This document shows, in pieces, positions 1 to 64,000 of a DNA stretch of 64,000 nt. The DNA lies in NCBI GenBank assembly GCA_022778805.1, contig JALFSN010000002.1, positions 62,001 to 126,000 of the forward strand. The letters run 5' to 3'. The notes under the pieces were generated by a model. The model searched no databases and was not told where the DNA came from. It worked only from the letters and a program-made list of their open reading frames with translations. Positions within the stretch are counted from its first letter, which is position 1, and each line of letters starts with the position of its first letter. Source of the DNA: Arcanobacterium sp. (GTDB taxonomy: Bacteria > Actinomycetota > Actinomycetes > Actinomycetales > Actinomycetaceae). Both the position numbers and the translations under genes were made by a program.

Positions 1-568
1 AGGCGCCAGCGCCGGCATGAACCGTAATATCGATTTCGTAATCGCCATTCGGCCCCAAATTTTTCCCAAGATAGCCAGCTTCTCGTGCCTCTCGCACAGC
101 TGCAAGCAGACGGCGATACACGTGCACGACTTCACCGCGCAGATAGATGAAACCGCGGTGTCCGCCGATAGCCATGAGACAGATAATCATGCCTTCAATC
201 AGCAGATGTGGATTAGCCATCAGATGCGGCATGTCTTTGCAGGTGCCTGGCTCCGACTCGTCAGCGTTCACCACGAGATATCGAGGCCCGCCATCGACTG
301 GTGGCAAGAAACTCCATTTCAAACCAGTGGGGAAGCCCGCACCACCACGGCCGCGCAGAGCAGAATCCTTAATAAAATTCGTGATGCCAGCGGGGTCGTC
401 TTTGAGCATCTCCCACGCTTTATCAATAGCTCGGTATCCCCCGTTTTCGCGGTACGTAGCGAGCTTCCAGCTGCGCGGTTTATCCCACATGTCTGAGAGT
501 ACCGGAGCCAGAGTGCCAGGCGCTGAAAACTTCGGCGCTGCCACAGGCGTCTCGTCTACCTCACTCAT
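1..568 (-). CDS. nuoF: NADH-quinone oxidoreductase subunit NuoF (partial, runs off the left edge)
   Basis: Reverse-strand reading from ATG at 568: MSEVDETPVAAPKFSAPGTLAPVLSDMWDKPRSWKLATYRENGGYRAIDKAWEM...KDSALRGRGGAGFPTGLKWSF...YLVVNADESEPGTCKD, which is the NuoF FMN/NADH-binding signature. Not in ORF track because it is incomplete. Confidence 0.95.
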   Translation of the reverse strand, partial: MSEVDETPVAAPKFSAPGTLAPVLSDMWDKPRSWKLATYRENGGYRAIDKAWEMLKDDPAGITNFIKDSALRGRGGAGFPTGLKWSFLPPVDGGPRYLVVNADESEPGTCKDMPHLMANPHLLIEGMIICLMAIGGHRGFIYLRGEVVHVYRRLLAAVREAREAGYLGKNLGPNGDYEIDITVHAGAGA

Positions 569-1245
569 TTGGCACCTCCCTCAAGTGGGCGCGGAGAAGT
601 CCAGCCCTTTTCACGAGCAATCCTCAATCCTGCTAGCGTCGCTTCGCCTGCCGACGGCCCCTCATCGACGTGACCATCTTCAAATCCTGCGAGCACTCGC
701 TCTGTCTCTTTGAACGTGTGCACTTTCTCTGGCCCACGAGTGGGATGAATATCTTTGCCAGCTCGGATGTCATCCACGATCTGCCGAGCAGACTGGGGAG
801 TCTGATTGTCGAAGAACTCCCAATTCACCATCACCACGGGGGCGTAGTCGCAGCCGGCATTGCACTCAAGCTGCTCTAGCGTGATCTTGCCATCTTCAGT
901 GGTTTCGTCGTGTCCAATGCCGAGATATGAGCTGAGTTCGTCCCAAATCAGATCTCCTCCCATCACGGCGCACAGCGCATTTGTACACACGCCAACGTTA
1001 TATTCACCATTGGGGTGACGCCGGTACTGCGAATAGAACGTCGCAATCGCACTCACTTGCGCCCGACTCAAGCCCAAGATGTCTGCCACCAGCGCAATAC
1101 CGCGCGGCGAGACAAACCCATCTTCACTCTGAATCAGATGCAACAGTGGCATAATCGCCGATCGAGGCTGCGGATATCGCGCAATCACCTCTGCCGCATC
1201 GCTCCGTAGCCGCGCCTCCACATCGGCTGCATAATTTTCTGCCAT
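565..1245 (-). CDS. nuoE: NADH-quinone oxidoreductase subunit NuoE
   Basis: 226 aa; thioredoxin-like 2Fe-2S motifs (CTNALCAVMGG, LECNAGCDYAPVVMVN); overlaps nuoF start. Confidence 0.95.
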   Translation of the reverse strand: MAENYAADVEARLRSDAAEVIARYPQPRSAIMPLLHLIQSEDGFVSPRGIALVADILGLSRAQVSAIATFYSQYRRHPNGEYNVGVCTNALCAVMGGDLIWDELSSYLGIGHDETTEDGKITLEQLECNAGCDYAPVVMVNWEFFDNQTPQSARQIVDDIRAGKDIHPTRGPEKVHTFKETERVLAGFEDGHVDEGPSAGEATLAGLRIAREKGWTSPRPLEGGAK

Positions 1246-2591
1246 CAGCGATCCACGCCTCCCATCACGGGGTCAATATTGGCCAACGCAATAATCACGT
1301 CGGCGAGCAAGCCGCCTTCCGTCATAACGGCAAGGCTCTGCAGATTGTTAAAGCTGGCATCTCTAAAGTGAGCACGGTACGGGCGCGTGCCGCCGTCACT
1401 AACCAGATGGACACCGAGCAGACCCTTGGGATGCTCAATCATCTGGAACACCTGCCCTGCTGGCACACGGAATCCCTCCGTCACCAGTTTGAAATGGTGG
1501 ATGAGAGACTCCATGGAATCGTTCAGCATCTCTTTTACGTGCGCCGGATTCTGCCCCTGCCCATCCACGCTAATGGAGAGCTGAGCCGGCCAAGCGAGCT
1601 TGCCATCAGCGATCATCACTGGCTCGCCAGCTGTGCGTTCGAGTTCATCAAGCACCTGGTAGCAGATGCGCAGACTCTGATAGCACTCGGCGTAACGCAC
1701 TTTGACACGGTTGTAGGCATCCGCCTTATCCGCTACCGGAATATCAAATTCGTATTTCTCATAGCCGCAGTATGGCTGCGTCTTGCGCAAATCCCACGGC
1801 AGGCCGGCGGCGCGCACTGATGGGCCAGTCATGCTCAGCGCCATCATGCTGGACAGCGGAGATACCGCCACGTCCACATGCCGGAGTTTGAAGATCGGAT
1901 TTTGCATCGTGAGATCTTCCATCTCCGAGAGAGTGTTGCGGATCTTAGGCAGCAGTTCACGAATGTAATCGATGCCGCCTTCAGGCAGATCTTCCAAGAC
2001 ACCGCCAACGCGAATGAACTCATGGTTCATACGCAAACCCGTGATGTCCTCAAAGATACGAAGAATATCTTCGCGGGCACGGAAACCGAGCGTCATCATG
2101 GTCGTGCCGCCCATTTCGTTACCCAGCGAACCGATAGCTACGACGTGTGAATTAATCCGTCCCAGCTCCATGAGGAGCACCCGAATGGCGCTGGCACGCT
2201 GTGGAATTTGGTCCGTGACGCCGAGCAGCTTTTCCACAGCAAGGCAGTAAGCAACTTCCTGAAAAATCGGGGTGATGTAGTCCATCCGCGTGGCAAAAGC
2301 GACACCTTGCTGCCAGGTGCGGTACTCCATGCTCTTTTCAATGCCGGTATGCAGGAATCCAGTGGCTGCACGCGCTTCTTTCACATTTTCGCCATCGAGT
2401 TCCAGCTGCACACGCAGCACGCCGTGCGTGGCGGGGTGGACCGGCCCCAGGTTCACTACGATATGTTCTTCACCGAGTTCTTCAACTTTGTCTGCGATGC
2501 GTCCCCAGTCTCCACCGACTGCTTCAAATTCTGGATATTCGTCAGCTTCCGGATTCATCGCTTTGGTTGCGTGAGGTAGCGATTCACTCAT
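1245..2591 (-). CDS. nuoD: NADH-quinone oxidoreductase subunit NuoD
   Basis: 448 aa; [21 protein letters not shown] and C-terminal DPVMGGVDR are typical of NuoD. Confidence 0.97.
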
Positions 2592-3346
2592 CAGTTGTAC
2601 TCCCTCCTCATATCAGCTGGCGGAATGACGGCGCCCTTGTACTCCACAGGCACACCACCGAGCGGGTAATCTTTGCGCTGTGGATGACCAACCCAATCAT
2701 CTGGCATCACGGAACGCGCCAGGCCTGGATGTCCGTCAAAAATAATGCCCATCAGATCGAATGCTTCCCGCTCCGGCCAATCGTCACCAGGGTAGACACT
2801 AGTGAGGCTAGGGATGTGTGGATCATCGTCAGGAGCCGTCACCTCTATGGCAATCATGCGATTGTGCGTAATGGAGAAGAACGGGAAATACCCGTGCAAT
2901 TCACGGCCTTTATCCTCGGGATAGTGCACAGCAGACACACCTAGGCACATTTCAAACCGCAAATCTTGATCGTCACGGAGATACGTCGCCACTCGCACAA
3001 TGTGCTCACGCTTGACGAAAATCGTGAGTTGATCGCGGTAAACACTCACCTTTTCAATCACGTCGTGCGGGTCAAGCCCATCCGACTCCAACAGCTCGAC
3101 GATGATATCGACCACTTCGTCAAACCATCCGCCGTACGGCCGTGGCGTGGGAGCAGCGACGGTGCTGATCGTCGTACCGCCAGAAAAGCCAGTCGTGTCA
3201 GCTCCTTTGCGCACTCCCCACATACCGGTGCGCGTCGTCACCTTTTCTGCTTCGACGCTCGTAAATTCTGGCCCCACAGGAGTCCCTGCAGCCACGTGTG
3301 CCCCGCCGTTATCGTTCGGAACAAGCGCTTCGTTGTTGTCACTCAC
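2591..3346 (-). CDS. nuoC: NADH-quinone oxidoreductase subunit NuoC
   Basis: 251 aa; [49 protein letters not shown] is the 30-kDa subunit signature. Confidence 0.96.
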
Positions 3347-3900
3347 GCGAGGAGCCCCTTCCTCAATTCGATGGGTTGAGCTTTCAGAGCTGCCTGCTCA
3401 GCAGCCTTAGCAATGTCGATACGGTCTTTGCCAATGGGCTGTTTCTCCATCAGTTGATTGCGCATCTCAAAGACTGCATTGATGAGCATCTCCGGCCGCG
3501 GCGGGCAACCAGGCAAATAGATATCCACCGGCACCACGTGGTCAATGCCTTGAACGAGCGCATAATTATTGAAAACGCCGCCCGTGCAAGCGCACGCCCC
3601 CATGGAAATCACCCATTTAGGTTCCATCATTTCGTCGTAGATATTGCGCACGACCGGAGCCATCTTTTGGCTCACTCGGCCAGAGACGATCATAATGTCG
3701 CTCTGCCGTGGGGAGGAGCGGAATACTTCCATCCCGATACGGCTAGCGTCAAAGCGGAGCGCGCCAAAAGCCATCATCTCAATAGCACAGCAGGCCAGAC
3801 CCATCGTCACTGGCCACGGGGAGCGCGCCTTAGCCCACCCCAGGATAGCCTCCATCGTGGTGAGGCCAACCCCTTGTGGAATCTTCTCTTCAAGTCCCAT
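3343..3900 (-). CDS. nuoB: NADH-quinone oxidoreductase subunit NuoB
   Basis: 185 aa; [11 protein letters not shown] and [37 protein letters not shown]. Confidence 0.97.
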
Positions 3901-3910
3901 ACTTTTTCAC

Positions 3911-4273
3911 TCACTCCCATTCCAAGCCACCACGGCGCCATTCGTAGATGAATGGCACGGTGATGAGGAAGACAAACAGCGCAATCGTCACGATTCCGAA
4001 GAGCCCCAGCGAATCGTGTGCGACTGCCCATGGATAGAGGAACACCACCTCAATGTCAAAGATGATGAATGTCATCGCCGTGAGGAAGTACTTCACCGGA
4101 AATTTACCGCTCGAACCAGCGTTTGGCGTGGCTTCCACGCCGCATTCATAGTTCGCTTCTTTCACCCGATTGTACTTGTGTGGCCCGAGGATCGCGCTCG
4201 CTGCCAAGCCGCCAAAAGCAATGACCGCTGCGGCAATAATCATCACCAGCAGCGGCACATAAGGGTTGTTCAT
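3911..4273 (-). CDS. nuoA: NADH-quinone oxidoreductase subunit NuoA
   Basis: Start set at MNNPYVPLLVMIIAAAV (4273) rather than the ORF-track start; YECGVEATPNAGSSGKFPVKYFLTAMTFIIFDIEVVFLYPWAV is NuoA. Confidence 0.94.
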   Translation of the reverse strand: MNNPYVPLLVMIIAAAVIAFGGLAASAILGPHKYNRVKEANYECGVEATPNAGSSGKFPVKYFLTAMTFIIFDIEVVFLYPWAVAHDSLGLFGIVTIALFVFLITVPFIYEWRRGGLEWE

Positions 4274-4452
4274 GCTCGTTCCTGTCCTCATATTTCTCAA
4301 TCGCTGCTCGCACAATGCCGCCATACCGAGGCAGGCGCAATCTGCCTCGTTCGCGCACAACTCGGGCACAACGGCACCGCGCTACTCACGCAGCGCTACA
4401 CTCACCTTACCGGCTTGGCTCCACGAACGTCACATGCGAAAGGGCTTTATTA

Positions 4453-4468
4453 CGCAATATAAGTTGCG
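4453..4468. promoter_or_regulatory. Inverted repeat CGCAA-N6-TTGCG upstream of the nuo operon (possible operator)
   Basis: Sequence CGCAATATAAGTTGCG in the nuoA upstream region; function unknown. Confidence 0.3.
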
Positions 4469-4615
4469 CGTATTTATTTCGTGACGGCGCTCTTTTTTAT
4501 GCATTCCGCTCTTCATTTTCTGCATCAGATGCCTGCGAGCGTTCCCATTCGCCAGAATTTTTTACATTTATTCGCAGATTTTCGCCACTGTGGCCTGGTG
4601 AGTCTCAGCGAGTAC

Positions 4616-5899
4616 TCATGCCTTCGGCACGATGTGGGTGAGCGCCGTGATGAGTTTATCCATCCAGTCGCCGTCGTGGCGGTCATACGTATCTGAGAGG
4701 AGCTTCATCACCAGCCGCATCAACACTGGATGTGGCAGACCATACGTCACGCAAATGTGCATAATCTCAGGGCGCTCAATGAGGCTCGCAAACACTTTGC
4801 CCAGTGTGTAATAGCCCCCCAGCTCCGCTTCTAAATCGTGCACATACCCGCGCATCACGCGATCCTGCTGTCCGAGAGTAGATCGGGCGAGAGCCTGCCC
4901 AATGTAGTCCGCCACGATTCGTCCACTCGCGAGCGCGTAGGCGATTCCCTCTCCGTTAAACGGGCTGACCATGCCGCCCGCATCCCCCACAAGTGCCAAT
5001 CCATTCGCGTAGTGAGGTTTCCTATTAAAACCCATCGGCAAGGCGGCCGAACGAATCGGCCCGCGCTGATTCTGAGGGGTGAGCCCCCATTCGGGTGGAG
5101 TGTTGGCAATCCACGTCTCAAAGACGTGGCGATAGTCAATCCCTGTGGGTGCGGCGGTAGAACTGAGTGAGCCCAGACCCACATTGACGAGCCCGTCACC
5201 CACTGCAAAAGCCCACCCATAGCCAGGAAGCAGATCAGACTCGCCAGCTTTGCCGCTCCAGAGTTCTAGATATGATTCCATCATGGTGCTGGCAGCCAGT
5301 GGGGATTCAAAATACGTGCGTACAGCCACCCCCATGGGACGGCGTTTATTCTTTTCTCTCCCCGCAGCCGTCGCCAAGCGCGCACTCACGCCTCCGGCGT
5401 CAATCACAAAGCGAGCGCGAATAGCACGCTCTGCTCCGTGTGAACCCTCGGATGTCCACCGAGCTTTCACCCCGTAAATACGCCCTGACGGCTCGTGAAT
5501 CAACGGTGCAGAAACCGTGACGCCCTCTTGCACCCGCGCGCCAGAAGTCTGGGCGTGTCGAATCAGAATCTCATCGAAATCTTTGCGGGGCTTAGCAGTG
5601 CCATAGTTTGGCTGCGAGGCTAGCTCCGGCCAGGGCACGGAAATCTCATGCCCGCCTCCGTAAGCGCGCAAACCGTAATTGCGTACCCATCCATCTTCTT
5701 CTCGAATGGGCACGGCCATGCGAATGAGCTCACTGACGGCGCGCGGGGTGAGTCCATCTCCGCACACTTTATCGCGCGGGTAGCGAGCGCGTTCGAGCAC
5801 TAAGACGTCAATCCCCTGCCGAGCGAGATAGTGGGCTGCACTAGCCCCCGCCGGCCCTCCGCCGACGATTACTACATCTGCTTCATCGGAGAATTTCAT
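4616..5899 (-). CDS. Geranylgeranyl reductase family FAD-dependent oxidoreductase (menaquinone reductase MenJ-like)
   Basis: DVVIVGGGPAGASAAHYLARQGIDVLVLERARYPRDKVCGDGLTPRAV and ALVGDAGGMVSPFNGEGIAYALASG; start set at MKFSDEADV (5899), overlapping menG. Confidence 0.88.
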   Translation of the reverse strand: MKFSDEADVVIVGGGPAGASAAHYLARQGIDVLVLERARYPRDKVCGDGLTPRAVSELIRMAVPIREEDGWVRNYGLRAYGGGHEISVPWPELASQPNYGTAKPRKDFDEILIRHAQTSGARVQEGVTVSAPLIHEPSGRIYGVKARWTSEGSHGAERAIRARFVIDAGGVSARLATAAGREKNKRRPMGVAVRTYFESPLAASTMMESYLELWSGKAGESDLLPGYGWAFAVGDGLVNVGLGSLSSTAAPTGIDYRHVFETWIANTPPEWGLTPQNQRGPIRSAALPMGFNRKPHYANGLALVGDAGGMVSPFNGEGIAYALASGRIVADYIGQALARSTLGQQDRVMRGYVHDLEAELGGYYTLGKVFASLIERPEIMHICVTYGLPHPVLMRLVMKLLSDTYDRHDGDWMDKLITALTHIVPKA

Positions 5900-6645
5900 A
5901 GCTGATCCTCGTGGGATCCATCGCTGCCACGCAATGGCTTGCAAGCTCGGTGAATAGCGACAATCCCGCCAGTGAGATTCTTGAATTCCACATCGCGCCA
6001 GCCAGCGTCGAGAATCATCAGAGCCAAGGCGTGCTGATCAGGCCACGAGAGAATCGATTCCGTGAGATATCTGTAGGCCATCGGATCAGAGGAAACTACA
6101 TGCGCCAAAGCCGGCAAGGCAGACCCTAGAAAGAAGGTGTAAAGCCCATGGAAGAGGGGATTGACTGGAGTGGAAAATTCACACACGACCAGCTCTCCCC
6201 CAGGTTTGACGACGCGCAGCATCTCGCGCAGAGCCTTATCTGGATCATGGATATTACGCAGACCGTATGAGATCGTGACGGCGTCAAAACTCTCATCAGC
6301 AAAGGGCATATTCATCGCATCCCCTTGCACAAACGTGAGCTGCGGATAGCGTTTGCGTCCCTGAGCAATCATCCCCGCAGAGAAGTCATATGCAGTGACA
6401 TCGGCACCTGCCCCAGCGTAAACAGCTGCACTTGTGCCGGTGCCAGCAGCTACATCTAGCACGCTCATACCTGGACGAACTCGCAGGGCTTCGCAGACCG
6501 TCTTTCGCCACACATGTACCAATCCACCCGTGAGCACGGTATTGGTGACGTCGTAGGCAGGGGCAACCATATCAAACATGGAAGCTACGTCGGAGGCATT
6601 CTTCTCCAACGTAGCTCTCTTCTGTGCTCGCTTCATACTAGGCAT
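5896..6645 (-). CDS. menG: Demethylmenaquinone methyltransferase
   Basis: 249 aa; MFDMVAPAYDVTNTVLTGGLVHVWRK and SYGLRNIHDPDKALREMLRVVKPGGELVVCEFSTP are UbiE/MenG signatures. Confidence 0.95.
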   Translation of the reverse strand: MPSMKRAQKRATLEKNASDVASMFDMVAPAYDVTNTVLTGGLVHVWRKTVCEALRVRPGMSVLDVAAGTGTSAAVYAGAGADVTAYDFSAGMIAQGRKRYPQLTFVQGDAMNMPFADESFDAVTISYGLRNIHDPDKALREMLRVVKPGGELVVCEFSTPVNPLFHGLYTFFLGSALPALAHVVSSDPMAYRYLTESILSWPDQHALALMILDAGWRDVEFKNLTGGIVAIHRACKPLRGSDGSHEDQL

Positions 6646-6652
6646 TTAATCA

Positions 6653-6688
6653 CGCTTCGCCCACCGTCGGATAACCGTGGGCGAAGCG
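6653..6688 (-). terminator. 12-bp perfect hairpin between htrA and menG (terminator-like, no U-tract)
   Basis: CGCTTCGCCCAC (6653-6664) / GTGGGCGAAGCG (6677-6688), 12-nt loop. Confidence 0.55.
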
Positions 6689-6724
6689 CGACGAACAGAC
6701 ACACAGCGCCAGCTTCGTATAGGG

Positions 6725-8578
6725 TCAGTTCACACTGTCTTGTTTGGTCGCTAGGGTCACAGTGGCATCGAGCAGCTTCCCGTCGCGTTCAAGCGTAAGT
6801 TTCACCTTGTCGCCAGAGCGGTACTGACGCACAAACCCCGTCAGCGATGTGGCACTTGAGACGTCGTTACCAGCGATGTTGATAATGACGTCACCTTTCT
6901 TAATGCCCGCCTGGGCAGCGGGCGTACCTGAGGAGACGGCCTGCACTTCAGCTCCAAGACGGCTTTCCCCATTGTACTGAGCAGCTCCGTCCGCGATGGT
7001 CACCCCGAGAAAAGCGTGCTCAGCTACGCCGTTATCAATGAGTTGCTGGGCAATCATCTTGGCGAGATTAATCGGAATGGCAAAGCCCAGACCGATGGAG
7101 CCAGATTCACTCCCGCCACCAGAGAGAGATGCAATGGATGAGGCAATCCCAATCACTCGCCCAGCCGAATCGAACACCGGCCCGCCTGAGTTGCCAGGAT
7201 TGACGGCCGCATCAATCTGGATAGCGTTCGTCACCACCTGAGAACTCTGCTGCGGCTGGGCAAACGGGAACTGCTGCCCCTGCCCCTGCGTGCTCTCCTG
7301 AGTGGAGACTGGACGATTGAGAGCGGAAATAATGCCCGTCGTCATCGTGGATGAAAGGCCAAGAGGATTCCCGATTGCGGCCACAGCTTGCCCTACATGC
7401 AAACTGGAAGAATCCCCGACGGTAGCTGCCGTTAAATCTTTTGGCGGATTTTCTATCGTGAGAACTGCGAGATCGGTAGCCGCATCTGTGCCAGCTACCG
7501 ACGCTTTGAAGAGTCTCCCGTCGGCGAGCGTCACATAAAGCTGAGTGCTGCCATCAATGACGTGATTATTTGTGAGCACATGACCCTGGGTATCGATAAT
7601 GACTCCTGAGCCGGCCGAGGAGCCTCGCTCTAGCTGAGCATCAATGGCCACGACGGTATTGCCGACGGCTTGCTGTACAGCCTGCCAGTTAGGCGCGTCA
7701 CCTTTCGATTCCACCACTGGAGCCACGTGTGCACTGGCGCTGGTCGAGTTAGTGAAACCTGATGTGGACGGCTGGAGAAAATGGCTTCCACTCATGCCAA
7801 TCCCGCCGCCGATCAGAGCTGCCCCTACGCTCATGGCGATGGCTGCAGCCCACCCTGGACCACGGCTAGTTTTCTCTTTCTTCGACTTCTTCTCGAACGC
7901 GTACATCGCAGGATCACCAAACGGGATCTCGTGTGCAGTAGCCTGGCTTTTCTCAGATTCGCTGCCGCCATTTCCCCGCTCTCCGCCATTTCCTAATCCT
8001 GATTCCCCATTCACATATGGGGCAGCTGTGGGAGAGAACGGCTGTGCATATCCAGTGGGCTGCACCGGCTGAGCATAACCGCTGGGCTGCACTGGCTGAA
8101 CGTGCTCCACAGGCTGGCTGTATTCTTGAGTAGAGCCTTGACCAGCCCCATAAGTAGATCCCTGAGTAGGTCTCTGGGGAGCGCTGCCGAAGCAAGTCTG
8201 CGCACCGACGACGCTTGACGGCAGCGGCGCGGTTTCGGCAGACGTGCTAGCCGCACTAGCGCCTACAGGCTGCGCAGAATCAACGCGCGTAGGCTGAGCG
8301 GGAGCGCCAGCCCACGCATGCGGCTGTGGCACGCTCTGCGATACGCTCGCTTGCAATGCGCTCGGCTGAGACACGCTCGGCTGCGACAAGGACTGAGTGG
8401 GCGGCACTGTAGCTTCAGATTGCCATGACGCCGATAGACGTTCAGTATCGCCAGCGCCGTCGGCGTGCACTGGAGCGCCCTGAGCGGCGGCGTTCTGGTG
8501 CTCCGGCGTCACCCCGCTCAGATTACTCTGATGATCGAGCCCTTCCGCTGTGCCGTGATCTCGTGAATTGTCATCCAT
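6725..8578 (-). CDS. HtrA/DegP-like trypsin-type serine protease with PDZ domain and long low-complexity cytoplasmic N-terminus
   Basis: Catalytic motifs VLTNNHVI, ATDLAVL, NPGNSGGPVFDSAGRVIG; one TM segment; PDZ region AEVQAVSSGTPAAQAGIKKGDVIINIAG. Confidence 0.93.
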   Translation of the reverse strand: MDDNSRDHGTAEGLDHQSNLSGVTPEHQNAAAQGAPVHADGAGDTERLSASWQSEATVPPTQSLSQPSVSQPSALQASVSQSVPQPHAWAGAPAQPTRVDSAQPVGASAASTSAETAPLPSSVVGAQTCFGSAPQRPTQGSTYGAGQGSTQEYSQPVEHVQPVQPSGYAQPVQPTGYAQPFSPTAAPYVNGESGLGNGGERGNGGSESEKSQATAHEIPFGDPAMYAFEKKSKKEKTSRGPGWAAAIAMSVGAALIGGGIGMSGSHFLQPSTSGFTNSTSASAHVAPVVESKGDAPNWQAVQQAVGNTVVAIDAQLERGSSAGSGVIIDTQGHVLTNNHVIDGSTQLYVTLADGRLFKASVAGTDAATDLAVLTIENPPKDLTAATVGDSSSLHVGQAVAAIGNPLGLSSTMTTGIISALNRPVSTQESTQGQGQQFPFAQPQQSSQVVTNAIQIDAAVNPGNSGGPVFDSAGRVIGIASSIASLSGGGSESGSIGLGFAIPINLAKMIAQQLIDNGVAEHAFLGVTIADGAAQYNGESRLGAEVQAVSSGTPAAQAGIKKGDVIINIAGNDVSSATSLTGFVRQYRSGDKVKLTLERDGKLLDATVTLATKQDSVN

Positions 8579-8994
8579 ACTCCTGCGCCTCTCACTCCGT
8601 TATGTCCATCAGCTGCAATGTGCGCAGCTCTTTTATGACCTCTGTGGATATCTCATCTCAATCTCATTGAACTAGATACCTCATCGCACCTGAGCTACCT
8701 GCCGATAGGCTAACCAACCGTTTCGAGTTCAGTGTAAAAATGCCCACTCGGCAATTCTTAGAAATCAGCTGGATGTTTCCTGAAAGTGATGGGATAGATA
8801 GTGATGCGATATCCGAGAGTGGGAACGAACAGCATTTTTCTCCATGTGCGCGTTACAGTAGAAGCTGTACACAATAGCAATGCCGATACGCAGTGGGAAG
8901 GGGGGAAAGATTCTCTTCTTCCGCACGTCGGCAGCACACGATCTAGATGCTGGCAGCGCGAGGAAACTCTCAGCTGCACTATTAAGGGTGAACG

Positions 8995-10251
8995 ATGGCA
9001 ACTTTTAACGACTGGATGGAGGGTGCACGCGTGCGCACCCTTCCGGCTTCTTTATCACCAGTGATTCTGGGGGCAGGCATCTGCGCCGCTATGCACCAGT
9101 TCTCCCTCGGGCTTACTCTCCTCGCAGCTGGAGTGGCGCTGTTTTTCCAAATTGGAGCTAATTTCGCCAACGATTATTCGGATGGCATTCGCGGCACCGA
9201 CGAGTTCCGCCAGGGACCTCCGCGACTAACTGGCGGTGGAAAAACTGAGCCCAAGGTAGTCAAGCGTGCCGCTTTCATCAGCTTTGGAATCGCCTGCGTG
9301 CTCGGCCTCATTTTGGTGGCCTTGAGCGGATTCTGGTGGCTCCTCCTCGCTGGCGTCGCCGCCGTACTAGCCGCATGGTTTTATACGGGCGGCAAAAAAC
9401 CTTATGGCTACGTGGGTTTAGGCGAAGTATTTGTGTTGATTTTCTTCGGCTATATGGCCACCATGGGCACCGTCTACACCCAAACTGGCCGAGCTCCCCT
9501 CGCAGCGTGGCTCCTCGCCACCGGAATTGGACTCATTGCCTGCGCCCTTTTAATGGTCAATAATATTCGCGACATTCCTACCGATAGCCAAGCTGGCAAA
9601 CGCACTCTCGCGGTACGCCTAGGCGAGAAAAAAGCGCGGTGGAGCTACTACATTATGCTCGCTCTTGCCACAATGCTCGCCATTTCTCTCGTTTTGTGGG
9701 GGTACGACGTCGCTATAGGATTCCTCGGATTACTGATCTGGGTCGTTTATCTCGCCCGACCAGTCATCGCCGGAGCCAGCGGCCATGATTTGCTCAGCGT
9801 ACTGCGCAACACCGGCCTTTTTGAGCTGAGCTACGCCGTGATTATCGCTGGCGCTCTCGTACTCACAACTTTCTTCCCACAGTGGCCATGGAACGCCACT
9901 GGCTGGAGCATTCTAGGCATTTCATGGGGCATATGGCTGATCGTCGAGATAGCGGCTATTGTGATTCATTCGCGTCGCCGCTCCCACAGCGTGGCTGACA
10001 GCAGCGACGGCGATACGGCAGAGAGCAGCGACGGCGCAGATAACGCCGCCGCCGATGACGAGGCAAACAGTATTGGTGACGGCGTCACTAATACTATCGT
10101 CGCCACTGCAGATACTAACGGTGACGAAGCTGCCAGCGAGACTGCTACCGCTACTGATATGGACGCTACTGATATTACTGGCGATCAGGGCGAGAGCGCC
10201 GAGGACGTCAGCAGTGAGAATCCACAGCGAGATTCCGCAGCGAGCGAATAG
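8995..10251 (+). CDS. menA: 1,4-dihydroxy-2-naphthoate polyprenyltransferase with acidic low-complexity C-terminal tail
   Basis: MEGARVRTLPASLSPVILGAG, GANFANDYSDGIRGTDEFRQGPPRLTGGG, MVNNIRDIPTDSQAGKRTLAVRLG. Confidence 0.95.
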   Translation: MATFNDWMEGARVRTLPASLSPVILGAGICAAMHQFSLGLTLLAAGVALFFQIGANFANDYSDGIRGTDEFRQGPPRLTGGGKTEPKVVKRAAFISFGIACVLGLILVALSGFWWLLLAGVAAVLAAWFYTGGKKPYGYVGLGEVFVLIFFGYMATMGTVYTQTGRAPLAAWLLATGIGLIACALLMVNNIRDIPTDSQAGKRTLAVRLGEKKARWSYYIMLALATMLAISLVLWGYDVAIGFLGLLIWVVYLARPVIAGASGHDLLSVLRNTGLFELSYAVIIAGALVLTTFFPQWPWNATGWSILGISWGIWLIVEIAAIVIHSRRRSHSVADSSDGDTAESSDGADNAAADDEANSIGDGVTNTIVATADTNGDEAASETATATDMDATDITGDQGESAEDVSSENPQRDSAASE

Positions 10252-10298
10252 GGCTACTGGTACCTGCACAGAACCCTGGAGCAAGCTAGCATAGTGAC

Positions 10299-10727
10299 GT
10301 GGCCAGAATAATTATTGCTTTGTTGATCGTTTCACTCACGATCTATGCGCTCATTGATTGCGCGCGTACTCCCGCGAGTGACATTCCGGCGCGTATTTCC
10401 AAACCTGCGTGGCTCGTCTTGATAGTGCTGCTGCCGGTGATCGGCCCCTCATTGTGGCTCTATTTCGCATATCGGAACACTCTCAGCTCAGATGCACCTA
10501 TGAGCGCAACGGATTTTGCCGGTATGCTTCGCGGGAAAAAGAATGCTTCCTCTGGCCCTATCGCCCCTGATGACGACCCTGAATTTCTCGCTCGCCTCGA
10601 TGCAGTAAACCGCAGGAAAGCCTACGAACAGCGCAAGGCACAGAAAGATAAGAAGAGCGGGCATTCCCCGAAAAAGCCACATGGCGACGATCCCGACTCC
10701 GACGAGCCGAAAGGCTTGTATTCGTAA
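10299..10727 (+). CDS. PLD nuclease N-terminal domain-like small membrane protein
   Basis: GTG start; hydrophobic N-terminus with PAWLVLIVLLPVIGPSLWLYFAY (PLDc_N type) and a charged tail. Confidence 0.7.
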   Translation: MARIIIALLIVSLTIYALIDCARTPASDIPARISKPAWLVLIVLLPVIGPSLWLYFAYRNTLSSDAPMSATDFAGMLRGKKNASSGPIAPDDDPEFLARLDAVNRRKAYEQRKAQKDKKSGHSPKKPHGDDPDSDEPKGLYS

Positions 10728-10761
10728 AACCGTAAAGCGGACATCGTCACTTTTGGCGTCG

Positions 10762-11478
10762 TCACTGCGACTTTTTCTTCATGGCAAGCGACGTTCCTGG
10801 CACCATATCGTGAGCGCGAGTGAGCAGAGCACCGACAGGCTCCCAATAATCGAGGCTGAGGAGTTGCCGTCTCACGAATGTCAATGACGTCACTGAGCAC
10901 AGTGAGCACTCCCGTTTGCGCGGGTCATGGGCGAGACTCTTTCCCTCGATAAACCGCCGCATCGTCCAAATGGGAAGCTGATGGCTCACCAGTATGGCCT
11001 CTCCACCCTCGGCTGTAGCAAGCGCATGTCTGATGGCGCGGCTCATCCGCGCGACGATCTCGGTATAAGGCTCACCCCACGACGGCTCACATGGATTCTT
11101 ATACCACGGCCAGAAACGCGGCGACAGCAGCATGAGGCGATTGTCATTGATCGGAATTCCCTCAAACTTATTCCCCGCCTCGATCAGATCAGGGGTGATA
11201 GATAGCCGCAATCCATATGCCTGAGCTGTAGGCGCGGCCGTCTCCATAGCGCGTTCCAGTGGAGACGTCATCACCGCCCGAATATCGTGGCTCGGGTAAA
11301 AGGCGTCTGCTAACCCTGCAGCCATCTCGCGCCCCAGCTCAGTGAGATGAAACCCGTTGCGCTGCCCGTACAGCACGCCAGTGGGATTGTCTACCTCTCC
11401 GTGGCGCACGAGATGAATGGTCGTGATCGGCTCACTGGCACTCGTCGATGCTTTAGCGTTCGTCTGCTCTGTGTTCAT
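10762..11478 (-). CDS. Histidine phosphatase family protein
   Basis: TIHLVRHGEVDNPTGVLYGQRNGFHLTELG...MTSPLERAMETA...EAILVSHQLPIW; start set at MNTEQTN (11478). Confidence 0.9.
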   Translation of the reverse strand: MNTEQTNAKASTSASEPITTIHLVRHGEVDNPTGVLYGQRNGFHLTELGREMAAGLADAFYPSHDIRAVMTSPLERAMETAAPTAQAYGLRLSITPDLIEAGNKFEGIPINDNRLMLLSPRFWPWYKNPCEPSWGEPYTEIVARMSRAIRHALATAEGGEAILVSHQLPIWTMRRFIEGKSLAHDPRKRECSLCSVTSLTFVRRQLLSLDYWEPVGALLTRAHDMVPGTSLAMKKKSQ

Positions 11479-12019
11479 CTGTTCCGTGCTCCCGTCTGAA
11501 TCCCTGTGGCCGACAGCAAAAATCATCTGGTGACGGCGGCTCAGGGCCGTCATCACCCCACCCCAGCACTTTGCGGTAGATGCGCCCTAATTCCATAAAT
11601 TCTTCATTCGTCATCTGCTGCACAAGCCGCTCTCGCACAGAGATAGCTTGGTGCGGGGAGGACTGCTCAAATTTTGCTAATCCCGCATCCGTCAGCCGGC
11701 AAAAAATCCCACGCCCGTCTTCTTTGCACCGGACTCGCTCCACAAATCCCTTATTTTCAAGCCGACGCACCGTATGCGTGAGCCGCGAACGCGAATGCAC
11801 GAGATCGTCAGCTAATTTTGACATCCGCACCCGCCGAGTGGGAGCTTCGCTCAGCGCGGCGAGCACCTCAAATTCATTGAGCGCCAAGCCGCAGGATCGT
11901 TCCATATCCTGATTGAGCTGTTCTAACAGCAACGAGGTACCGCGCAGAAAAGAACGCCAGGCAAGCTGCTCGTCATTCGTCAGCACAGCTGCTGCTGAAT
12001 CGTCGTTTCGCGCCTCCAC
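11453..12019 (-). CDS. MarR family transcriptional regulator
   Basis: GLALNEFEVLAALSEAPTRRVRMSKLADDLVHSRSRLTHTVRRLENKGFVERVRCKEDGRGIFCRLTDAG (winged HTH). Confidence 0.9.
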   Translation of the reverse strand: MEARNDDSAAAVLTNDEQLAWRSFLRGTSLLLEQLNQDMERSCGLALNEFEVLAALSEAPTRRVRMSKLADDLVHSRSRLTHTVRRLENKGFVERVRCKEDGRGIFCRLTDAGLAKFEQSSPHQAISVRERLVQQMTNEEFMELGRIYRKVLGWGDDGPEPPSPDDFCCRPQGFRREHGTDEHRADER

Positions 12020-12111
12020 GCCGCACCTCCCGTCTCGTACCCCTTAGTGTAAAAGTTTTCGTCTAGGACTTTCCAAAAGAAGAGCCGCTCAAAAGCCAGA
12101 TCAAAAGGAAA

Positions 12112-12134
12112 GGGCCTGGCAAAATTCCAGGCCC
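12112..12134 (-). terminator. Rho-independent terminator downstream of the bS22 gene
   Basis: Minus strand GGGCCTGG-AATTTTG-CCAGGCCC followed by TTTCCTTTT. Confidence 0.8.
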
Positions 12135-12152
12135 ACACTTCAATGCACGCTC

Positions 12153-12251
12153 TCACTTCTTGTTGCGACGCTGATGACGTGTCTTACGCAGCAGTTTGCG
12201 GTGCTTTTTCTTGGACATGCGCTTACGGCGCTTCTTAATCACGGAACCCAC
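12153..12251 (-). CDS. bS22-type / AURKAIP1-COX24 domain 30S ribosomal small protein (32 aa)
   Basis: GTG start at 12251, TCA(stop) at 12153-12155: [32 protein letters not shown]. Not in the ORF track because it is too short. SD-like GAGGT upstream. Confidence 0.93.
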
Positions 12252-12469
12252 GGGTTACCTCCGACTCGTAGTATGGGCAAGACAGCGGGAGCTATCTCTA
12301 TTCACGCGCTCCATCATAACGCAAAGGAGTTTACGCCCACAAAGGACGACCGCAGAGACGTTCGGATGGACTACAGCGCAAGCACACGTACTCTCAAACT
12401 CCCTCACTACTCACGTCATCGCGCCACTTGCACGCCTCACCTACCTCAACGCGCAGGCAGGAGAGCGCT

Positions 12470-12697
12470 CTAACCGTTTGCCGCCCGACGATCTGCCTCT
12501 TCTACATCTTGTATCCCCATAGAGAAAAGTTGGTCAAGAGCGGAGCGTGGGACGCGGTACGAATTCTTCCCTACTCGAATTGCCGGCAGCTCTCCTGAAT
12601 GAACCATACGATAGATGGTCATACGCGAGACTCGCATAATATCAGCGACCTCTGCCACGGTAAAAAACTGCGGGGCTCCAGGAGTAAACTGCGCCAT
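12470..12697 (-). CDS. Helix-turn-helix (excisionase/MerR-type) DNA-binding protein
   Basis: FFTVAEVADIMRVSRMTIYRMVHSGELPAIRVGKNSYRVPRSALDQLF; start placed at MAQFTPGAP. Confidence 0.9.
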   Translation of the reverse strand: MAQFTPGAPQFFTVAEVADIMRVSRMTIYRMVHSGELPAIRVGKNSYRVPRSALDQLFSMGIQDVEEADRRAANG

Positions 12698-12862
12698 CAA
12701 ACCCATCCTCATCAAAAGCACACAAAATGCGTGGAATCGCACATCTCTACGCAGTCATTTTAGCAAAAGAGGTGTATTTTCACATAAATAACACGCAGCC
12801 ACTTTGTAACCTTTTCATCACAATAATCACAGCAGCAGAAATTCGCCTCTAAGATAGGGTAC

Positions 12863-14266
12863 GTGTCTTTTGAGAATACCACGCGCAGATCGGAGCTAAC
12901 GTCAGCTCCGACGCCCCACCGCAAGTGGAGAGACCGCATCGACGATATGGCAGGGCGCTCCCCCGCCCTCTTTGCTCTCGTGGTATTTGCCCTGATTATC
13001 CTGGCTGTGACGGCCCTTTTACTCCTGCCTGGAGCCCGCCGTGGAGCGGGCTCTGCCAGCGTGATGGAGGCGCTATTCACCGCCACCAGTGCCGTGTGCG
13101 TCACTGGTCTCACGATAGTAGACACCGCCACATTTTGGAGTCCCTTAGGGCAAACGTTCATCGCTATTGGGATGCAAATCGGCGGCCTCGGCGTCATGAC
13201 AATCGCATCTGTACTCGGACTAGCCGTCTCCCGCCACATTGGACTCACGCAGCGTATCCTCACAGCCAGCGAGACGAAGAGTCAGCTCGGAGAGGTGGGA
13301 GGATTACTGCGGGCGGTCGTCATCACGTCCGCAAGCGTCGAGATGCTGCTCACTATTGTCTTTCTTCCCACTTTTTTGCAACGGCATCTAGGGCTGATCG
13401 AAGCGTGCGCCCAGTCGCTCTTTATGGCTATTTCTACATTCAACAACGGCGGCTTCGTGGCCGTTCCCGAGGGGTTGCACGGATATGCAGGCAACTGGGG
13501 ACTGTGTATCCCGCTGGTTCTCGGCACTATTATCGGCGCCGTCGGCTTCCCCGTGATACTCAATGTAGCTTCCCATTGGCGGCGCCCACGCAAATGGAGC
13601 CTCCATGCCAAGCTCACGCTCATCACGTACGTCTTACTGCTGTTGCTCGGCACTCTGGGCATTCTGCTCCTCGAATGGGCAAACACCGCAACGATCGGCG
13701 AAGCTGACGTCGGCTCAAAACTTCTCGTAGCCTTGACTCACAGCACAACGGCTCGCTCTAGTGGACTTTCCACCATAGACATTGGCGCTATGAACGAATC
13801 CACCTGGTGGCTGCTCGATGGCCTGATGTTCGTCGGCGGGGGCTCCGCATCCACCGGCGGCGGTATTAAAGTATCCACGTTCGCCGTGTTAATTTTAGCC
13901 ATTATCGCCGAAGCACGCGGAGATCGAGACGCCGAGGCTTTCGGCAAGCGCGTGGGCGCTTCCGTGATCCGACTGGCCATTTCAGCCACTTTTCTCGGAG
14001 CTGCTCTGGTGGGGCTATCGACTCTCATCATTTTACACACGAGCACTTTTCCGCTCTCGCAAGTGCTCTTTGAGACGGTCTCCGCCTTTGGCACCTGTGG
14101 CTTATCCACGGGGATCACAGCTCAGCTATCGCCGCTCGGACAAGGAGTGATTATCGTGCTGATGTATCTCGGGCGCGTGGGCACGATGACTTTCGCCGCA
14201 GCACTCGCTCTGCGACATCGTCGTCGCGTGGTACGGCTGCCGCAAGAGCGCCCAATTATTGGCTAA
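12863..14266 (+). CDS. TrkH/KtrB-family potassium uptake transmembrane subunit
   Basis: 467 aa; FTATSAVCVTGLTIVDTATFWSPLGQTFI, STFNNGGF, HSTTARSSGLSTID, GGGSASTGGGIKVSTF, SAFGTCGLSTGIT (four P-loop repeats). Confidence 0.95.
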   Translation: MSFENTTRRSELTSAPTPHRKWRDRIDDMAGRSPALFALVVFALIILAVTALLLLPGARRGAGSASVMEALFTATSAVCVTGLTIVDTATFWSPLGQTFIAIGMQIGGLGVMTIASVLGLAVSRHIGLTQRILTASETKSQLGEVGGLLRAVVITSASVEMLLTIVFLPTFLQRHLGLIEACAQSLFMAISTFNNGGFVAVPEGLHGYAGNWGLCIPLVLGTIIGAVGFPVILNVASHWRRPRKWSLHAKLTLITYVLLLLLGTLGILLLEWANTATIGEADVGSKLLVALTHSTTARSSGLSTIDIGAMNESTWWLLDGLMFVGGGSASTGGGIKVSTFAVLILAIIAEARGDRDAEAFGKRVGASVIRLAISATFLGAALVGLSTLIILHTSTFPLSQVLFETVSAFGTCGLSTGITAQLSPLGQGVIIVLMYLGRVGTMTFAAALALRHRRRVVRLPQERPIIG

Positions 14267-14294
14267 GTATCTCGGGTGGCTAAGTATCTCAGGG
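14261..14294. repeat. 17-bp imperfect tandem duplication at the trkH stop codon
   Basis: GGCTAAGTATCTCGGGT (14261-14277) / GGCTAAGTATCTCAGGG (14278-14294). Confidence 0.85.
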
Positions 14295-14336
14295 AGCAGA
14301 GCGTTATTCTTAGATGTAGCGAGCGAAAGGGAACCC

Positions 14337-15002
14337 ATGGCGAGAATGGATAACACCTCAGAGGCTATTTTGGTGATCGGCTTGGGGCGGTTTGGCTCAG
14401 CGATCGCCGTCACTCTTGACCATCTCGGCAAAGATGTGCTCGCTGTGGAATCGAATGCTACGAGGGCTCAAAACTGGAGCCACCGCTTTCGCGTAGTAGA
14501 GGCGGATGCTAGATCTCCTGAAGCGCTCGATCAGCTCGGCGCCGGAGAATTCAATATCGCCGTCGTGGGAGTGGGAACATCCCTTGAAGCCTCCGTGCTT
14601 ATCACGGCGAACTTAGTAGATCTAGGAATACGCGAAATCTGGGCAAAAGCTACCTCGCGTGAGCACGGTACGATTCTCAAACGCATTGGCGCTCATCACG
14701 TGGTTTATCCGGAAAATGACGCCGGACAGCGCGTGGCACACATGCTCTCAGGGAAGATGCTCGACTACATCGAGATGGAAGACCAATTCACCATTGTGAA
14801 AATGGTGCCACCGAAAGAGCTCGTCGGCTTCACTCTCGGGGAGACGAACGTACGGCAAAAATACGGCGTCTCCGTGATCGGAGTGAAATCTCCTGGCCAA
14901 CCTTTTGAATACGCCACTCCTGAGACAAAAATTGGGCAGGGAGATGTCATGATTGTCTCTGGCGAACCCGCCTTACTCGAACAGTTTGCTAATAGAAGCT
15001 AG
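14337..15002 (+). CDS. TrkA/KtrA-family potassium uptake regulatory subunit (RCK_N/RCK_C)
   Basis: ILVIGLGRFGSAIAVTLDHLGKDVLAVESNATRAQ; start set at MARMDNTSEA (14337). Confidence 0.94.
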   Translation: MARMDNTSEAILVIGLGRFGSAIAVTLDHLGKDVLAVESNATRAQNWSHRFRVVEADARSPEALDQLGAGEFNIAVVGVGTSLEASVLITANLVDLGIREIWAKATSREHGTILKRIGAHHVVYPENDAGQRVAHMLSGKMLDYIEMEDQFTIVKMVPPKELVGFTLGETNVRQKYGVSVIGVKSPGQPFEYATPETKIGQGDVMIVSGEPALLEQFANRS

Positions 15003-15035
15003 CAAAAACTAGCAGGAGCCAGCGAGGGTTGGGTT

Positions 15036-15073
15036 GCCTGCCCGCTGCAATAGGAGCTGCGGGGGCTATTTTT
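15036..15073 (+). terminator. Rho-independent terminator after trkA
   Basis: CCCGC...GCGGG hairpin (15041-15064 region) followed by GGCTATTTTTTCT. Confidence 0.65.
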
Positions 15074-15111
15074 TCTGAAAATTTCCCCTAGGTGCTTTGT
15101 ATGCTGGAGAT

Positions 15112-16503
15112 ATGGCAACGAAATCGAAAACTGCTTCCTATGTGTGCACTGAATGCGGATGGACGTCGCTCAAATGGGTAGGACGCTGCGGGGAGTGCCA
15201 GGCCTGGGGCACTGTCGTGGAGATGCCCTCCCAGGAGTCACATTCAGGGCTGTCCCACACTGTCGCGCTCACACCTACATCACCAGCTCAGCCCATCACT
15301 GCCGTCTCGCAACAAGCATCAGCTAAAACACCCACGGGAGTCGGTGAGTTTGATCGAGTCCTGGGTGGAGGGCTCGTACCTGGCGTCGTCGTGCTCTTAG
15401 CAGGTGAGCCAGGAGTTGGGAAATCTACCTTATTGCTTGACGTCGCCGCCCGAGCAGCAGCCACTGCCGCTGAGCGCGGAGCAGCGCCCGTCCTCTACGT
15501 GACTGGCGAAGAATCAGCTCCACAGGTGAGAGCGCGTGCCGACCGCATCGGCGCACTCCATCCGCACTTATTCTTGGCCGCCGAATCGAATGTGGCAACG
15601 ATACTCGGCCATGTGGCAGAGAACACTCCCTCACTTTTAATCGTCGATTCTATCCAGACGGTCAGCGACCCCGACGTGGAGGGTGGAGCCGGCGGCGTAG
15701 CCCAAGTGCGCGCCGTAGCCAGTGCGCTCGTGACCTTAGCAAAATCGCAGGGCATACCAACGATGATCGTCGGACACGTCACGAAAGATGGCTCTATTGC
15801 TGGCCCACGGGTGTTGGAACATCTCGTCGATGTCGTGTGCCAATTTGAGGGAGATAAACACTCGCGGCTGCGCATGGTGCGCGCTGTCAAAAACCGCTAC
15901 GGAGCCACCGACGAAGTGGGTTGCTTTGAACTGATCGACACCGGCATTCAAGAATTACCTGACCCCTCTGGAGTCTTTCTCTCCTCACGGAATCTCACCG
16001 TACCAGGTACCTGCGTCACCGTAGCTCTAGAGGGGCGGCGCCCTATTCCGGTAGAAGTGCAAGGATTGTCCACCCCAACTGCTGGCCCGCCACGGCGCAC
16101 CACATCGGGTGTAGATTCATCGCGGGTAGCTATGATGCTCGCCGTACTGCAATCGCGGCTGCATATCGAGTTTGAGAAACGCGAAATTTTCGTCTCCACA
16201 ATCGGAGGAGCAAAGGCTAATGAACCAGCAGCAGATGCGGCCATTGCACTCGCACTCACGTCGTCTGCCGTCGATATGCCGCTCGCTCCAGGCGTAGTGG
16301 CCATTGGCGAGGTTGCCTTGACTGGAGAACTGCGGCCCGTCGTCGGGCTGCAACAGCGCCTCAATGAGGCCGCACGGCTCGGTTTTCAGATCGCCATCAT
16401 CCCTGCCAGCGCTGCTGACGTGAAAGCGCCAAGCGGTCTAGCCGTGCGCGCCGTGCGCAATATCCATGAAGCCGTCAGCAGCGTGTTGCCGCCCTTGCAT
16501 TGA
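15112..16503 (+). CDS. radA: DNA repair protein RadA/Sms
   Basis: C4 zinc finger YVCTECGWTSLKWVGRCGECQAW, Walker A GEPGVGKSTLL, KNRYGATDEVG motif; start set at MATKSKTAS (15112). Confidence 0.96.
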   Translation: MATKSKTASYVCTECGWTSLKWVGRCGECQAWGTVVEMPSQESHSGLSHTVALTPTSPAQPITAVSQQASAKTPTGVGEFDRVLGGGLVPGVVVLLAGEPGVGKSTLLLDVAARAAATAAERGAAPVLYVTGEESAPQVRARADRIGALHPHLFLAAESNVATILGHVAENTPSLLIVDSIQTVSDPDVEGGAGGVAQVRAVASALVTLAKSQGIPTMIVGHVTKDGSIAGPRVLEHLVDVVCQFEGDKHSRLRMVRAVKNRYGATDEVGCFELIDTGIQELPDPSGVFLSSRNLTVPGTCVTVALEGRRPIPVEVQGLSTPTAGPPRRTTSGVDSSRVAMMLAVLQSRLHIEFEKREIFVSTIGGAKANEPAADAAIALALTSSAVDMPLAPGVVAIGEVALTGELRPVVGLQQRLNEAARLGFQIAIIPASAADVKAPSGLAVRAVRNIHEAVSSVLPPLH

Positions 16504-16584
16504 TGGGCATGCTGATGGATGTGCAGATCAATAGGCGCTGGTGGGCAGGCTCACCCCACTGATACTGGCTGGCACTGATGTTAG

Positions 16585-17835
16585 CTAATCCGACGAAGCC
16601 GGCTTCTTGTCAGCAGAATCTGACTTCTGATCAGTAGAGCTTGATGTGGCAGGAGCAGGCTTACCCGTCTTAGCTCCGTCAGTGGACGCAGGTTTTGGCG
16701 GCTCAGCCGTGAGCTCAAACGTGAGCTGTGAGCCGAGTGGTTGATCCTTCCAGAAAAGTTGGGCGTGATAGGTGCCTGGCTGGGCTAGTGTGCTCTGCGC
16801 ACACTGCGACCCGCTTATTTTCCCTGGCCACTGCAGCGCAAAATTGCCTGAGGCACCGGCATTGATGAGTAGCTGATCCGTCTCTCGGCTGGCACGGCAA
16901 ACGTTAGAATCCCAAATTAATTCAGATCCCGACATCACTTTCATACGCATATCGGCATATCCGGCGTTGAGATAACACGCGCGCTTGACGCCCTTATTCG
17001 TGAGCGAGACCGTAAAATCTACCGGTTTGCCAGCGTACGTAGCACTGTATTTCACTGCAGCCTCAATCATCTCTGACGTACAGGGGATCTCCCGAAATGC
17101 GTCTTTCGGGTCTGGCTCAGCGGTGCTGGCTTCAATATCGTCAATCGAGCTGCGAACAAAATGCACTCCGGCAAATACCACACTGACAGCAGCCACAATC
17201 ACCACCGCCCACAGCACTGCCGCCCGAATCAGTCGGCTGCGACGCTGCTGCTCCGCCACGTGTGCAGCCGTATGTTCAACGCTGGGAGTGTGCGAGCGCA
17301 GCCTGCCAGCGTGCCCTCCAGATGAAGTGCTGCGCGAGCTGCCGCGAAACTTCACGTGAGTCCCCGCAGAGACACTGCCCGCGCCACGGCTTCCACGCCC
17401 GTTAGCTGCAGAATTGCGGCTGACGTCGTATCGTCTCTGTCCATTACCGACGGCTCCACTGCGGCGGACTTGCGCTCGTTTTCTCTCCTCTTCCACTGCC
17501 ATCCTTGAGGCGCGGCGGTGAGAAGCCGAGGCGGACTGAGAGGCAGACTGAGCAGATTGAGCAGTGTGCCGCTGGGTGCGGCGATTCTCGCGAGCGCCGT
17601 CAGCCGAGCGCCGGCGTTGCGAATGAATCTGCGGCGAACGCGCATCTCGTACAGAGTGACCGCTGTGATCGCTACGATCGCTAGGATGTGCTCTCCGCCC
17701 AGCCATTTCAGCGCCCGATTGAGGGGCGTTAGCGCGTGCAGCCTGCGCCGGCGTCGGCACAGCGTGGAGAATACGCCGCGCCCGATTGCCGTCTTTTCCC
17801 CGCGACCCCCCAGAATTACTATTGCCATGTGCCAC
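16585..17835 (-). CDS. Uncharacterised single-pass membrane protein: basic low-complexity cytoplasmic half, TM, extracytoplasmic domain
   Basis: TM AAVLWAVVIVAAVSVVFAGVHFV; C-terminal domain with paired Cys (IPCTSEMIEAAVKYSATYAGKPVDFTVSLTNKGVKRACYLNAG). N-terminus uncertain; GTG at 17835 preferred over the track start at 17994. Confidence 0.65.
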   Translation of the reverse strand: MAHGNSNSGGSRGKDGNRARRILHAVPTPAQAARANAPQSGAEMAGRRAHPSDRSDHSGHSVRDARSPQIHSQRRRSADGARENRRTQRHTAQSAQSASQSASASHRRASRMAVEEERKRAQVRRSGAVGNGQRRYDVSRNSAANGRGSRGAGSVSAGTHVKFRGSSRSTSSGGHAGRLRSHTPSVEHTAAHVAEQQRRSRLIRAAVLWAVVIVAAVSVVFAGVHFVRSSIDDIEASTAEPDPKDAFREIPCTSEMIEAAVKYSATYAGKPVDFTVSLTNKGVKRACYLNAGYADMRMKVMSGSELIWDSNVCRASRETDQLLINAGASGNFALQWPGKISGSQCAQSTLAQPGTYHAQLFWKDQPLGSQLTFELTAEPPKPASTDGAKTGKPAPATSSSTDQKSDSADKKPASSD

Positions 17836-18033
17836 AGTAAAACGGTAGCGTGCTTGGAAAGAATCTGTGTAGCCCACGCGCCGAGAGCTCGCCGAGAGGC
17901 AGAAAGAGCACACTGCTTCCAGCAAAGTCTGCCAGTAGTAGCCAGTAGTGTGCCGTATTGGAGGAGTGACGGCGAACCATTTAGAATCGAGCACCGTACG
18001 ATACCATTTACTGCTAACGAGGATACATTACCT

Positions 18034-18930
18034 GTGGATCACGAATTTCCGGCTGCCACCATTGCCGAGATGCATACCCTGCTCACCCAGTGGTATTCGC
18101 ACAGCGCACGTGACTTGCCATGGAGAGATGACTCCGTGAGCCCGTGGGGCATACTCGTCTGCGAAGTGATGAGTCAGCAGACGCCGGTAGCACGCGTCGT
18201 TCCCACCTGGCTCACCTGGATGCACCGCTGGCCCACTCCTCCTGCGATGGCCCGCGCATCCGCAGCAGAAGTGCTCATTGCGTGGGATCGCCTCGGCTAT
18301 CCTCGCCGCGCCCTGCGACTGCTCGAATGCGCTCGTATACTCACAGAGCACCATAGCGGGAAACTACCCAAAGACCGCAATGCTCTGCTCGCATTGCCAG
18401 GTATAGGGGAATACACGGCCGATGCACTGCTAGCTTTCGCTTTTCACGCATACTCCGTGGTGCTCGATACCAATATCCGCCGAGTACTCGCACGTTGGCA
18501 CGGCGATGCGTTTCCAACCGCGCATCTTACGAAAGCTGAGCGTGAACGAGCCACGATATTCGTGCCTAAAGAGGGAAAAGATGCTGCGCGTTGGAATCAA
18601 GCAGTGATGGAATTAGGAGCCATCGTCTGCACAGCTACATCACCACAGTGCCAGAACTGCCCAGTGGCTGAGCTCTGCGGCTGGAAGCTCGATGGCTATC
18701 CACGCCCTGCCACGACGGCCAGCGCCGCACCCCAAAAGTTCGCCGGTACACAGCGCGAAGCCAGAGGAAAAATTATGGCCGTCTTGCGCGCTGAGCCTGA
18801 TAGCACATTTGCTCATGCCGACTTGCTGCAGGCAAGTGGTTTGCCCACTGAGCGTTTCACGCCGGCACTCCAGGCACTCGTACACGATGGGCTGGCGCGA
18901 GAGCTAAATTCCGGCTTTTCTCTCCCCTAA
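18034..18930 (+). CDS. mutY: A/G-specific adenine glycosylase (MutY/HhH-GPD)
   Basis: DLPWRDDSVSPWGILVCEVMSQQTPVARVVPTWLTWM, LPGIGEYTADALLAFAF, VLDTNIRRVLAR, and Fe-S loop CTATSPQCQNCPVAELC. The ORF-track 5' extension (17518-18033) is mostly antisense to the neighbouring gene. Confidence 0.92.
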   Translation: MDHEFPAATIAEMHTLLTQWYSHSARDLPWRDDSVSPWGILVCEVMSQQTPVARVVPTWLTWMHRWPTPPAMARASAAEVLIAWDRLGYPRRALRLLECARILTEHHSGKLPKDRNALLALPGIGEYTADALLAFAFHAYSVVLDTNIRRVLARWHGDAFPTAHLTKAERERATIFVPKEGKDAARWNQAVMELGAIVCTATSPQCQNCPVAELCGWKLDGYPRPATTASAAPQKFAGTQREARGKIMAVLRAEPDSTFAHADLLQASGLPTERFTPALQALVHDGLARELNSGFSLP

Positions 18931-19134
18931 CTTTTCTCGCCCCTGCCCCCCCCTTGGCTCTGCTTTTCTCTCCCCTGGCATTGCCGACTCCGGTTCCTCG
19001 CCTTTCCTCTCCAGTTCCTCACCTCCCTGCTGCCTCAGCTAGACGGCACTTCAACTCTCGGCTAGACGCCACCCAGCTCTCACCTCTCTGTCGCTTCAGC
19101 TAGATAGCATTCCAGGCAGATGCCACCACAGCTA

Positions 19135-19180
19135 GACGGCGTCATACCCACACATCAGACGACGTCATACCCGCACATCA
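19135..19180. repeat. 23-bp tandem repeat (2 copies, 2 mismatches) in the mutY-tetR intergenic region
   Basis: GACGGCGTCATACCCACACATCA (19135-19157) / GACGACGTCATACCCGCACATCA (19158-19180). Confidence 0.9.
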
Positions 19181-19333
19181 GATGGCGCCGCCCCCGTATT
19201 GAACCAGAAGCCTGCCCTAGCTTTACCAACAGAAGTCCCTCCGTAGCTTTACCAGACAAGTATGCATTTTTCGGAACGGAATAATTTTTTGGTGCATAAT
19301 GTTTGTGGTTAGTAGTAAAAGGAAGGACGCGCA

Positions 19334-19999
19334 ATGGCGAGCAAGAATCCATCTTCTACCCCCACAGCCTCCCATGAAAAACAACGCAGCACTGGGATAA
19401 ACGGACGGGGTATTTCCACTCGCGCAAAAATTATCGACGAAGCGCGCCGGCAAATTACTACTAATGGATTGAAAGCGACGACGGCTGCCACCGTAGCTGC
19501 TGGGGTCAATATCCCACGCCCGCTCTTCTACCACTACTTTCGCAACCTGGATGAGCTGGCAGAAGAGATACTTGATGAGATTGTGAATTCTTTTATCGAT
19601 CAGCTCAAGCAATGGTACGCGCAATCATCCCATGAGACTCTTGATGAATCCCTCGATCATATCATCGCCCTCTGGCGCACTGCTCACGACGATAGTGGCG
19701 CTTTCTCCGATCAGCTCGCTCGCAGTGGCAACGCTGCTATGTACGCCTCTTTCATCGTGCACATTGGAGATAAGTTCGCCCGATTTCTGACGGATAACGT
19801 CATCCCCAAGTTTGCAAGTCGCGTGGAAGAACCCATCACCTACGTCTACGAAACGCTATTTTCGCTGGTTATCGGCATTAATGAACTCATGCGTATTCGC
19901 CCTGATTTTTCCAATGATGAGATAAAACATATGGTCGTCCAAGCGCTCCGGTTTGAGCCGTTAGTGACGAGCGAGCACAGCAGCGGCGAGAACGCCTAA
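19334..19999 (+). CDS. TetR/AcrR family transcriptional regulator
   Basis: TRAKIIDEARRQITTNGLKATTAATVAAGVNIPRPLFYHYFRNLDELAEEIL. Confidence 0.9.
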   Translation: MASKNPSSTPTASHEKQRSTGINGRGISTRAKIIDEARRQITTNGLKATTAATVAAGVNIPRPLFYHYFRNLDELAEEILDEIVNSFIDQLKQWYAQSSHETLDESLDHIIALWRTAHDDSGAFSDQLARSGNAAMYASFIVHIGDKFARFLTDNVIPKFASRVEEPITYVYETLFSLVIGINELMRIRPDFSNDEIKHMVVQALRFEPLVTSEHSSGENA

Positions 20000-20103
20000 G
20001 TCTCGCCTCCACCCCTGCGTAGGGCCTCCCACACAAGGCTCCCTACACGAGGTGCAACGGAAACGAGACTCTGCCGAGTGCGAGAGACTCTTGAGAGATC
20101 ATC

Positions 20104-20131
20104 GCGCTCAAAGGCTAACGCCTAAGAGCGC
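20104..20131. terminator. Hairpin between convergent tetR and lysS (bidirectional terminator candidate)
   Basis: GCGCTC-AAAGGC-TAAC-GCCTAA-GAGCGC. Confidence 0.5.
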
Positions 20132-20141
20132 TGAGAAATAC

Positions 20142-21824
20142 TTAAAGCGTCTGTTTCACAAACGGGAAAGCGATTGTTTCCCGAATCCCCAAGCCCGTCA
20201 GCGCCATCAGCAAGCGGTCGATCCCCATGCCCATGCCTCCGGTGGGCGGGAATCCTTGTTCCATGGCCTCAATAAAATCTTCATCGAGTTGCATAGCTTC
20301 AGGGTCACCATTGGCTGCTTCTAAGCTCTGCTCCGTGAGACGCTCCCGCTGCACTACCGGATCGGCCAACTCAGAATATGCCGTAGCAGTTTCCGTACCG
20401 CGAATGTAAAGATCCCACTTCTCCGTCAGTCCTGGCTTCGAGCGGTGGTAGCGTGTGAGCGGCGATGTATCTTCTGGGAAATCACGTACAAACGTGGGCG
20501 CATAGAGTTTACTCCCCACTAATTCTTCCCAGATATCTTCAGCGATCTTGCCATTGACGGCGTAATCTTTCACCTTGACGCCGTGCGCCTGCGCGAGTTG
20601 CACAAGGCGTTCACGCGAAGTAGTGACGCTGACGTCCTCTCCCACAGCTTCCGACAGCGATGTGTACAAATCAATACTCGTCCATTCACCGGAGAGATCG
20701 TAGATACTTCCATCAGCCAGCGTCACCTGCAATGTGCCAAAAGCATCACGAGCAGCATTTTGTACGATCGCTCTAGTGAGCTCTGCCATCGTGTCGTACG
20801 TGGCATATGCCTGATATGCCTCAAGAGCAGAGAACTCTGGGGAATGCGAAGAGTCAGCACCCTCGTTGCGGAAATTCTTTCCGATCTCAAAGACGCGCTC
20901 GACGCCACCTACCACTGCTCGCTTCAGATAAAGCTCCGTGGCAATGCGCAGATACAGATCTTCATCATATGCATTAATGTGCGTGGTAAATGGCCGCGCG
21001 GCAGCTCCTCCGTGCAAGGTCTGCAAAATCGGCGTCTCAATTTCCACGTATTCTCGCTCTTCAAACGTGCGCCGAATCGAACGCATAACGGCGGCGCGCG
21101 TGCGAATCATATCGCGGGCATCTTGACGGGTAATGAGATCCAGATGGCGCTTACGCACCCGAGTTTCCTCATTGAGACTCATCAGTTCGCCCGATTCAGT
21201 GACGTACGTCTTAGGAAGTGGGCGCAGCGCCTTACTGGCCATCATCCACGCCGGAACTTCTTCTCTGGCCTCCCCCTCCTCCACGGCACTATCCGAGCGT
21301 GCCGGCGTATCGCCGTTCTCGTCGGAGCTGGCCGCACCGGCGTGGGAAGCGTCAGTCCCGTCTGTATCTGCACTAGAAGCGCCAGAAGCTTTGGCAAACA
21401 CAGAGAGTTCTCCTCGCTTGCTGGTGCCGATATAGCCATGCACAAAGAGGAAATCTCCAAGATCTACCTCCGTTTTGAGCAGATCCAAGGAGTCTTTGCC
21501 CACATTGGCGAGCGAGAAAATCGCCTGCAAGCGCTCACCATCTCCAGCCTGGAGCACAGCGAACGCAATTTTTCCAGAGAAGCGCATGAGCACTACACGC
21601 CCAGCAACCCCTACGAATTCTTCAGTCTCCACACCTGGCTCAAGCCCATCAAAGCTCTCTCGCACAGCGTGAATCGTGTGCGTGATCGGCACCTGTACCG
21701 GATACGGATCGCGCCCTTGAGCGAGCATCTGTGCGCGCTTCTTCTTCCGCACCTGAATCTGCTCAGGTACGTCTGCTGCCGAATCATGTGCCAGTTTCTC
21801 AGAATTCTTATTTGGAGTACTCAC
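20142..21824 (-). CDS. lysS: Lysyl-tRNA synthetase (class II) with ~50-aa acidic/Ser/Ala insertion
   Basis: TGIDRLLMALTGLGIRETIAFPFVKQTL-type C-terminus, RTRAAVMRSIRRTFEEREYVEIETPILQTLHGGAAARPF, FEIGKNFRNEGADSSHSPEFSALEAYQAY. Confidence 0.96.
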   Translation of the reverse strand: MSTPNKNSEKLAHDSAADVPEQIQVRKKKRAQMLAQGRDPYPVQVPITHTIHAVRESFDGLEPGVETEEFVGVAGRVVLMRFSGKIAFAVLQAGDGERLQAIFSLANVGKDSLDLLKTEVDLGDFLFVHGYIGTSKRGELSVFAKASGASSADTDGTDASHAGAASSDENGDTPARSDSAVEEGEAREEVPAWMMASKALRPLPKTYVTESGELMSLNEETRVRKRHLDLITRQDARDMIRTRAAVMRSIRRTFEEREYVEIETPILQTLHGGAAARPFTTHINAYDEDLYLRIATELYLKRAVVGGVERVFEIGKNFRNEGADSSHSPEFSALEAYQAYATYDTMAELTRAIVQNAARDAFGTLQVTLADGSIYDLSGEWTSIDLYTSLSEAVGEDVSVTTSRERLVQLAQAHGVKVKDYAVNGKIAEDIWEELVGSKLYAPTFVRDFPEDTSPLTRYHRSKPGLTEKWDLYIRGTETATAYSELADPVVQRERLTEQSLEAANGDPEAMQLDEDFIEAMEQGFPPTGGMGMGIDRLLMALTGLGIRETIAFPFVKQTL

Positions 21825-22006
21825 ACACCAAGAATAAGCGATGAGCTAGCACCATCGAAATCCGCAGCCGTATTCTCACGCGTTCACGGCACATCAAAGC
21901 GCTATGAATGCTTTGCCCCAGCCATGCTGCCGTTACGAAGCTGCAAAGCCAGCGCGAACACTGCGAAGCGCGCCGCCAAGCTCGGCGATTCGCCCCGCGC
22001 AGCACG

Positions 22007-22963
22007 TCACAGTTGATCCACAATGTAGTGCGGTACGACGTCCACCACAGAATTCACCACGAAATTCGGCTGGTCTTTGGGAGCTGCCAGCTCGGCTTGC
22101 ACAATACTCCCCTCGCCGGTGAGCACCAGAGCCGTCGGCACCCCGTAGCCTCGTGCCATACGAATGTCGGTACTCAGCGAGTCAGACACCACCAGCGTCT
22201 TATGCGGCTCACTATCGAGATACCTGAATACGCAGTCCAAGAAAGGCCGCTCTGGAGCGCCGAGGTTACAGTAGATCTGAGCGCCAGTGGCGCTTTGAAT
22301 CGCGCGCACAATCGCACGGGTACCAGGTTCGCTACTGCCATCAGCGGTCAGCCAGGTGCGCACCATCGACGTCACGACGAGCTTTGCTTTTTTCGGGCCG
22401 ACAATCGCCTGGTAGGCGAGATTGAGCTTGGTAAAGCTAAACTCTCGATCATGGGCGACCACCACTACGTCGGTCAGTTGTGGGTCATCCGTGAGGGCAA
22501 TACCGCCCTTGGCCATGTGTGCCAAAAATTCACTGTCTCCAATGGCCATGACGTGCGCATCTGGAAAATTGTAGGACAGATATTCATTGACCACGCGCAC
22601 CGGCGTAAAGATCTGATCGAGATCGACGTCCATGCCAAAGTTCGCCAATAACGTCTGGTAGCTATCGGGAGAGGTGTGGGAATCGGACGACATAAACACC
22701 ACCGGACGGCGCATTACGTCCAGTGCAGCCAACACTTTATCAACCCCAGGCATGAGGAGATCCCCGTTGAAGAGAGTACCGGAGAGGTTCATAATATAGG
22801 CGTCGTATACGCGCTGCGGAGAATCGCGCACCATCAGGGGAATCTCTACCGACGCTTGCGCAGCAATATCAGCTTTGCGCGCCGACTTTTTATCTTTCTC
22901 ACTCTTGTGAGCTTTCGCCTTTTTCTTACTCTTCTCGCTCTTCATCCTGTTCCTTTCGCGCAC
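22007..22963 (-). CDS. HAD-IIA (NagD-like) family protein, catalytically degenerate
   Basis: VYDAYIMNLSGTLFNGDLLMPGVDKVLAALDVMRRPVVFMSSDSHTS...VVSDSLSTDIRMARGYGVPTALVLTGEGS retains the HAD-IIA layout but motif I DxD is NLS. Confidence 0.82.
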   Translation of the reverse strand: MRERNRMKSEKSKKKAKAHKSEKDKKSARKADIAAQASVEIPLMVRDSPQRVYDAYIMNLSGTLFNGDLLMPGVDKVLAALDVMRRPVVFMSSDSHTSPDSYQTLLANFGMDVDLDQIFTPVRVVNEYLSYNFPDAHVMAIGDSEFLAHMAKGGIALTDDPQLTDVVVVAHDREFSFTKLNLAYQAIVGPKKAKLVVTSMVRTWLTADGSSEPGTRAIVRAIQSATGAQIYCNLGAPERPFLDCVFRYLDSEPHKTLVVSDSLSTDIRMARGYGVPTALVLTGEGSIVQAELAAPKDQPNFVVNSVVDVVPHYIVDQL

Positions 22964-22973
22964 TACCTCGTGC

Positions 22974-23480
22974 TCAGCGGGTATCCGCCACTGGAATTCC
23001 CGAGCTGCTCAATCCGTAACCATCAGGCACCTGCCCTGGCTCGACACCGCGTTCAACGATATGATTGCGCCCATCCACAAACACAATATGCGGCTCGAAA
23101 CTGCGGGCTTCGGCGTCACTCATCGTGCCATAACACATGATAATCGCGATATCCCCCGCACCGAAATAATGCGCAGCCGCTCCGTTGAGGACGACGCTGC
23201 CGCTGCCAGCCTCCCCCGGAATGGCGTAGGTGGTGAGCCGAGCGCCAGTGTTCACATTGACGACGTCTACCTGTTCGCCAGGCAGGATATCAGCAGCGCG
23301 CAGAAGCGTGACGTCGATCGTAATCGATCCAACGTAATCCAGATCAGCGCCCGTCACCGTAACGCGATGAATTTTGCCGGTGATGAGGGTGCGCCGACGC
23401 GTGCTTGCGGGCGCGCTCGCGGGTGAAATGGGCACGCTCGTGGATGAAGCGGCAGACGAATCAGCAGTACGTTCAGCCAA
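22974..23480 (-). CDS. panD: Aspartate 1-decarboxylase
   Basis: GKIHRVTVTGADLDYVGSITID (pyruvoyl processing site G-S), LPGEQVDVVNVNTGARLTTYAIPGEAGSGSVVLNGAAAHYFGAGDIAIIMCYG. Confidence 0.95.
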   Translation of the reverse strand: MAERTADSSAASSTSVPISPASAPASTRRRTLITGKIHRVTVTGADLDYVGSITIDVTLLRAADILPGEQVDVVNVNTGARLTTYAIPGEAGSGSVVLNGAAAHYFGAGDIAIIMCYGTMSDAEARSFEPHIVFVDGRNHIVERGVEPGQVPDGYGLSSSGIPVADTR

Positions 23481-24345
23481 TGTGCACCTCCCAGTTGTCT
23501 ATCAGACGGGTGCTCCCCACCCAAGCCGCCACCACCAGTAGCCCCTCGCCGTGTTCTCCCCGACGAAACGGCACAAACGTCTGCGCGTGCACCAGCTCCA
23601 AGTAGTCCAACCGCACTCCTGAAGCTGCGGCGATGACCGCACGAGCACTATCACACACCTGCTGCGGAGACTCCCCCTGTTCAGCTGCTTCAGCCCCAGC
23701 GCGCAAGGCAGCGCTCAGAGCGAGAGCCTGGCTGCGTTCTCGCTCGCTGAGATAAGCATTGCGGGAGCTGAGGGCAAGCCCATCGGCATCGCGCGCTATC
23801 GGCACCGAACGGATCTCCACAGGCATATTGAGATCAGCCACCATCGTGCGAATCAGCGCTAGCTGCTGTGCATCTTTTTGCCCGAAAAAGGCCACATCGG
23901 GTTGCACTAGATTCAGTACTTTATGCACGATCTGCAGCACTCCCGCAAAGTGGGTGGGGCGCGTCTTCCCCTCAAACACTGTGGCCATTGGCCCTGGGTC
24001 AATACGCACAAATGGATCCCGAGGGTAAATGTCTGAATCAACAGGCGCAAAAACCACATCGACGCTTGCGCGCTCAGCGTGCTCACGCTTCACAGTATTG
24101 AGCGCGGCGATGTCCTTTTCTAAATCGCGCGGGTAGGCCGCAAAATCTTCGTTTGGAGCAAATTGCAAAGGATTGACGTAAATGGAGACGATCACATGGT
24201 CGGCAGCTTCCTGCGCCGCCCGCACGAGTGAAAGATGCCCCGAGTGCAGCGCACCCATCGTCATCACCAGTGCTTTTGTGCCAGAACACTCACGTAGCGC
24301 AGCAGCAAGTTCAGCGCGCGTTTTCGTTACTATCACACGTCCCAT
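23473..24345 (-). CDS. panC: Pantothenate synthetase
   Basis: VMTMGALHSGHLSLVRAAQEAADHVIVSIYVNPLQFAPNEDFAAYPRDLEKD. Confidence 0.96.
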   Translation of the reverse strand: MGRVIVTKTRAELAAALRECSGTKALVMTMGALHSGHLSLVRAAQEAADHVIVSIYVNPLQFAPNEDFAAYPRDLEKDIAALNTVKREHAERASVDVVFAPVDSDIYPRDPFVRIDPGPMATVFEGKTRPTHFAGVLQIVHKVLNLVQPDVAFFGQKDAQQLALIRTMVADLNMPVEIRSVPIARDADGLALSSRNAYLSERERSQALALSAALRAGAEAAEQGESPQQVCDSARAVIAAASGVRLDYLELVHAQTFVPFRRGEHGEGLLVVAAWVGSTRLIDNWEVHIG

Positions 24346-24465
24346 TCTAGTAATGACGCCACACGAGGACGAATAGTGTGCTTCAGGGCACGTTCAGGCA
24401 GGCACGCCCATACGCACTGGGCGGCTACGCCTATCGTGCACGGCTATGCGACAACTGCCCTACAG

Positions 24466-25536
24466 TCATTCTTCCAAAGCGCGATACGTCCGCGCCACAT
24501 GGGCGAAACGCGGATCTTCGTGCTCTAGCTCGGCAGCGATGCGTAGATAAGGATCAGTGGGAGCGCTGCGCTCAGAGCTGTTTAATGTATCAGAGTTTTC
24601 TGGCATATCTGGCCTGTGCTCTCCCGCTCGGCTATCTGTTGGCTCTGATCTGCCCACTGCATCTGAACCACGCGCATCTGAACTATCACTTGTGTCTGAA
24701 TTACCCGAGCCAGCGCTAAGCTGTGCTGGCGGCTCACCCTGCATCCCCTGCCCACTGTGCGCATTCAGCGCTCGCTGCAGCGCCGATTCAGCGAGCGGAC
24801 GCAAAAAATCGCCAGGACGCTCAATCCCGATGCTGCCCAACAGTTGCATCGCCTGCTCAGTCACGGTCGTCACGTGCCGCACTGCGTGCATCACCGCCAA
24901 GTGGTATGCCGGCCGATCTGCTTCGGCCACCACGGCGGATTCTCCACCCAGCTCCGCCACTAGCGCATGGCCTATAGGCTGCAGCGCGGGTGACGCCGTC
25001 ACTGCAAAGAAACAATTTGCCAGTCGAGCCACGTCGAGAGAGGTGCCGGTGAAGCTCATCGCCGGATGAAGAGCCAAGCACAGCGCCCCACAGCGAGCTG
25101 CTGGCGCTAGCACCGCGCTCCCTACTCGCCCAGCTGTATGCAACACAATTTGCCCTGGCTGCCACACATGCTGCTGTGCCAATTGTTCAGCCAGCGGCTC
25201 AATATCGGCCGTCGGAATTGCTATGATGACGAGTTCGCTGCGTTCCACAATCGTGGGAATATCCAGCGCTGGCACCCCTGGCAGCATCGTCTCTAGGCGC
25301 TCCCGTGAAGCGGCGGAGCGAGCGTATGCACCGATCACGTGGTGTCCTACAGCTCGCAAGGCACTCCCCAACGCCGTTCCCACTTTTCCCGCCGAGATAA
25401 TACCGACGCGCATTCTCCCCGAAGCCGCAGAGCGGGAAGAAGAATAGCTCGGCTTGGGCTGCGGTGTCGTCTGCAACGCAGACTGCGAGTGCGAGTGCTC
25501 TACAGCGGAGTGAGCGTATGAATCATCATCTGCCAT
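24466..25536 (-). CDS. Rossmann-like and DUF2520 domain-containing protein
   Basis: MRVGIISAGKVGTALGSALRAVGHHVIGAYARS...LALHPAMSFTGTSLDVARLANCFFAVT; position next to panC matches known synteny; Ser/Asp-rich region before the C-terminus. Confidence 0.88.
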   Translation of the reverse strand: MADDDSYAHSAVEHSHSQSALQTTPQPKPSYSSSRSAASGRMRVGIISAGKVGTALGSALRAVGHHVIGAYARSAASRERLETMLPGVPALDIPTIVERSELVIIAIPTADIEPLAEQLAQQHVWQPGQIVLHTAGRVGSAVLAPAARCGALCLALHPAMSFTGTSLDVARLANCFFAVTASPALQPIGHALVAELGGESAVVAEADRPAYHLAVMHAVRHVTTVTEQAMQLLGSIGIERPGDFLRPLAESALQRALNAHSGQGMQGEPPAQLSAGSGNSDTSDSSDARGSDAVGRSEPTDSRAGEHRPDMPENSDTLNSSERSAPTDPYLRIAAELEHEDPRFAHVARTYRALEE

Positions 25537-25655
25537 GCGACCATTTTAGACCGCAGCAATCCTCTCGCTTAACTTCCGCTCACTTCTTCCACTAACTCCC
25601 AGCTTGAGGCATGTACCCCAGCGAGCTTCTCGCCGGCGTCGCAGCAGTTGGCATC

Positions 25656-27491
25656 TTACGTTCCTACACTTGGAGAATCAGCAATCCCCACGCGCACTTT
25701 CCACTGCGCCAGCGATTCGGTCACGCCTGCCCGCCGAGCGTCACGGGCACGTTCATTTTCCTCTAGCATCATGCGCCACAGCTGATCTGCATCCAGGTTG
25801 GCGGCGGAGATCATCGCTATCCCTGGCACGAGATCCACCGTGAGAGTTGCCAGAGCGAGCTTTCGCTGCAACGGACCAGCGGACATATGCAAGCTCTGAG
25901 TGTGCTCTTGAAGGATAACGCTCACCTGGCGTCCAAGCCTCCCTGCCCGAGTGATAGCCGCCCGCTCCGTCAGCGCTATTCCGTAGCCCGACCACCCCAC
26001 TGGAGCGAGCCATTTCGCCTGCTTAGGAGCACCGACGAACCACTGCCCTGTGCCTTTCCCATCAAACGCTTCCGTGAGCACTGCCAGATCATTGTCCGTC
26101 CCTAGCCCTGGTAGCAACGTCCAGAGAATGCGTAGCATCTGCTCTCTCGTGGCCACCGGTACAAACGTGCGAGTGATACTCTCTGTATCGCCCGCCACTC
26201 CGGCACGTGAGATATTGATGCTCCACCAATCCAAGCGTTTCCACAGCCATGGCCGATGTAGCTGCACGCCGTGAACGCGCTGCGGCGGGTACGTGCTGGT
26301 GACGAGCTTCGTCAAACCAGCGCGGCGGCGAAGACCATTCTCAGATAGGTAGAGTTTCGTACCGTAATCGTCGAAGAGGCTCTTGAGAAAACTCCACACA
26401 TAGCCGATGATCAGCACCAGCACGCCCACTAGCGCCGAGCCTAAAGCGAACACGTGGGACGGATTCAGCGTCACCCCCGTCACGATCCCCGCCACGGCCA
26501 TCACCGCAAGTACTATAAAACGCAGCGACAAGATATTTGCCGCAATCAGCCGTGCGCTCGGCAATTCATAAATCAACACATCTCTTTCGAGATCGTCAGC
26601 GTCGAGCACAACAGGGGCTGGATTCGGCGCTCGGAGCTGCCCTGGCGAGCCCAGCTGGTCTGGCACATCAAGCTGAGCTGCTCCAGCCACTGAGCCAGTG
26701 TCTACTGCAACACCCGATCTGGTGGCATCCGGTGGCACAGCTGAATCTGCTGCCGCATCCGTGGCAAGCGGCGGCAAACCAGAACGGACGCGATCTACAA
26801 TCACGAGTATCTCACGACGCAGCGCGGCGGCATCGCGCACCCTCAGCAGCCCTAGCTGCAGATCGTCGTCATTCCCAGCTGACTCCACTTTCACGGTGCC
26901 GAATCCAAAAATACGGCCGAAAAGAGTCTGCTGGATTTCTACGCTCTGCACCCGATCCCAGCGCATTTGAGTATGGCTCTTGACCAGTACCCCTTGGCGA
27001 AAGTGGATGCCCGTTTCCGTGACGGCAAATGTGCGCCGCTTCCAACTCACGTATCCAGGAATGATCGCCACCAGACTGACGCCGACGAAAGCGGCAACTG
27101 CAATCGCTACGATTTTCACCGACACTACTGTCGATGCCGCACTCAGCATCTGCAGCAGCTCTCCATCTTGCAAGACCTGACTGAGAATGTTAAAGACGGC
27201 ATATGCCAGCGCCACCCACACAATACCGATGCGAGTGATGGGCGTAATCTTGTGGAAACGTCGCCATGCCTGCTCGGGCACAGCAGCAGTGCCAAGATCT
27301 GACGTAATCGCTGTGCGCTTTGCTGACGCTGTGTGCTTTGCTGACGTCGAACGTGAATCAGCGTGGAAATCCGAGCGCGCTTGCGGCTGCGGCGGTTGGG
27401 GTTCCTGCCTTACCTGCTGGTGCAGATCTGCCCCAGGCCGCAGGGCACCCTGAGAATCTGGCTGAGCCTGTGGATCTGGACTCGACGTCAT
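25656..27491 (-). CDS. PH domain-containing membrane protein (YdbT-like, bPH2 repeats)
   Basis: SWKRRTFAVTETGIHFRQGVLVKSHTQMRWDRVQSVEIQQTLFGRIFGFGTVKVESAG; several TM segments; overlaps the next bPH2 gene. Confidence 0.85.
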   Translation of the reverse strand: MTSSPDPQAQPDSQGALRPGADLHQQVRQEPQPPQPQARSDFHADSRSTSAKHTASAKRTAITSDLGTAAVPEQAWRRFHKITPITRIGIVWVALAYAVFNILSQVLQDGELLQMLSAASTVVSVKIVAIAVAAFVGVSLVAIIPGYVSWKRRTFAVTETGIHFRQGVLVKSHTQMRWDRVQSVEIQQTLFGRIFGFGTVKVESAGNDDDLQLGLLRVRDAAALRREILVIVDRVRSGLPPLATDAAADSAVPPDATRSGVAVDTGSVAGAAQLDVPDQLGSPGQLRAPNPAPVVLDADDLERDVLIYELPSARLIAANILSLRFIVLAVMAVAGIVTGVTLNPSHVFALGSALVGVLVLIIGYVWSFLKSLFDDYGTKLYLSENGLRRRAGLTKLVTSTYPPQRVHGVQLHRPWLWKRLDWWSINISRAGVAGDTESITRTFVPVATREQMLRILWTLLPGLGTDNDLAVLTEAFDGKGTGQWFVGAPKQAKWLAPVGWSGYGIALTERAAITRAGRLGRQVSVILQEHTQSLHMSAGPLQRKLALATLTVDLVPGIAMISAANLDADQLWRMMLEENERARDARRAGVTESLAQWKVRVGIADSPSVGT

Positions 27492-27997
27492 TAGATTCCC
27501 TCCATATGTGCGCCGCCCAACTCCATGAGTTTTTCTCGCAGACGCTCAGCTTCCGCGAGCGGAAGCCCCTCAATGGAGGCATTCGTCGTAGCTGAAGCGG
27601 TGACCAGCTCAATCTTTGCTAAGCCGAAACGCGATAGCAGCGGACCCGTCTCCACGTTCACCTGCTGCATCCGGCCATACGGCACCAAGACTAGTTTTTG
27701 AAATAGCAGCCCTGCGCGTATGACGAGTTCTTCTGGCAACTCAGCATATCCAATCGCGCGCACGCGCCGCGGCGTGAGGAAAGCATCCACAATGGCACCG
27801 ATGAGCATAGCCGCCGTCACTGCCCATACGATGATCCTCCAGACGAGACTGTCGGTAGCAAACGTGACGACGCACGAGACGACGAGTAGCACGGCGACTA
27901 CTACGCCCCAGATGATCGCCGTACTGATGAGCGCCACTTTCACATAGTCGGGAGCCACCCGCTTTAGCGGCAAATCGTTTCCGAGAATGATTTTCAT
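27491..27997 (-). CDS. PH domain-containing protein (YdbS-like, bPH2)
   Basis: AIGYAELPEELVIRAGLLFQKLVLVPYGRMQQVNVETGPLLSRFGLAKIELVTAS. Confidence 0.85.
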   Translation of the reverse strand: MKIILGNDLPLKRVAPDYVKVALISTAIIWGVVVAVLLVVSCVVTFATDSLVWRIIVWAVTAAMLIGAIVDAFLTPRRVRAIGYAELPEELVIRAGLLFQKLVLVPYGRMQQVNVETGPLLSRFGLAKIELVTASATTNASIEGLPLAEAERLREKLMELGGAHMEGI

Positions 27998-28077
27998 TTC
28001 TTCATATTACTAGATTTCTCGATATGGCTCCGGCCATTCCATGACTTTCCCGTCCCATCTGCAGCTCAGCCATCTGC

Positions 28078-28142
28078 GAAACTCAACTGTGCGCTCAGCT
28101 ACGCGCCTCAGTTGTGCCGCTGGGCAGCCAGCGTTGAGTTTC
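28078..28142 (-). other. Inverted repeat with internal hairpins between the DUF3180 and bPH2 genes (candidate structured RNA/processing site)
   Basis: GAAACTCAAC (28078-28087) / GTTGAGTTTC (28133-28142), enclosing GCTGG/CCAGC and an alternative CAACTG/CAGTTG pairing. Confidence 0.55.
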
Positions 28143-28188
28143 TCATGTGACAGCTCAGCAGCGTGCCAGTGCACAGCGCAGCTATCTG

Positions 28189-28767
28189 CTACGCCGCAGC
28201 TCCAGCACCTGGGTGAGCAGTGTGCGGCGAATGCGTAGAGTCAGCATCTGAATCATCCACGACGCACCAGCGTTCAGCCTGATAACTCACGACTACTAAC
28301 ACCAGTGATGCGAGAGCACACAGAGACAGCCGAAACATCTGCTCAGCTAGAAAATTTGATGGGCCGGCATGAGCGTATGCACTGATGACGCCGAGCGCGC
28401 CCCCGACGAGCACTGCACCTGAGCGGGAGCCAGCCTGTGTGAGCACAAAAATCCGCCCCGCAGTGAGCGCATTGATCGCGTGCTCTCCGCGCCGATACGC
28501 CCGCACCCGCCAGCCTTGATAGCCCACAATAACGGCAAGAATCAGCGGCACCACACAGCTGATAAGCGGCACGACGATGGGCGCCAAGCCAGCGCGCAAC
28601 CACACTTCCACTGCGAAAAAGCACCCAGCTGCCACGATGACGGCAATTAGCACTAGTAGCCACGCAGATGTGAGATGGAGCTTCTCCGGATGTTTCTCAC
28701 CATGATTCACAGCTTCTCCATGCGGGAGTGAGTCACGCGAAGGCCGTGGGGGCTGCGCGTTGCTCAT
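28189..28767 (-). CDS. DUF3180-like membrane protein
   Basis: LTSAWLLVLIAVIVAAGCFFAVEVWLRAGLAPIVVPLISCVVPLILAVIVGYQGWRVRAYRRGEHAINALTAGRIFVLTQAGSRSGAVLVGGALGV; located directly after folK as in mycobacteria. Confidence 0.82.
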   Translation of the reverse strand: MSNAQPPRPSRDSLPHGEAVNHGEKHPEKLHLTSAWLLVLIAVIVAAGCFFAVEVWLRAGLAPIVVPLISCVVPLILAVIVGYQGWRVRAYRRGEHAINALTAGRIFVLTQAGSRSGAVLVGGALGVISAYAHAGPSNFLAEQMFRLSLCALASLVLVVVSYQAERWCVVDDSDADSTHSPHTAHPGAGAAA

Positions 28768-29822
28768 CGTCTGCGACCCCCACCGCCGTCGTGCCGTGGA
28801 TCTGGCGATCCCCAGCTGCCGAAATGGCCATTAAAACCCGAATCATCATCCCCGAAATCGGGATCGTCATCGCCAAAAACGCCGTCAAAATCCTCAAAAT
28901 CTTCGAGAAAATCAGAGTCATCCCCCCACTCGCTGAGCGCCTCCAGCACCCTGGGCATGTACTCATCCACACTCATGCGAGTAGTGCGCTGCCCCTCCGT
29001 CTGCGCGAGCAGATCCGCCACGGCAACTCCTGCGAGCGTGGCCGTAGGATCAACAGAGAGCCACGGTTCAAGCACGAAACGCCGCCGCGCTGCACGCGGA
29101 TGGGGGATGAGCAATTCCGGATCGGCGCTGGTCATTCCCTCGATATCAATCACGTCGATATCAAGAGTGCGTGCTTCCCAGCGCTTGGTGCGCACCCGAC
29201 CGTGCTCCGCTTCGATGTGGTGAAGCAGATGCAGAAAATCCAGCGGTGGAATGTCCGTATAGCACGTGAGGATAGCATTGACGTAATCTGGCTGATCGTC
29301 TTGACTGGCGGCAAGCTGCGGAGCTGTGCGGTATAGCTCGGAGATTTCTTCCACTTCAACGATATCCGAGAGCATGTGCACCGCCTCGATCACGTGCGCC
29401 TCAGGGACGTCGAGATTAGAACCGATGCCCAGCACCACTCGCCGCCGCCGCGACGTGAGCAATGCACCTGGCACAGTGGCTGTAGCGCTCACATCTGAAA
29501 AAGTATGCGCAATGGGAGCTTGTGGTTTATGCACGGTGACGGTGACGGTACGCGCCCCTAACTGCGCCACCTGCTGAGCGATACGATCAGCGAGCGTCTC
29601 AATGAGATTCACGTGACTACCCTCAAGGATGCGCATAGCCCGATCAGCTACGTCGGCATACGAGATAGTGGTTTGCAACGAATCCTCTGCCACCGCTTGC
29701 TCAACGCACACCGCCATCTCGATATCCACCACAAATTCTTGCGGCGTATCCTGCTCCTCAGGGAGCACTCCGTGCGCAGCAGTGGCTCGCAACCCCGTAA
29801 GCCGGATGATCTGCTCCCTCAT
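28764..29822 (-). CDS. Bifunctional dihydroneopterin aldolase / 6-hydroxymethyl-dihydropterin pyrophosphokinase (FolB-FolK fusion)
   Basis: FolB: IIRLTGLRATAAHGVLPEEQDTPQEFVVDIEMAV; FolK: RVVLGIGSNLDVPEAHVIEAV...RWEARTLDIDVIDIEGM...LLIPHPRAARRRFVLEPW. Start ATG 29822 or GTG 29843. Confidence 0.92.
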   Translation of the reverse strand: MREQIIRLTGLRATAAHGVLPEEQDTPQEFVVDIEMAVCVEQAVAEDSLQTTISYADVADRAMRILEGSHVNLIETLADRIAQQVAQLGARTVTVTVHKPQAPIAHTFSDVSATATVPGALLTSRRRRVVLGIGSNLDVPEAHVIEAVHMLSDIVEVEEISELYRTAPQLAASQDDQPDYVNAILTCYTDIPPLDFLHLLHHIEAEHGRVRTKRWEARTLDIDVIDIEGMTSADPELLIPHPRAARRRFVLEPWLSVDPTATLAGVAVADLLAQTEGQRTTRMSVDEYMPRVLEALSEWGDDSDFLEDFEDFDGVFGDDDPDFGDDDSGFNGHFGSWGSPDPRHDGGGGRRR

Positions 29823-29835
29823 CGTAGGAAAATCT

Positions 29836-30666
29836 TCACGCACTCTGCGCCTCCTGCCACCGTTTGCTCGCCGCATGCATCTGCTCATGCACCCGAATGG
29901 CCACGATGCTCGCTGCCACGTTATGTACGCGCACCCCCCAGATGCCCAGCTCACTGAGCAGCCCTGAAATCACGGCGGTGGCCACATCTCTATCCGCTCC
30001 ATTCGGGCCAAGTGGAGCGCTCAAACCGGCGATAAACCGCTTCCGGCTCGCTCCCACTAAGACGCGATGTCCCTCGCGCATTATCAACTCAAGCCCCGCA
30101 ATAGCATCCCAATCGTGATCGCCAGTCTTGGCAAAGCCCAGACCAGGATCGAGAATAATACGTTCTGGCGCAATTCCCGCCGCCACCGCAGCATCCCGCT
30201 GCCGCAAGAGCTCATCGTGCACCTCAATAGCCACATGCTGGCTGTAGCGTTCCAGCGAATTCATCGTCTGCGGATTGCCGCGGCCGTGCTGCAAGATATA
30301 GTCGCACTCCAGATCTGCCACTGTGGCAAACATATCCGAATCTCCCTGCCCACCAGTGACGTCATTGACGATCGTCGCCCCCGCTTGAACAGCGCGGGCA
30401 GCAGTAACGGCATGATAGGTATCGACTGAGAGCGCCGCCTGAGCATTGGCTGCTAGCTCCGTGACGACCGTATGGATGCGTTCCCACTCCTCGCTCGGTT
30501 CCAGCATCGTTGCCCCTGGGCGCGTCGATTCTCCACCGATATCGAGAATACTCGCCCCCTGTTCGATAAGCTCGCGGCCATGAGTAATCGCCGCATCGGC
30601 GTCACTCCACAGACCTCCATCAGAGAAAGAATCTGGGGTGACATTGACAATTCCCATCACGTGCAT
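29836..30666 (-). CDS. folP: Dihydropteroate synthase
   Basis: MGIVNVTPDSFSDGG, DIGGESTRPGA, LDPGLGFAKTGDHDW, VLVGASRKRFI. Confidence 0.97.
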   Translation of the reverse strand: MHVMGIVNVTPDSFSDGGLWSDADAAITHGRELIEQGASILDIGGESTRPGATMLEPSEEWERIHTVVTELAANAQAALSVDTYHAVTAARAVQAGATIVNDVTGGQGDSDMFATVADLECDYILQHGRGNPQTMNSLERYSQHVAIEVHDELLRQRDAAVAAGIAPERIILDPGLGFAKTGDHDWDAIAGLELIMREGHRVLVGASRKRFIAGLSAPLGPNGADRDVATAVISGLLSELGIWGVRVHNVAASIVAIRVHEQMHAASKRWQEAQSA

Positions 30667-30737
30667 GATATCTCCTCACTTCTCCTCACTATCGAGCACC
30701 AGTGTATGCGGCATCAGCATGGGCTGCGTTTACGCCC

Positions 30738-31316
30738 TCAACGTTGCGCCATAATAAGGCTCATCGCCTCCGCGCGGGTGGTCTGCTCACGCATGACTCC
30801 GCGCACTGCGCTCGTCACCGTCTTCGCCCCTGGCTTGCGCACTCCGCGCATACTCATGCACAGATGCTCCGCTTCAATGACCACGATGACCCCTTGCGCA
30901 TGAAGTTTTTCAAAAAGAGCATCCGCCACTTGCGTGGTGAGCCGCTCTTGCACCTGCGGGCGCTGGGCATAGCCCGCCACGAGCCGAGCCAGCTTCGACA
31001 GACCCGTCACCCTCCCATCCGGCGCGGGAATGTAGCCAACGTGAGCCACTCCGTGAAAAGGCAAGAGGTGATGCTCGCACATGGAATACATCGGAATGTC
31101 TTTCACCAGCACCATCTCTTCATGGTGGATGTCAAACGTCGTCTCAAGCACCTGCGCCGGATCGCGGTAGAGGCCGCCAAAGATTTCCTTGGCAGAGCGG
31201 GCGATTCGTTCGGGGGTGTCTCTCAGGCCTTCCCGATCAGGATCTTCCCCCACTGCCACGAGAAAATCTCGCACCGCTTTTTCCACCGCAGCTGCATCAT
31301 AGTGCTGTTCGCTCAC
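30738..31316 (-). CDS. folE: GTP cyclohydrolase I
   Basis: [61 protein letters not shown]. Confidence 0.97.
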
Positions 31317-33556
31317 TGCTCTCGCTCTCCTTCATCCACAGCTTCGTCCGCAGCTGACCGCGGCTGCGCTTGCTGATCCACCTGCTGCTTGCGCGCCGGC
31401 GGCATCGCAATGGGAGGAATATCAGATACTGGCCTACTCGGGGCAGATAGCCATTGCTCGCGTAAGGGCGCTTTCTTCACGTCGGCAAAAATCTCTTTTA
31501 GCTCTTCTTCAAGCACTGTCTCTTTCTCTAAAAGCCGACTCGCCAGAGTATCGAGCACGCTGCGGTTATCCATGAGCAGCTGCCACGCCTCTTGCATAGC
31601 GGTCTCCAGAAGCTGGCGCACTTCTTCATCTACTGTATGCGCTAAAGCATCAGAGAATTCTCGCTGCTGCCCACCGCCAAATCGACTCATCGGATCAGCT
31701 TCGTCGGCAGCTAGCCGCATAGACCCAATACGCGAACTCATGCCGTATTCCGTCACCATTTTGCGCGCGGTATTCGTCGCTTTCTGAATATCATTCGAGG
31801 CTCCAGTAGATGGATCGTGGAACACGATCTCCTCCGCAGCCCGCCCACCCATTGAATAGACCAGCTCATCAAGCAGTTGATTGCGAGAGACGGAATAGCG
31901 ATCTTCCGCCGGCATGACCATCGTGTATCCCAAGGCTCGCCCACGCGGTAAAATCGTCACTTTCGTGACGGGATCGGTGTAGTTCAGTGCGGCAGCCGCC
32001 ACCGCATGTCCACCCTCGTGGTAAGCCGTCATCAGTTTATCGGCCTCATTCATCACGCGCGTGGCACGCTGCGGGCCGGCAATCACGCGGTCGATTGCCT
32101 CATCGACGTCATCCATACTGATCTTGTGATGATCACGCCGCGCGGCGAGCAGAGCTGCTTCATTGAGCACATTCGATAGATCAGCACCGGAGAAACCAGG
32201 AGTGCGCCGAGCGATGCTTTCCAGCTGTACATCATCCTCAAGTGGTTTGCCTTTGGCGTGCACGGCTAAAATCGCTTTCCGCCCTGGAAGATCTGGCGCA
32301 TCCACGGCAATCTGGCGATCGAAACGCCCTGGACGTAGCAACGCTGAATCGAGCACATCCGGTCGGTTCGTCGCCGCAATCACAATCACGTTTGTCTTGT
32401 CGTCAAAGCCGTCCATTTCGACAAGCAACTGGTTGAGGGTCTGTTCGCGTTCATCGTTTCCACCTCCGATGCCGCTGCCGCGATTGCGTCCAACGGCGTC
32501 AATCTCATCGACGAAGACGATAGCCGGAGCCACTTTTTTAGCGCGATTAAATAGATCCCGCACCCGCGAAGCGCCTACGCCCACAAACATCTCCACAAAT
32601 TCGGAAGCCGAGATATTGAAAAATGGCACGCCAGCTTCACCGGCCACAGCCCGCGCAAGCAGCGTCTTGCCCGTACCAGGCGGGCCATAGAGCAGCACCC
32701 CTTTAGGGATTCGAGCGCCCATTTTTCGGAATTTATCGGGCGTCTCCAAGAACTCTCTGATCTCGCGCAGCTCTTGCACCGCCTCATCTTCGCCAGCCAC
32801 ATCCTCAAAGGTGACGTCGGGGCGATCAGAATCAAACCCCTCCCGCTTGAGTTTGCCAAAACCCGTCATCGTGCCTTGCAACCTTGGGAAGAGCCAGACA
32901 AAAATCCCCACCAAGATCAGCATCGGTAAGAGGAGTGAAAACATCGTGGAGAGGAATGACTCCGTGGGCACTACCGAATTGAAGCCATGCGTCGCTTTCG
33001 CATCGTGCACAAGCTGGTTCACTTGTTCAGCTTCAGCTGGCACGTACTGGAATTGCACTTTGCGGGTGGCAGGCATCTTATTGCCCTGGATATCCGTCGG
33101 CGTGTAATCCTTTTCCAACCACACTTGCACCACTTCGGAGTGCGCCGTCACCTGTACCCGCTCCAGCTCCTGCTTCTCCAGTATCTGCAGCCCTTCAGAG
33201 GTCTGGATCGCCGTAAACCCAAACGGATTCACAAACCACACAAACACTAGAGCAGCAAACAGGAGAAAAGCCACGACGCCGAAGACCCGCCGCCATGGGG
33301 AAGTCTTGCCCTTTTTTCCGTCTCGCTTCGGATCAGGTTTGAGAGCGCGTCCCTGGCCGCGCTCGTGCTCAGATTGCTCCGCATGAAGCGGCTCTCCGGT
33401 ACGCCAGATTGCAAAGAGATCGTCCTTGCTGCCCTCACCGCGCTGTGTCTGCGTCGGTTTGGGCTCACGCACCGATTTGTGCTCAGCTTTTACCGGCGTT
33501 TCTCTCTCGTCTACAGGCTCTTTCACCGATGTCTGCTCCTCGTCTGCCTCTTTCAT
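31313..33556 (-). CDS. ftsH: ATP-dependent zinc metalloprotease FtsH
   Basis: [66 protein letters not shown]. Confidence 0.97.
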
Positions 33557-34150
33557 TCAGCCCCCGTACACTGCTGGTGAAAGTTTGGCAATGAATGGCA
33601 GATGGCGGAACTGCTCTGCGTAGTCGAGTCCGTAGCCCACAACGAAATCATTGGGGATATCAAAGCCAACGTAATCTGCTTTCACGTCGATCTTCGCAGC
33701 TGCTGGCTTGCGCACAATCGTGGCAATACGCACTGACTTTGCGCCCCGCGAGCGCAAGTTCGCCTGCAGCCACGAGAGCGTGAGTCCAGAATCGATGACG
33801 TCTTCTACGATAAGCACCTCTCGACCATTGACGTCTTCCGTGAGGTCTTTGATAATCCGCACCACTCCCGAACTCTTCGTGCTCGCCCCGTAAGAGCTGA
33901 CAGCCATCCAGTCCATCACCACGGGCACATGAATCTTGCGCGAGAGATCGGCCATCACCATAATGGCTCCCCGCAGCACACCCACAAGCAACAGTTCTTT
34001 GCCGGCGTAATCACGTGAAATCTCTTCACCCATCTGTGCAATTCGCTGAGCAATCTGCTCCTGCGAAACTACTACGCTTTCAAGTGCGTCTCCGGCATCA
34101 TGCAAATCCATATGATTTCCCTTTTGATTTTCTATAATTCTGGCGCTCAT
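33557..34150 (-). CDS. hpt: Hypoxanthine-guanine phosphoribosyltransferase
   Basis: LLLVGVLRGAIMVMADLSRKI, VLIVEDVIDSGLTLSWL; ATGA overlap with tilS stop (alternative start 34111). Confidence 0.95.
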   Translation of the reverse strand: MSARIIENQKGNHMDLHDAGDALESVVVSQEQIAQRIAQMGEEISRDYAGKELLLVGVLRGAIMVMADLSRKIHVPVVMDWMAVSSYGASTKSSGVVRIIKDLTEDVNGREVLIVEDVIDSGLTLSWLQANLRSRGAKSVRIATIVRKPAAAKIDVKADYVGFDIPNDFVVGYGLDYAEQFRHLPFIAKLSPAVYGG

Positions 34151-35469
34151 TCTGGCGCGGCACCAGGTGGGCGCCCCTGCGCGATCTCCAGAACGCCACG
34201 GCGTTTAATGGCATGTGCGCCTGGAAGGTCTATGCGTATATTATTCTCTCGGCCTGTTACCAGCTTATCAAGTGCTGAAATATGGCTAAAAAAGAGTTCA
34301 CCTTGGCGAGCTCCTACGCTCAACGCGGCCATCCGCAGACTGCGGGTGCGCACGGCCTGCGGATATGCGGCCAACTGCGCACAGCTTATCTGTATTCTCT
34401 GCTGCTGCGCGCTGGGCATCGTGGCGGCACTCGGCACCGCGGCAGTAGGGGCTGAGGTGCTCAGCGCCGCTGTGTTAGGCGCTGCGGCAGTGGGGATAGC
34501 GGCACTGGATATGGTGGGGGTGGACGCTGCAGCAGTGAAGGCGGCAGCGCTCAATACCGCTGTGTTAGGCGTTGCGGCGTTAGGAGCCGCGGCACTCGAT
34601 GCTGCTGTACTCGGCGTTGTGGGGTTGTCCATTGCAGTATTGGATATTGTGACGCTCGCAGCCAACGCCTGCCGCGCTATTTGCGTCAAGGCGGCATCAT
34701 CCGCAGCCGCCATCTCCCCCGTGCGGACGAGCGCTGGCACCACTCCTGCCCCGAGTATTTCTTCTAGCAGCGGAATCACCCGATAGCGTAGGGCGCTGCG
34801 CCTGAGCGAGCTGCCATCGGCAGCGCGCCATTCGCTCGTGAGCTGATTGGTGGGGTCTTCCACCCACGCCACATCCAGCTCGCGGCACACTGTGCGCAAG
34901 TGCTCACTCCTCATATCGAGCAGTGGCCGCACCATCGGCACATCGGAGTGCTCAGGCAGCGCGCCCGAGCGCGGCATCCCCGCGATGGAACGCGCCCCCG
35001 AGCCGCGAGCCAATCCCAGCAGCACCGTCTCTGCCTGATCGTCGGCATTGTGCCCGAGGAAGACTGGCACCGCTTGTGCGCCGCGCTCGCGGCCAAGGCG
35101 CAGCGCCTCATCTGCCAGCGCTTGATATCTGGCTAGTCGGGCATTGCCCTCCGGCCCCTGGCCAGCTCCTCCTGCGCTGGCATCTCCCACGTGTACTCTC
35201 ACCACTCGCGCGGCAATGCCTAGCGCGGTGAGCCGCTCGTGCACGATTCTGGCTTCGTGCGCTGACTCTTGCCGCAAGCCATGATCTACCGTGAGTGAGT
35301 GCAACTCAATAGCACGTGCCCGAGCGGCGTAGCGGGCGCTCACGGCCAAGGCCATTGAATCGGCTCCACCACTGATGGCGAGCAACACTGCAGACCCAAT
35401 AGGCAGTTGTGCAAAGGCAGCGCTGAGGGCTCGTCTCGCCTGCGAGACGAGCGGATGCGGATGTGCCAT
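34147..35469 (-). CDS. tilS: tRNA(Ile)-lysidine synthetase with repetitive Ala/Thr/Ser-rich insertion
   Basis: VLLAISGGADSMALAVSARYAARARAIELHSLTVDHGLRQESAHEA (PP-loop); repeat-encoded insertion at about 34415-34680. Confidence 0.93.
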   Translation of the reverse strand: MAHPHPLVSQARRALSAAFAQLPIGSAVLLAISGGADSMALAVSARYAARARAIELHSLTVDHGLRQESAHEARIVHERLTALGIAARVVRVHVGDASAGGAGQGPEGNARLARYQALADEALRLGRERGAQAVPVFLGHNADDQAETVLLGLARGSGARSIAGMPRSGALPEHSDVPMVRPLLDMRSEHLRTVCRELDVAWVEDPTNQLTSEWRAADGSSLRRSALRYRVIPLLEEILGAGVVPALVRTGEMAAADDAALTQIARQALAASVTISNTAMDNPTTPSTAASSAAAPNAATPNTAVLSAAAFTAAASTPTISSAAIPTAAAPNTAALSTSAPTAAVPSAATMPSAQQQRIQISCAQLAAYPQAVRTRSLRMAALSVGARQGELFFSHISALDKLVTGRENNIRIDLPGAHAIKRRGVLEIAQGRPPGAAPE

Positions 35470-35477
35470 CTCGCTGC

Positions 35478-36779
35478 CTACTCGCCGCCGGCGCTGGAGC
35501 TGACGCTTTTCATGTCATGACTGCCGCCAGCGGCGCTGGAGTGTACATCGCCGCTAGCATCCACACCATTGCGGGCTTTTTCGCCGCCTACGCCGTCACC
35601 ACGTATGCTCTCTCCACTGGCGTTTTCACTGCCCATGCCACCGGCAGATGCTTGCTCGCCATCACCTCCAGATACTCGGATGCATCCCACCCGCTCAAGC
35701 CACTGATCTGGATCGTGCAGTTCATCCATGGAGGGTAAGAAACGCTCATCTTGCCACAGCTGATTGACCCTCGCCATACCGGCATTCTCCACCACATGCC
35801 GAATAAATTCCGCCCCCACGCGGTATTGGGCAAATTTCTTGTCCAGACTGAGCACTTGCACCAGCTGACGTTTGAGCGGGTGGGAGCGTTTGCGATGCTC
35901 CTCCATGGCGGAAATCAGGCGGCCTTTACTGGGCACATGTCGCACCGTCACCGAATTCATAACGAATTCAGCGTGTCCCTCCAACACGCTCATAGCCGCG
36001 TTCAGCTCTTGAGCGGGCGGGGAGGAGAGGGAGCCATCCTCATCGGCGTCATGCAGCACGGCGACGAAACGCGACACGATGTATTCCCGCATCCACGGCG
36101 CGGCGGCAAACTGCACGGCGTGGGTGAGCTCGTGCGCACACACCCACAGGCATAAATCGCGCTGATCGAGATTGTATTGCCCACGGAACTTCTCGATATT
36201 CGGGGCGTTGAGCAGCAGTCGTCCGCATGGCTCCTCTCCTGGCGAGAGCTGCACGTCTTCCTGAAGGAGCGGCATACCTTCCTGTGCGAGCGACGCCCCC
36301 CCCACATCTGCCCGCGAGGATAAAGATTCCTCCGGCAGTGGATATACGGAGTCCTCCCGCGAAAGTGAGATGCTTCCCCGCGCGTCCTCCAGGCGCACGT
36401 TCCCTGAGGTTCTCTCGCGTGAAAAGGGGTCGAATTGGCCGAGAATCATCCGTGCGAGAACGGCCATCCCCACCCCGATGCCAAAGCTGCCCATCCCTTG
36501 CATAGCGTCGTCTGCTAATTCATTCATTTGAGCCATATGGGCGAGGGACTGCGCAGCCGCATAAGCCCAGCCAGGCCGATCCAATACGTACACCGGAATC
36601 TTACGAGCAATCTGCGCACTATCGCTCAATTCCGTAATATCGGCGACGATATCGATAGCTTTCTGCGCGGCGTCATGCAAATCTGCCGCCAATGCCTGTG
36701 CAGCTTCTCGGCTCACGTCTGGCCCACCCGATGCCACAAGCGCCGTCATCCTCTGAGCAACCTTGGGATTGATATTCAT
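35478..36779 (-). CDS. Zinc-dependent metalloprotease, DUF2342 / F420-associated family
   Basis: LWVCAHELTHAVQFAAAPWMREYI (HExxH); located between tilS and dacB as in mycobacteria; Gly/Ser-rich tail. Confidence 0.87.
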   Translation of the reverse strand: MNINPKVAQRMTALVASGGPDVSREAAQALAADLHDAAQKAIDIVADITELSDSAQIARKIPVYVLDRPGWAYAAAQSLAHMAQMNELADDAMQGMGSFGIGVGMAVLARMILGQFDPFSRERTSGNVRLEDARGSISLSREDSVYPLPEESLSSRADVGGASLAQEGMPLLQEDVQLSPGEEPCGRLLLNAPNIEKFRGQYNLDQRDLCLWVCAHELTHAVQFAAAPWMREYIVSRFVAVLHDADEDGSLSSPPAQELNAAMSVLEGHAEFVMNSVTVRHVPSKGRLISAMEEHRKRSHPLKRQLVQVLSLDKKFAQYRVGAEFIRHVVENAGMARVNQLWQDERFLPSMDELHDPDQWLERVGCIRVSGGDGEQASAGGMGSENASGESIRGDGVGGEKARNGVDASGDVHSSAAGGSHDMKSVSSSAGGE

Positions 36780-36915
36780 GCTTACCAGTGTAGTCGGAGA
36801 GTGAGGAAAAATTCGTAGCTCACGCTGGCACGATGCCCCGCCCTACGACGCAAGTCCCGCGGGTTCGTATTCCTGAGCATTACAGTGAGGAAGACGCATC
36901 AAAGGCGATGCACTC

Positions 36916-36948
36916 TTAAGTGAATAGTTAATCAACAGTTAAGTGAAT
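36916..36948. promoter_or_regulatory. Direct repeat TTAAGTGAAT x2 (start-to-start 23 bp) just upstream of the OYE-family gene
   Basis: TTAAGTGAAT at 36916-36925 and 36939-36948. Confidence 0.5.
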
Positions 36949-36950
36949 CA

Positions 36951-38966
36951 ATGATAAATATAGATTGGACTGCGATGACTGGCGACATAATGAATAGCCA
37001 GGAAAGTAAACGTCTACTTTCCACCCCTTTTACTATCGGATCGCTCACCCTCCCAAACCGCACTGTGATGACTCCTATGGGTACCGATTTGGCAAATGCT
37101 GACGGCACCCCAGGGCCGCGGCTCTCGTCGTATTGGATGGAACGCGCACAAGGCGGATGCGCACTGCTCATTTCCGAGATCACTCGCGTCAATGAAGAGC
37201 ACGGAGCCGGCACGACGCACCAGCTCTCCCTCACCCGCGACGAACACGTAGCACCCCTGCGCGAAGCGTTGGAGCGTATCCATTCCACGGGAGCAAAATT
37301 TTTCGTACAGCTGCATCATCCAGGCGCTGAAGGGATTCCGGCACTGTGCAAAGACGGCGTCACCGTCTCCCCGTCAGGGGTCATGGTGCGCACGACGCAG
37401 GCACCCACCCGTGCATTAGAGCTGGCGGAAGTAGAATCTCTCGTCGATGACTTCATACAAGCAGCGCGGCGCGCTCAAAAAGCAGGAGCAGATGGCGTAG
37501 AGATTCACGGTGCACATGGCTATCTCGTATGCCAATTCCTCTCGCCGCACTCCAATCACAGGACGGATCGCTACGGCGGCGATTTTGATGGCCGGATGCA
37601 ATTCCTCACTGAAATTATCGAGGGCATCCGCCGCGTGTGCGGGGCAGATTTCCCTATCTCCGTGCGAATTTCCGTCTCCGAAATGATGGAAACTCTAGGC
37701 GAGCCTGGCGAGGGCATCACCCTGGAAGACGGGGTGCGGATTGCTCAGCGGCTAGAGGAGCTGGGCGTAGATCTCATCTCCGTCTCCTCAGGCACCTACG
37801 AGACGGGCCCGACGATCATCGAACCGATCAACACCCCCAGAAACTGGCGCGATCCACTCATTCAGGCTGTGCGTGACGCCGTATCGGTACCCGTCATGGG
37901 TACCTCTATTGTGCGGATCCCGAGCCAGGCTGAGAAGATGCTTGACGACGGTCTCGTAGATCTCGTAGCCATGGGGCGCACCTGGCTGGCGGACCCCGAA
38001 TGGGCAAAGAAAGCAATCGAGGGGCGTGACGACGAAATTGTGCGTTGCATTGGATGCCTGGCTTGTTTCCAAACGTTGAATTCAGGCAAGCCGATTATAT
38101 GTGCAGTGAATCCTCGCTGCGGCTATGAGTCGGAATTTCCTAAGTTCCCTGAACGTGATTTGGAAGGCGTAAAAGCACTCGTCGTCGGGGCTGGCCCTGC
38201 CGGATGCGAGGCTGCCGAGCAGTTGGCTCTGCGCGGAGCAAGCGTCGTGCTGGCAGAGGAGAGCGACCATCTTGGCGGGCAAGTGGCTCCTGGGTGCAAT
38301 CCTCCTGGCAAACAGCCGATGCACTGGATTATCGAAAACTACGAGGTGCGCTTGCAGCTTGCGGGTGTGGATGTGCATTTCAACCAAAGGACGACGGCTG
38401 ATGCCGTGCGCGATTTCGGAGCTGACATCGTCATCGTCGCCACTGGCGCGCGGCCATTTGTGCCTCCGCTTCCTGGAATGGATTCAGCGCACGTCGTAGA
38501 GGCTGTCGCCGTACTCAATGGCACTGCGCAGGTTGGTAAGCGCGTGGCCGTCGTCGGCTCGGGTATGACGGGCTTGGAAACTGCCGAATTGCTCCACACG
38601 CAAGGGCATGATGTCGTGGGCGTCTACGAGATGGCCGCACAGATCGCCCCTGGGGCATATAAGCGCAACGTCGATTCTGTGGCTTCGCACCTGCGTGCGG
38701 CGCAAATCGGACTGTTCCCTGGCCACAAACTTCTCGAAGTCACAGATAATGCGGCCATCTTTGAGACCGCCGAGGGGAGGGTGGAGGTGCCAATTGACAC
38801 CCTCGTCGTAGCTCTTGGGATGCGTCCGCGCGCTGAGCTCGCCCACGACCTTGCCGAGGCTGGTATTGACGCAGTCAGCGTCGGTGACGCCGCCAACGTA
38901 GCCCGAGTCGCTGAAGCCATCGCGTCGGGATTCCGCGCAGCCAGAAGCGTGACGCGCCATTCATAG
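36951..38966 (+). CDS. OYE-family NADH:flavin oxidoreductase / 2,4-dienoyl-CoA reductase-like Fe-S flavoenzyme
   Basis: HHPGAEG..., VEIHGAHGYLVCQFLSPHSNHRTDRYGGDFDGRMQFL, 4Fe-4S cluster CIGCLACFQTLNSGKPIIC, FAD motif VVGAGPAGCEAAEQLALRG. Start may be 36975 or 36990. Confidence 0.92.
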   Translation: MINIDWTAMTGDIMNSQESKRLLSTPFTIGSLTLPNRTVMTPMGTDLANADGTPGPRLSSYWMERAQGGCALLISEITRVNEEHGAGTTHQLSLTRDEHVAPLREALERIHSTGAKFFVQLHHPGAEGIPALCKDGVTVSPSGVMVRTTQAPTRALELAEVESLVDDFIQAARRAQKAGADGVEIHGAHGYLVCQFLSPHSNHRTDRYGGDFDGRMQFLTEIIEGIRRVCGADFPISVRISVSEMMETLGEPGEGITLEDGVRIAQRLEELGVDLISVSSGTYETGPTIIEPINTPRNWRDPLIQAVRDAVSVPVMGTSIVRIPSQAEKMLDDGLVDLVAMGRTWLADPEWAKKAIEGRDDEIVRCIGCLACFQTLNSGKPIICAVNPRCGYESEFPKFPERDLEGVKALVVGAGPAGCEAAEQLALRGASVVLAEESDHLGGQVAPGCNPPGKQPMHWIIENYEVRLQLAGVDVHFNQRTTADAVRDFGADIVIVATGARPFVPPLPGMDSAHVVEAVAVLNGTAQVGKRVAVVGSGMTGLETAELLHTQGHDVVGVYEMAAQIAPGAYKRNVDSVASHLRAAQIGLFPGHKLLEVTDNAAIFETAEGRVEVPIDTLVVALGMRPRAELAHDLAEAGIDAVSVGDAANVARVAEAIASGFRAARSVTRHS

Positions 38967-40493
38967 CTCGGCTAGCGCCGTCACCGCCTCATCAATAATC
39001 GGTCGCTGAGCGTAGGCATCCACTCCCGCTTTCGTATTGAGCACAATGGAAAAAATGAGTGGACGCCCCTGCTGCGTGAGCACGAAGCCACTGAGGGAAC
39101 TGGCTTCATCAAGCGAACCCGTTTTGGCATGTACAAGCGCAGTGCCAGCCCCCTCGGTAAACCGCGTGCGCAGCGATCCATCAATTCCCCCTATCGGAAT
39201 CCCAATACCAATCGCTGCTGTAGGGCAGCCGCCACCAGCGGCCTGCCCTACAGCTTTCTGCGCCTGTCCTGCGTCTTTCTGCGTTTGCTTGGTGTCTTTC
39301 TGAGCTTTCTCCCCGCCCTGGCTCCCACTGCTCTGTCCTGCCGGGGCATCACCACTTTCCGCAGCATCGTGCGCTCTGGACGAACACGCCCAGACATCGC
39401 TCAACAGATCCGTCAGCAACGTCGGGGAGACCCGATTGTTCAGGGAAAGCCCCGAACCATCACGGATGACGCTATCGCCAATATCTAAGCCAGCTTCTTT
39501 CAAAGCCTGCGAAACAGCCGTCGCTCCTCCCTCAAAATTTCCCGATTCACCACGGGCGATAGCCACTTGATGAGCGAGCGTCTCCGCTAAGGAATTCTCA
39601 GAGACGAGCAGCATATAATCCACTATCGACCGCACTGGCGCCGAATGGACGGCTGCTACTGATATCGCTTGCTCTGGCGCCCGCTTGTGGCCAGCTACGT
39701 GTGCTTTTACTCCCGCTTTATCCAGCTGCTGCACGAACGCTTCAAGCGCCTCAGCTGCCGGATCTGCCGGATAGCTGCTGGCCACCCCATCTGGAGCGTC
39801 GTCACTCACTTTTCCCAGATGCATGGCAATGGGGGACATCGACATCACCCAGGAGCGCGAATCCGCTGGCAGACTGGGTTCATATTCCGGCTCGCCATAC
39901 GAGCTGGTATCGACAAATACCTGTACGGAGGCCACATCCGTGAGTTGCTTCGCCACTGCGCGGGCTAAATCCCCCAGTCCGGCTCGCCCAAGAGTGGCAG
40001 TGGCATCGCCCGCATCTGGAGCTAAAGCAATATCCCCTCCACCCACCAGGTAGAGCGATTCTCCATCGCGCACCACGCTGGTGGCGAATGTCTTTTCTGC
40101 CCCTAGGCTGCGCAGCGCTGCAAAGGCGGTGAGGAGCTTCATGTTGGATGCCGGAATCAGGCTTGTTTCAGCATTCACCACTCCCAGTTCCGCACCTGTG
40201 CGCGCATCCAGAACGCGGGCAGCTATATCGCCCTTTCCAGCGAATGCCGTGGCCATACTCTCTAAAATGCCCTGCACTTTCTGCTTATCCACGGCGGCAG
40301 CGGCGCTGAGATCCGCATTGGGCAAAGTCTGCTCAACAGGCGTCGATGCAGCGCGCACGGCAGGATATGGCTGCGGCGCATCCTCGGAAGGAGCGAGAGT
40401 AATCAGCCCTGGTACGCGATCATTTGCATCTGCCACCGCATACCCACACAGCATTCCCACGAGTACACACACCACTGCCATTGCTTTTTTCAC
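38961..40493 (-). CDS. dacB: D-alanyl-D-alanine carboxypeptidase/endopeptidase (PBP4, S13 family)
   Basis: TSLIPASNMKLLTAFAAL (SxxK), VSENSLAETLAHQ (SxN), LVHAKTGSLDEASSLSGFV (KTG); Gln/Lys-rich insertion at about 39225-39380. Confidence 0.93.
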   Translation of the reverse strand: MKKAMAVVCVLVGMLCGYAVADANDRVPGLITLAPSEDAPQPYPAVRAASTPVEQTLPNADLSAAAAVDKQKVQGILESMATAFAGKGDIAARVLDARTGAELGVVNAETSLIPASNMKLLTAFAALRSLGAEKTFATSVVRDGESLYLVGGGDIALAPDAGDATATLGRAGLGDLARAVAKQLTDVASVQVFVDTSSYGEPEYEPSLPADSRSWVMSMSPIAMHLGKVSDDAPDGVASSYPADPAAEALEAFVQQLDKAGVKAHVAGHKRAPEQAISVAAVHSAPVRSIVDYMLLVSENSLAETLAHQVAIARGESGNFEGGATAVSQALKEAGLDIGDSVIRDGSGLSLNNRVSPTLLTDLLSDVWACSSRAHDAAESGDAPAGQSSGSQGGEKAQKDTKQTQKDAGQAQKAVGQAAGGGCPTAAIGIGIPIGGIDGSLRTRFTEGAGTALVHAKTGSLDEASSLSGFVLTQQGRPLIFSIVLNTKAGVDAYAQRPIIDEAVTALAEL

Positions 40494-40715
40494 TCTTGCA
40501 GTGTGCCATATTTCCCGCTATCTGTGCGCCAAAGCAGAGGCGAAGAGAGGTGAAGAAGACGAGATAGCGAAGACCTCAACAGCAAATCGAGACAATATCG
40601 AGACGATATTGCCCCTCTTCCCACAATTCGCGGCTACAATCGAGGACATACGAAATCGCACGATACGCGCGGGTGCGTTGCATATGCGTGTGCATATCTG
40701 AGCAAGGAGACGTTT

Positions 40716-41222
40716 ATGGAGTCAATGGAGTTCGACGTCACGATAGAAATCCCCAAGGGGAACCGTAATAAGTACGAAGTAGATCACGCCACGGGGAGGA
40801 TACGCCTGGATCGTATGCTCTTCACATCAACCCGCTATCCAGATGACTACGGCTTTATCGACGGCACTCTCGGCGAAGATGGAGACCCCCTTGACGCGCT
40901 CGTCATCCTCGAAGAGCCGACGTTCCCTGGCTGCGTGATTCGCTGCCGAGCGCTCGGAATGTTCCGCATGCGCGACGAACACGGCGGGGACGACAAAGTG
41001 CTGTGCGTACCTGCCAGCGATCAGCGGGCATCATGGCGCACTGAGATTGACGACGTCTCCGAGTTTCACCGCCTCGAAGTCCAGCATTTCTTTGAAGTTT
41101 ACAAAGACCTCGAACCTGGGAAATCCGTGGAAGGAGCTCACTGGGTGGGACGCGAAGCAGCGGAAGAAGAGATTCGCGCCTCCTATCAGCGAGCTATCGA
41201 AACTGGCTACTACAACCACTGA
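40716..41222 (+). CDS. ppa: Inorganic pyrophosphatase
   Basis: [56 protein letters not shown]. Confidence 0.97.
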
Positions 41223-41255
41223 GGCGCATCTTTCGCCGAGGTACGTCATCCGTTT

Positions 41256-41352
41256 CCCCTGTAAGACACGTTTCACTGGGCTTCAGCGGCCAATCACGAG
41301 TGTGCTGTGAAGCGCATTCGCTAAGGTCACTGCGACACATCTTTTACAGGGG
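41256..41352. repeat. Long-range inverted repeat CCCCTGTAA/TTACAGGGG plus GGGGTACGTC direct repeats between ppa and the NlpC/P60 gene
   Basis: CCCCTGTAA 41256-41264; TTACAGGGG 41344-41352; GGTACGTC also at about 41240-41247 and 41366-41373. Confidence 0.7.
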
Positions 41353-41411
41353 TACGTCTTTTAGGGGTACGTCGCTTCGTCTCACCGATACTCGCCGTTC
41401 ATGGAAGTGCG

Positions 41412-42737
41412 TCACTCAATGAAGCGCACAAACACATATGAACTGTAGAGCGTGCTGTAGCCGGTGCCATACTCATAGTCGCGGGCACCAAACGTGCGGC
41501 CATTGCCAAGGTACAGGGCAATATGTCGGCCTGGCCACCACACAAAGTCTCCTGGCTTAGCTTCAGCTGCAGAGACCTGGCGTCCCTGCTCTCCCTGCCA
41601 ATCAGCACCGTGGAGAGTCTCAATGCCGAAGTGGCGCAGCACGTACTGCACAAAGCCCGAGCAATCCCAGCCGTTCGTGGGAGATGTGCCACCCCACACA
41701 TACGGAGTGCCCTCAAACTGAGTGGCATAGGCTACGAGCGCATCACGCCGCGCTTGCCCCCCTGAACTCGCTGTAGAGGTGGGCTGAGACGTGGAGGCGG
41801 GCTTAGAAGCCGACGATGAAGACGATGCAGACTGTGATGACGCCGCTGCCTGCCTTGCCGCCGCCTCTCGGGCTTTCTGCTCCTTAGCTGCCTTCTCAGC
41901 CGCCTGCGCCTCTGCGCGCTGTTTCGCTAACGCTGCCGCCCGTTCTTTCTCAGCCTGCGCTTGCGCAATAGCTGCCCGCGCTTTCGCTTCACGTTCAGCC
42001 TCTATTCGCGCGAGTTCCTTGCGCTCTGCCTCCACCGTCGTCTGGTGGGCTTGGGCGAGCGTGACGGCGAGTTCATCACGGCGTTTATTTGCCTGCGCCA
42101 CCTGTTCGCTGGCAGCTTGCGCTGCAGATTGCGCGGCGGCATCGGCGTCATTAGCTTCGCGAGCTGCCTGATCCGCTGCCGACAGCTTGGCTTTGAGCAC
42201 CTGCTGTAAATTTTCTGCCGCCTGCTCTAACTGCTGAAATTCCTGGGCTTGCTCATCGCTGTGCTGCATGACGGTCTGATAGGCACGGGTGCGCGAATGA
42301 GCTGCTGCAAAGGAATGTGAATCCAAGAAGTAGTAGCCACTAGCCAGACGCGATGTGGAATCCTGATACAACGCTTGTGCCACAGCAGCCATTTGCGATC
42401 GCGCATTCTGGACTTTCTCTTGCGCCGCATCGACGCGGCTCTGGGCATTGGCAGCTTCGCTCATCGCCGCCGTGACGGTGAGGACAGCTTGATCTGCCCG
42501 TTCCCGAGCAGCGAGCGCCTGCGCTTCCAATTCGTCTGAGCGAGCCGAGAGAGCAGCGAGCTCTTGCTGAGCCCGTCCGAGCGACGTCGCCGCCGCGTAC
42601 TCTGCATTTTTAGCCGCCGTCACGTCGTAATCAGATGACACAGCCGGAGCCGACACCGCCGGAGCTCCCACTGGCAAAGCAATCGCTACACCGAGCGCTA
42701 CCAGAACGCCGGATTTCCACTTTGATGGCATCTGCAC
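41412..42737 (-). CDS. Secreted NlpC/P60 (C40) peptidoglycan hydrolase with N-terminal Ala-rich coiled coil
   Basis: QFEGTPYVWGGTSPTNGWDCSGFVQYVLRHFGI...GDFVWWPGRHIALYLGNGRTFGA; signal-peptide-like N-terminus. Confidence 0.93.
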   Translation of the reverse strand: MQMPSKWKSGVLVALGVAIALPVGAPAVSAPAVSSDYDVTAAKNAEYAAATSLGRAQQELAALSARSDELEAQALAARERADQAVLTVTAAMSEAANAQSRVDAAQEKVQNARSQMAAVAQALYQDSTSRLASGYYFLDSHSFAAAHSRTRAYQTVMQHSDEQAQEFQQLEQAAENLQQVLKAKLSAADQAAREANDADAAAQSAAQAASEQVAQANKRRDELAVTLAQAHQTTVEAERKELARIEAEREAKARAAIAQAQAEKERAAALAKQRAEAQAAEKAAKEQKAREAAARQAAASSQSASSSSSASKPASTSQPTSTASSGGQARRDALVAYATQFEGTPYVWGGTSPTNGWDCSGFVQYVLRHFGIETLHGADWQGEQGRQVSAAEAKPGDFVWWPGRHIALYLGNGRTFGARDYEYGTGYSTLYSSYVFVRFIE

Positions 42738-43053
42738 CTTCGCTTCCCCAAACGTAGGTTCACATGTTGCTCAATAAGCATCACGGATATTCAACAGTTA
42801 TACGGTAACGACTATATAACAATTAGTAGCGTTTTGAAACAATTGCTTAAACAAGCCACAAAACACTAAAAAATTAACAGCATTCACATCTGTCACATCA
42901 AGGAGCCGCCGCCATACACGGCACGTGACAGCGACGACGCTCGTGACGACAAAGAGCGCAAGGAGCCGCCGTCACACCAACGAACCACCACCCCACAATG
43001 AGCCGCATCAACAATCAGCGACAATGTCACCCACGTTCAGGCACAATGGATAT

Positions 43054-44100
43054 ATGAACGCCGCATCTGATCTCGTATGGCAACCGGATATACTTGGCCC
43101 TGGCTTTGAATCCTTGCGCGTCGATCTACACCCCGACGCCGAGGGGCCCGTCATCACGACGATTATCAGGCACCAGCCAACTGCCGATCCACAGGCACTG
43201 CCATTACTTCCCAGTTCCCATCAACACCGATCAGATTTCGCCTTCCTCGCACTGCACGGCTGGAATGACTACTTCTACCAGCGCGAACTCGCCCGTCATA
43301 TTTCAGCTCTCGGCGGCCACTTCTACGCTCTTGACCTGCGCAAATACGGGCGCTCTCACCTCAGCGGACAATCCTGGGGATACATCAGCGACCTATCGGA
43401 CTATGACGCCGAGCTCCACGCTGCACTCGACGTCATTTTTAGCGAACACCGCCAAAACACCCCTCTGTTCCTCTATGGCCACTCCACCGGCGGACTCACC
43501 GCTACCCTCTGGGCGCATCGACACCCAGGGGTACTCGCTGGTCTTATCCTCAACTCTCCATGGCTGGAATTACAGGGATCTATCAGCACCCGATTGGCTG
43601 GACAAGGGGCAATTGATACTCTAGCCCGCCTCGCTCCCAGCACCGTCATTCCTACCTCAGATTCCGGCTTCTACCACCGCGCTCTCACCGGTGGACACCT
43701 CGACGCTCATGATCTGCCAGCTGGAGCGGAATCTGACCCGTTTTTCACTACCGGCTGGGAGCCGAATGAACAATGGCGCAATACCACAAGCTTTGTGGTA
43801 CGAGCTGGATGGTTTAACGCCATTCTCACCGGACATCGGCAAGTAGCAGCCGGACTCGACATTGACGCCCCGATACTGGTGCTCACCTCGGCGCGCTCCG
43901 TGACGGGCAACGAATGGAGCGATGATTTTTTGGCCGCCGATTCCGTGCTCACCGTGGAAAATATCTGGAAACGACTGCCATTTCTAGGGCGTAAACTCAC
44001 ATTAGTCAAGCTCGATGGAGCCATCCATGACGTCCTCCTCTCGCGGGCTGCGGTGCGCGAGAGAGGATTTTCAGAAATTGCACGCTTTTTGAGCAATTGA
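43054..44100 (+). CDS. Alpha/beta hydrolase (Hydrolase_4 / lysophospholipase-like)
   Basis: LHGWNDYFYQRELARHISALGGHFYALDLRKYGRS, nucleophile LYGHSTGGLTATLWAH; start MNAASDLVWQPD (43054). Confidence 0.88.
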   Translation: MNAASDLVWQPDILGPGFESLRVDLHPDAEGPVITTIIRHQPTADPQALPLLPSSHQHRSDFAFLALHGWNDYFYQRELARHISALGGHFYALDLRKYGRSHLSGQSWGYISDLSDYDAELHAALDVIFSEHRQNTPLFLYGHSTGGLTATLWAHRHPGVLAGLILNSPWLELQGSISTRLAGQGAIDTLARLAPSTVIPTSDSGFYHRALTGGHLDAHDLPAGAESDPFFTTGWEPNEQWRNTTSFVVRAGWFNAILTGHRQVAAGLDIDAPILVLTSARSVTGNEWSDDFLAADSVLTVENIWKRLPFLGRKLTLVKLDGAIHDVLLSRAAVRERGFSEIARFLSN

Positions 44101-44113
44101 TAGGCTCACAGTA

Positions 44114-44356
44114 TGTTCAAACGAATGCGAATGCCCAGCTAGCGCCAACCCCTCTCGCGGGTGCAGACGTGACGCCGACCGCCAGTTGATTGCAGGCATG
44201 ACGCCGTACAGCACTGCATAAATCGCATCAATATCCGCAAGAGCCACGCTGGCGCTCGCACCGCTAGACGCAGGCAGCGCATAAAGCAGTGCATAAAGGC
44301 ATATCGTTGAGCTTCAATACGCATTCGCAGTGAGCGCATTAGGCTCTGTTTGAACA
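44114..44356 (+). promoter_or_regulatory. Candidate structured 5' leader (putative riboswitch-like element) of metX
   Basis: TGTTCAAAC (44114-44122)/GTTTGAACA (44348-44356); TGCGAATGC (44126-44134)/GCATTCGCA (44321-44329); GCACTGC (44211-44217)/GCAGTGC (44286-44292); AGCGCCA (44141-44147)/TGGCGCT (44250-44256). Confidence 0.45.
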
Positions 44357-44366
44357 AGTAGGAATC

Positions 44367-45677
44367 ATGATTGCAGCTTTTTCTAGCAGCTTTCCCTCTT
44401 CTGGCAGCTCCCTTTCTTCTGGCAGTTTTTCTGGCAGCTCTCCCGCCTATCTCGTTGGAGTGCCGAGCACCCGCGTGACGGACGCCGCTCCCGTGCGCGA
44501 TTACGACACCGGCTATAGTCCAAAATGGCGCACGAACCCGCCAGCTTCAGGGGCGTGGAAACCAGGAGATGACCCCCAGGAACGCCTCTTTGCCAACATT
44601 GGCACGTTCCATACCGAACTTGGCGCCGCTATCCCGAACGCCGTCATTGCATACGAGACCTGGGGCACGTTGAATGCCGATCATTCTAACGCCATCCTGC
44701 TCTGCCATGCGCTCACCGGCGATTCACATGCCACCTCCCGCGATGGCACCGACGGCTGGTGGTTTGAGGTAGTCGGCGCGGGCAAAGCAATAGACACAAA
44801 CGAATGGTTCGTCGTATGCCCAAACGTCCTCGGCGGGTGCCAAGGGAGCACCGGCCCCGCATCCATTGCGCCCGATGGTGAACCTTGGGGAGCTCGATTC
44901 CCCGAACTCACCATCCGCGATATGTGTGCAGCGGAATATCTGCTCGCTCAGCACTTAGGTATCTCCCGCTGGGCTATGGTGGCCGGCGCGTCGTTTGGAG
45001 GAAATCGCGCCATTGAGTGGGCAGCCAGCTATCCCGCTGCCGTGGCCTCCGTGGCCGTGCTCGTAGCCAATGGAGCTTGCACTGCCGAGCAAATCGCCTG
45101 GCAGCAAATGCAAATCACGGCCATCGAGAACGATCCGGCTTTCCGTAACGGCCACTACTACCACGTGCCAGACGGACAAGGCCCCCATCGCGGACTAGGC
45201 TTAGCGCGCGAAATCGCCCACCTCTCCTATCGCTGTGCCGCCGAACTCGCCGAACGTTTTGGCCGCACGCCGCAGCAGGGCGAAGACCCCTTGCATGGCG
45301 GACGCTACGCCGTGCAATCCTACCTCGATTACCACGCCGAAAAATTGGTGCGCAGATTTGACGCAAATTCGTATATCTGCATTTCACGGGCAATGATTAC
45401 GCACGATATCGGCCGCGCCCGCGGCGGCACAGCTGCGGTGCTCGCTTCGCTCGCCATGCCCGCGCTCGTAGTGGCCGTCGATTCTGATCGGCTCTTCTAT
45501 CCGGCAGACATGGTGGCGCTCGGGGCTGCCCTATCTGGATGTGACGGCGTGCCCGTGGTGCACTCCACGCATGGGCACGATGGTTTTCTCATCGAAAACG
45601 ATCAGGTGTGCAAAATTTTTCGTGATTTCTTCGCGAGCGAGCGCTTCCGCTCCTCTCAGGTGGCTTCTGCACTCTGA
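44367..45677 (+). CDS. metX: Homoserine O-acetyltransferase
   Basis: NAVIAYETWGTLNADHSNAILLCHALTGDSHA, GASFGGNRAIEWA, GHDGFLIE; Ser/Gly-rich N-terminal extension encoded by a short repeat. Confidence 0.93.
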   Translation: MIAAFSSSFPSSGSSLSSGSFSGSSPAYLVGVPSTRVTDAAPVRDYDTGYSPKWRTNPPASGAWKPGDDPQERLFANIGTFHTELGAAIPNAVIAYETWGTLNADHSNAILLCHALTGDSHATSRDGTDGWWFEVVGAGKAIDTNEWFVVCPNVLGGCQGSTGPASIAPDGEPWGARFPELTIRDMCAAEYLLAQHLGISRWAMVAGASFGGNRAIEWAASYPAAVASVAVLVANGACTAEQIAWQQMQITAIENDPAFRNGHYYHVPDGQGPHRGLGLAREIAHLSYRCAAELAERFGRTPQQGEDPLHGGRYAVQSYLDYHAEKLVRRFDANSYICISRAMITHDIGRARGGTAAVLASLAMPALVVAVDSDRLFYPADMVALGAALSGCDGVPVVHSTHGHDGFLIENDQVCKIFRDFFASERFRSSQVASAL

Positions 45678-45706
45678 CGCAGAGCTTCTCACGCTTGGCT
45701 AAGCTC

Positions 45707-46561
45707 TCATGCTTGGCCAAGCTCGGCTACGGCTGCTCGATAGAGATCATTCGTGCGCAACCCCTCACGCTGAGCCACGTGCGCCGCAGCCACTTTGAGT
45801 TTCAGGCCGGCTTCCCGCAGTTGGCGAACTTCTTGTACAAGCTGCGCGCGAATCTGCTCGCCAGCCGCGCGCTCGCGCTCTCCCGCTACCACGATGGCGA
45901 TTTCTCCTAGCACTTCGCCTTGTGCCCACGCGGCCAGCTCAGCAAGCGTCCCGCGTTTGACCTCCTCATGCACTTTTGTCAGTTCCCTCGTGACGGCGGC
46001 GCGCCGATTCTTCCCGAATGCACTCACCATTGCGGTAAGCGTCCCACACAGCCGGCGTGGCGATTCAAAGAACACCATCGTGCGCGGCTCATGGGCGAGA
46101 TCGCGCAGAGAGCTCTCCCGCTCGCTCGTTTTGCGCGGCACGAACCCCTCAAAGCTAAAACGATCTGTGGGCAGGCCAGAGAGCGCTAGAGCCGTGAGCA
46201 CCGCCGATGGCCCTGGCACTGCCGTCACTGGCACATCATGCTCGGCAGCGAGCGCCACCAAACGATAGCCTGGATCGGAAACAGCAGGCATTCCGGCGTC
46301 ACTCACCACTACGACGCGCTCCCCAGCAGCGGCAGCCTGAACCAGCTGCGGGGCTTTCTCGCGCTCGTTGTGGTCGTGATAAGGCACCACCGGAGCGTGC
46401 AACTGACAGCCCAGGCGCCCAGCGAGATTCAGGAGCCGACGGGTGTCTTCTGCGGCGATAAGGGTGGCTGATTCCAGTGCGTCGCGCAGCCGTGGCGAGG
46501 CATCGGCGTCATTTCCAAGCGGAGTGCCAGCGAGAATAATCATGTCTCCATTATGATCCAT
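45707..46561 (-). CDS. rsmI: 16S rRNA (cytidine(1402)-2'-O)-methyltransferase
   Basis: [94 protein letters not shown]. Start 46561 or 46543. Confidence 0.95.
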
Positions 46562-46865
46562 AGCTGCTATGCGCCACAGTGCACCGCCGGAGTCAGCTTT
46601 TGGAGCACGCTCCCCGCAGACATATATACATCTGTTCAGGCTATGCACTGAGTAAGACTACATCACCCTCAGGCCACACACATGAACGATTGCAAAAGCC
46701 CCCTTTCCACAAGCCCGCACAGTCCGCTCCCACCTGTGCTTTAATGAACTTAAGCCGCACATTGCGGAATAACCACCACAATGTTTGGTTTACAATTACA
46801 ACTTTTATGCCCGAACTTCTGCACTTATCAGATCGGGCGATTCATCAAGAGAAAATGAGTCGGCT

Positions 46866-47138
46866 ATGAATGCTGCACATGCTAGCAATACCGATAGGAA
46901 AAATACTGGCAAGAAAGTCTCACTGCTAGTGATAGTCGCAGGTCTCGGCCTCTTATTTACTTCACGTTTCCCAACGGCTTACTTTATAGCCTTTATCGTT
47001 TACATACTTTTACTACTCGTGGCTCTAGGCTTACTGTTCAAGGAAGCCACAGGCATAAAATCCACATCACTTTCTACCAGCATTATCGCACTCGTTCTTG
47101 GAATAACCCTCGGCTTAGCGTCGTTCTTCCTGAACTAA
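46866..47138 (+). CDS. Small hypothetical membrane protein (three hydrophobic segments)
   Basis: MNAAHASNTDRKNTGKKVSLLVIVAGLGLLFTSRFPTAYFIAFIVYILLLLVALGLLFKEATGIKSTSLSTSIIALVLGITLGLASFFLN. Confidence 0.65.
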   Translation: MNAAHASNTDRKNTGKKVSLLVIVAGLGLLFTSRFPTAYFIAFIVYILLLLVALGLLFKEATGIKSTSLSTSIIALVLGITLGLASFFLN

Positions 47139-47167
47139 GCAATAATCAGGGTATTGGAGGTATAGCC

Positions 47168-47278
47168 ATGAGTGACGTGGAAGAGAACATTCTCGCCCTG
47201 TTCTCGACAAGTACCCACCCTCATCCACACAAAACTACACAATTATTGGCGCAAAGCCACACAATAGGGAGACTTTAG
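47168..47278 (+). CDS. Candidate 36-aa small ORF with a strong Shine-Dalgarno
   Basis: GGAGG 8-9 nt before ATG; MSDVEENILALFSTSTHPHPHKTTQLLAQSHTIGRL*; below the ORF-track length cut-off. Confidence 0.4.
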   Translation: MSDVEENILALFSTSTHPHPHKTTQLLAQSHTIGRL

Positions 47279-47478
47279 TCCCAGTTCGCGGTACAATAGC
47301 GCACAGATGGCAGATAGTATGCAGCAGCTAACTTTCACCTACGCTCAATGAAGCGCACAAGGATCTACACACAGCAGACCCAAGGCGAGAGTAGGCGAGG
47401 TTGGATGACACTTCCCCGCGCACTACGAACGCCAGAGCACAGACGCTTAGAAGCAAAAAGCTACAGTGAGGAGTATTG

Positions 47479-47823
47479 ATGTCTCAGCTAAAAACAGTCT
47501 TTCACGTGAACGAAAATGACCGCTGGCCTTTCACCATCCGTTCCGCACACAATCTCGTCCATTCACACGAAGACACAGCCGTCGTCGTGGTGGCCAATGG
47601 CGGAGCAATCCGCTCTTTCTCTCAGCTTGACGCCGATCCAATACGGTTCGCAAAAATCAAGCAGCTCCACGAAGAGGGCGTGCGTTTCCTCGTGTGCAAT
47701 ATCGCCATGAACGAGCGACAGATTAAACCAGAGCTGATTCCCGACTACGTCGAGATCGTCCCCGCAGGAATCGTCGCAATAGCGAAATTGCAGGCTGAAG
47801 GATATGGATACGTCAAGGCGTAG
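47479..47823 (+). CDS. DsrE-family-like small protein
   Basis: KTVFHVNENDRWPFTIRSAHNLV...VVVVANGGAIRSF...HEEGVRFLVCNIAMNERQIKPELIPDYVEIVPAGIVAIAKLQAEGYGYVK; GAGGAGT SD upstream. Confidence 0.7.
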   Translation: MSQLKTVFHVNENDRWPFTIRSAHNLVHSHEDTAVVVVANGGAIRSFSQLDADPIRFAKIKQLHEEGVRFLVCNIAMNERQIKPELIPDYVEIVPAGIVAIAKLQAEGYGYVKA

Positions 47824-48281
47824 ACAAAGCGTAAGCTCAGGCCATCCCCCATATCCCGCGTCCGTATCCCGCGCCACAAGAGCGCCACAAGAGCATTCAT
47901 TGCGGCTCCAGCCGGCACGGGCGTACGTCATATGATATACGCCCGTTTTATCCTCACTGGCACCACATCATCCCCATTGGCGCTGCTCCCGGAATTTGTT
48001 ACGTTTTCGTTATTCTTCCCTTTCGCAGCTTCGGCACTTTTTTGGCTTACGAGAGCCATTTACTCGGCATTCACTCACTGCCGTTAGACGCCTCACAGCA
48101 GTGGAAGTCGTTTCAAGCAGAGGAATACAATAGAAAAGTACTTGAATGTGAAATTACATTTTGCATGATAGCTTCATGCGACAGCACCGTCACGTGGCAG
48201 CAGGCACGTGACGACAGGCGTAACGGCAGAGAAAGCGCAGCTGTAGCTTACCTCTGCACAGCGGCACGGAAGAGTGGTTTC

Positions 48282-49700
48282 ATGAGCACCAGGAAGAAAA
48301 TTGGCATATCGGCACTTATCGTCGTAGCACTCACGCTCCTAGGACTGGGAGTTTACGTGGGGTATTTTGCAGTTGGCCATCGCGCACTCCCTGGCACGTA
48401 TGTGGGCAACGTCAAGGTGGCTGGTCTCACCCAGGATGAAATTAAGCAGCGACTGGCACTTGCCAACGACTCCAAGGTGAACATCTCAGGCACCGGCGTC
48501 AATACTACGTCCGCTACGCTCACGGATATGGGCTTTTCGTTTAACCCTGACGAGCTGGCATCCAAAGCGATGTCTGCAAACGGCGTGTGGTGGAAATACG
48601 CCACGACGCTGTTCAACACCACGACGGTGCAGCCCGCACTGCAGACTGATAACGACGCCGCCTCCGCTTTTGCTGCCAAACTCACGAAGGGAAACAGTGC
48701 CGCCGTCGCCCCCGTGAATCCTTGCCTGGAATTCAACGGTGAAAAATTCGTCATCAAACGGGGAACCGACGGGAAAGGCGTGAGTGTCACCTCCCTTATA
48801 GAGCCAGCTCATCAGCTCGTGTCCACACTCAGCAATGTCGATTTCACCGCTACAATTGCTCCCATTTCACCACTGGTCAAGGAAGCTGACCTGCAGGCGA
48901 AGCTGGATGCAGCGAACAAACTGATTGCACCCGAGGTCACGATAAAAGCCAACGATGAGACGGCGACCGCGAGTGCAGCCGATAAGGCCAAATGGGTGAA
49001 TGTGAGCGCCACTCAGCCTTCATTAAACATGGATGCGGTGAAAGCCTGGGTGCAGGCGCAGGGCAATAAATTCAACGTGGCGGGAGTGACCGGCGTACGC
49101 CTCGTAGACCATACCGGCAAACTGCTGAAAGTGAAGACTGAAGCAGTAGCGGGCAGCAAGGTAGAGAACGTCGATCAGGTAGTGACGACGCTCCAGAAGA
49201 ATCTCACTGCCGGATCTCCGACGCACGCCACTTTTACGATCACCACCACGGAAATGAAATGGACCGAGAAGAAAGTGGCTGTCGGAGCGGAGAACCTCCC
49301 CTATTTAGCCTCTGAGGGAGAACGCTGGGTTGATATTAACCTCAGCACCAACCGCGTGCGGGCATATGAGGGAGCCACACTCGTTTACGATTTTCCAATG
49401 ATCGACGGAGCGCCCAGCACCCCCACCATACAGGGAGAATTCGCTGTCTACTCCAAGCTGACAACGCAGGATATGCGCGGCCGTAATGCTGACGGCTCTC
49501 CGTACATGACGCCTGGCGTGCCGTGGGTTATGTACTTTACGGGCGACTACGCCACCCACGGCTCGTCTGCGTGGCGCAGTGCGTGGGGCTATGACGCCGG
49601 AGCTGGCGGCTCGCACGGGTGCGTCAATATGTCCAACGATGATGCCCACACACTGTGGGAGTGGGCATCCATTGGCACGCCCGTAATCAGCCACTCCTGA
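48282..49700 (+). CDS. L,D-transpeptidase (YkuD) with N-terminal TM and VanW-like/peptidoglycan-binding repeats
   Basis: MSTRKKIGISALIVVALTLLG; RWVDINLSTNRVRAYEGATLVYDFPMIDG...HGSSAWRSAWGYDAGAGGSHGCVNMSNDDAHTLWEW (HGx-SHGCVN). Confidence 0.92.
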   Translation: MSTRKKIGISALIVVALTLLGLGVYVGYFAVGHRALPGTYVGNVKVAGLTQDEIKQRLALANDSKVNISGTGVNTTSATLTDMGFSFNPDELASKAMSANGVWWKYATTLFNTTTVQPALQTDNDAASAFAAKLTKGNSAAVAPVNPCLEFNGEKFVIKRGTDGKGVSVTSLIEPAHQLVSTLSNVDFTATIAPISPLVKEADLQAKLDAANKLIAPEVTIKANDETATASAADKAKWVNVSATQPSLNMDAVKAWVQAQGNKFNVAGVTGVRLVDHTGKLLKVKTEAVAGSKVENVDQVVTTLQKNLTAGSPTHATFTITTTEMKWTEKKVAVGAENLPYLASEGERWVDINLSTNRVRAYEGATLVYDFPMIDGAPSTPTIQGEFAVYSKLTTQDMRGRNADGSPYMTPGVPWVMYFTGDYATHGSSAWRSAWGYDAGAGGSHGCVNMSNDDAHTLWEWASIGTPVISHS

Positions 49701-49862
49701 CGGTAAAGCTGCACAATGGCTCCAGTCGCTAAGCGACAGTCACACTCAGCCGGAGCACGTGAAGTGCCGAGTAAGACGCACACTGCGGTAACTTTTCGGT
49801 GTCAGTCGTTGAGTCCACAGTCTCACCGTATCAACTCACGGCACTGTCCAGCAGCGTAAACA

Positions 49863-49909
49863 GTTTGCCCCGCACATCACGGCCAAAGCGCTGTGCGTGC
49901 GGGGCAAAC
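49863..49909. terminator. 13-bp perfect hairpin between convergent L,D-transpeptidase and CDGSH genes
   Basis: GTTTGCCCCGCAC (49863-49875) / GTGCGGGGCAAAC (49897-49909), 21-nt loop. Confidence 0.65.
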
Positions 49910-49949
49910 CAAAACTCCGGTGGATACTTACAGATCAGGCATCCCAGAC

Positions 49950-50729
49950 TTACAGATGCCCCTCAGAGTGCGGCGACGTCACCTCCGCGCCCTCTTCTGG
50001 CGCGACGGTACCGACATGATCGACTGAATCATCGCTTGGCAAGAAGCCGTCGTTGTAACGCATCGGCACATGGAACGCATCGCAGAACGGCTTATTGCGC
50101 GATGAGCCACACCGGCATAGCACATAGCGGTTGCGCAGCTCATATTCTTCGCCGTCAGCCCCCTCTAGCGCAATGTTTCCATGCACATAGAGTCCTCCGC
50201 TCACGCCCTTTTGCGGATCTTGAATGAGCGTAATCCCAGCCGCTAGCTCTAGCTCGCGGAACTCTTCGTCGTGTGGCTTGGGAGTGAGCCGCCCTGCTGG
50301 GCAGTGCCCCGCCACTTTCTGAGCGAGCGCAACTTCCTCATCGCTCTTCGCCGTCATGGCAAGCGTCCAGGCTTCAGATCCCTCTCCGCTCAGATCGGCG
50401 CTGTGGCAGAAGCGCGCAAAAGCACACCGCTCGTCGTCAGCTAAATCAATCTGCGGCCCTTGAAAATAGCCAGCACGCTCAGCATACGGCTCTTTCGATG
50501 CCGTTTCGCGGCCTACAAAGCCAATTTTCTTGTGCGTGCCGTCGCAAAATGGAGCGTGCTGTGAATGTCCGCAACGGCACAAGTGATACTCTTCCTGTTG
50601 CTCTATCTCACGCCCATCTTCCCAACGATACCCATCTCCATCAGGACGAATAACTTTCTCGTCAATCGGCACTCCGCCCGTTACTTCATATGGGCCATTC
50701 GGCAGCACTTTAATACGCATGTCGGCCAT
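49950..50729 (-). CDS. CDGSH iron-sulfur domain protein (two CDGSH motifs plus an intervening Fe-S-like segment)
   Basis: CRCGHSQHAPFCDGTH and CRCGSSRNKPFCDAFH; middle region DDERCAFARFCH...VAGHCPAGRL. Confidence 0.9.
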   Translation of the reverse strand: MADMRIKVLPNGPYEVTGGVPIDEKVIRPDGDGYRWEDGREIEQQEEYHLCRCGHSQHAPFCDGTHKKIGFVGRETASKEPYAERAGYFQGPQIDLADDERCAFARFCHSADLSGEGSEAWTLAMTAKSDEEVALAQKVAGHCPAGRLTPKPHDEEFRELELAAGITLIQDPQKGVSGGLYVHGNIALEGADGEEYELRNRYVLCRCGSSRNKPFCDAFHVPMRYNDGFLPSDDSVDHVGTVAPEEGAEVTSPHSEGHL

Positions 50730-50992
50730 GAAAACTCCCCTTTATCTCTCAGCGCACCAGAGCACCGCTGCCCTGCGCGTTGCGATATACGACGTAGCTC
50801 AATCGTACTCAGCGCACGAGTGATAAACACGCCACTGGGCTCGGAAATACGCGCCTTTTCTTGCGCTTAATTCAGTTCGGTCTGGTTTTCGCCCACTGTC
50901 GGCAAGGTAACACGGGCTGCTTTGGAGTCGGTCGCGGCAGCCACCTATTCTTGATGTGAGATCGATTGAGGGGGATGGAAGAGAGGGGAAGC

Positions 50993-53032
50993 ATGCCAAA
51001 ACCAGTGGAAAATGCCTCTCGTTATAACCCCGCGATTGACGGCGTTCGCACCCTGGCAGTGTTCGCCGTCATCCTCTACCACATGAACGTGGCGTGGATT
51101 CCTGGCGGGCTCCTCGGCGTGGGAGTGTTTTTCACGCTCTCTGGCTTCCTCATCACTGGCAATCTCATGCGCAGCTGGTATGCCCACGGAAATCTCGGCC
51201 TGAGCACGTTTTGGCTGCGGCGCCTGCGGCGTCTCATGCCTGCCGTCATTATCGTCGTGCTGTGCATCTGGGCGCTCACCCCGTACCTGGCACCCAGCTC
51301 CTGGGAAACGTACAAATTTGCTGGCCTCACTGCTATTTTCTACGTGAACAACTGGGCCACGATCTTCTACGGAAATTCCTACTTCGATCAGTTCGCACTC
51401 AGCCCCTTTGAGCACATGTGGTCGCTATCTGTGGAGGAACAGTTTTATCTCTTTTGGCCACTCGTTTTGTTGCTCTTCCTAGTGATCTCGCGCGGCAAGA
51501 AGGCGGTGGTCATCGCACTCACGGGCGTTGTAGCTATCGCCTCTTTCGCGTGGATGAGCATCGCTTTCCACATGGGCTTTGACCCAACCCGCATCTACGA
51601 AGGCACTGACACCCGTGCCGGTGCTTTGCTCGTGGGTGCTCTTCTAGCCCTGGCGATGAGCGGGAAGCCGCAGACCACGGGGAACAGCTCTGGGCGTGGA
51701 TTCGTCAGTTCTCTCATTCGCACCACTAACAGAATCGTCGCAGATATCGTGGGCATTATTGGGGCGAGCGTGATCATCATCTTGATGATCGTGACGCCGG
51801 ACTCTTCTCCCTTTCTGTATGACGCCGGAATTGCACTCCTCTCTCTCGCCTCAGCCGCCCTGCTCTACGGCGTCTCGAATCAGCACACACTCGTAGCTGC
51901 CATCTTTGGATGGCGCCCTGTCGCCTGGATTGGTGAACGCTCCTACGCTATTTATCTGTGGCACATGCCGCTTGTGGCCTTCATGCGTGAGCCACTCTCG
52001 CTGGTACCGCTCTGGCTTGCTACGCTCATCGTCGCAGCAGGCGCTATCGTACTCGCCTCGGTATCATGGGTACTCGTGGAAGACCCTATTAGACGGCATG
52101 GCTTTTTCTCCCCGCTCTGGAGCTGGCTGCACCGCAAGAGCCCCATGCCGCGCACCATATGGATGCTGCCCCTCGCATTTGTGCTGGCAGTGGGGATAAT
52201 CGGCACTTCAACCGTGCTCGTGCGCGGCGCTCAGGAGCGGCACATCGCCCAGCTAGAAGCTCAGCGTGAACATGAGGAGCAGCTGACGCGCCAAAAGGCA
52301 GAAATGGCGGCTCAGCATGCGAAAGAGCGAGAGCTTGCTGCCACCCGCACCCGTTGCACTGAGATTGTGCACGTGGGCGACTCTACGTCGCTGGCGATGT
52401 TTAGCGATGACGGCGTAGAAAATCCAGATGATAACGCGATGAAAGTGTACGCCGCCACGGGCGCACACAAGGTCGTCAACTCCTCTTTCGGCGCACGCGC
52501 CACGAACCAAGGCTATGAAGATTCCCCCTCGGGCAATGAATCACTGCGGCAGCTGATTGATGCCGGCGTCGATTCTGACGCATGTTTCGTGATTGCGCTG
52601 GGCACCAACGATGCTGCCAATATGAATGTGGAGGGCAAGGATCGCTCGTCGGAACACATTGAGACGACGATGGACATCATCGGCCCGCATCACCCCGTGC
52701 TATGGATCACCACAATTGTCAATCCGGCTGGAGCTCCGCGCTGGTATGACAAAGCCGTGATGGACAGCTGGAATAGCGCACTCTATGCCGAGCTGAAAAC
52801 GCACCCCAATATGTGGGTGTACCCGTGGGATAAAGACGTGCGCCCGAACTGGTTTATTGAGGGTGACGGCGTGCACTACAACCAGGAGGGCAGCTCTGAG
52901 CGCTCGCATCGCTTTGCCCAGGCGGTGATCAACGCCTGGCCGCTCACTCTCAAGGGCACTGCAGCTCCGCTGCTACCTAATCCGCCACTCGCCGCACATC
53001 AACGCATCGTCTCCGGTCTGCGCCCGTACTAA
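50993..53032 (+). CDS. OatA-like acyltransferase (acyltransferase-3 membrane domain + SGNH domain)
   Basis: NPAIDGVRTLAVFAVILYHMNVAWIPGGLLGVGVFFTLSGFLITGNLM; HVGDSTSLAMF, ALGTNDAAN, DGVHYNQEGSSER. Confidence 0.92.
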   Translation: MPKPVENASRYNPAIDGVRTLAVFAVILYHMNVAWIPGGLLGVGVFFTLSGFLITGNLMRSWYAHGNLGLSTFWLRRLRRLMPAVIIVVLCIWALTPYLAPSSWETYKFAGLTAIFYVNNWATIFYGNSYFDQFALSPFEHMWSLSVEEQFYLFWPLVLLLFLVISRGKKAVVIALTGVVAIASFAWMSIAFHMGFDPTRIYEGTDTRAGALLVGALLALAMSGKPQTTGNSSGRGFVSSLIRTTNRIVADIVGIIGASVIIILMIVTPDSSPFLYDAGIALLSLASAALLYGVSNQHTLVAAIFGWRPVAWIGERSYAIYLWHMPLVAFMREPLSLVPLWLATLIVAAGAIVLASVSWVLVEDPIRRHGFFSPLWSWLHRKSPMPRTIWMLPLAFVLAVGIIGTSTVLVRGAQERHIAQLEAQREHEEQLTRQKAEMAAQHAKERELAATRTRCTEIVHVGDSTSLAMFSDDGVENPDDNAMKVYAATGAHKVVNSSFGARATNQGYEDSPSGNESLRQLIDAGVDSDACFVIALGTNDAANMNVEGKDRSSEHIETTMDIIGPHHPVLWITTIVNPAGAPRWYDKAVMDSWNSALYAELKTHPNMWVYPWDKDVRPNWFIEGDGVHYNQEGSSERSHRFAQAVINAWPLTLKGTAAPLLPNPPLAAHQRIVSGLRPY

Positions 53033-53091
53033 TTCTGCACGGATTCTGCCCCGTAGTGATTCCACTCTTTCCCGTCTGTCGCACCACAGCT

Positions 53092-56000
53092 CTATCGCTC
53101 TACGCGATCGCTCTGCACATCTTTCCCTCGCAGCAGCAATTCGGCCAGATGCACGCCGTGTTTGCCAGCAAGCTGTTCAGCCTGAGTGCGGCACGAAAAA
53201 CCATCTGCCAGATAGATTGCGTCTTCAGCTCCAGGAGCCTGAAGTGCAGGGAGAAGCTCCCGCTCAGCCACACGCACGCTCACGTCGTAATGCCCCTGTT
53301 CCATACCAAAATTCCCAGCTAACCCACAGCAGCCAGTGAGAACCCGCAGGTCAGCTCCGGTCTGGCGCAGCAGAGCTGCATCGGCTTTCCATCCCATCAC
53401 GGAGTAGTGATGGCAGTGTGGCTGTGCAATGACGCTCACGCCATCCAGCTGCGGCAGCAGCACCTTTTCTGGCCCAAATTCGGCGCTGGTGAGCAACTCC
53501 GCAAGGGTGAACGTCATAGAACTCACCAGCTGCGATCGGGCGTCATCTGGAAGTAGATCCAGCACGTCGTCTCTGAGCACCGCCGTGCAGCTCGGTTCCA
53601 CCCCCACTATCGGAATGCCACTGGCCGCGAAAGGCGCGAGCACGCGCAGCAAATCGCGCAATTTTCGCTTCGCGGTATCAAGCTGACCAGTGGTAATCCA
53701 GGTGAGGCCGCAGCAGACGTCGTCAGGCGGGATAAGCACGGTGTATCCGTGCCGCTGTAGCAGCGCCACCATCGCCTGTGCACCGCGCGTATCGAGAGTC
53801 TCAGAGAAGGAATCAGCCCAGAGCATCACGTATGCAGGCGTCGTGCGTGACGGCGTCACCTCACCTCCTGCACGTGCACCTACTGCAGGAGCGCTAGGTG
53901 GCATCTCGCCATGGTGCGCTTTCGCGTGGGACGTCTCAACTCTCCCCAGTAGCGATAGCGGCGCCATATCTGGCTGCACTGCTCCTTGCTGAACGCGCGA
54001 AAAACGCCGACGGGCAAAACCAGGCATCAGTCGGCGAGTATCTAAGCCAGCGATTTTGAATGCGAGTTTGCGCAGTGGCTTCACTCCGAGAGCTGCATTG
54101 GCGAGCGCTGGCACTCCAGGCACTGACGTCGCCACGCGCGCGAGCGAGGGCAAATTTCCGAGCAGATAATGTGTGCGCGGGCGCACGTGCCCGCGATAGC
54201 CGCGATAGAGTGCCTCCGATTTGAAACGCGCCAGGTCTACCCCCGTCGGGCAATCCGCCGAGCAGGCCTTGCACCCAAGGCATAGATCGAGCGCTGAGAG
54301 CACTGCACTATCCGCAAATCCGCTCACCAGTGAGGCGCTCGTGCCATCAGCTCGATAGCCCTGCTGAGCTACCTCTTGTAGGATTCGCATCCGCCCGCGC
54401 GTGACGTCTTTTTCATCTTTCGTGGCCTGGTAGCTCGGGCACATCCACCCTCCAGCCAGAGCGTTATCAGCGCGGCATTTACCCACTCCCGTGCAGCGGT
54501 GCAAGGCGTGCGTGAAGCTGTCACCGTCACGGCGGAAATGGAATCCTCCAGCATAGGGCAGCTCTCGCGCATACGGCCGGCGCAGATCAGCATCCATCGC
54601 CCGCGCCTGCTCTGCCCGCTCCGCCAGACTAGAGGCGGCCAGCTCTGCTGTACTAGGAGCGGCCACCTCTGCTGCGCCAGGGGTAGCCAGCTCTGGCGTG
54701 ACGAGTACTCCTGGATTCATCACGTTATGCGGATCAAAAATCGCTTTCACAGCGCGGAAAAGCTGCATCATCTGCGGAGAGTACATGCGCCCAAGCAGCT
54801 CGGAGCGCGCTCTGCCATCGCCGTGTTCACCTGAGAGAGAACCGCCATAGCTGGCGACGAGATCAGCAGCCTGCTCCATAAAATCGCGGAATACGGGCGC
54901 CGCGGAGTGAGAGTCGAGCGGAAAATCAATGCGGACGTGTACGCAGCCATCGCCAAAGTGCCCGTACATTAGCCCATGCAAACGGTGGCGATCCATCAGC
55001 GCCTGCAGATCGCGCAAGTATGCTCCCAGTTCAGCTGGCGGCACTGCCGAATCTTCCCAGCCTGGCCAGGCTTGCGTCCCCTGCGGCGTCTGCCCGCCGA
55101 GCCCTGCGCCGTCAGCCCGAATCTGCCAGAGCTTGGTAGCACGCTCGCCAGCTGGCTCAATCATCACGGCATCGGTGCCCGCAGCTGCTGCTAGCGCCTG
55201 GGCGCGCGCTGGCACATCGGCGGGGTCTTCCCCCTCCTGTGCGCCCATTTCCACCATCAGCCAGCCGTTCCCAGGGGGAAGCTCCGGCACATCGCCTTTG
55301 GCTCGCCGCACCATATCCACCAGTGCCGCATCCATGCCCTCAATAGCCAGCGGGTGAAATTCCAGGAGCGCGGGCACGGCATCAGCAGCTGCGGGCATAT
55401 TCGGATACCCCAGCACCACTAGCGTCGCGGCTGATGCAATCGGCACCAGCCGCACGTGCGCCTCAGTGATTGCCACCAATGTTCCCTCAGTGCCCACGAG
55501 CATTTTGGCTAGATCGCGATGGCGCTCAGGCAGCATCCACTCCAGCGAGTAGCCACTCACCTGGCGGCCAAACCTGCCAAGTTCTGTGCGAATTGGCGCG
55601 AGGTTTTCTTCCACGAGCGCATCCAGCTGTGCGAGCGCAGTGCCAGTATCAGCCTCGCGAGTATCAGCTTCCCCGCTCCCTGCCACAAACTCTCGACCGC
55701 ACCCGTCGATGCAGTGCAGCTCTATGACGTTCTCCGCCGTTTTCCCATAAGCTACGGCGTGCGGGCCGCAAGCGTTGTTGCCAATCATTCCGCCAAATGT
55801 GGCTCGATTTTGAGTGCTGGGATCCGGGCCGAAGCGCAGTCCAAACTGAGCTGCCGCACGCTGGAGATCGCTCATCACCACGCCTGGCTGCACTCGCGCC
55901 GTGCGGGCAGCGGGATCAATCTGCAGAATTTTATTCATATAGCGCGAGTACTCGACAATCACGCCGGTACCGATAGCATTGCCGGCCACCGACGTGCCAC

Positions 56001-56295
56001 CTCCGCGGGCGGTGACGCCGATGCCGTGCTGCCGCGCCCATGCGAGAATCGTGCGCACATCTGCACTATCGCGGGGGAAAGCCACCACGGCCGGAGGCAC
56101 CCTGTAGTTGGAAGCATCGGTGGAATACTGCACCCGAGTGCGCGCAGACGTCTCTACGTCTCCCGCGATGCGCTCGGATAGTTCGGCCACCCATTCGCTC
56201 ATATCATCGGCACTGCTCATGTCCCTATTGTGCCCTGAGCCCAGCAGTGGCGCTACAGCGTCCAGAAAAGGTGCGTCCACGGCGTCACGAATCAT
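53092..56295 (-). CDS. YdiJ-like FAD-linked oxidase fused to 4Fe-4S/CCG domains (D-2-hydroxyacid dehydrogenase type)
   Basis: FAD_binding_4: PRDSADVRTILAWARQHGIGVTARGGGTSVAGNAIG; MYGHFGDGCVHVRIDFP; CLGCKACSADCPTGVD; CCG motifs DDVCCGLTW and LTGCCGLAGNFGM. Confidence 0.93.
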   Translation of the reverse strand: MIRDAVDAPFLDAVAPLLGSGHNRDMSSADDMSEWVAELSERIAGDVETSARTRVQYSTDASNYRVPPAVVAFPRDSADVRTILAWARQHGIGVTARGGGTSVAGNAIGTGVIVEYSRYMNKILQIDPAARTARVQPGVVMSDLQRAAAQFGLRFGPDPSTQNRATFGGMIGNNACGPHAVAYGKTAENVIELHCIDGCGREFVAGSGEADTREADTGTALAQLDALVEENLAPIRTELGRFGRQVSGYSLEWMLPERHRDLAKMLVGTEGTLVAITEAHVRLVPIASAATLVVLGYPNMPAAADAVPALLEFHPLAIEGMDAALVDMVRRAKGDVPELPPGNGWLMVEMGAQEGEDPADVPARAQALAAAAGTDAVMIEPAGERATKLWQIRADGAGLGGQTPQGTQAWPGWEDSAVPPAELGAYLRDLQALMDRHRLHGLMYGHFGDGCVHVRIDFPLDSHSAAPVFRDFMEQAADLVASYGGSLSGEHGDGRARSELLGRMYSPQMMQLFRAVKAIFDPHNVMNPGVLVTPELATPGAAEVAAPSTAELAASSLAERAEQARAMDADLRRPYARELPYAGGFHFRRDGDSFTHALHRCTGVGKCRADNALAGGWMCPSYQATKDEKDVTRGRMRILQEVAQQGYRADGTSASLVSGFADSAVLSALDLCLGCKACSADCPTGVDLARFKSEALYRGYRGHVRPRTHYLLGNLPSLARVATSVPGVPALANAALGVKPLRKLAFKIAGLDTRRLMPGFARRRFSRVQQGAVQPDMAPLSLLGRVETSHAKAHHGEMPPSAPAVGARAGGEVTPSRTTPAYVMLWADSFSETLDTRGAQAMVALLQRHGYTVLIPPDDVCCGLTWITTGQLDTAKRKLRDLLRVLAPFAASGIPIVGVEPSCTAVLRDDVLDLLPDDARSQLVSSMTFTLAELLTSAEFGPEKVLLPQLDGVSVIAQPHCHHYSVMGWKADAALLRQTGADLRVLTGCCGLAGNFGMEQGHYDVSVRVAERELLPALQAPGAEDAIYLADGFSCRTQAEQLAGKHGVHLAELLLRGKDVQSDRVER

Positions 56296-56326
56296 CGCTC
56301 ACCGCAGCACAGCTCGTAGAGAGCAC

Positions 56327-56581
56327 TCAGGCAAGCGGACAACCGGCACACGCCAGCCGTGCCTCCGTTGAAAGTGGCCCTGACGAACAGGCACCCAGCC
56401 CGCTTGAGCACAAGCTCTGTGCCGATTGGGCGAGGCCAGCGCGCTGCAAATGCTCCGCCAGCACCTGTATGAATATCACGGAAATGCCGAGGGCTCGGGC
56501 GACTTCTGGAACAGTTTTCCCCGCCGCCAGCTGCGCGAGCACCTGCGACGTCACCGTGCTTGATCTCACTGACGTATCCAC
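56327..56581 (-). CDS. Small HTH protein with C-terminal Cys cluster, FeoC-like candidate
   Basis: GTG at 56581, 5 nt after the feoB stop: VDTSVRSSTVTSQVLAQLAAGKTVPEVARALGISVIFIQVLAEHLQRAGLAQSAQSLCSSGLGACSSGPLSTEARLACAGCPLA. Confidence 0.6.
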   Translation of the reverse strand: MDTSVRSSTVTSQVLAQLAAGKTVPEVARALGISVIFIQVLAEHLQRAGLAQSAQSLCSSGLGACSSGPLSTEARLACAGCPLA

Positions 56582-56586
56582 GATTG

Positions 56587-59118
56587 CTAACCTACAATCA
56601 GCTTTCCAATTTGGAACACAGCCACTGCCAGTATCCATGCCCCCACAAGTTGAGCGGATACCGCGATGAGAGTCAGTTTCCCTCCGATGAGTCGGACTTG
56701 TTCACCGACCGTCGCCAAACACGGGGTGTAGGCCAGCACGAACACCAGGAAAGCGAGAGCCGCGAGACCGGCATAGCGTGCCCCTGCCGTCGCTTCAAAA
56801 CTACCTGTGAGCAGCTGTGGAAGCTCGCCCAGATCATCCCCACCATCTTCGGCATCTCCGGCGGCAGATTCGTCCATATTGTAGGAGACGACGATAGAGG
56901 AGACGACTGTCTCTTTTGCCACAAAGCCCGTCATCAGCGCGCCCGTCATGTGCCAGTCGTTAAATCCAGCTGGGGCAAAGACTGGCTCCAGCACTTTCGC
57001 TACCTGCCCATAGGCAGAATCTTCCATTGGCAGCTCTGGATCGCCAAAGCTGTGCCCGTGTCCGCCAGCTCCCATGGGGATGGCGCCCAAGAGCCACACA
57101 GCTATCGTCATCACCACGATGATCTTTCCTGCACCTTTCACAAACGTCCAGGAACGCTGCCCTGCCGTCTTGAGCAATACCAGGACGCGCGGCACATGAT
57201 AAGCGGGAAGCACAAGCATGAGCGGGGCTTGTGCCTCAGACTTCGTGATAAAGAATTTCAGCACCCACGCCGCGAACGTCACAAGTACCACGCTCGTCAC
57301 GTACATGGCAAAGACGACCGTGCCAGCATTGCGGGGGAAGAAAATTTTAGCGATCATCAAATAGATCGTGAGACGTGCTGCGCAGCTCGTCAGCGGCGTC
57401 ACTAATGCCGTCACCAGTCGCTGGCGTGCCGAGGGGAGGGCACGCGCCGCTGCCAGCGAGGGAAGATTGCAGCCAAAGCCCATAATGAGCGGCAGCACCA
57501 CTCGCCCGTCAAGGCCAATTTTGCGCATGAGGCGATCAGCGAGGAAAGCGGCACGAGCCATGTAGCCAGAGTCTTCTAGTATTGATATGGCGACGAAGAT
57601 CGTAAACATCAGCGGCACAAAGCTGGCCACTACGCCGAGTCCCGTCATCAGACCACCCACGAGGAACGACTCCAGCCAGGTGCCGTCAAGATGCACCACC
57701 CCAAGCAGCCACAAAACGCCGTTCGCTCCGGAAATTGCACCCTCATCGGTAGAGGTGAAAAGGCCGTCAAAGAAATCTTGTATCGGGCCAACCCATTCTC
57801 CGGCCAGCTTAAAGAGCACCCACATCAGCGCCAAGAAGATCACAGGCCCAATGATCGGATTGAGCAGCAGCCGATCCACTTTGTCGGAGTAGCTGAGCCG
57901 TCGCGGATCGCTTGAGCGCTTTTCGGCCCGTTTTTCAACTTGCTCCACCCACGTGAAAATCGTAGCGGCGCGTTTGAGCTCCTGCTCAGAATGCGGATCG
58001 CGCTGTCCCTGGGCATCGGTATCGGCTATCTCGGCTTCGGCAACGACCACGGGCATGTCGGCTTCTCCAGCAGCTGCGGCCATTTCAGCTGCGGACTCAC
58101 CAGCAGCAGCTTCACCAGCAGCGGATGCCATCTGCGATGCGGCGACATTGCCCGCGCTCTCGGGATGAGTGGCGCTGCCAGCCGTTTTCTTGCCAAAGCC
58201 GATATACACATCGGAAATATCGAGGCTCGACGGGCGCGGAGCGCCGCAGTGGCAAGGAGATGCCTCAGCAGTGGGAGCGCCAGCCTCTACGTCTGCAGCG
58301 CCTGTACGTGCTGCTTCGCCAGAGCGATCAGATGCATCCATATCTGGGCAATCTTCCCCTGGAGCCAGATCTTTATTGCAAGCGCACATCGTCTGCGCCA
58401 AGAGATCGCGTTGATCAGTATCTGAGCTAGCACAGCTCACCTGGCTACGCCAATGAGCCGCCGCCTGAGCGGAATAGCCAGGAGCACCAGGATCTGGCTC
58501 AATTCCTTTCAGATGTGGGCGCACATCGAGCGCCTGGCGCACAAACGAATCGAGCAGCGAATACTGCTTTGGCTTGCGCGGATCGAAGATCAGCACCGGC
58601 ACGCCGAGCACTTTCGAGAGCGCCGCCGGATCAATTTCAGTGCCATTGCGTTTGGCCACATCCGCCATTGAAATGAGCACGGCCACCGGATGCCCCGTCT
58701 GCCCAATCTGTGCGAGCAAGTAGAGCGAGCGCGTGAGCGCCGAGCCGTCGAGCTGTGCTAGCACCAGATCAATCCGCCCGCCCTTCTGGGCGTCTGTGAG
58801 GGCGCCAGGAGCCTGCGAAATCGTGCGGGCTACTACCGCTTCATCGGGGCTGGTGGGAATGAGTGAATACGTGCCCGGCAAATCCAGCACTCGCACTCCG
58901 AGGCTCTTCCACGTGCCAGCCATCACTTCCACCGTCGTGCCAGGAGCATTGACGATCGCCTGACGAGCACCCGTGACGGCGTTAAACAGTGTGGACTTTC
59001 CTACGTTTGTATTTCCGAGCAGCAAGATGGTGGGCTTTGATTTATCCGCACTGACGTCTACATCTTCGGGTTGCTCCAGCATTGCTACTGCTTTGTCGTG
59101 TGAGCCGACCACGCTCAT
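56587..59118 (-). CDS. feoB: Ferrous iron transporter FeoB with long Cys-containing cytoplasmic insertion
   Basis: G1 LLLGNTNVGKSTLFNAVTG, G3 VLDLPGTYSL; membrane core VVLPLIMGFGCNLPSLAAARAL, LTSCAARLTIYLMIAKIF. Confidence 0.95.
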   Translation of the reverse strand: MSVVGSHDKAVAMLEQPEDVDVSADKSKPTILLLGNTNVGKSTLFNAVTGARQAIVNAPGTTVEVMAGTWKSLGVRVLDLPGTYSLIPTSPDEAVVARTISQAPGALTDAQKGGRIDLVLAQLDGSALTRSLYLLAQIGQTGHPVAVLISMADVAKRNGTEIDPAALSKVLGVPVLIFDPRKPKQYSLLDSFVRQALDVRPHLKGIEPDPGAPGYSAQAAAHWRSQVSCASSDTDQRDLLAQTMCACNKDLAPGEDCPDMDASDRSGEAARTGAADVEAGAPTAEASPCHCGAPRPSSLDISDVYIGFGKKTAGSATHPESAGNVAASQMASAAGEAAAGESAAEMAAAAGEADMPVVVAEAEIADTDAQGQRDPHSEQELKRAATIFTWVEQVEKRAEKRSSDPRRLSYSDKVDRLLLNPIIGPVIFLALMWVLFKLAGEWVGPIQDFFDGLFTSTDEGAISGANGVLWLLGVVHLDGTWLESFLVGGLMTGLGVVASFVPLMFTIFVAISILEDSGYMARAAFLADRLMRKIGLDGRVVLPLIMGFGCNLPSLAAARALPSARQRLVTALVTPLTSCAARLTIYLMIAKIFFPRNAGTVVFAMYVTSVVLVTFAAWVLKFFITKSEAQAPLMLVLPAYHVPRVLVLLKTAGQRSWTFVKGAGKIIVVMTIAVWLLGAIPMGAGGHGHSFGDPELPMEDSAYGQVAKVLEPVFAPAGFNDWHMTGALMTGFVAKETVVSSIVVSYNMDESAAGDAEDGGDDLGELPQLLTGSFEATAGARYAGLAALAFLVFVLAYTPCLATVGEQVRLIGGKLTLIAVSAQLVGAWILAVAVFQIGKLIVG

Positions 59119-59345
59119 GCTACTACCTCCGCTTGAATAAGCTTTGCAGATCGATTGTCGATGGCCACTCGCGCCCCAGCGATGTTGAGAATGCGCCCGC
59201 CATAAGCTCCGCGCTGCACAATAAAGGTCTGCGTGCCGACACGCACCCCTATCTCTTGCATACGCAGCTGGTTCTTACCTGGCACCGGCACATCCGTGAT
59301 TCGGATCGGCACTCGAACTGGACAATCACTTAACTTCATACACAT
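59115..59345 (-). CDS. feoA: FeoA domain protein
   Basis: VPVPGKNQLRMQEIGVRVGTQTFIVQRGAYGGRILNIAGARVAIDNRSAKLIQAEVV; overlaps feoB start. Start 59345 or 59339. Confidence 0.9.
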   Translation of the reverse strand: MCMKLSDCPVRVPIRITDVPVPGKNQLRMQEIGVRVGTQTFIVQRGAYGGRILNIAGARVAIDNRSAKLIQAEVVA

Positions 59346-59358
59346 TAGGGTAACCTAA
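59345..59358 (-). promoter_or_regulatory. DtxR/IdeR-type iron box at the feoA start
   Basis: TTAGGGTAACCTAA (minus strand TTAGGTTACCCTAA), perfect TTAGG-N4-CCTAA; related half-site at about 59370-59382 (minus TTAGGATTCCCTTAC). Confidence 0.7.
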
Positions 59359-59608
59359 GGGCATGAAGTAAGGGAATCCTAAAAAGATTTTGTGACGACG
59401 TAGCAATCAATCACCCGTGGTAGCCCACACACTTTAGGAGAAAAGTCCCCAACAGAATAAAAGTCTCCAACAAAAAAATGACGCTACTCGCACGAGCCAG
59501 ATCTCACGCCATGTGCTTTCACACCCGCGCTCAGTACAGAGCGGGTTAGTGCTCCGTGCATATAGTATCTAGTACATAGCGCTCGATACGTGGCATTCAT
59601 TATACCGA

Positions 59609-59648
59609 AACGGCGGCTTCCCACGTCTTTGCGTAGGAAACCGCCGTT
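59609..59648 (-). terminator. Strong hairpin 3' of ppdK (terminator-like)
   Basis: AACGGCGG-c-TTCC ... GGAA-a-CCGCCGTT, with further ACG/CGT pairing. Confidence 0.55.
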
Positions 59649-59770
59649 CTCAGACATCACGCAGCAGCGCCCGAAAAACATTCAGAGCTAGCGCACTCTC
59701 AGAGTATTGGTACTACAGAGCACCAGCACTATAAAGCACCACCGCTTCCAGCACGCCGGCGCTGCAGCGC

Positions 59771-62527
59771 TCACGCTGTGGCATTGACGGCGCTGCCGCC
59801 ATTTTCTTCAGCTGCTGCTTCGCTCTCGTTCGCAATGGCAGCACGGCCAGCTTCAAGGCGAGCTACCGGCACGCGGAATGGCGAGCACGAGACGTAATCC
59901 AAGCCAACCCAGTGGAAGAAGTGGATCGATTGCGGGTCGCCACCATGCTCACCGCATACGCCCAAGTGCAAATCTGGGTTTGCCGCGCGGCCTTTTTCAG
60001 CAGCCGACTTCACCAGCGCGCCCACGCCACGCCAGTCGATGCTCTCGAACGGGCTGGTGCCAAAGATGCCGTAATCGTAGTAGTCGTTGAAGAATGCCGC
60101 TTCAACGTCGTCACGCGAGAAGCCCCACGTCGTCTGAGTGAGGTCGTTCGTACCGAACGAGAAGAAGTTCGATTCGGCAGCGATACGGCCAGCGGTGATG
60201 GCAGCACGTGGCAGCTCAATCATATTGCCGATGGGCAGATCCACTTTCATACCGCTCTCTTCTTCCACGCTCTTCATCACGTCGAGAGCCATGTCGCGAG
60301 CAATCTGCATCTCACGCACCGAACCGATGAGCGGAATCATGATTTCTGGCTTTGGATCTTTGCCCTGCTTACGCAGCTCTACGTAAGCTTCAGCAATAGC
60401 GCGCACCTGCAGCTTAATCAGACCTGGCATCTTCAAACCGAGACGGATGCCGCGCAGGCCGAGCATGGGGTTAGCTTCGTGATTGGATTTCACAGCTGCC
60501 AGCAGCTTCTTCTCTTTGGCTGTGATTTCTTCACCCTTAGCTTCTTTCACAGCCAGCTCCACAGAGAGCTCCGTGAGATCCGGCAAGAACTCGTGCAGTG
60601 GCGGATCGATGAGGCGCACCGTCACCGGAAGTCCATCCATCGCTCCAAAGATGCCAACGAAGTCACCCTTCTGCAGCGGCATGAGTGCGTCATAAGCAGC
60701 CTCACGCTCGTCGTCAGTGTCAGCGAGAATCACAGCTTCAATGAGCTTACGGCGATCGCCGAGGAACATGTGCTCCGTGCGGCACAAACCCACACCTTTC
60801 GCACCAAATTCCCGCGAGCGCTGGGCGTCCTCAGGGTTGTCCGCATTGGCGCGCACGATAAGGCGAGCTTTCTCGTCGGCGCGGGTGAGAATGTGATCGA
60901 CAGCCGTCACCAGCTCTACTACGTCCGCATCGTCGCCAGCTGCTTCCATAGCGGCGTCAAAACCCTTGGAGATGTACGTCATCACAGCTGAATCTGCCAC
61001 CGGTACCTGACCCTCAAAGATCTCACCAGTAGCGCCGTCAATAGCGATCACGTCGCCGGCGTGATACGTGGTGTCTTGGCTCTTCACGTACACGGTGCCA
61101 GCAGCTTCATCCACCACGAGATCTTCAGCACCCACCACAGCGCAGCGCCCCATACCGCGAGCCACCACAGCGGCGTGCGAGGTCTTGCCACCGCGAGCCG
61201 TGAGGACACCAGCAGCAACGACCATGCCCTGCAGATCATCTGGGTTCGTCTCGCGGCGCACCAAGATCACTGAGGCACCTGCCTGCGTGCGCTCCACAGC
61301 CTGCTCATTGTTCATTACGATTTCACCAACGGCAGCTCCTGGAGAAGCCGGCATGCCCTTCGAGATGAGCTTCTTCTCCGCTTTCTTATCGAACTGCGGG
61401 AAGAGCAGCGACGTGAGCTGATCGCCCGTCACGCGCGTCACAGCCTCATCCTTGGTAATCAGACGCTCGTTCACCAGCTGCTCAGCAATGCGGAAAGCAG
61501 CTGAAGCAGTGCGCTTGCCCACGCGAGTCTGCAGCATCCAGAGTTTACCTTTTTGAATGGTGAACTCGATATCGCACATATCGCGGTAGTGAGTCTCAAG
61601 CTTGCTCATAATATCGCGCAGTTCGTCGTAGCTCTTCTTGTCGAGCTTTTCGAGATCGGCGAGCGAAAGGGTATTGCGGATACCGGCCACCACGTCTTCG
61701 CCCTGAGCATTTTGCAGATAGTCGCCATACACGCCCGAATGCCCAGTTGAGGGGTCACGGGTGAAGCACACGCCCGTGCCAGAATCGAGCCCCATATTGC
61801 CAAACACCATCGTCTGCACGTTCACGGCTGTGCCGAGATCATTGGGGATGCGCTCACGACGGCGATAAATGCGTGCACGATCGGTATTCCAGGAACGGAA
61901 GACAGCCTCCACGGCCATATCCATCTGTTCGCGTGGATCTTGCGGGAAATCTTTGCCCGTCTCGCGCTTCACGATCTCTTTATAGGTGACGACGAGCTCC
62001 TTCAGATCCTCGGTGGTCATATCGAGATCGCCTTTGTATCCCTTCTTCTGCTGCAAACCATGCAGCTCATCAGCGAAGAGATCACCGTCGATATCCATCA
62101 CGGTCTTGCCGAACATCTGGATGAGGCGGCGGTATGAATCCCAGGCGAAACGCTCATTGTCGCTCTGCTTAGCCAAGCCGAGCACGCTGCTATCATTCAG
62201 GCCAATATTGAGCACCGTCTCCATCATGCCTGGCATCGAGAATTTCGCGCCCGAACGCACTGAGACGAGCAACGGATCATCCGCGTTCCCGAGGGTCTTG
62301 CCCATCGTCTCTTCCACACCACGGATGGCGGCCGTCACCTCGACGTCGAGGGTGTCTGGCACCTCCCCAGTGTTCAAATAAGCACGGCACGCATCCGTAG
62401 TGATGGTGAACCCAGGAGGTACTGGCAACCCGAGTTTCGTCATCTCAGCCAGGTTTGCGCCTTTACCGCCGAGGAGATCTTTCATATCCTTATCGCCCTC
62501 GGCAAACTTATACACATATTTCGTCAT
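59771..62527 (-). CDS. ppdK: Pyruvate, phosphate dikinase
   Basis: DMKDLLGGKGANLAEMTKLGLPVPPGFTITTDAC, ARGGKTSHAAVVARGMGRCAVVGAEDL, LHLGVCGEHGGDPQSI. Confidence 0.97.
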   Translation of the reverse strand: MTKYVYKFAEGDKDMKDLLGGKGANLAEMTKLGLPVPPGFTITTDACRAYLNTGEVPDTLDVEVTAAIRGVEETMGKTLGNADDPLLVSVRSGAKFSMPGMMETVLNIGLNDSSVLGLAKQSDNERFAWDSYRRLIQMFGKTVMDIDGDLFADELHGLQQKKGYKGDLDMTTEDLKELVVTYKEIVKRETGKDFPQDPREQMDMAVEAVFRSWNTDRARIYRRRERIPNDLGTAVNVQTMVFGNMGLDSGTGVCFTRDPSTGHSGVYGDYLQNAQGEDVVAGIRNTLSLADLEKLDKKSYDELRDIMSKLETHYRDMCDIEFTIQKGKLWMLQTRVGKRTASAAFRIAEQLVNERLITKDEAVTRVTGDQLTSLLFPQFDKKAEKKLISKGMPASPGAAVGEIVMNNEQAVERTQAGASVILVRRETNPDDLQGMVVAAGVLTARGGKTSHAAVVARGMGRCAVVGAEDLVVDEAAGTVYVKSQDTTYHAGDVIAIDGATGEIFEGQVPVADSAVMTYISKGFDAAMEAAGDDADVVELVTAVDHILTRADEKARLIVRANADNPEDAQRSREFGAKGVGLCRTEHMFLGDRRKLIEAVILADTDDEREAAYDALMPLQKGDFVGIFGAMDGLPVTVRLIDPPLHEFLPDLTELSVELAVKEAKGEEITAKEKKLLAAVKSNHEANPMLGLRGIRLGLKMPGLIKLQVRAIAEAYVELRKQGKDPKPEIMIPLIGSVREMQIARDMALDVMKSVEEESGMKVDLPIGNMIELPRAAITAGRIAAESNFFSFGTNDLTQTTWGFSRDDVEAAFFNDYYDYGIFGTSPFESIDWRGVGALVKSAAEKGRAANPDLHLGVCGEHGGDPQSIHFFHWVGLDYVSCSPFRVPVARLEAGRAAIANESEAAAEENGGSAVNATA

Positions 62528-62666
62528 TACGTTTTGCCCTTCGTTGGGATTATCCCATTATGCTCTTGAAGCAGCGCAAGCACGCTCCATTGGGCAATTT
62601 TACTTTATTTTGGGTCTTGAGGCCTATCCCGTGGGAAGATTCACCGTATTCTCGCTATTCTCGCTT

Positions 62667-63182
62667 TTACGCATTCGCCGCAGGCTCGTACCCCTCCCGC
62701 CACCAATCGCCCGAGCGCCCACCGGCCTTGTGAATAATTTTGCACTCAGTAATCTCAGCGCTGCGATCCACGCCTTTGACCATATCGACAATGGCCAACG
62801 CCGCCACCGAAACGGCCGTGAGTGCCTCCATCTCTACGCCGGTGCGATCAGCCGTCCGCACTTCAGCTTTTATGGCCACGTAATCCGCTTCAAGCGCCAC
62901 GTCTACGCGCGCTCCATGCACTCCGATTGCGTGTGCCAGCGGGAGCAACTGCGGCACCCGTTTGGCTGCTTGGATTCCCGCAATTCTCGCCACTGCCAGC
63001 ACGTCCCCCTTGGGCACCGTGCCATCGCGCAATGCGCACATCACTCTCTCAGAGCATCGCACGGTGCCGATTGCCGTGGCCGTTCGCACCGTCGGCTGCT
63101 TCGCCGTCACGTCCACCATATAGGCCGCGCCTGCCTCATTGAGATGCGTCAGTGCCACTGATTCCTCTTTGCGCTCTCCCAC
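62667..63182 (-). CDS. moaC: Cyclic pyranopterin monophosphate synthase MoaC
   Basis: MVDVTAKQPTVRTATAIGTV, KGDVLAVARIAGIQAAKRVPQLLPLAHAIGV, RTGVEMEALTAVSVAALAIVDMVKGVDRSAEI. Confidence 0.96.
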   Translation of the reverse strand: MGERKEESVALTHLNEAGAAYMVDVTAKQPTVRTATAIGTVRCSERVMCALRDGTVPKGDVLAVARIAGIQAAKRVPQLLPLAHAIGVHGARVDVALEADYVAIKAEVRTADRTGVEMEALTAVSVAALAIVDMVKGVDRSAEITECKIIHKAGGRSGDWWREGYEPAANA

Positions 63183-63204
63183 TGTGCCTCCCTTGTGTCC
63201 CTTA

Positions 63205-63234
63205 TGATCTGCACGCCTTTGATCTGCATGCCTC
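63205..63234. repeat. 15-bp tandem repeat in the moaC-moeA intergenic region
   Basis: TGATCTGCACGCCTT / TGATCTGCATGCCTC. Confidence 0.8.
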
Positions 63235-63406
63235 TGTAGAATCTGTAAAATCTGTAAACTTTCCTGCGCTCTCGCGTCTCACGCTCCCACATCCTTGCAG
63301 CGCCGCTTTCCCGCTACCATGCCCTGAGATCGCTTCATGCCTTGAAGTAGTGTCTGCGTATTATTCTCGGCGTGGTAGCACGTGCATTCCGCGCTCATAG
63401 CCGCGC

Positions 63407-64000
63407 TCACAGCCACAGCACGCGCACAGCGTCTCCGGCGCGCATCCACTCTTGGTCGGCCGGCGTCACAGCTAGCAGTTCTGCTTGTGGCAACGAGCCA
63501 ATGAGATGCGATCCCGAGCCGCCGCGAGATGCTGGCAACACTCCGTCGTCACCGAGTACAGCTGGCAAAAACTGGGTGCGACCAAGCTTGTGTTTCCAGT
63601 CTGTGCCAGCTACAGCCCAGGCAAACAGGCTCTCGAAGCTGTGCGGTTCCTTCCCCTGCAGAATGTCGAGCAGCGGCAGGCCAAAGAGCTGCATAGAGAC
63701 GAACACGCTCACCGGATTTCCTGGCAAACACAGCACTGGTTTACCATCCACGAGCCCCCATCCCTGCGGTTTGCCAGGTTGCATTTTCACTTTCTCAAAA
63801 TGCAGCCCACGCTCTCGTAACGCCGCTTTCACCACGTCAAACGCCCCTGCGCTCACCCCGCCGGTGGTTATCACGCAGTCATTGGAGTGCACCAGATCGT
63901 CAAAAACGTCGAGAAAGCGACCGACGCTATCAGAGTATTCACCACGGCGATCGGGCACAGCTCCGTGCTCAGCGAGCATTGCCGCCACCATGTAGGAATT
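63407..64000 (-). CDS. moeA: Molybdopterin molybdotransferase MoeA (partial; 5' end beyond window)
   Basis: CVITTGGVSAGAFDVVKAAL, FEKVKMQPGKPQGWGLVDGKPVLCLPGNPVSVFVSMQLF. Confidence 0.95.
   Translation of the reverse strand, partial: NSYMVAAMLAEHGAVPDRRGEYSDSVGRFLDVFDDLVHSNDCVITTGGVSAGAFDVVKAALRERGLHFEKVKMQPGKPQGWGLVDGKPVLCLPGNPVSVFVSMQLFGLPLLDILQGKEPHSFESLFAWAVAGTDWKHKLGRTQFLPAVLGDDGVLPASRGGSGSHLIGSLPQAELLAVTPADQEWMRAGDAVRVLWL

Follow-up and report, generated by a model that had tools for sequence, protein, structure and literature searches.

Methionine genes are usually placed under SAM riboswitches, T-boxes or repressors, and, to our knowledge, leader-peptide attenuation is hardly described for methionine. 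The classical attenuators (trp, his, leu, ilv) consist of a leader ORF with end-product codons near its end, a helix that starts from the stop codon of this upstream ORF (uORF), and mutually exclusive antiterminator and terminator structures; all of these elements recur in the leaders that we present here, the last of them in six genera. Actinobacterial leader peptides have been described for Leu, Ile/Val, Trp, Thr, Ala and Cys, and for Met only as metL of S. lividans, located before metNIQ (PMC8079986); a survey of the Actinobacteria from 2005 reported that methionine operons are not preceded by conserved RNA regulatory structures (PMC1262725).

Here, we have analysed the leader of metX in a window of 64,000 nucleotides, i.e. 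the whole stretch of DNA under study, from an actinobacterial genome of 1.99 Mb (G000). A first-pass annotation had suggested that this leader may be a divergent or new methionine-pathway cis-regulatory RNA, with mutually exclusive helices that extend to the ribosome-binding site (RBS); the proposal holds in outline, but the class is a different one, as the annotation overlooked a short reading frame, MFKRMRMPS (peptides are written without their stop), and the evidence points to ribosome-mediated attenuation and not to a ligand-binding riboswitch. We consider it highly probable that the metX leader is a methionine-sensing, leader-peptide attenuator.

Compared with the classical attenuators, the end product is methionine, the ORF is typically leaderless, a single regulatory Met codon often stands in place of a codon run, and an invariant CGA codon precedes it; the leader of the window has, moreover, no terminator, and its uORF codons can pair with the flank of the metX RBS. 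The metL peptide, which ends in CMCRRMCAF, is likewise a leaderless, Met-containing leader peptide of an actinobacterium, but it has 29 codons, precedes a transporter operon (metNIQ) and has been described without a family or a mechanism (PMC8079986); its type of ending, CRRMCAF, occurs in none of 41 genomes of a Streptomyces-like genus. In the actinobacterial LEU element before leuA, too, the downstream gene has its Shine-Dalgarno region paired with the run of regulatory codons, but this element concerns leucine and contains a larger pseudoknot, and its authors doubted peptide-based attenuation (PMC1262725); where the LEU element has a run of Leu codons in the context of leuA, the window has Met codons and met genes. 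The leaderless, cysteine-rich uORFs of mycobacteria (PMC4633059) and the cys leaders (PMC1262725) are also short ORFs with codons of the pathway product, differing in their cysteine codons and in the cys genes that they precede. We have found no earlier description of a class of leader ORFs with the Arg-Met (R-M) ending, metL of S. lividans coming closest, in a literature where subscription journals were thinly covered, and priority is not proven.

Leader reading frame and promoter of metX

Between the promoter and metX is located a 30-nt ORF, ATG TTC AAA CGA ATG CGA ATG CCC AGC TAG, whose nine codons encode MFKRMRMPS and include internal codons for the pathway product (Table 1). Because the -10 box is located exactly 6 nt before its ATG, the uORF is probably leaderless, i.e. 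the metX transcript probably starts at this ATG or next to it. The family profile is T-rich, or has TTG, at a -35-like distance, as is the case with TTGCAC in the window. Together with the conservation that is described below, the sequence strongly suggests that this ORF is translated and linked to methionine. At the N-terminus of metX itself (44380-44446), repeated TCTGGCAG units encode a Ser/Gly-rich stretch (SSGSSLSSGSFSGSS).

Table 1. Positions of the features of the metX leader and of metX in the window.
Feature	Position	Strand	Remarks
-35-like hexamer TTGCAC	44078..44083	+	17 nt 5' of the -10 box; inside the 3' end of the hydrolase gene
-10 box TAGGCT	44101..44106	+	uORF ATG exactly 6 nt downstream
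Leader-peptide ORF MFKRMRMPS	44113..44142	+	32-nt identity with the metY leader, family conservation, blind test
Proposed OFF-helix, 5' arm TGTTCAAAC	44114..44122	+	uORF codons 1-4; exact complement of 44348-44356; kept in G002 and G005
Internal Met codons of the uORF	44125-44127 and 44131-44133	+	CGA directly before each
Pair TGCGAATGC / GCATTCGCA	44126-44134 / 44321-44329	+	exact complement
P1, 5' arm AGCGCCA	44141..44147	+	from base 2 of the uORF stop; same register family-wide; exact complement of 44250-44256
Pair GCACTGC / GCAGTGC	44211-44217 / 44286-44292	+	exact complement
Conserved box GAGCCACGCTGGCGCTCGC	44241..44259	+	kept in the metX leaders of G000, G002 and G005 amid diverging surroundings
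P1, 3' arm TGGCGCT	44250..44256	+	with the 5' arm, fourth pair of the first-pass annotation
Proposed OFF-helix, 3' arm GTTTGAACA	44348..44356	+	adjoins the metX Shine-Dalgarno region
metX RBS AGTAGGA and start codon ATG (44367)	44357..44369	+	from the sequence
metX, homoserine O-acetyltransferase	44367..45677	+	NCBIfam NF001209 equivalog above cut-off, E 9e-127

Searched genome-wide, the leader has one further match: upstream of metY (O-acetylhomoserine sulfhydrylase), 32 bases are identical and the peptide reads, again, MFKRMRMPS. A third copy in the same genome is located before metF, as a longer ORF, MKTSAHDVHPVQGFALRARMRMRMCN, which ends in ARMRMRMCN and starts six bases after TACCAT. The inverted arms at both ends of the leader had also been taken for a possible degenerate, palindromic mobile element (MITE); the palindrome, however, is not scattered over the genome, where only the 32 nt of the uORF box that precedes metY form a second near-identical copy, as a functional counterpart, and relatives carry the leader at the same genomic site, with neither many copies nor empty sites seen, which leaves this explanation with hardly any probability. 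The same applies to a new or divergent riboswitch of the SAM type, which would suit the position before metX and the weak GCCAACCC...GGGTGC likeness that the annotation had pointed out: the comparison with Rfam, the SAM, SAM-IV and SAM-I-IV covariance models included, has given no match in the window at the gathering threshold; with E allowed up to 10, the leader matches unrelated families only, by chance, and 15 related leaders have no match with E up to 0.5. The GGGTGC part is missing from the leaders of the closest relatives.

The ORF is conserved in related genomes, with changes that are synonymous or conservative and thus in keeping with codons: the metX leader of G005 has synonymous changes only (AAA to AAG, CCC to CCG), and in the metY leaders of G001 and G002 only residue two or three is altered (MIKRMRMPS, MFIRMRMPS), while a TANNNT hexamer is located exactly six bases before the ATG in all three. 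In the metY leader of G015 (L007 / L030), TGA replaces the first CGA, giving MFK and a stop, yet ATG CGA ATG TCC AAC TAG persists; decay, an assembly error and the use of the inner ATG are alternative explanations of this change. DNA matches to the leader's middle part in G014, G023, G032 and G035, located inside or near unrelated genes, were set aside as chance, as was another leaderless CGAATG-stop match, at 20401 of the window, which is antisense within the lysyl-tRNA synthetase gene.

Distribution of the leader ORF across the family and the order

The pattern search of 213 genomes of the family has given 17 matches, against 0 for the reversed pattern that served as control; 15 of the matches precede metX, metY or metE-like genes, and the remaining two are weak. 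Further searches have added leaders of metF (G001, G002, G005, G184) and of metY (G062, G063, G189), and the identities of the metF and metE-like genes were confirmed in the survey. Several other pattern matches in the family (e.g. L088, L089, L091-L094) were judged by their neighbourhood to be chance.

For a motif-blind test, the upstream regions of metY and metX were chosen by protein homology alone, and a region was counted as positive if it contained CGN-ATG, zero or two codons and a stop, with an in-frame start that has TANNNT 5-8 nt upstream. Positive regions amount to 43 of 60, against 0 of 60 reverse complements, and CGA is used in all 43, although any CGN was allowed; among the window's genes, CGA accounts for 10.4% of the Arg codons and for 0 of the 16 Arg codons that precede ATG.

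The tabulated leaders (n = 70) span 29 of the 36 genera of the family, and 60 of them have TANNNT 5-8 nt before the ATG, nearly all at a spacing of 6 (31 leaders) or 7 (28 leaders). These mini-ORFs, located before metY, metX, metF or metE-like genes, end in CGA-ATG, usually two more codons, and the stop; the peptides are free upstream, but R-M-(x-x)-stop is kept (MFKRMRMPS, MFMRMPN, MFRRMCR, MKRM, MKTSAHDVHPVQGFALRARMRMRMCN). Their length ranges from 4 to about 27 codons, the shortest form, MKRM, being located before metX in genus g27. The recognisable core is absent from about a sixth of the sampled upstream regions of the family. The metE-like leaders of genus g18 (L018-L022) have a Shine-Dalgarno sequence and can be read as 21 codons (MVLNDPRSAMTMPAARMRMLG); the module is, therefore, not always leaderless.

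These regularities bear on two other explanations. The long exact identity that the metX and metY copies share, and the constant location of the box near the promoter, would suit a DNA operator that binds a methionine regulator just downstream of the promoter; the conserved part, however, keeps its frame to an ATG at the likely transcription start over the whole range of ORF lengths, the ORF ends in any of TAG, TGA and TAA, and the changes, such as those of G005, are codon-like, all of which makes an operator very improbable. The second explanation is nascent-peptide arrest, where the RMRMPS end of the peptide would itself stall the ribosome in response to methionine or SAM, with the stall altering the fold of the RNA, and it draws on the nearly invariant Arg-Met near the peptide end. 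We regard it as unlikely: the residues before this pair are not conserved, MKRM is too short for much contact with the exit tunnel, and with one codon, CGA, used invariably, decoding is a more likely cause than the amino acid. For the attenuator that we favour, the obligatory CGA is best explained by slow reading, which would make the decoding of the following codon more sensitive; in a his-leader assay in Salmonella, CGA is read slower than CGU and CGC (PMC4046918).

Beyond the family, 40 metY upstream regions of the order include 7 with strictly leaderless ORFs of the R-M-x-x type, namely MQTRRMCR, MSRRMCR, MLRRMCR, MFRRMCR, MLSRRMCR and MTTRRMCR (families f8, f9, f20). The same core is located before metY in families f2, f4 and f15, where it follows a GTG or ATG start that has no strict -10 match. 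Altogether, the core precedes metY in at least six further families of the order, of which three have the strictly leaderless form. In a core search at the level of the class, the matches outside the order were mostly chance. In order family f19, leaders L166-L170, L172 and L173 contain a conserved Met/Cys-rich ORF (roughly MTDxARxLxAxEAxRxxxMMMxxxxxMCCRMCR), which ends in CGA ATG TGC CGC TGA and is followed by a gene whose product has an OmpR/PhoB-type winged-helix C-terminus. L090 (G015:C25, about 23530, minus strand) encodes MMFSHTSMASSMCCLVFSSRMRMCK, with a Shine-Dalgarno sequence, before a gene that weakly resembles NtaA/DmoA FMN monooxygenases and may serve sulfur acquisition under the same control.

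Complementary segments and the metX ribosome-binding site

Every complementary segment of the first-pass annotation is present in the window, and AGCGCCA/TGGCGCT crosses GCACTGC/GCAGTGC, as it had described. GCTCAC (44104-44109) with GTGAGC (44330-44335), and the two copies of AGGCTC (44102 and 44341), are present as well, but GCTCAC and the first AGGCTC are probably untranscribed, because they are located in the -10 box or just after it, upstream of the likely transcription start. The overall folding stability of the leader does not exceed that of shuffled sequence (RNA z = 0.21, with 113 of 200 shuffles at least as stable), and the presence of two perfect 9-bp inverted repeats is mildly unusual, 99 of 2000 shuffles having them as well.

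In the metX leaders of G002 and G005, the genomes of the window's genus that were compared with G000, the paired segments are conserved in part: the TGTTCAAAC/GTTTGAACA pair is identical in G002, despite the diverged middle of the leader, and is kept in G005 via two G-U wobbles; AGCGCCA/TGGCGCT is identical in G002 and broken in G005; TGCGAATGC/GCATTCGCA and GCACTGC/GCAGTGC are not kept in these two relatives. Self-pairing within the conserved box GAGCCACGCTGGCGCTCGC (GCCA/TGGC) is possible and could compete with the P1 helix.

The off-state helix of the window is probably formed by TGTTCAAAC and GTTTGAACA, beside the metX RBS. The modelled cost of opening this RBS is 10.5 kcal/mol in the free leader, 10.7 kcal/mol with a ribosome at the stop codon and 5.1 kcal/mol with a ribosome at the Met codon; either difference is reached by 0 of 150 shuffles, a result that is not independent proof of the helix, because the opened region includes the helix end. 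On the basis of this modelling, we propose translational control of metX in the window. As an output of the whole family, RBS accessibility shows a mean effect of only -0.65 kcal/mol, against an average of -0.80 kcal/mol for shuffled window leaders, and the metX leader of G005 has almost no structure at the RBS; the output step thus differs among genes, and its exact form in the window is not general.

P1 helix, terminators and the proposed mechanism

Downstream of the uORF, the P1 helix starts, in most cases, from base 2 of the stop codon. Compared with shuffles, in one metY leader per genus, P1 has p<=0.05 in 14 of 28 leaders and p<=0.01 in 10 of 28; in the leader of the window, P1 alone is not significant (p 0.18). 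The two arms change together, with many compensating pairs (GACGCGCACG/CGTGCGCGTC, GACTGCGCG/CGCGCAGTC, TGACTACGCG/CGCGTAGTCG, AGCGCAC/GTGCGCT, GCGTGCC/GGCACGC, AGCGAGCA/TGCTCGCT, AGCGCCA/TGGCGCT). In six genera (g12, g19, g20, g28, g52, g54), the 3' arm of P1 is at the same time the 5' arm of an intrinsic terminator, and P1 is, therefore, the antiterminator there; the overlap comes from the terminator scan and, for g54, which has a weaker T-run, from inspection, and in g12, g52 and g54 the 5' arm of P1 starts a few bases 3' of the stop. Exclusive structures among which a ribosome could choose are thus present in six genera of the class, and modelling suggests them for the window.

The terminator scan has found no terminator-like hairpin with a T-run in the metX leaders of G000, G002 and G005, and most leaders, the window's included, are without an intrinsic terminator, which only a transcriptional form of attenuation needs. 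This would also suit a more general role of the uORF, either in shielding the leader from Rho, on which attenuation at actinobacterial cys leaders has been proposed to depend (PMC1262725), or in supplying ribosomes to metX through coupling or re-initiation, with no sensing of methionine. Such a role leaves unexplained why the Met codons have a fixed place and why the downstream genes are exclusively methionine genes, and the antiterminator/terminator pairs of the six genera also speak against it; we hold it to be quite improbable.

For the methionine-sensing attenuator, we infer that transcription starts at the ATG of the leaderless, nine-codon ORF or next to it, and that the ORF is expressed and translated. 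When charged Met-tRNA is scarce, the ribosome would stall at those ATG codons that have CGA before them, the final one being located two codons before the stop; the stalled ribosome would cover uORF codons 1-4 and block their pairing beside the metX RBS, P1 would be left largely uncovered, and metX would be translated. When methionine is plentiful, the ribosome would reach the stop, covering the 5' arm of P1 and freeing codons 1-4, the RBS helix would form, and the expression of metX would drop. The stalling and the sign of the response are modelled here on known attenuators. In the genera with terminators, the same uORF-P1 module would act via the intrinsic terminator that shares its 5' arm with P1. 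With the usual ribosome footprint, a ribosome that has the last Met codon in its A site reaches to about the stop codon and leaves P1 free, whereas a ribosome at the stop covers the 5' arm of P1; the spacing between Met codon, stop and P1 would be kept because this difference decides whether the arm is covered.

More tentatively, with somewhat less than even confidence, we suggest a minimal class that extends over the order, where one Met codon, sensitised by a slow CGA in a leaderless ORF that can be as short as MKRM, gauges elongator Met-tRNA, and where one module, connected to terminators or to RBS helices depending on the genus, coordinates metX, metY, metF and metE-like genes without a riboswitch or a repressor. 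If leader-peptide attenuation is the right reading, much of an actinobacterial order controls its methionine synthesis via ORFs of 4 to about 27 codons that annotation has missed, which raises the questions of how one Met codon can serve as the sensor, though methionine also starts the leader peptide, and of why CGA must precede it.

CATTCG, the complement of the uORF core, was considered as a family-wide pairing partner and rejected, occurring in 8 of 70 leaders against 4 expected, which is not significant. In the outgroup metY leaders L197, L199, L201, L207, L226 and L235, a conserved box, AGCGCACGTTCGGCNTGCCC or a near variant, is located after the uORF stop, and its GCGCACG part can pair with a downstream CGTGCGC, apparently as a P1 helix that is shifted by a few bases.
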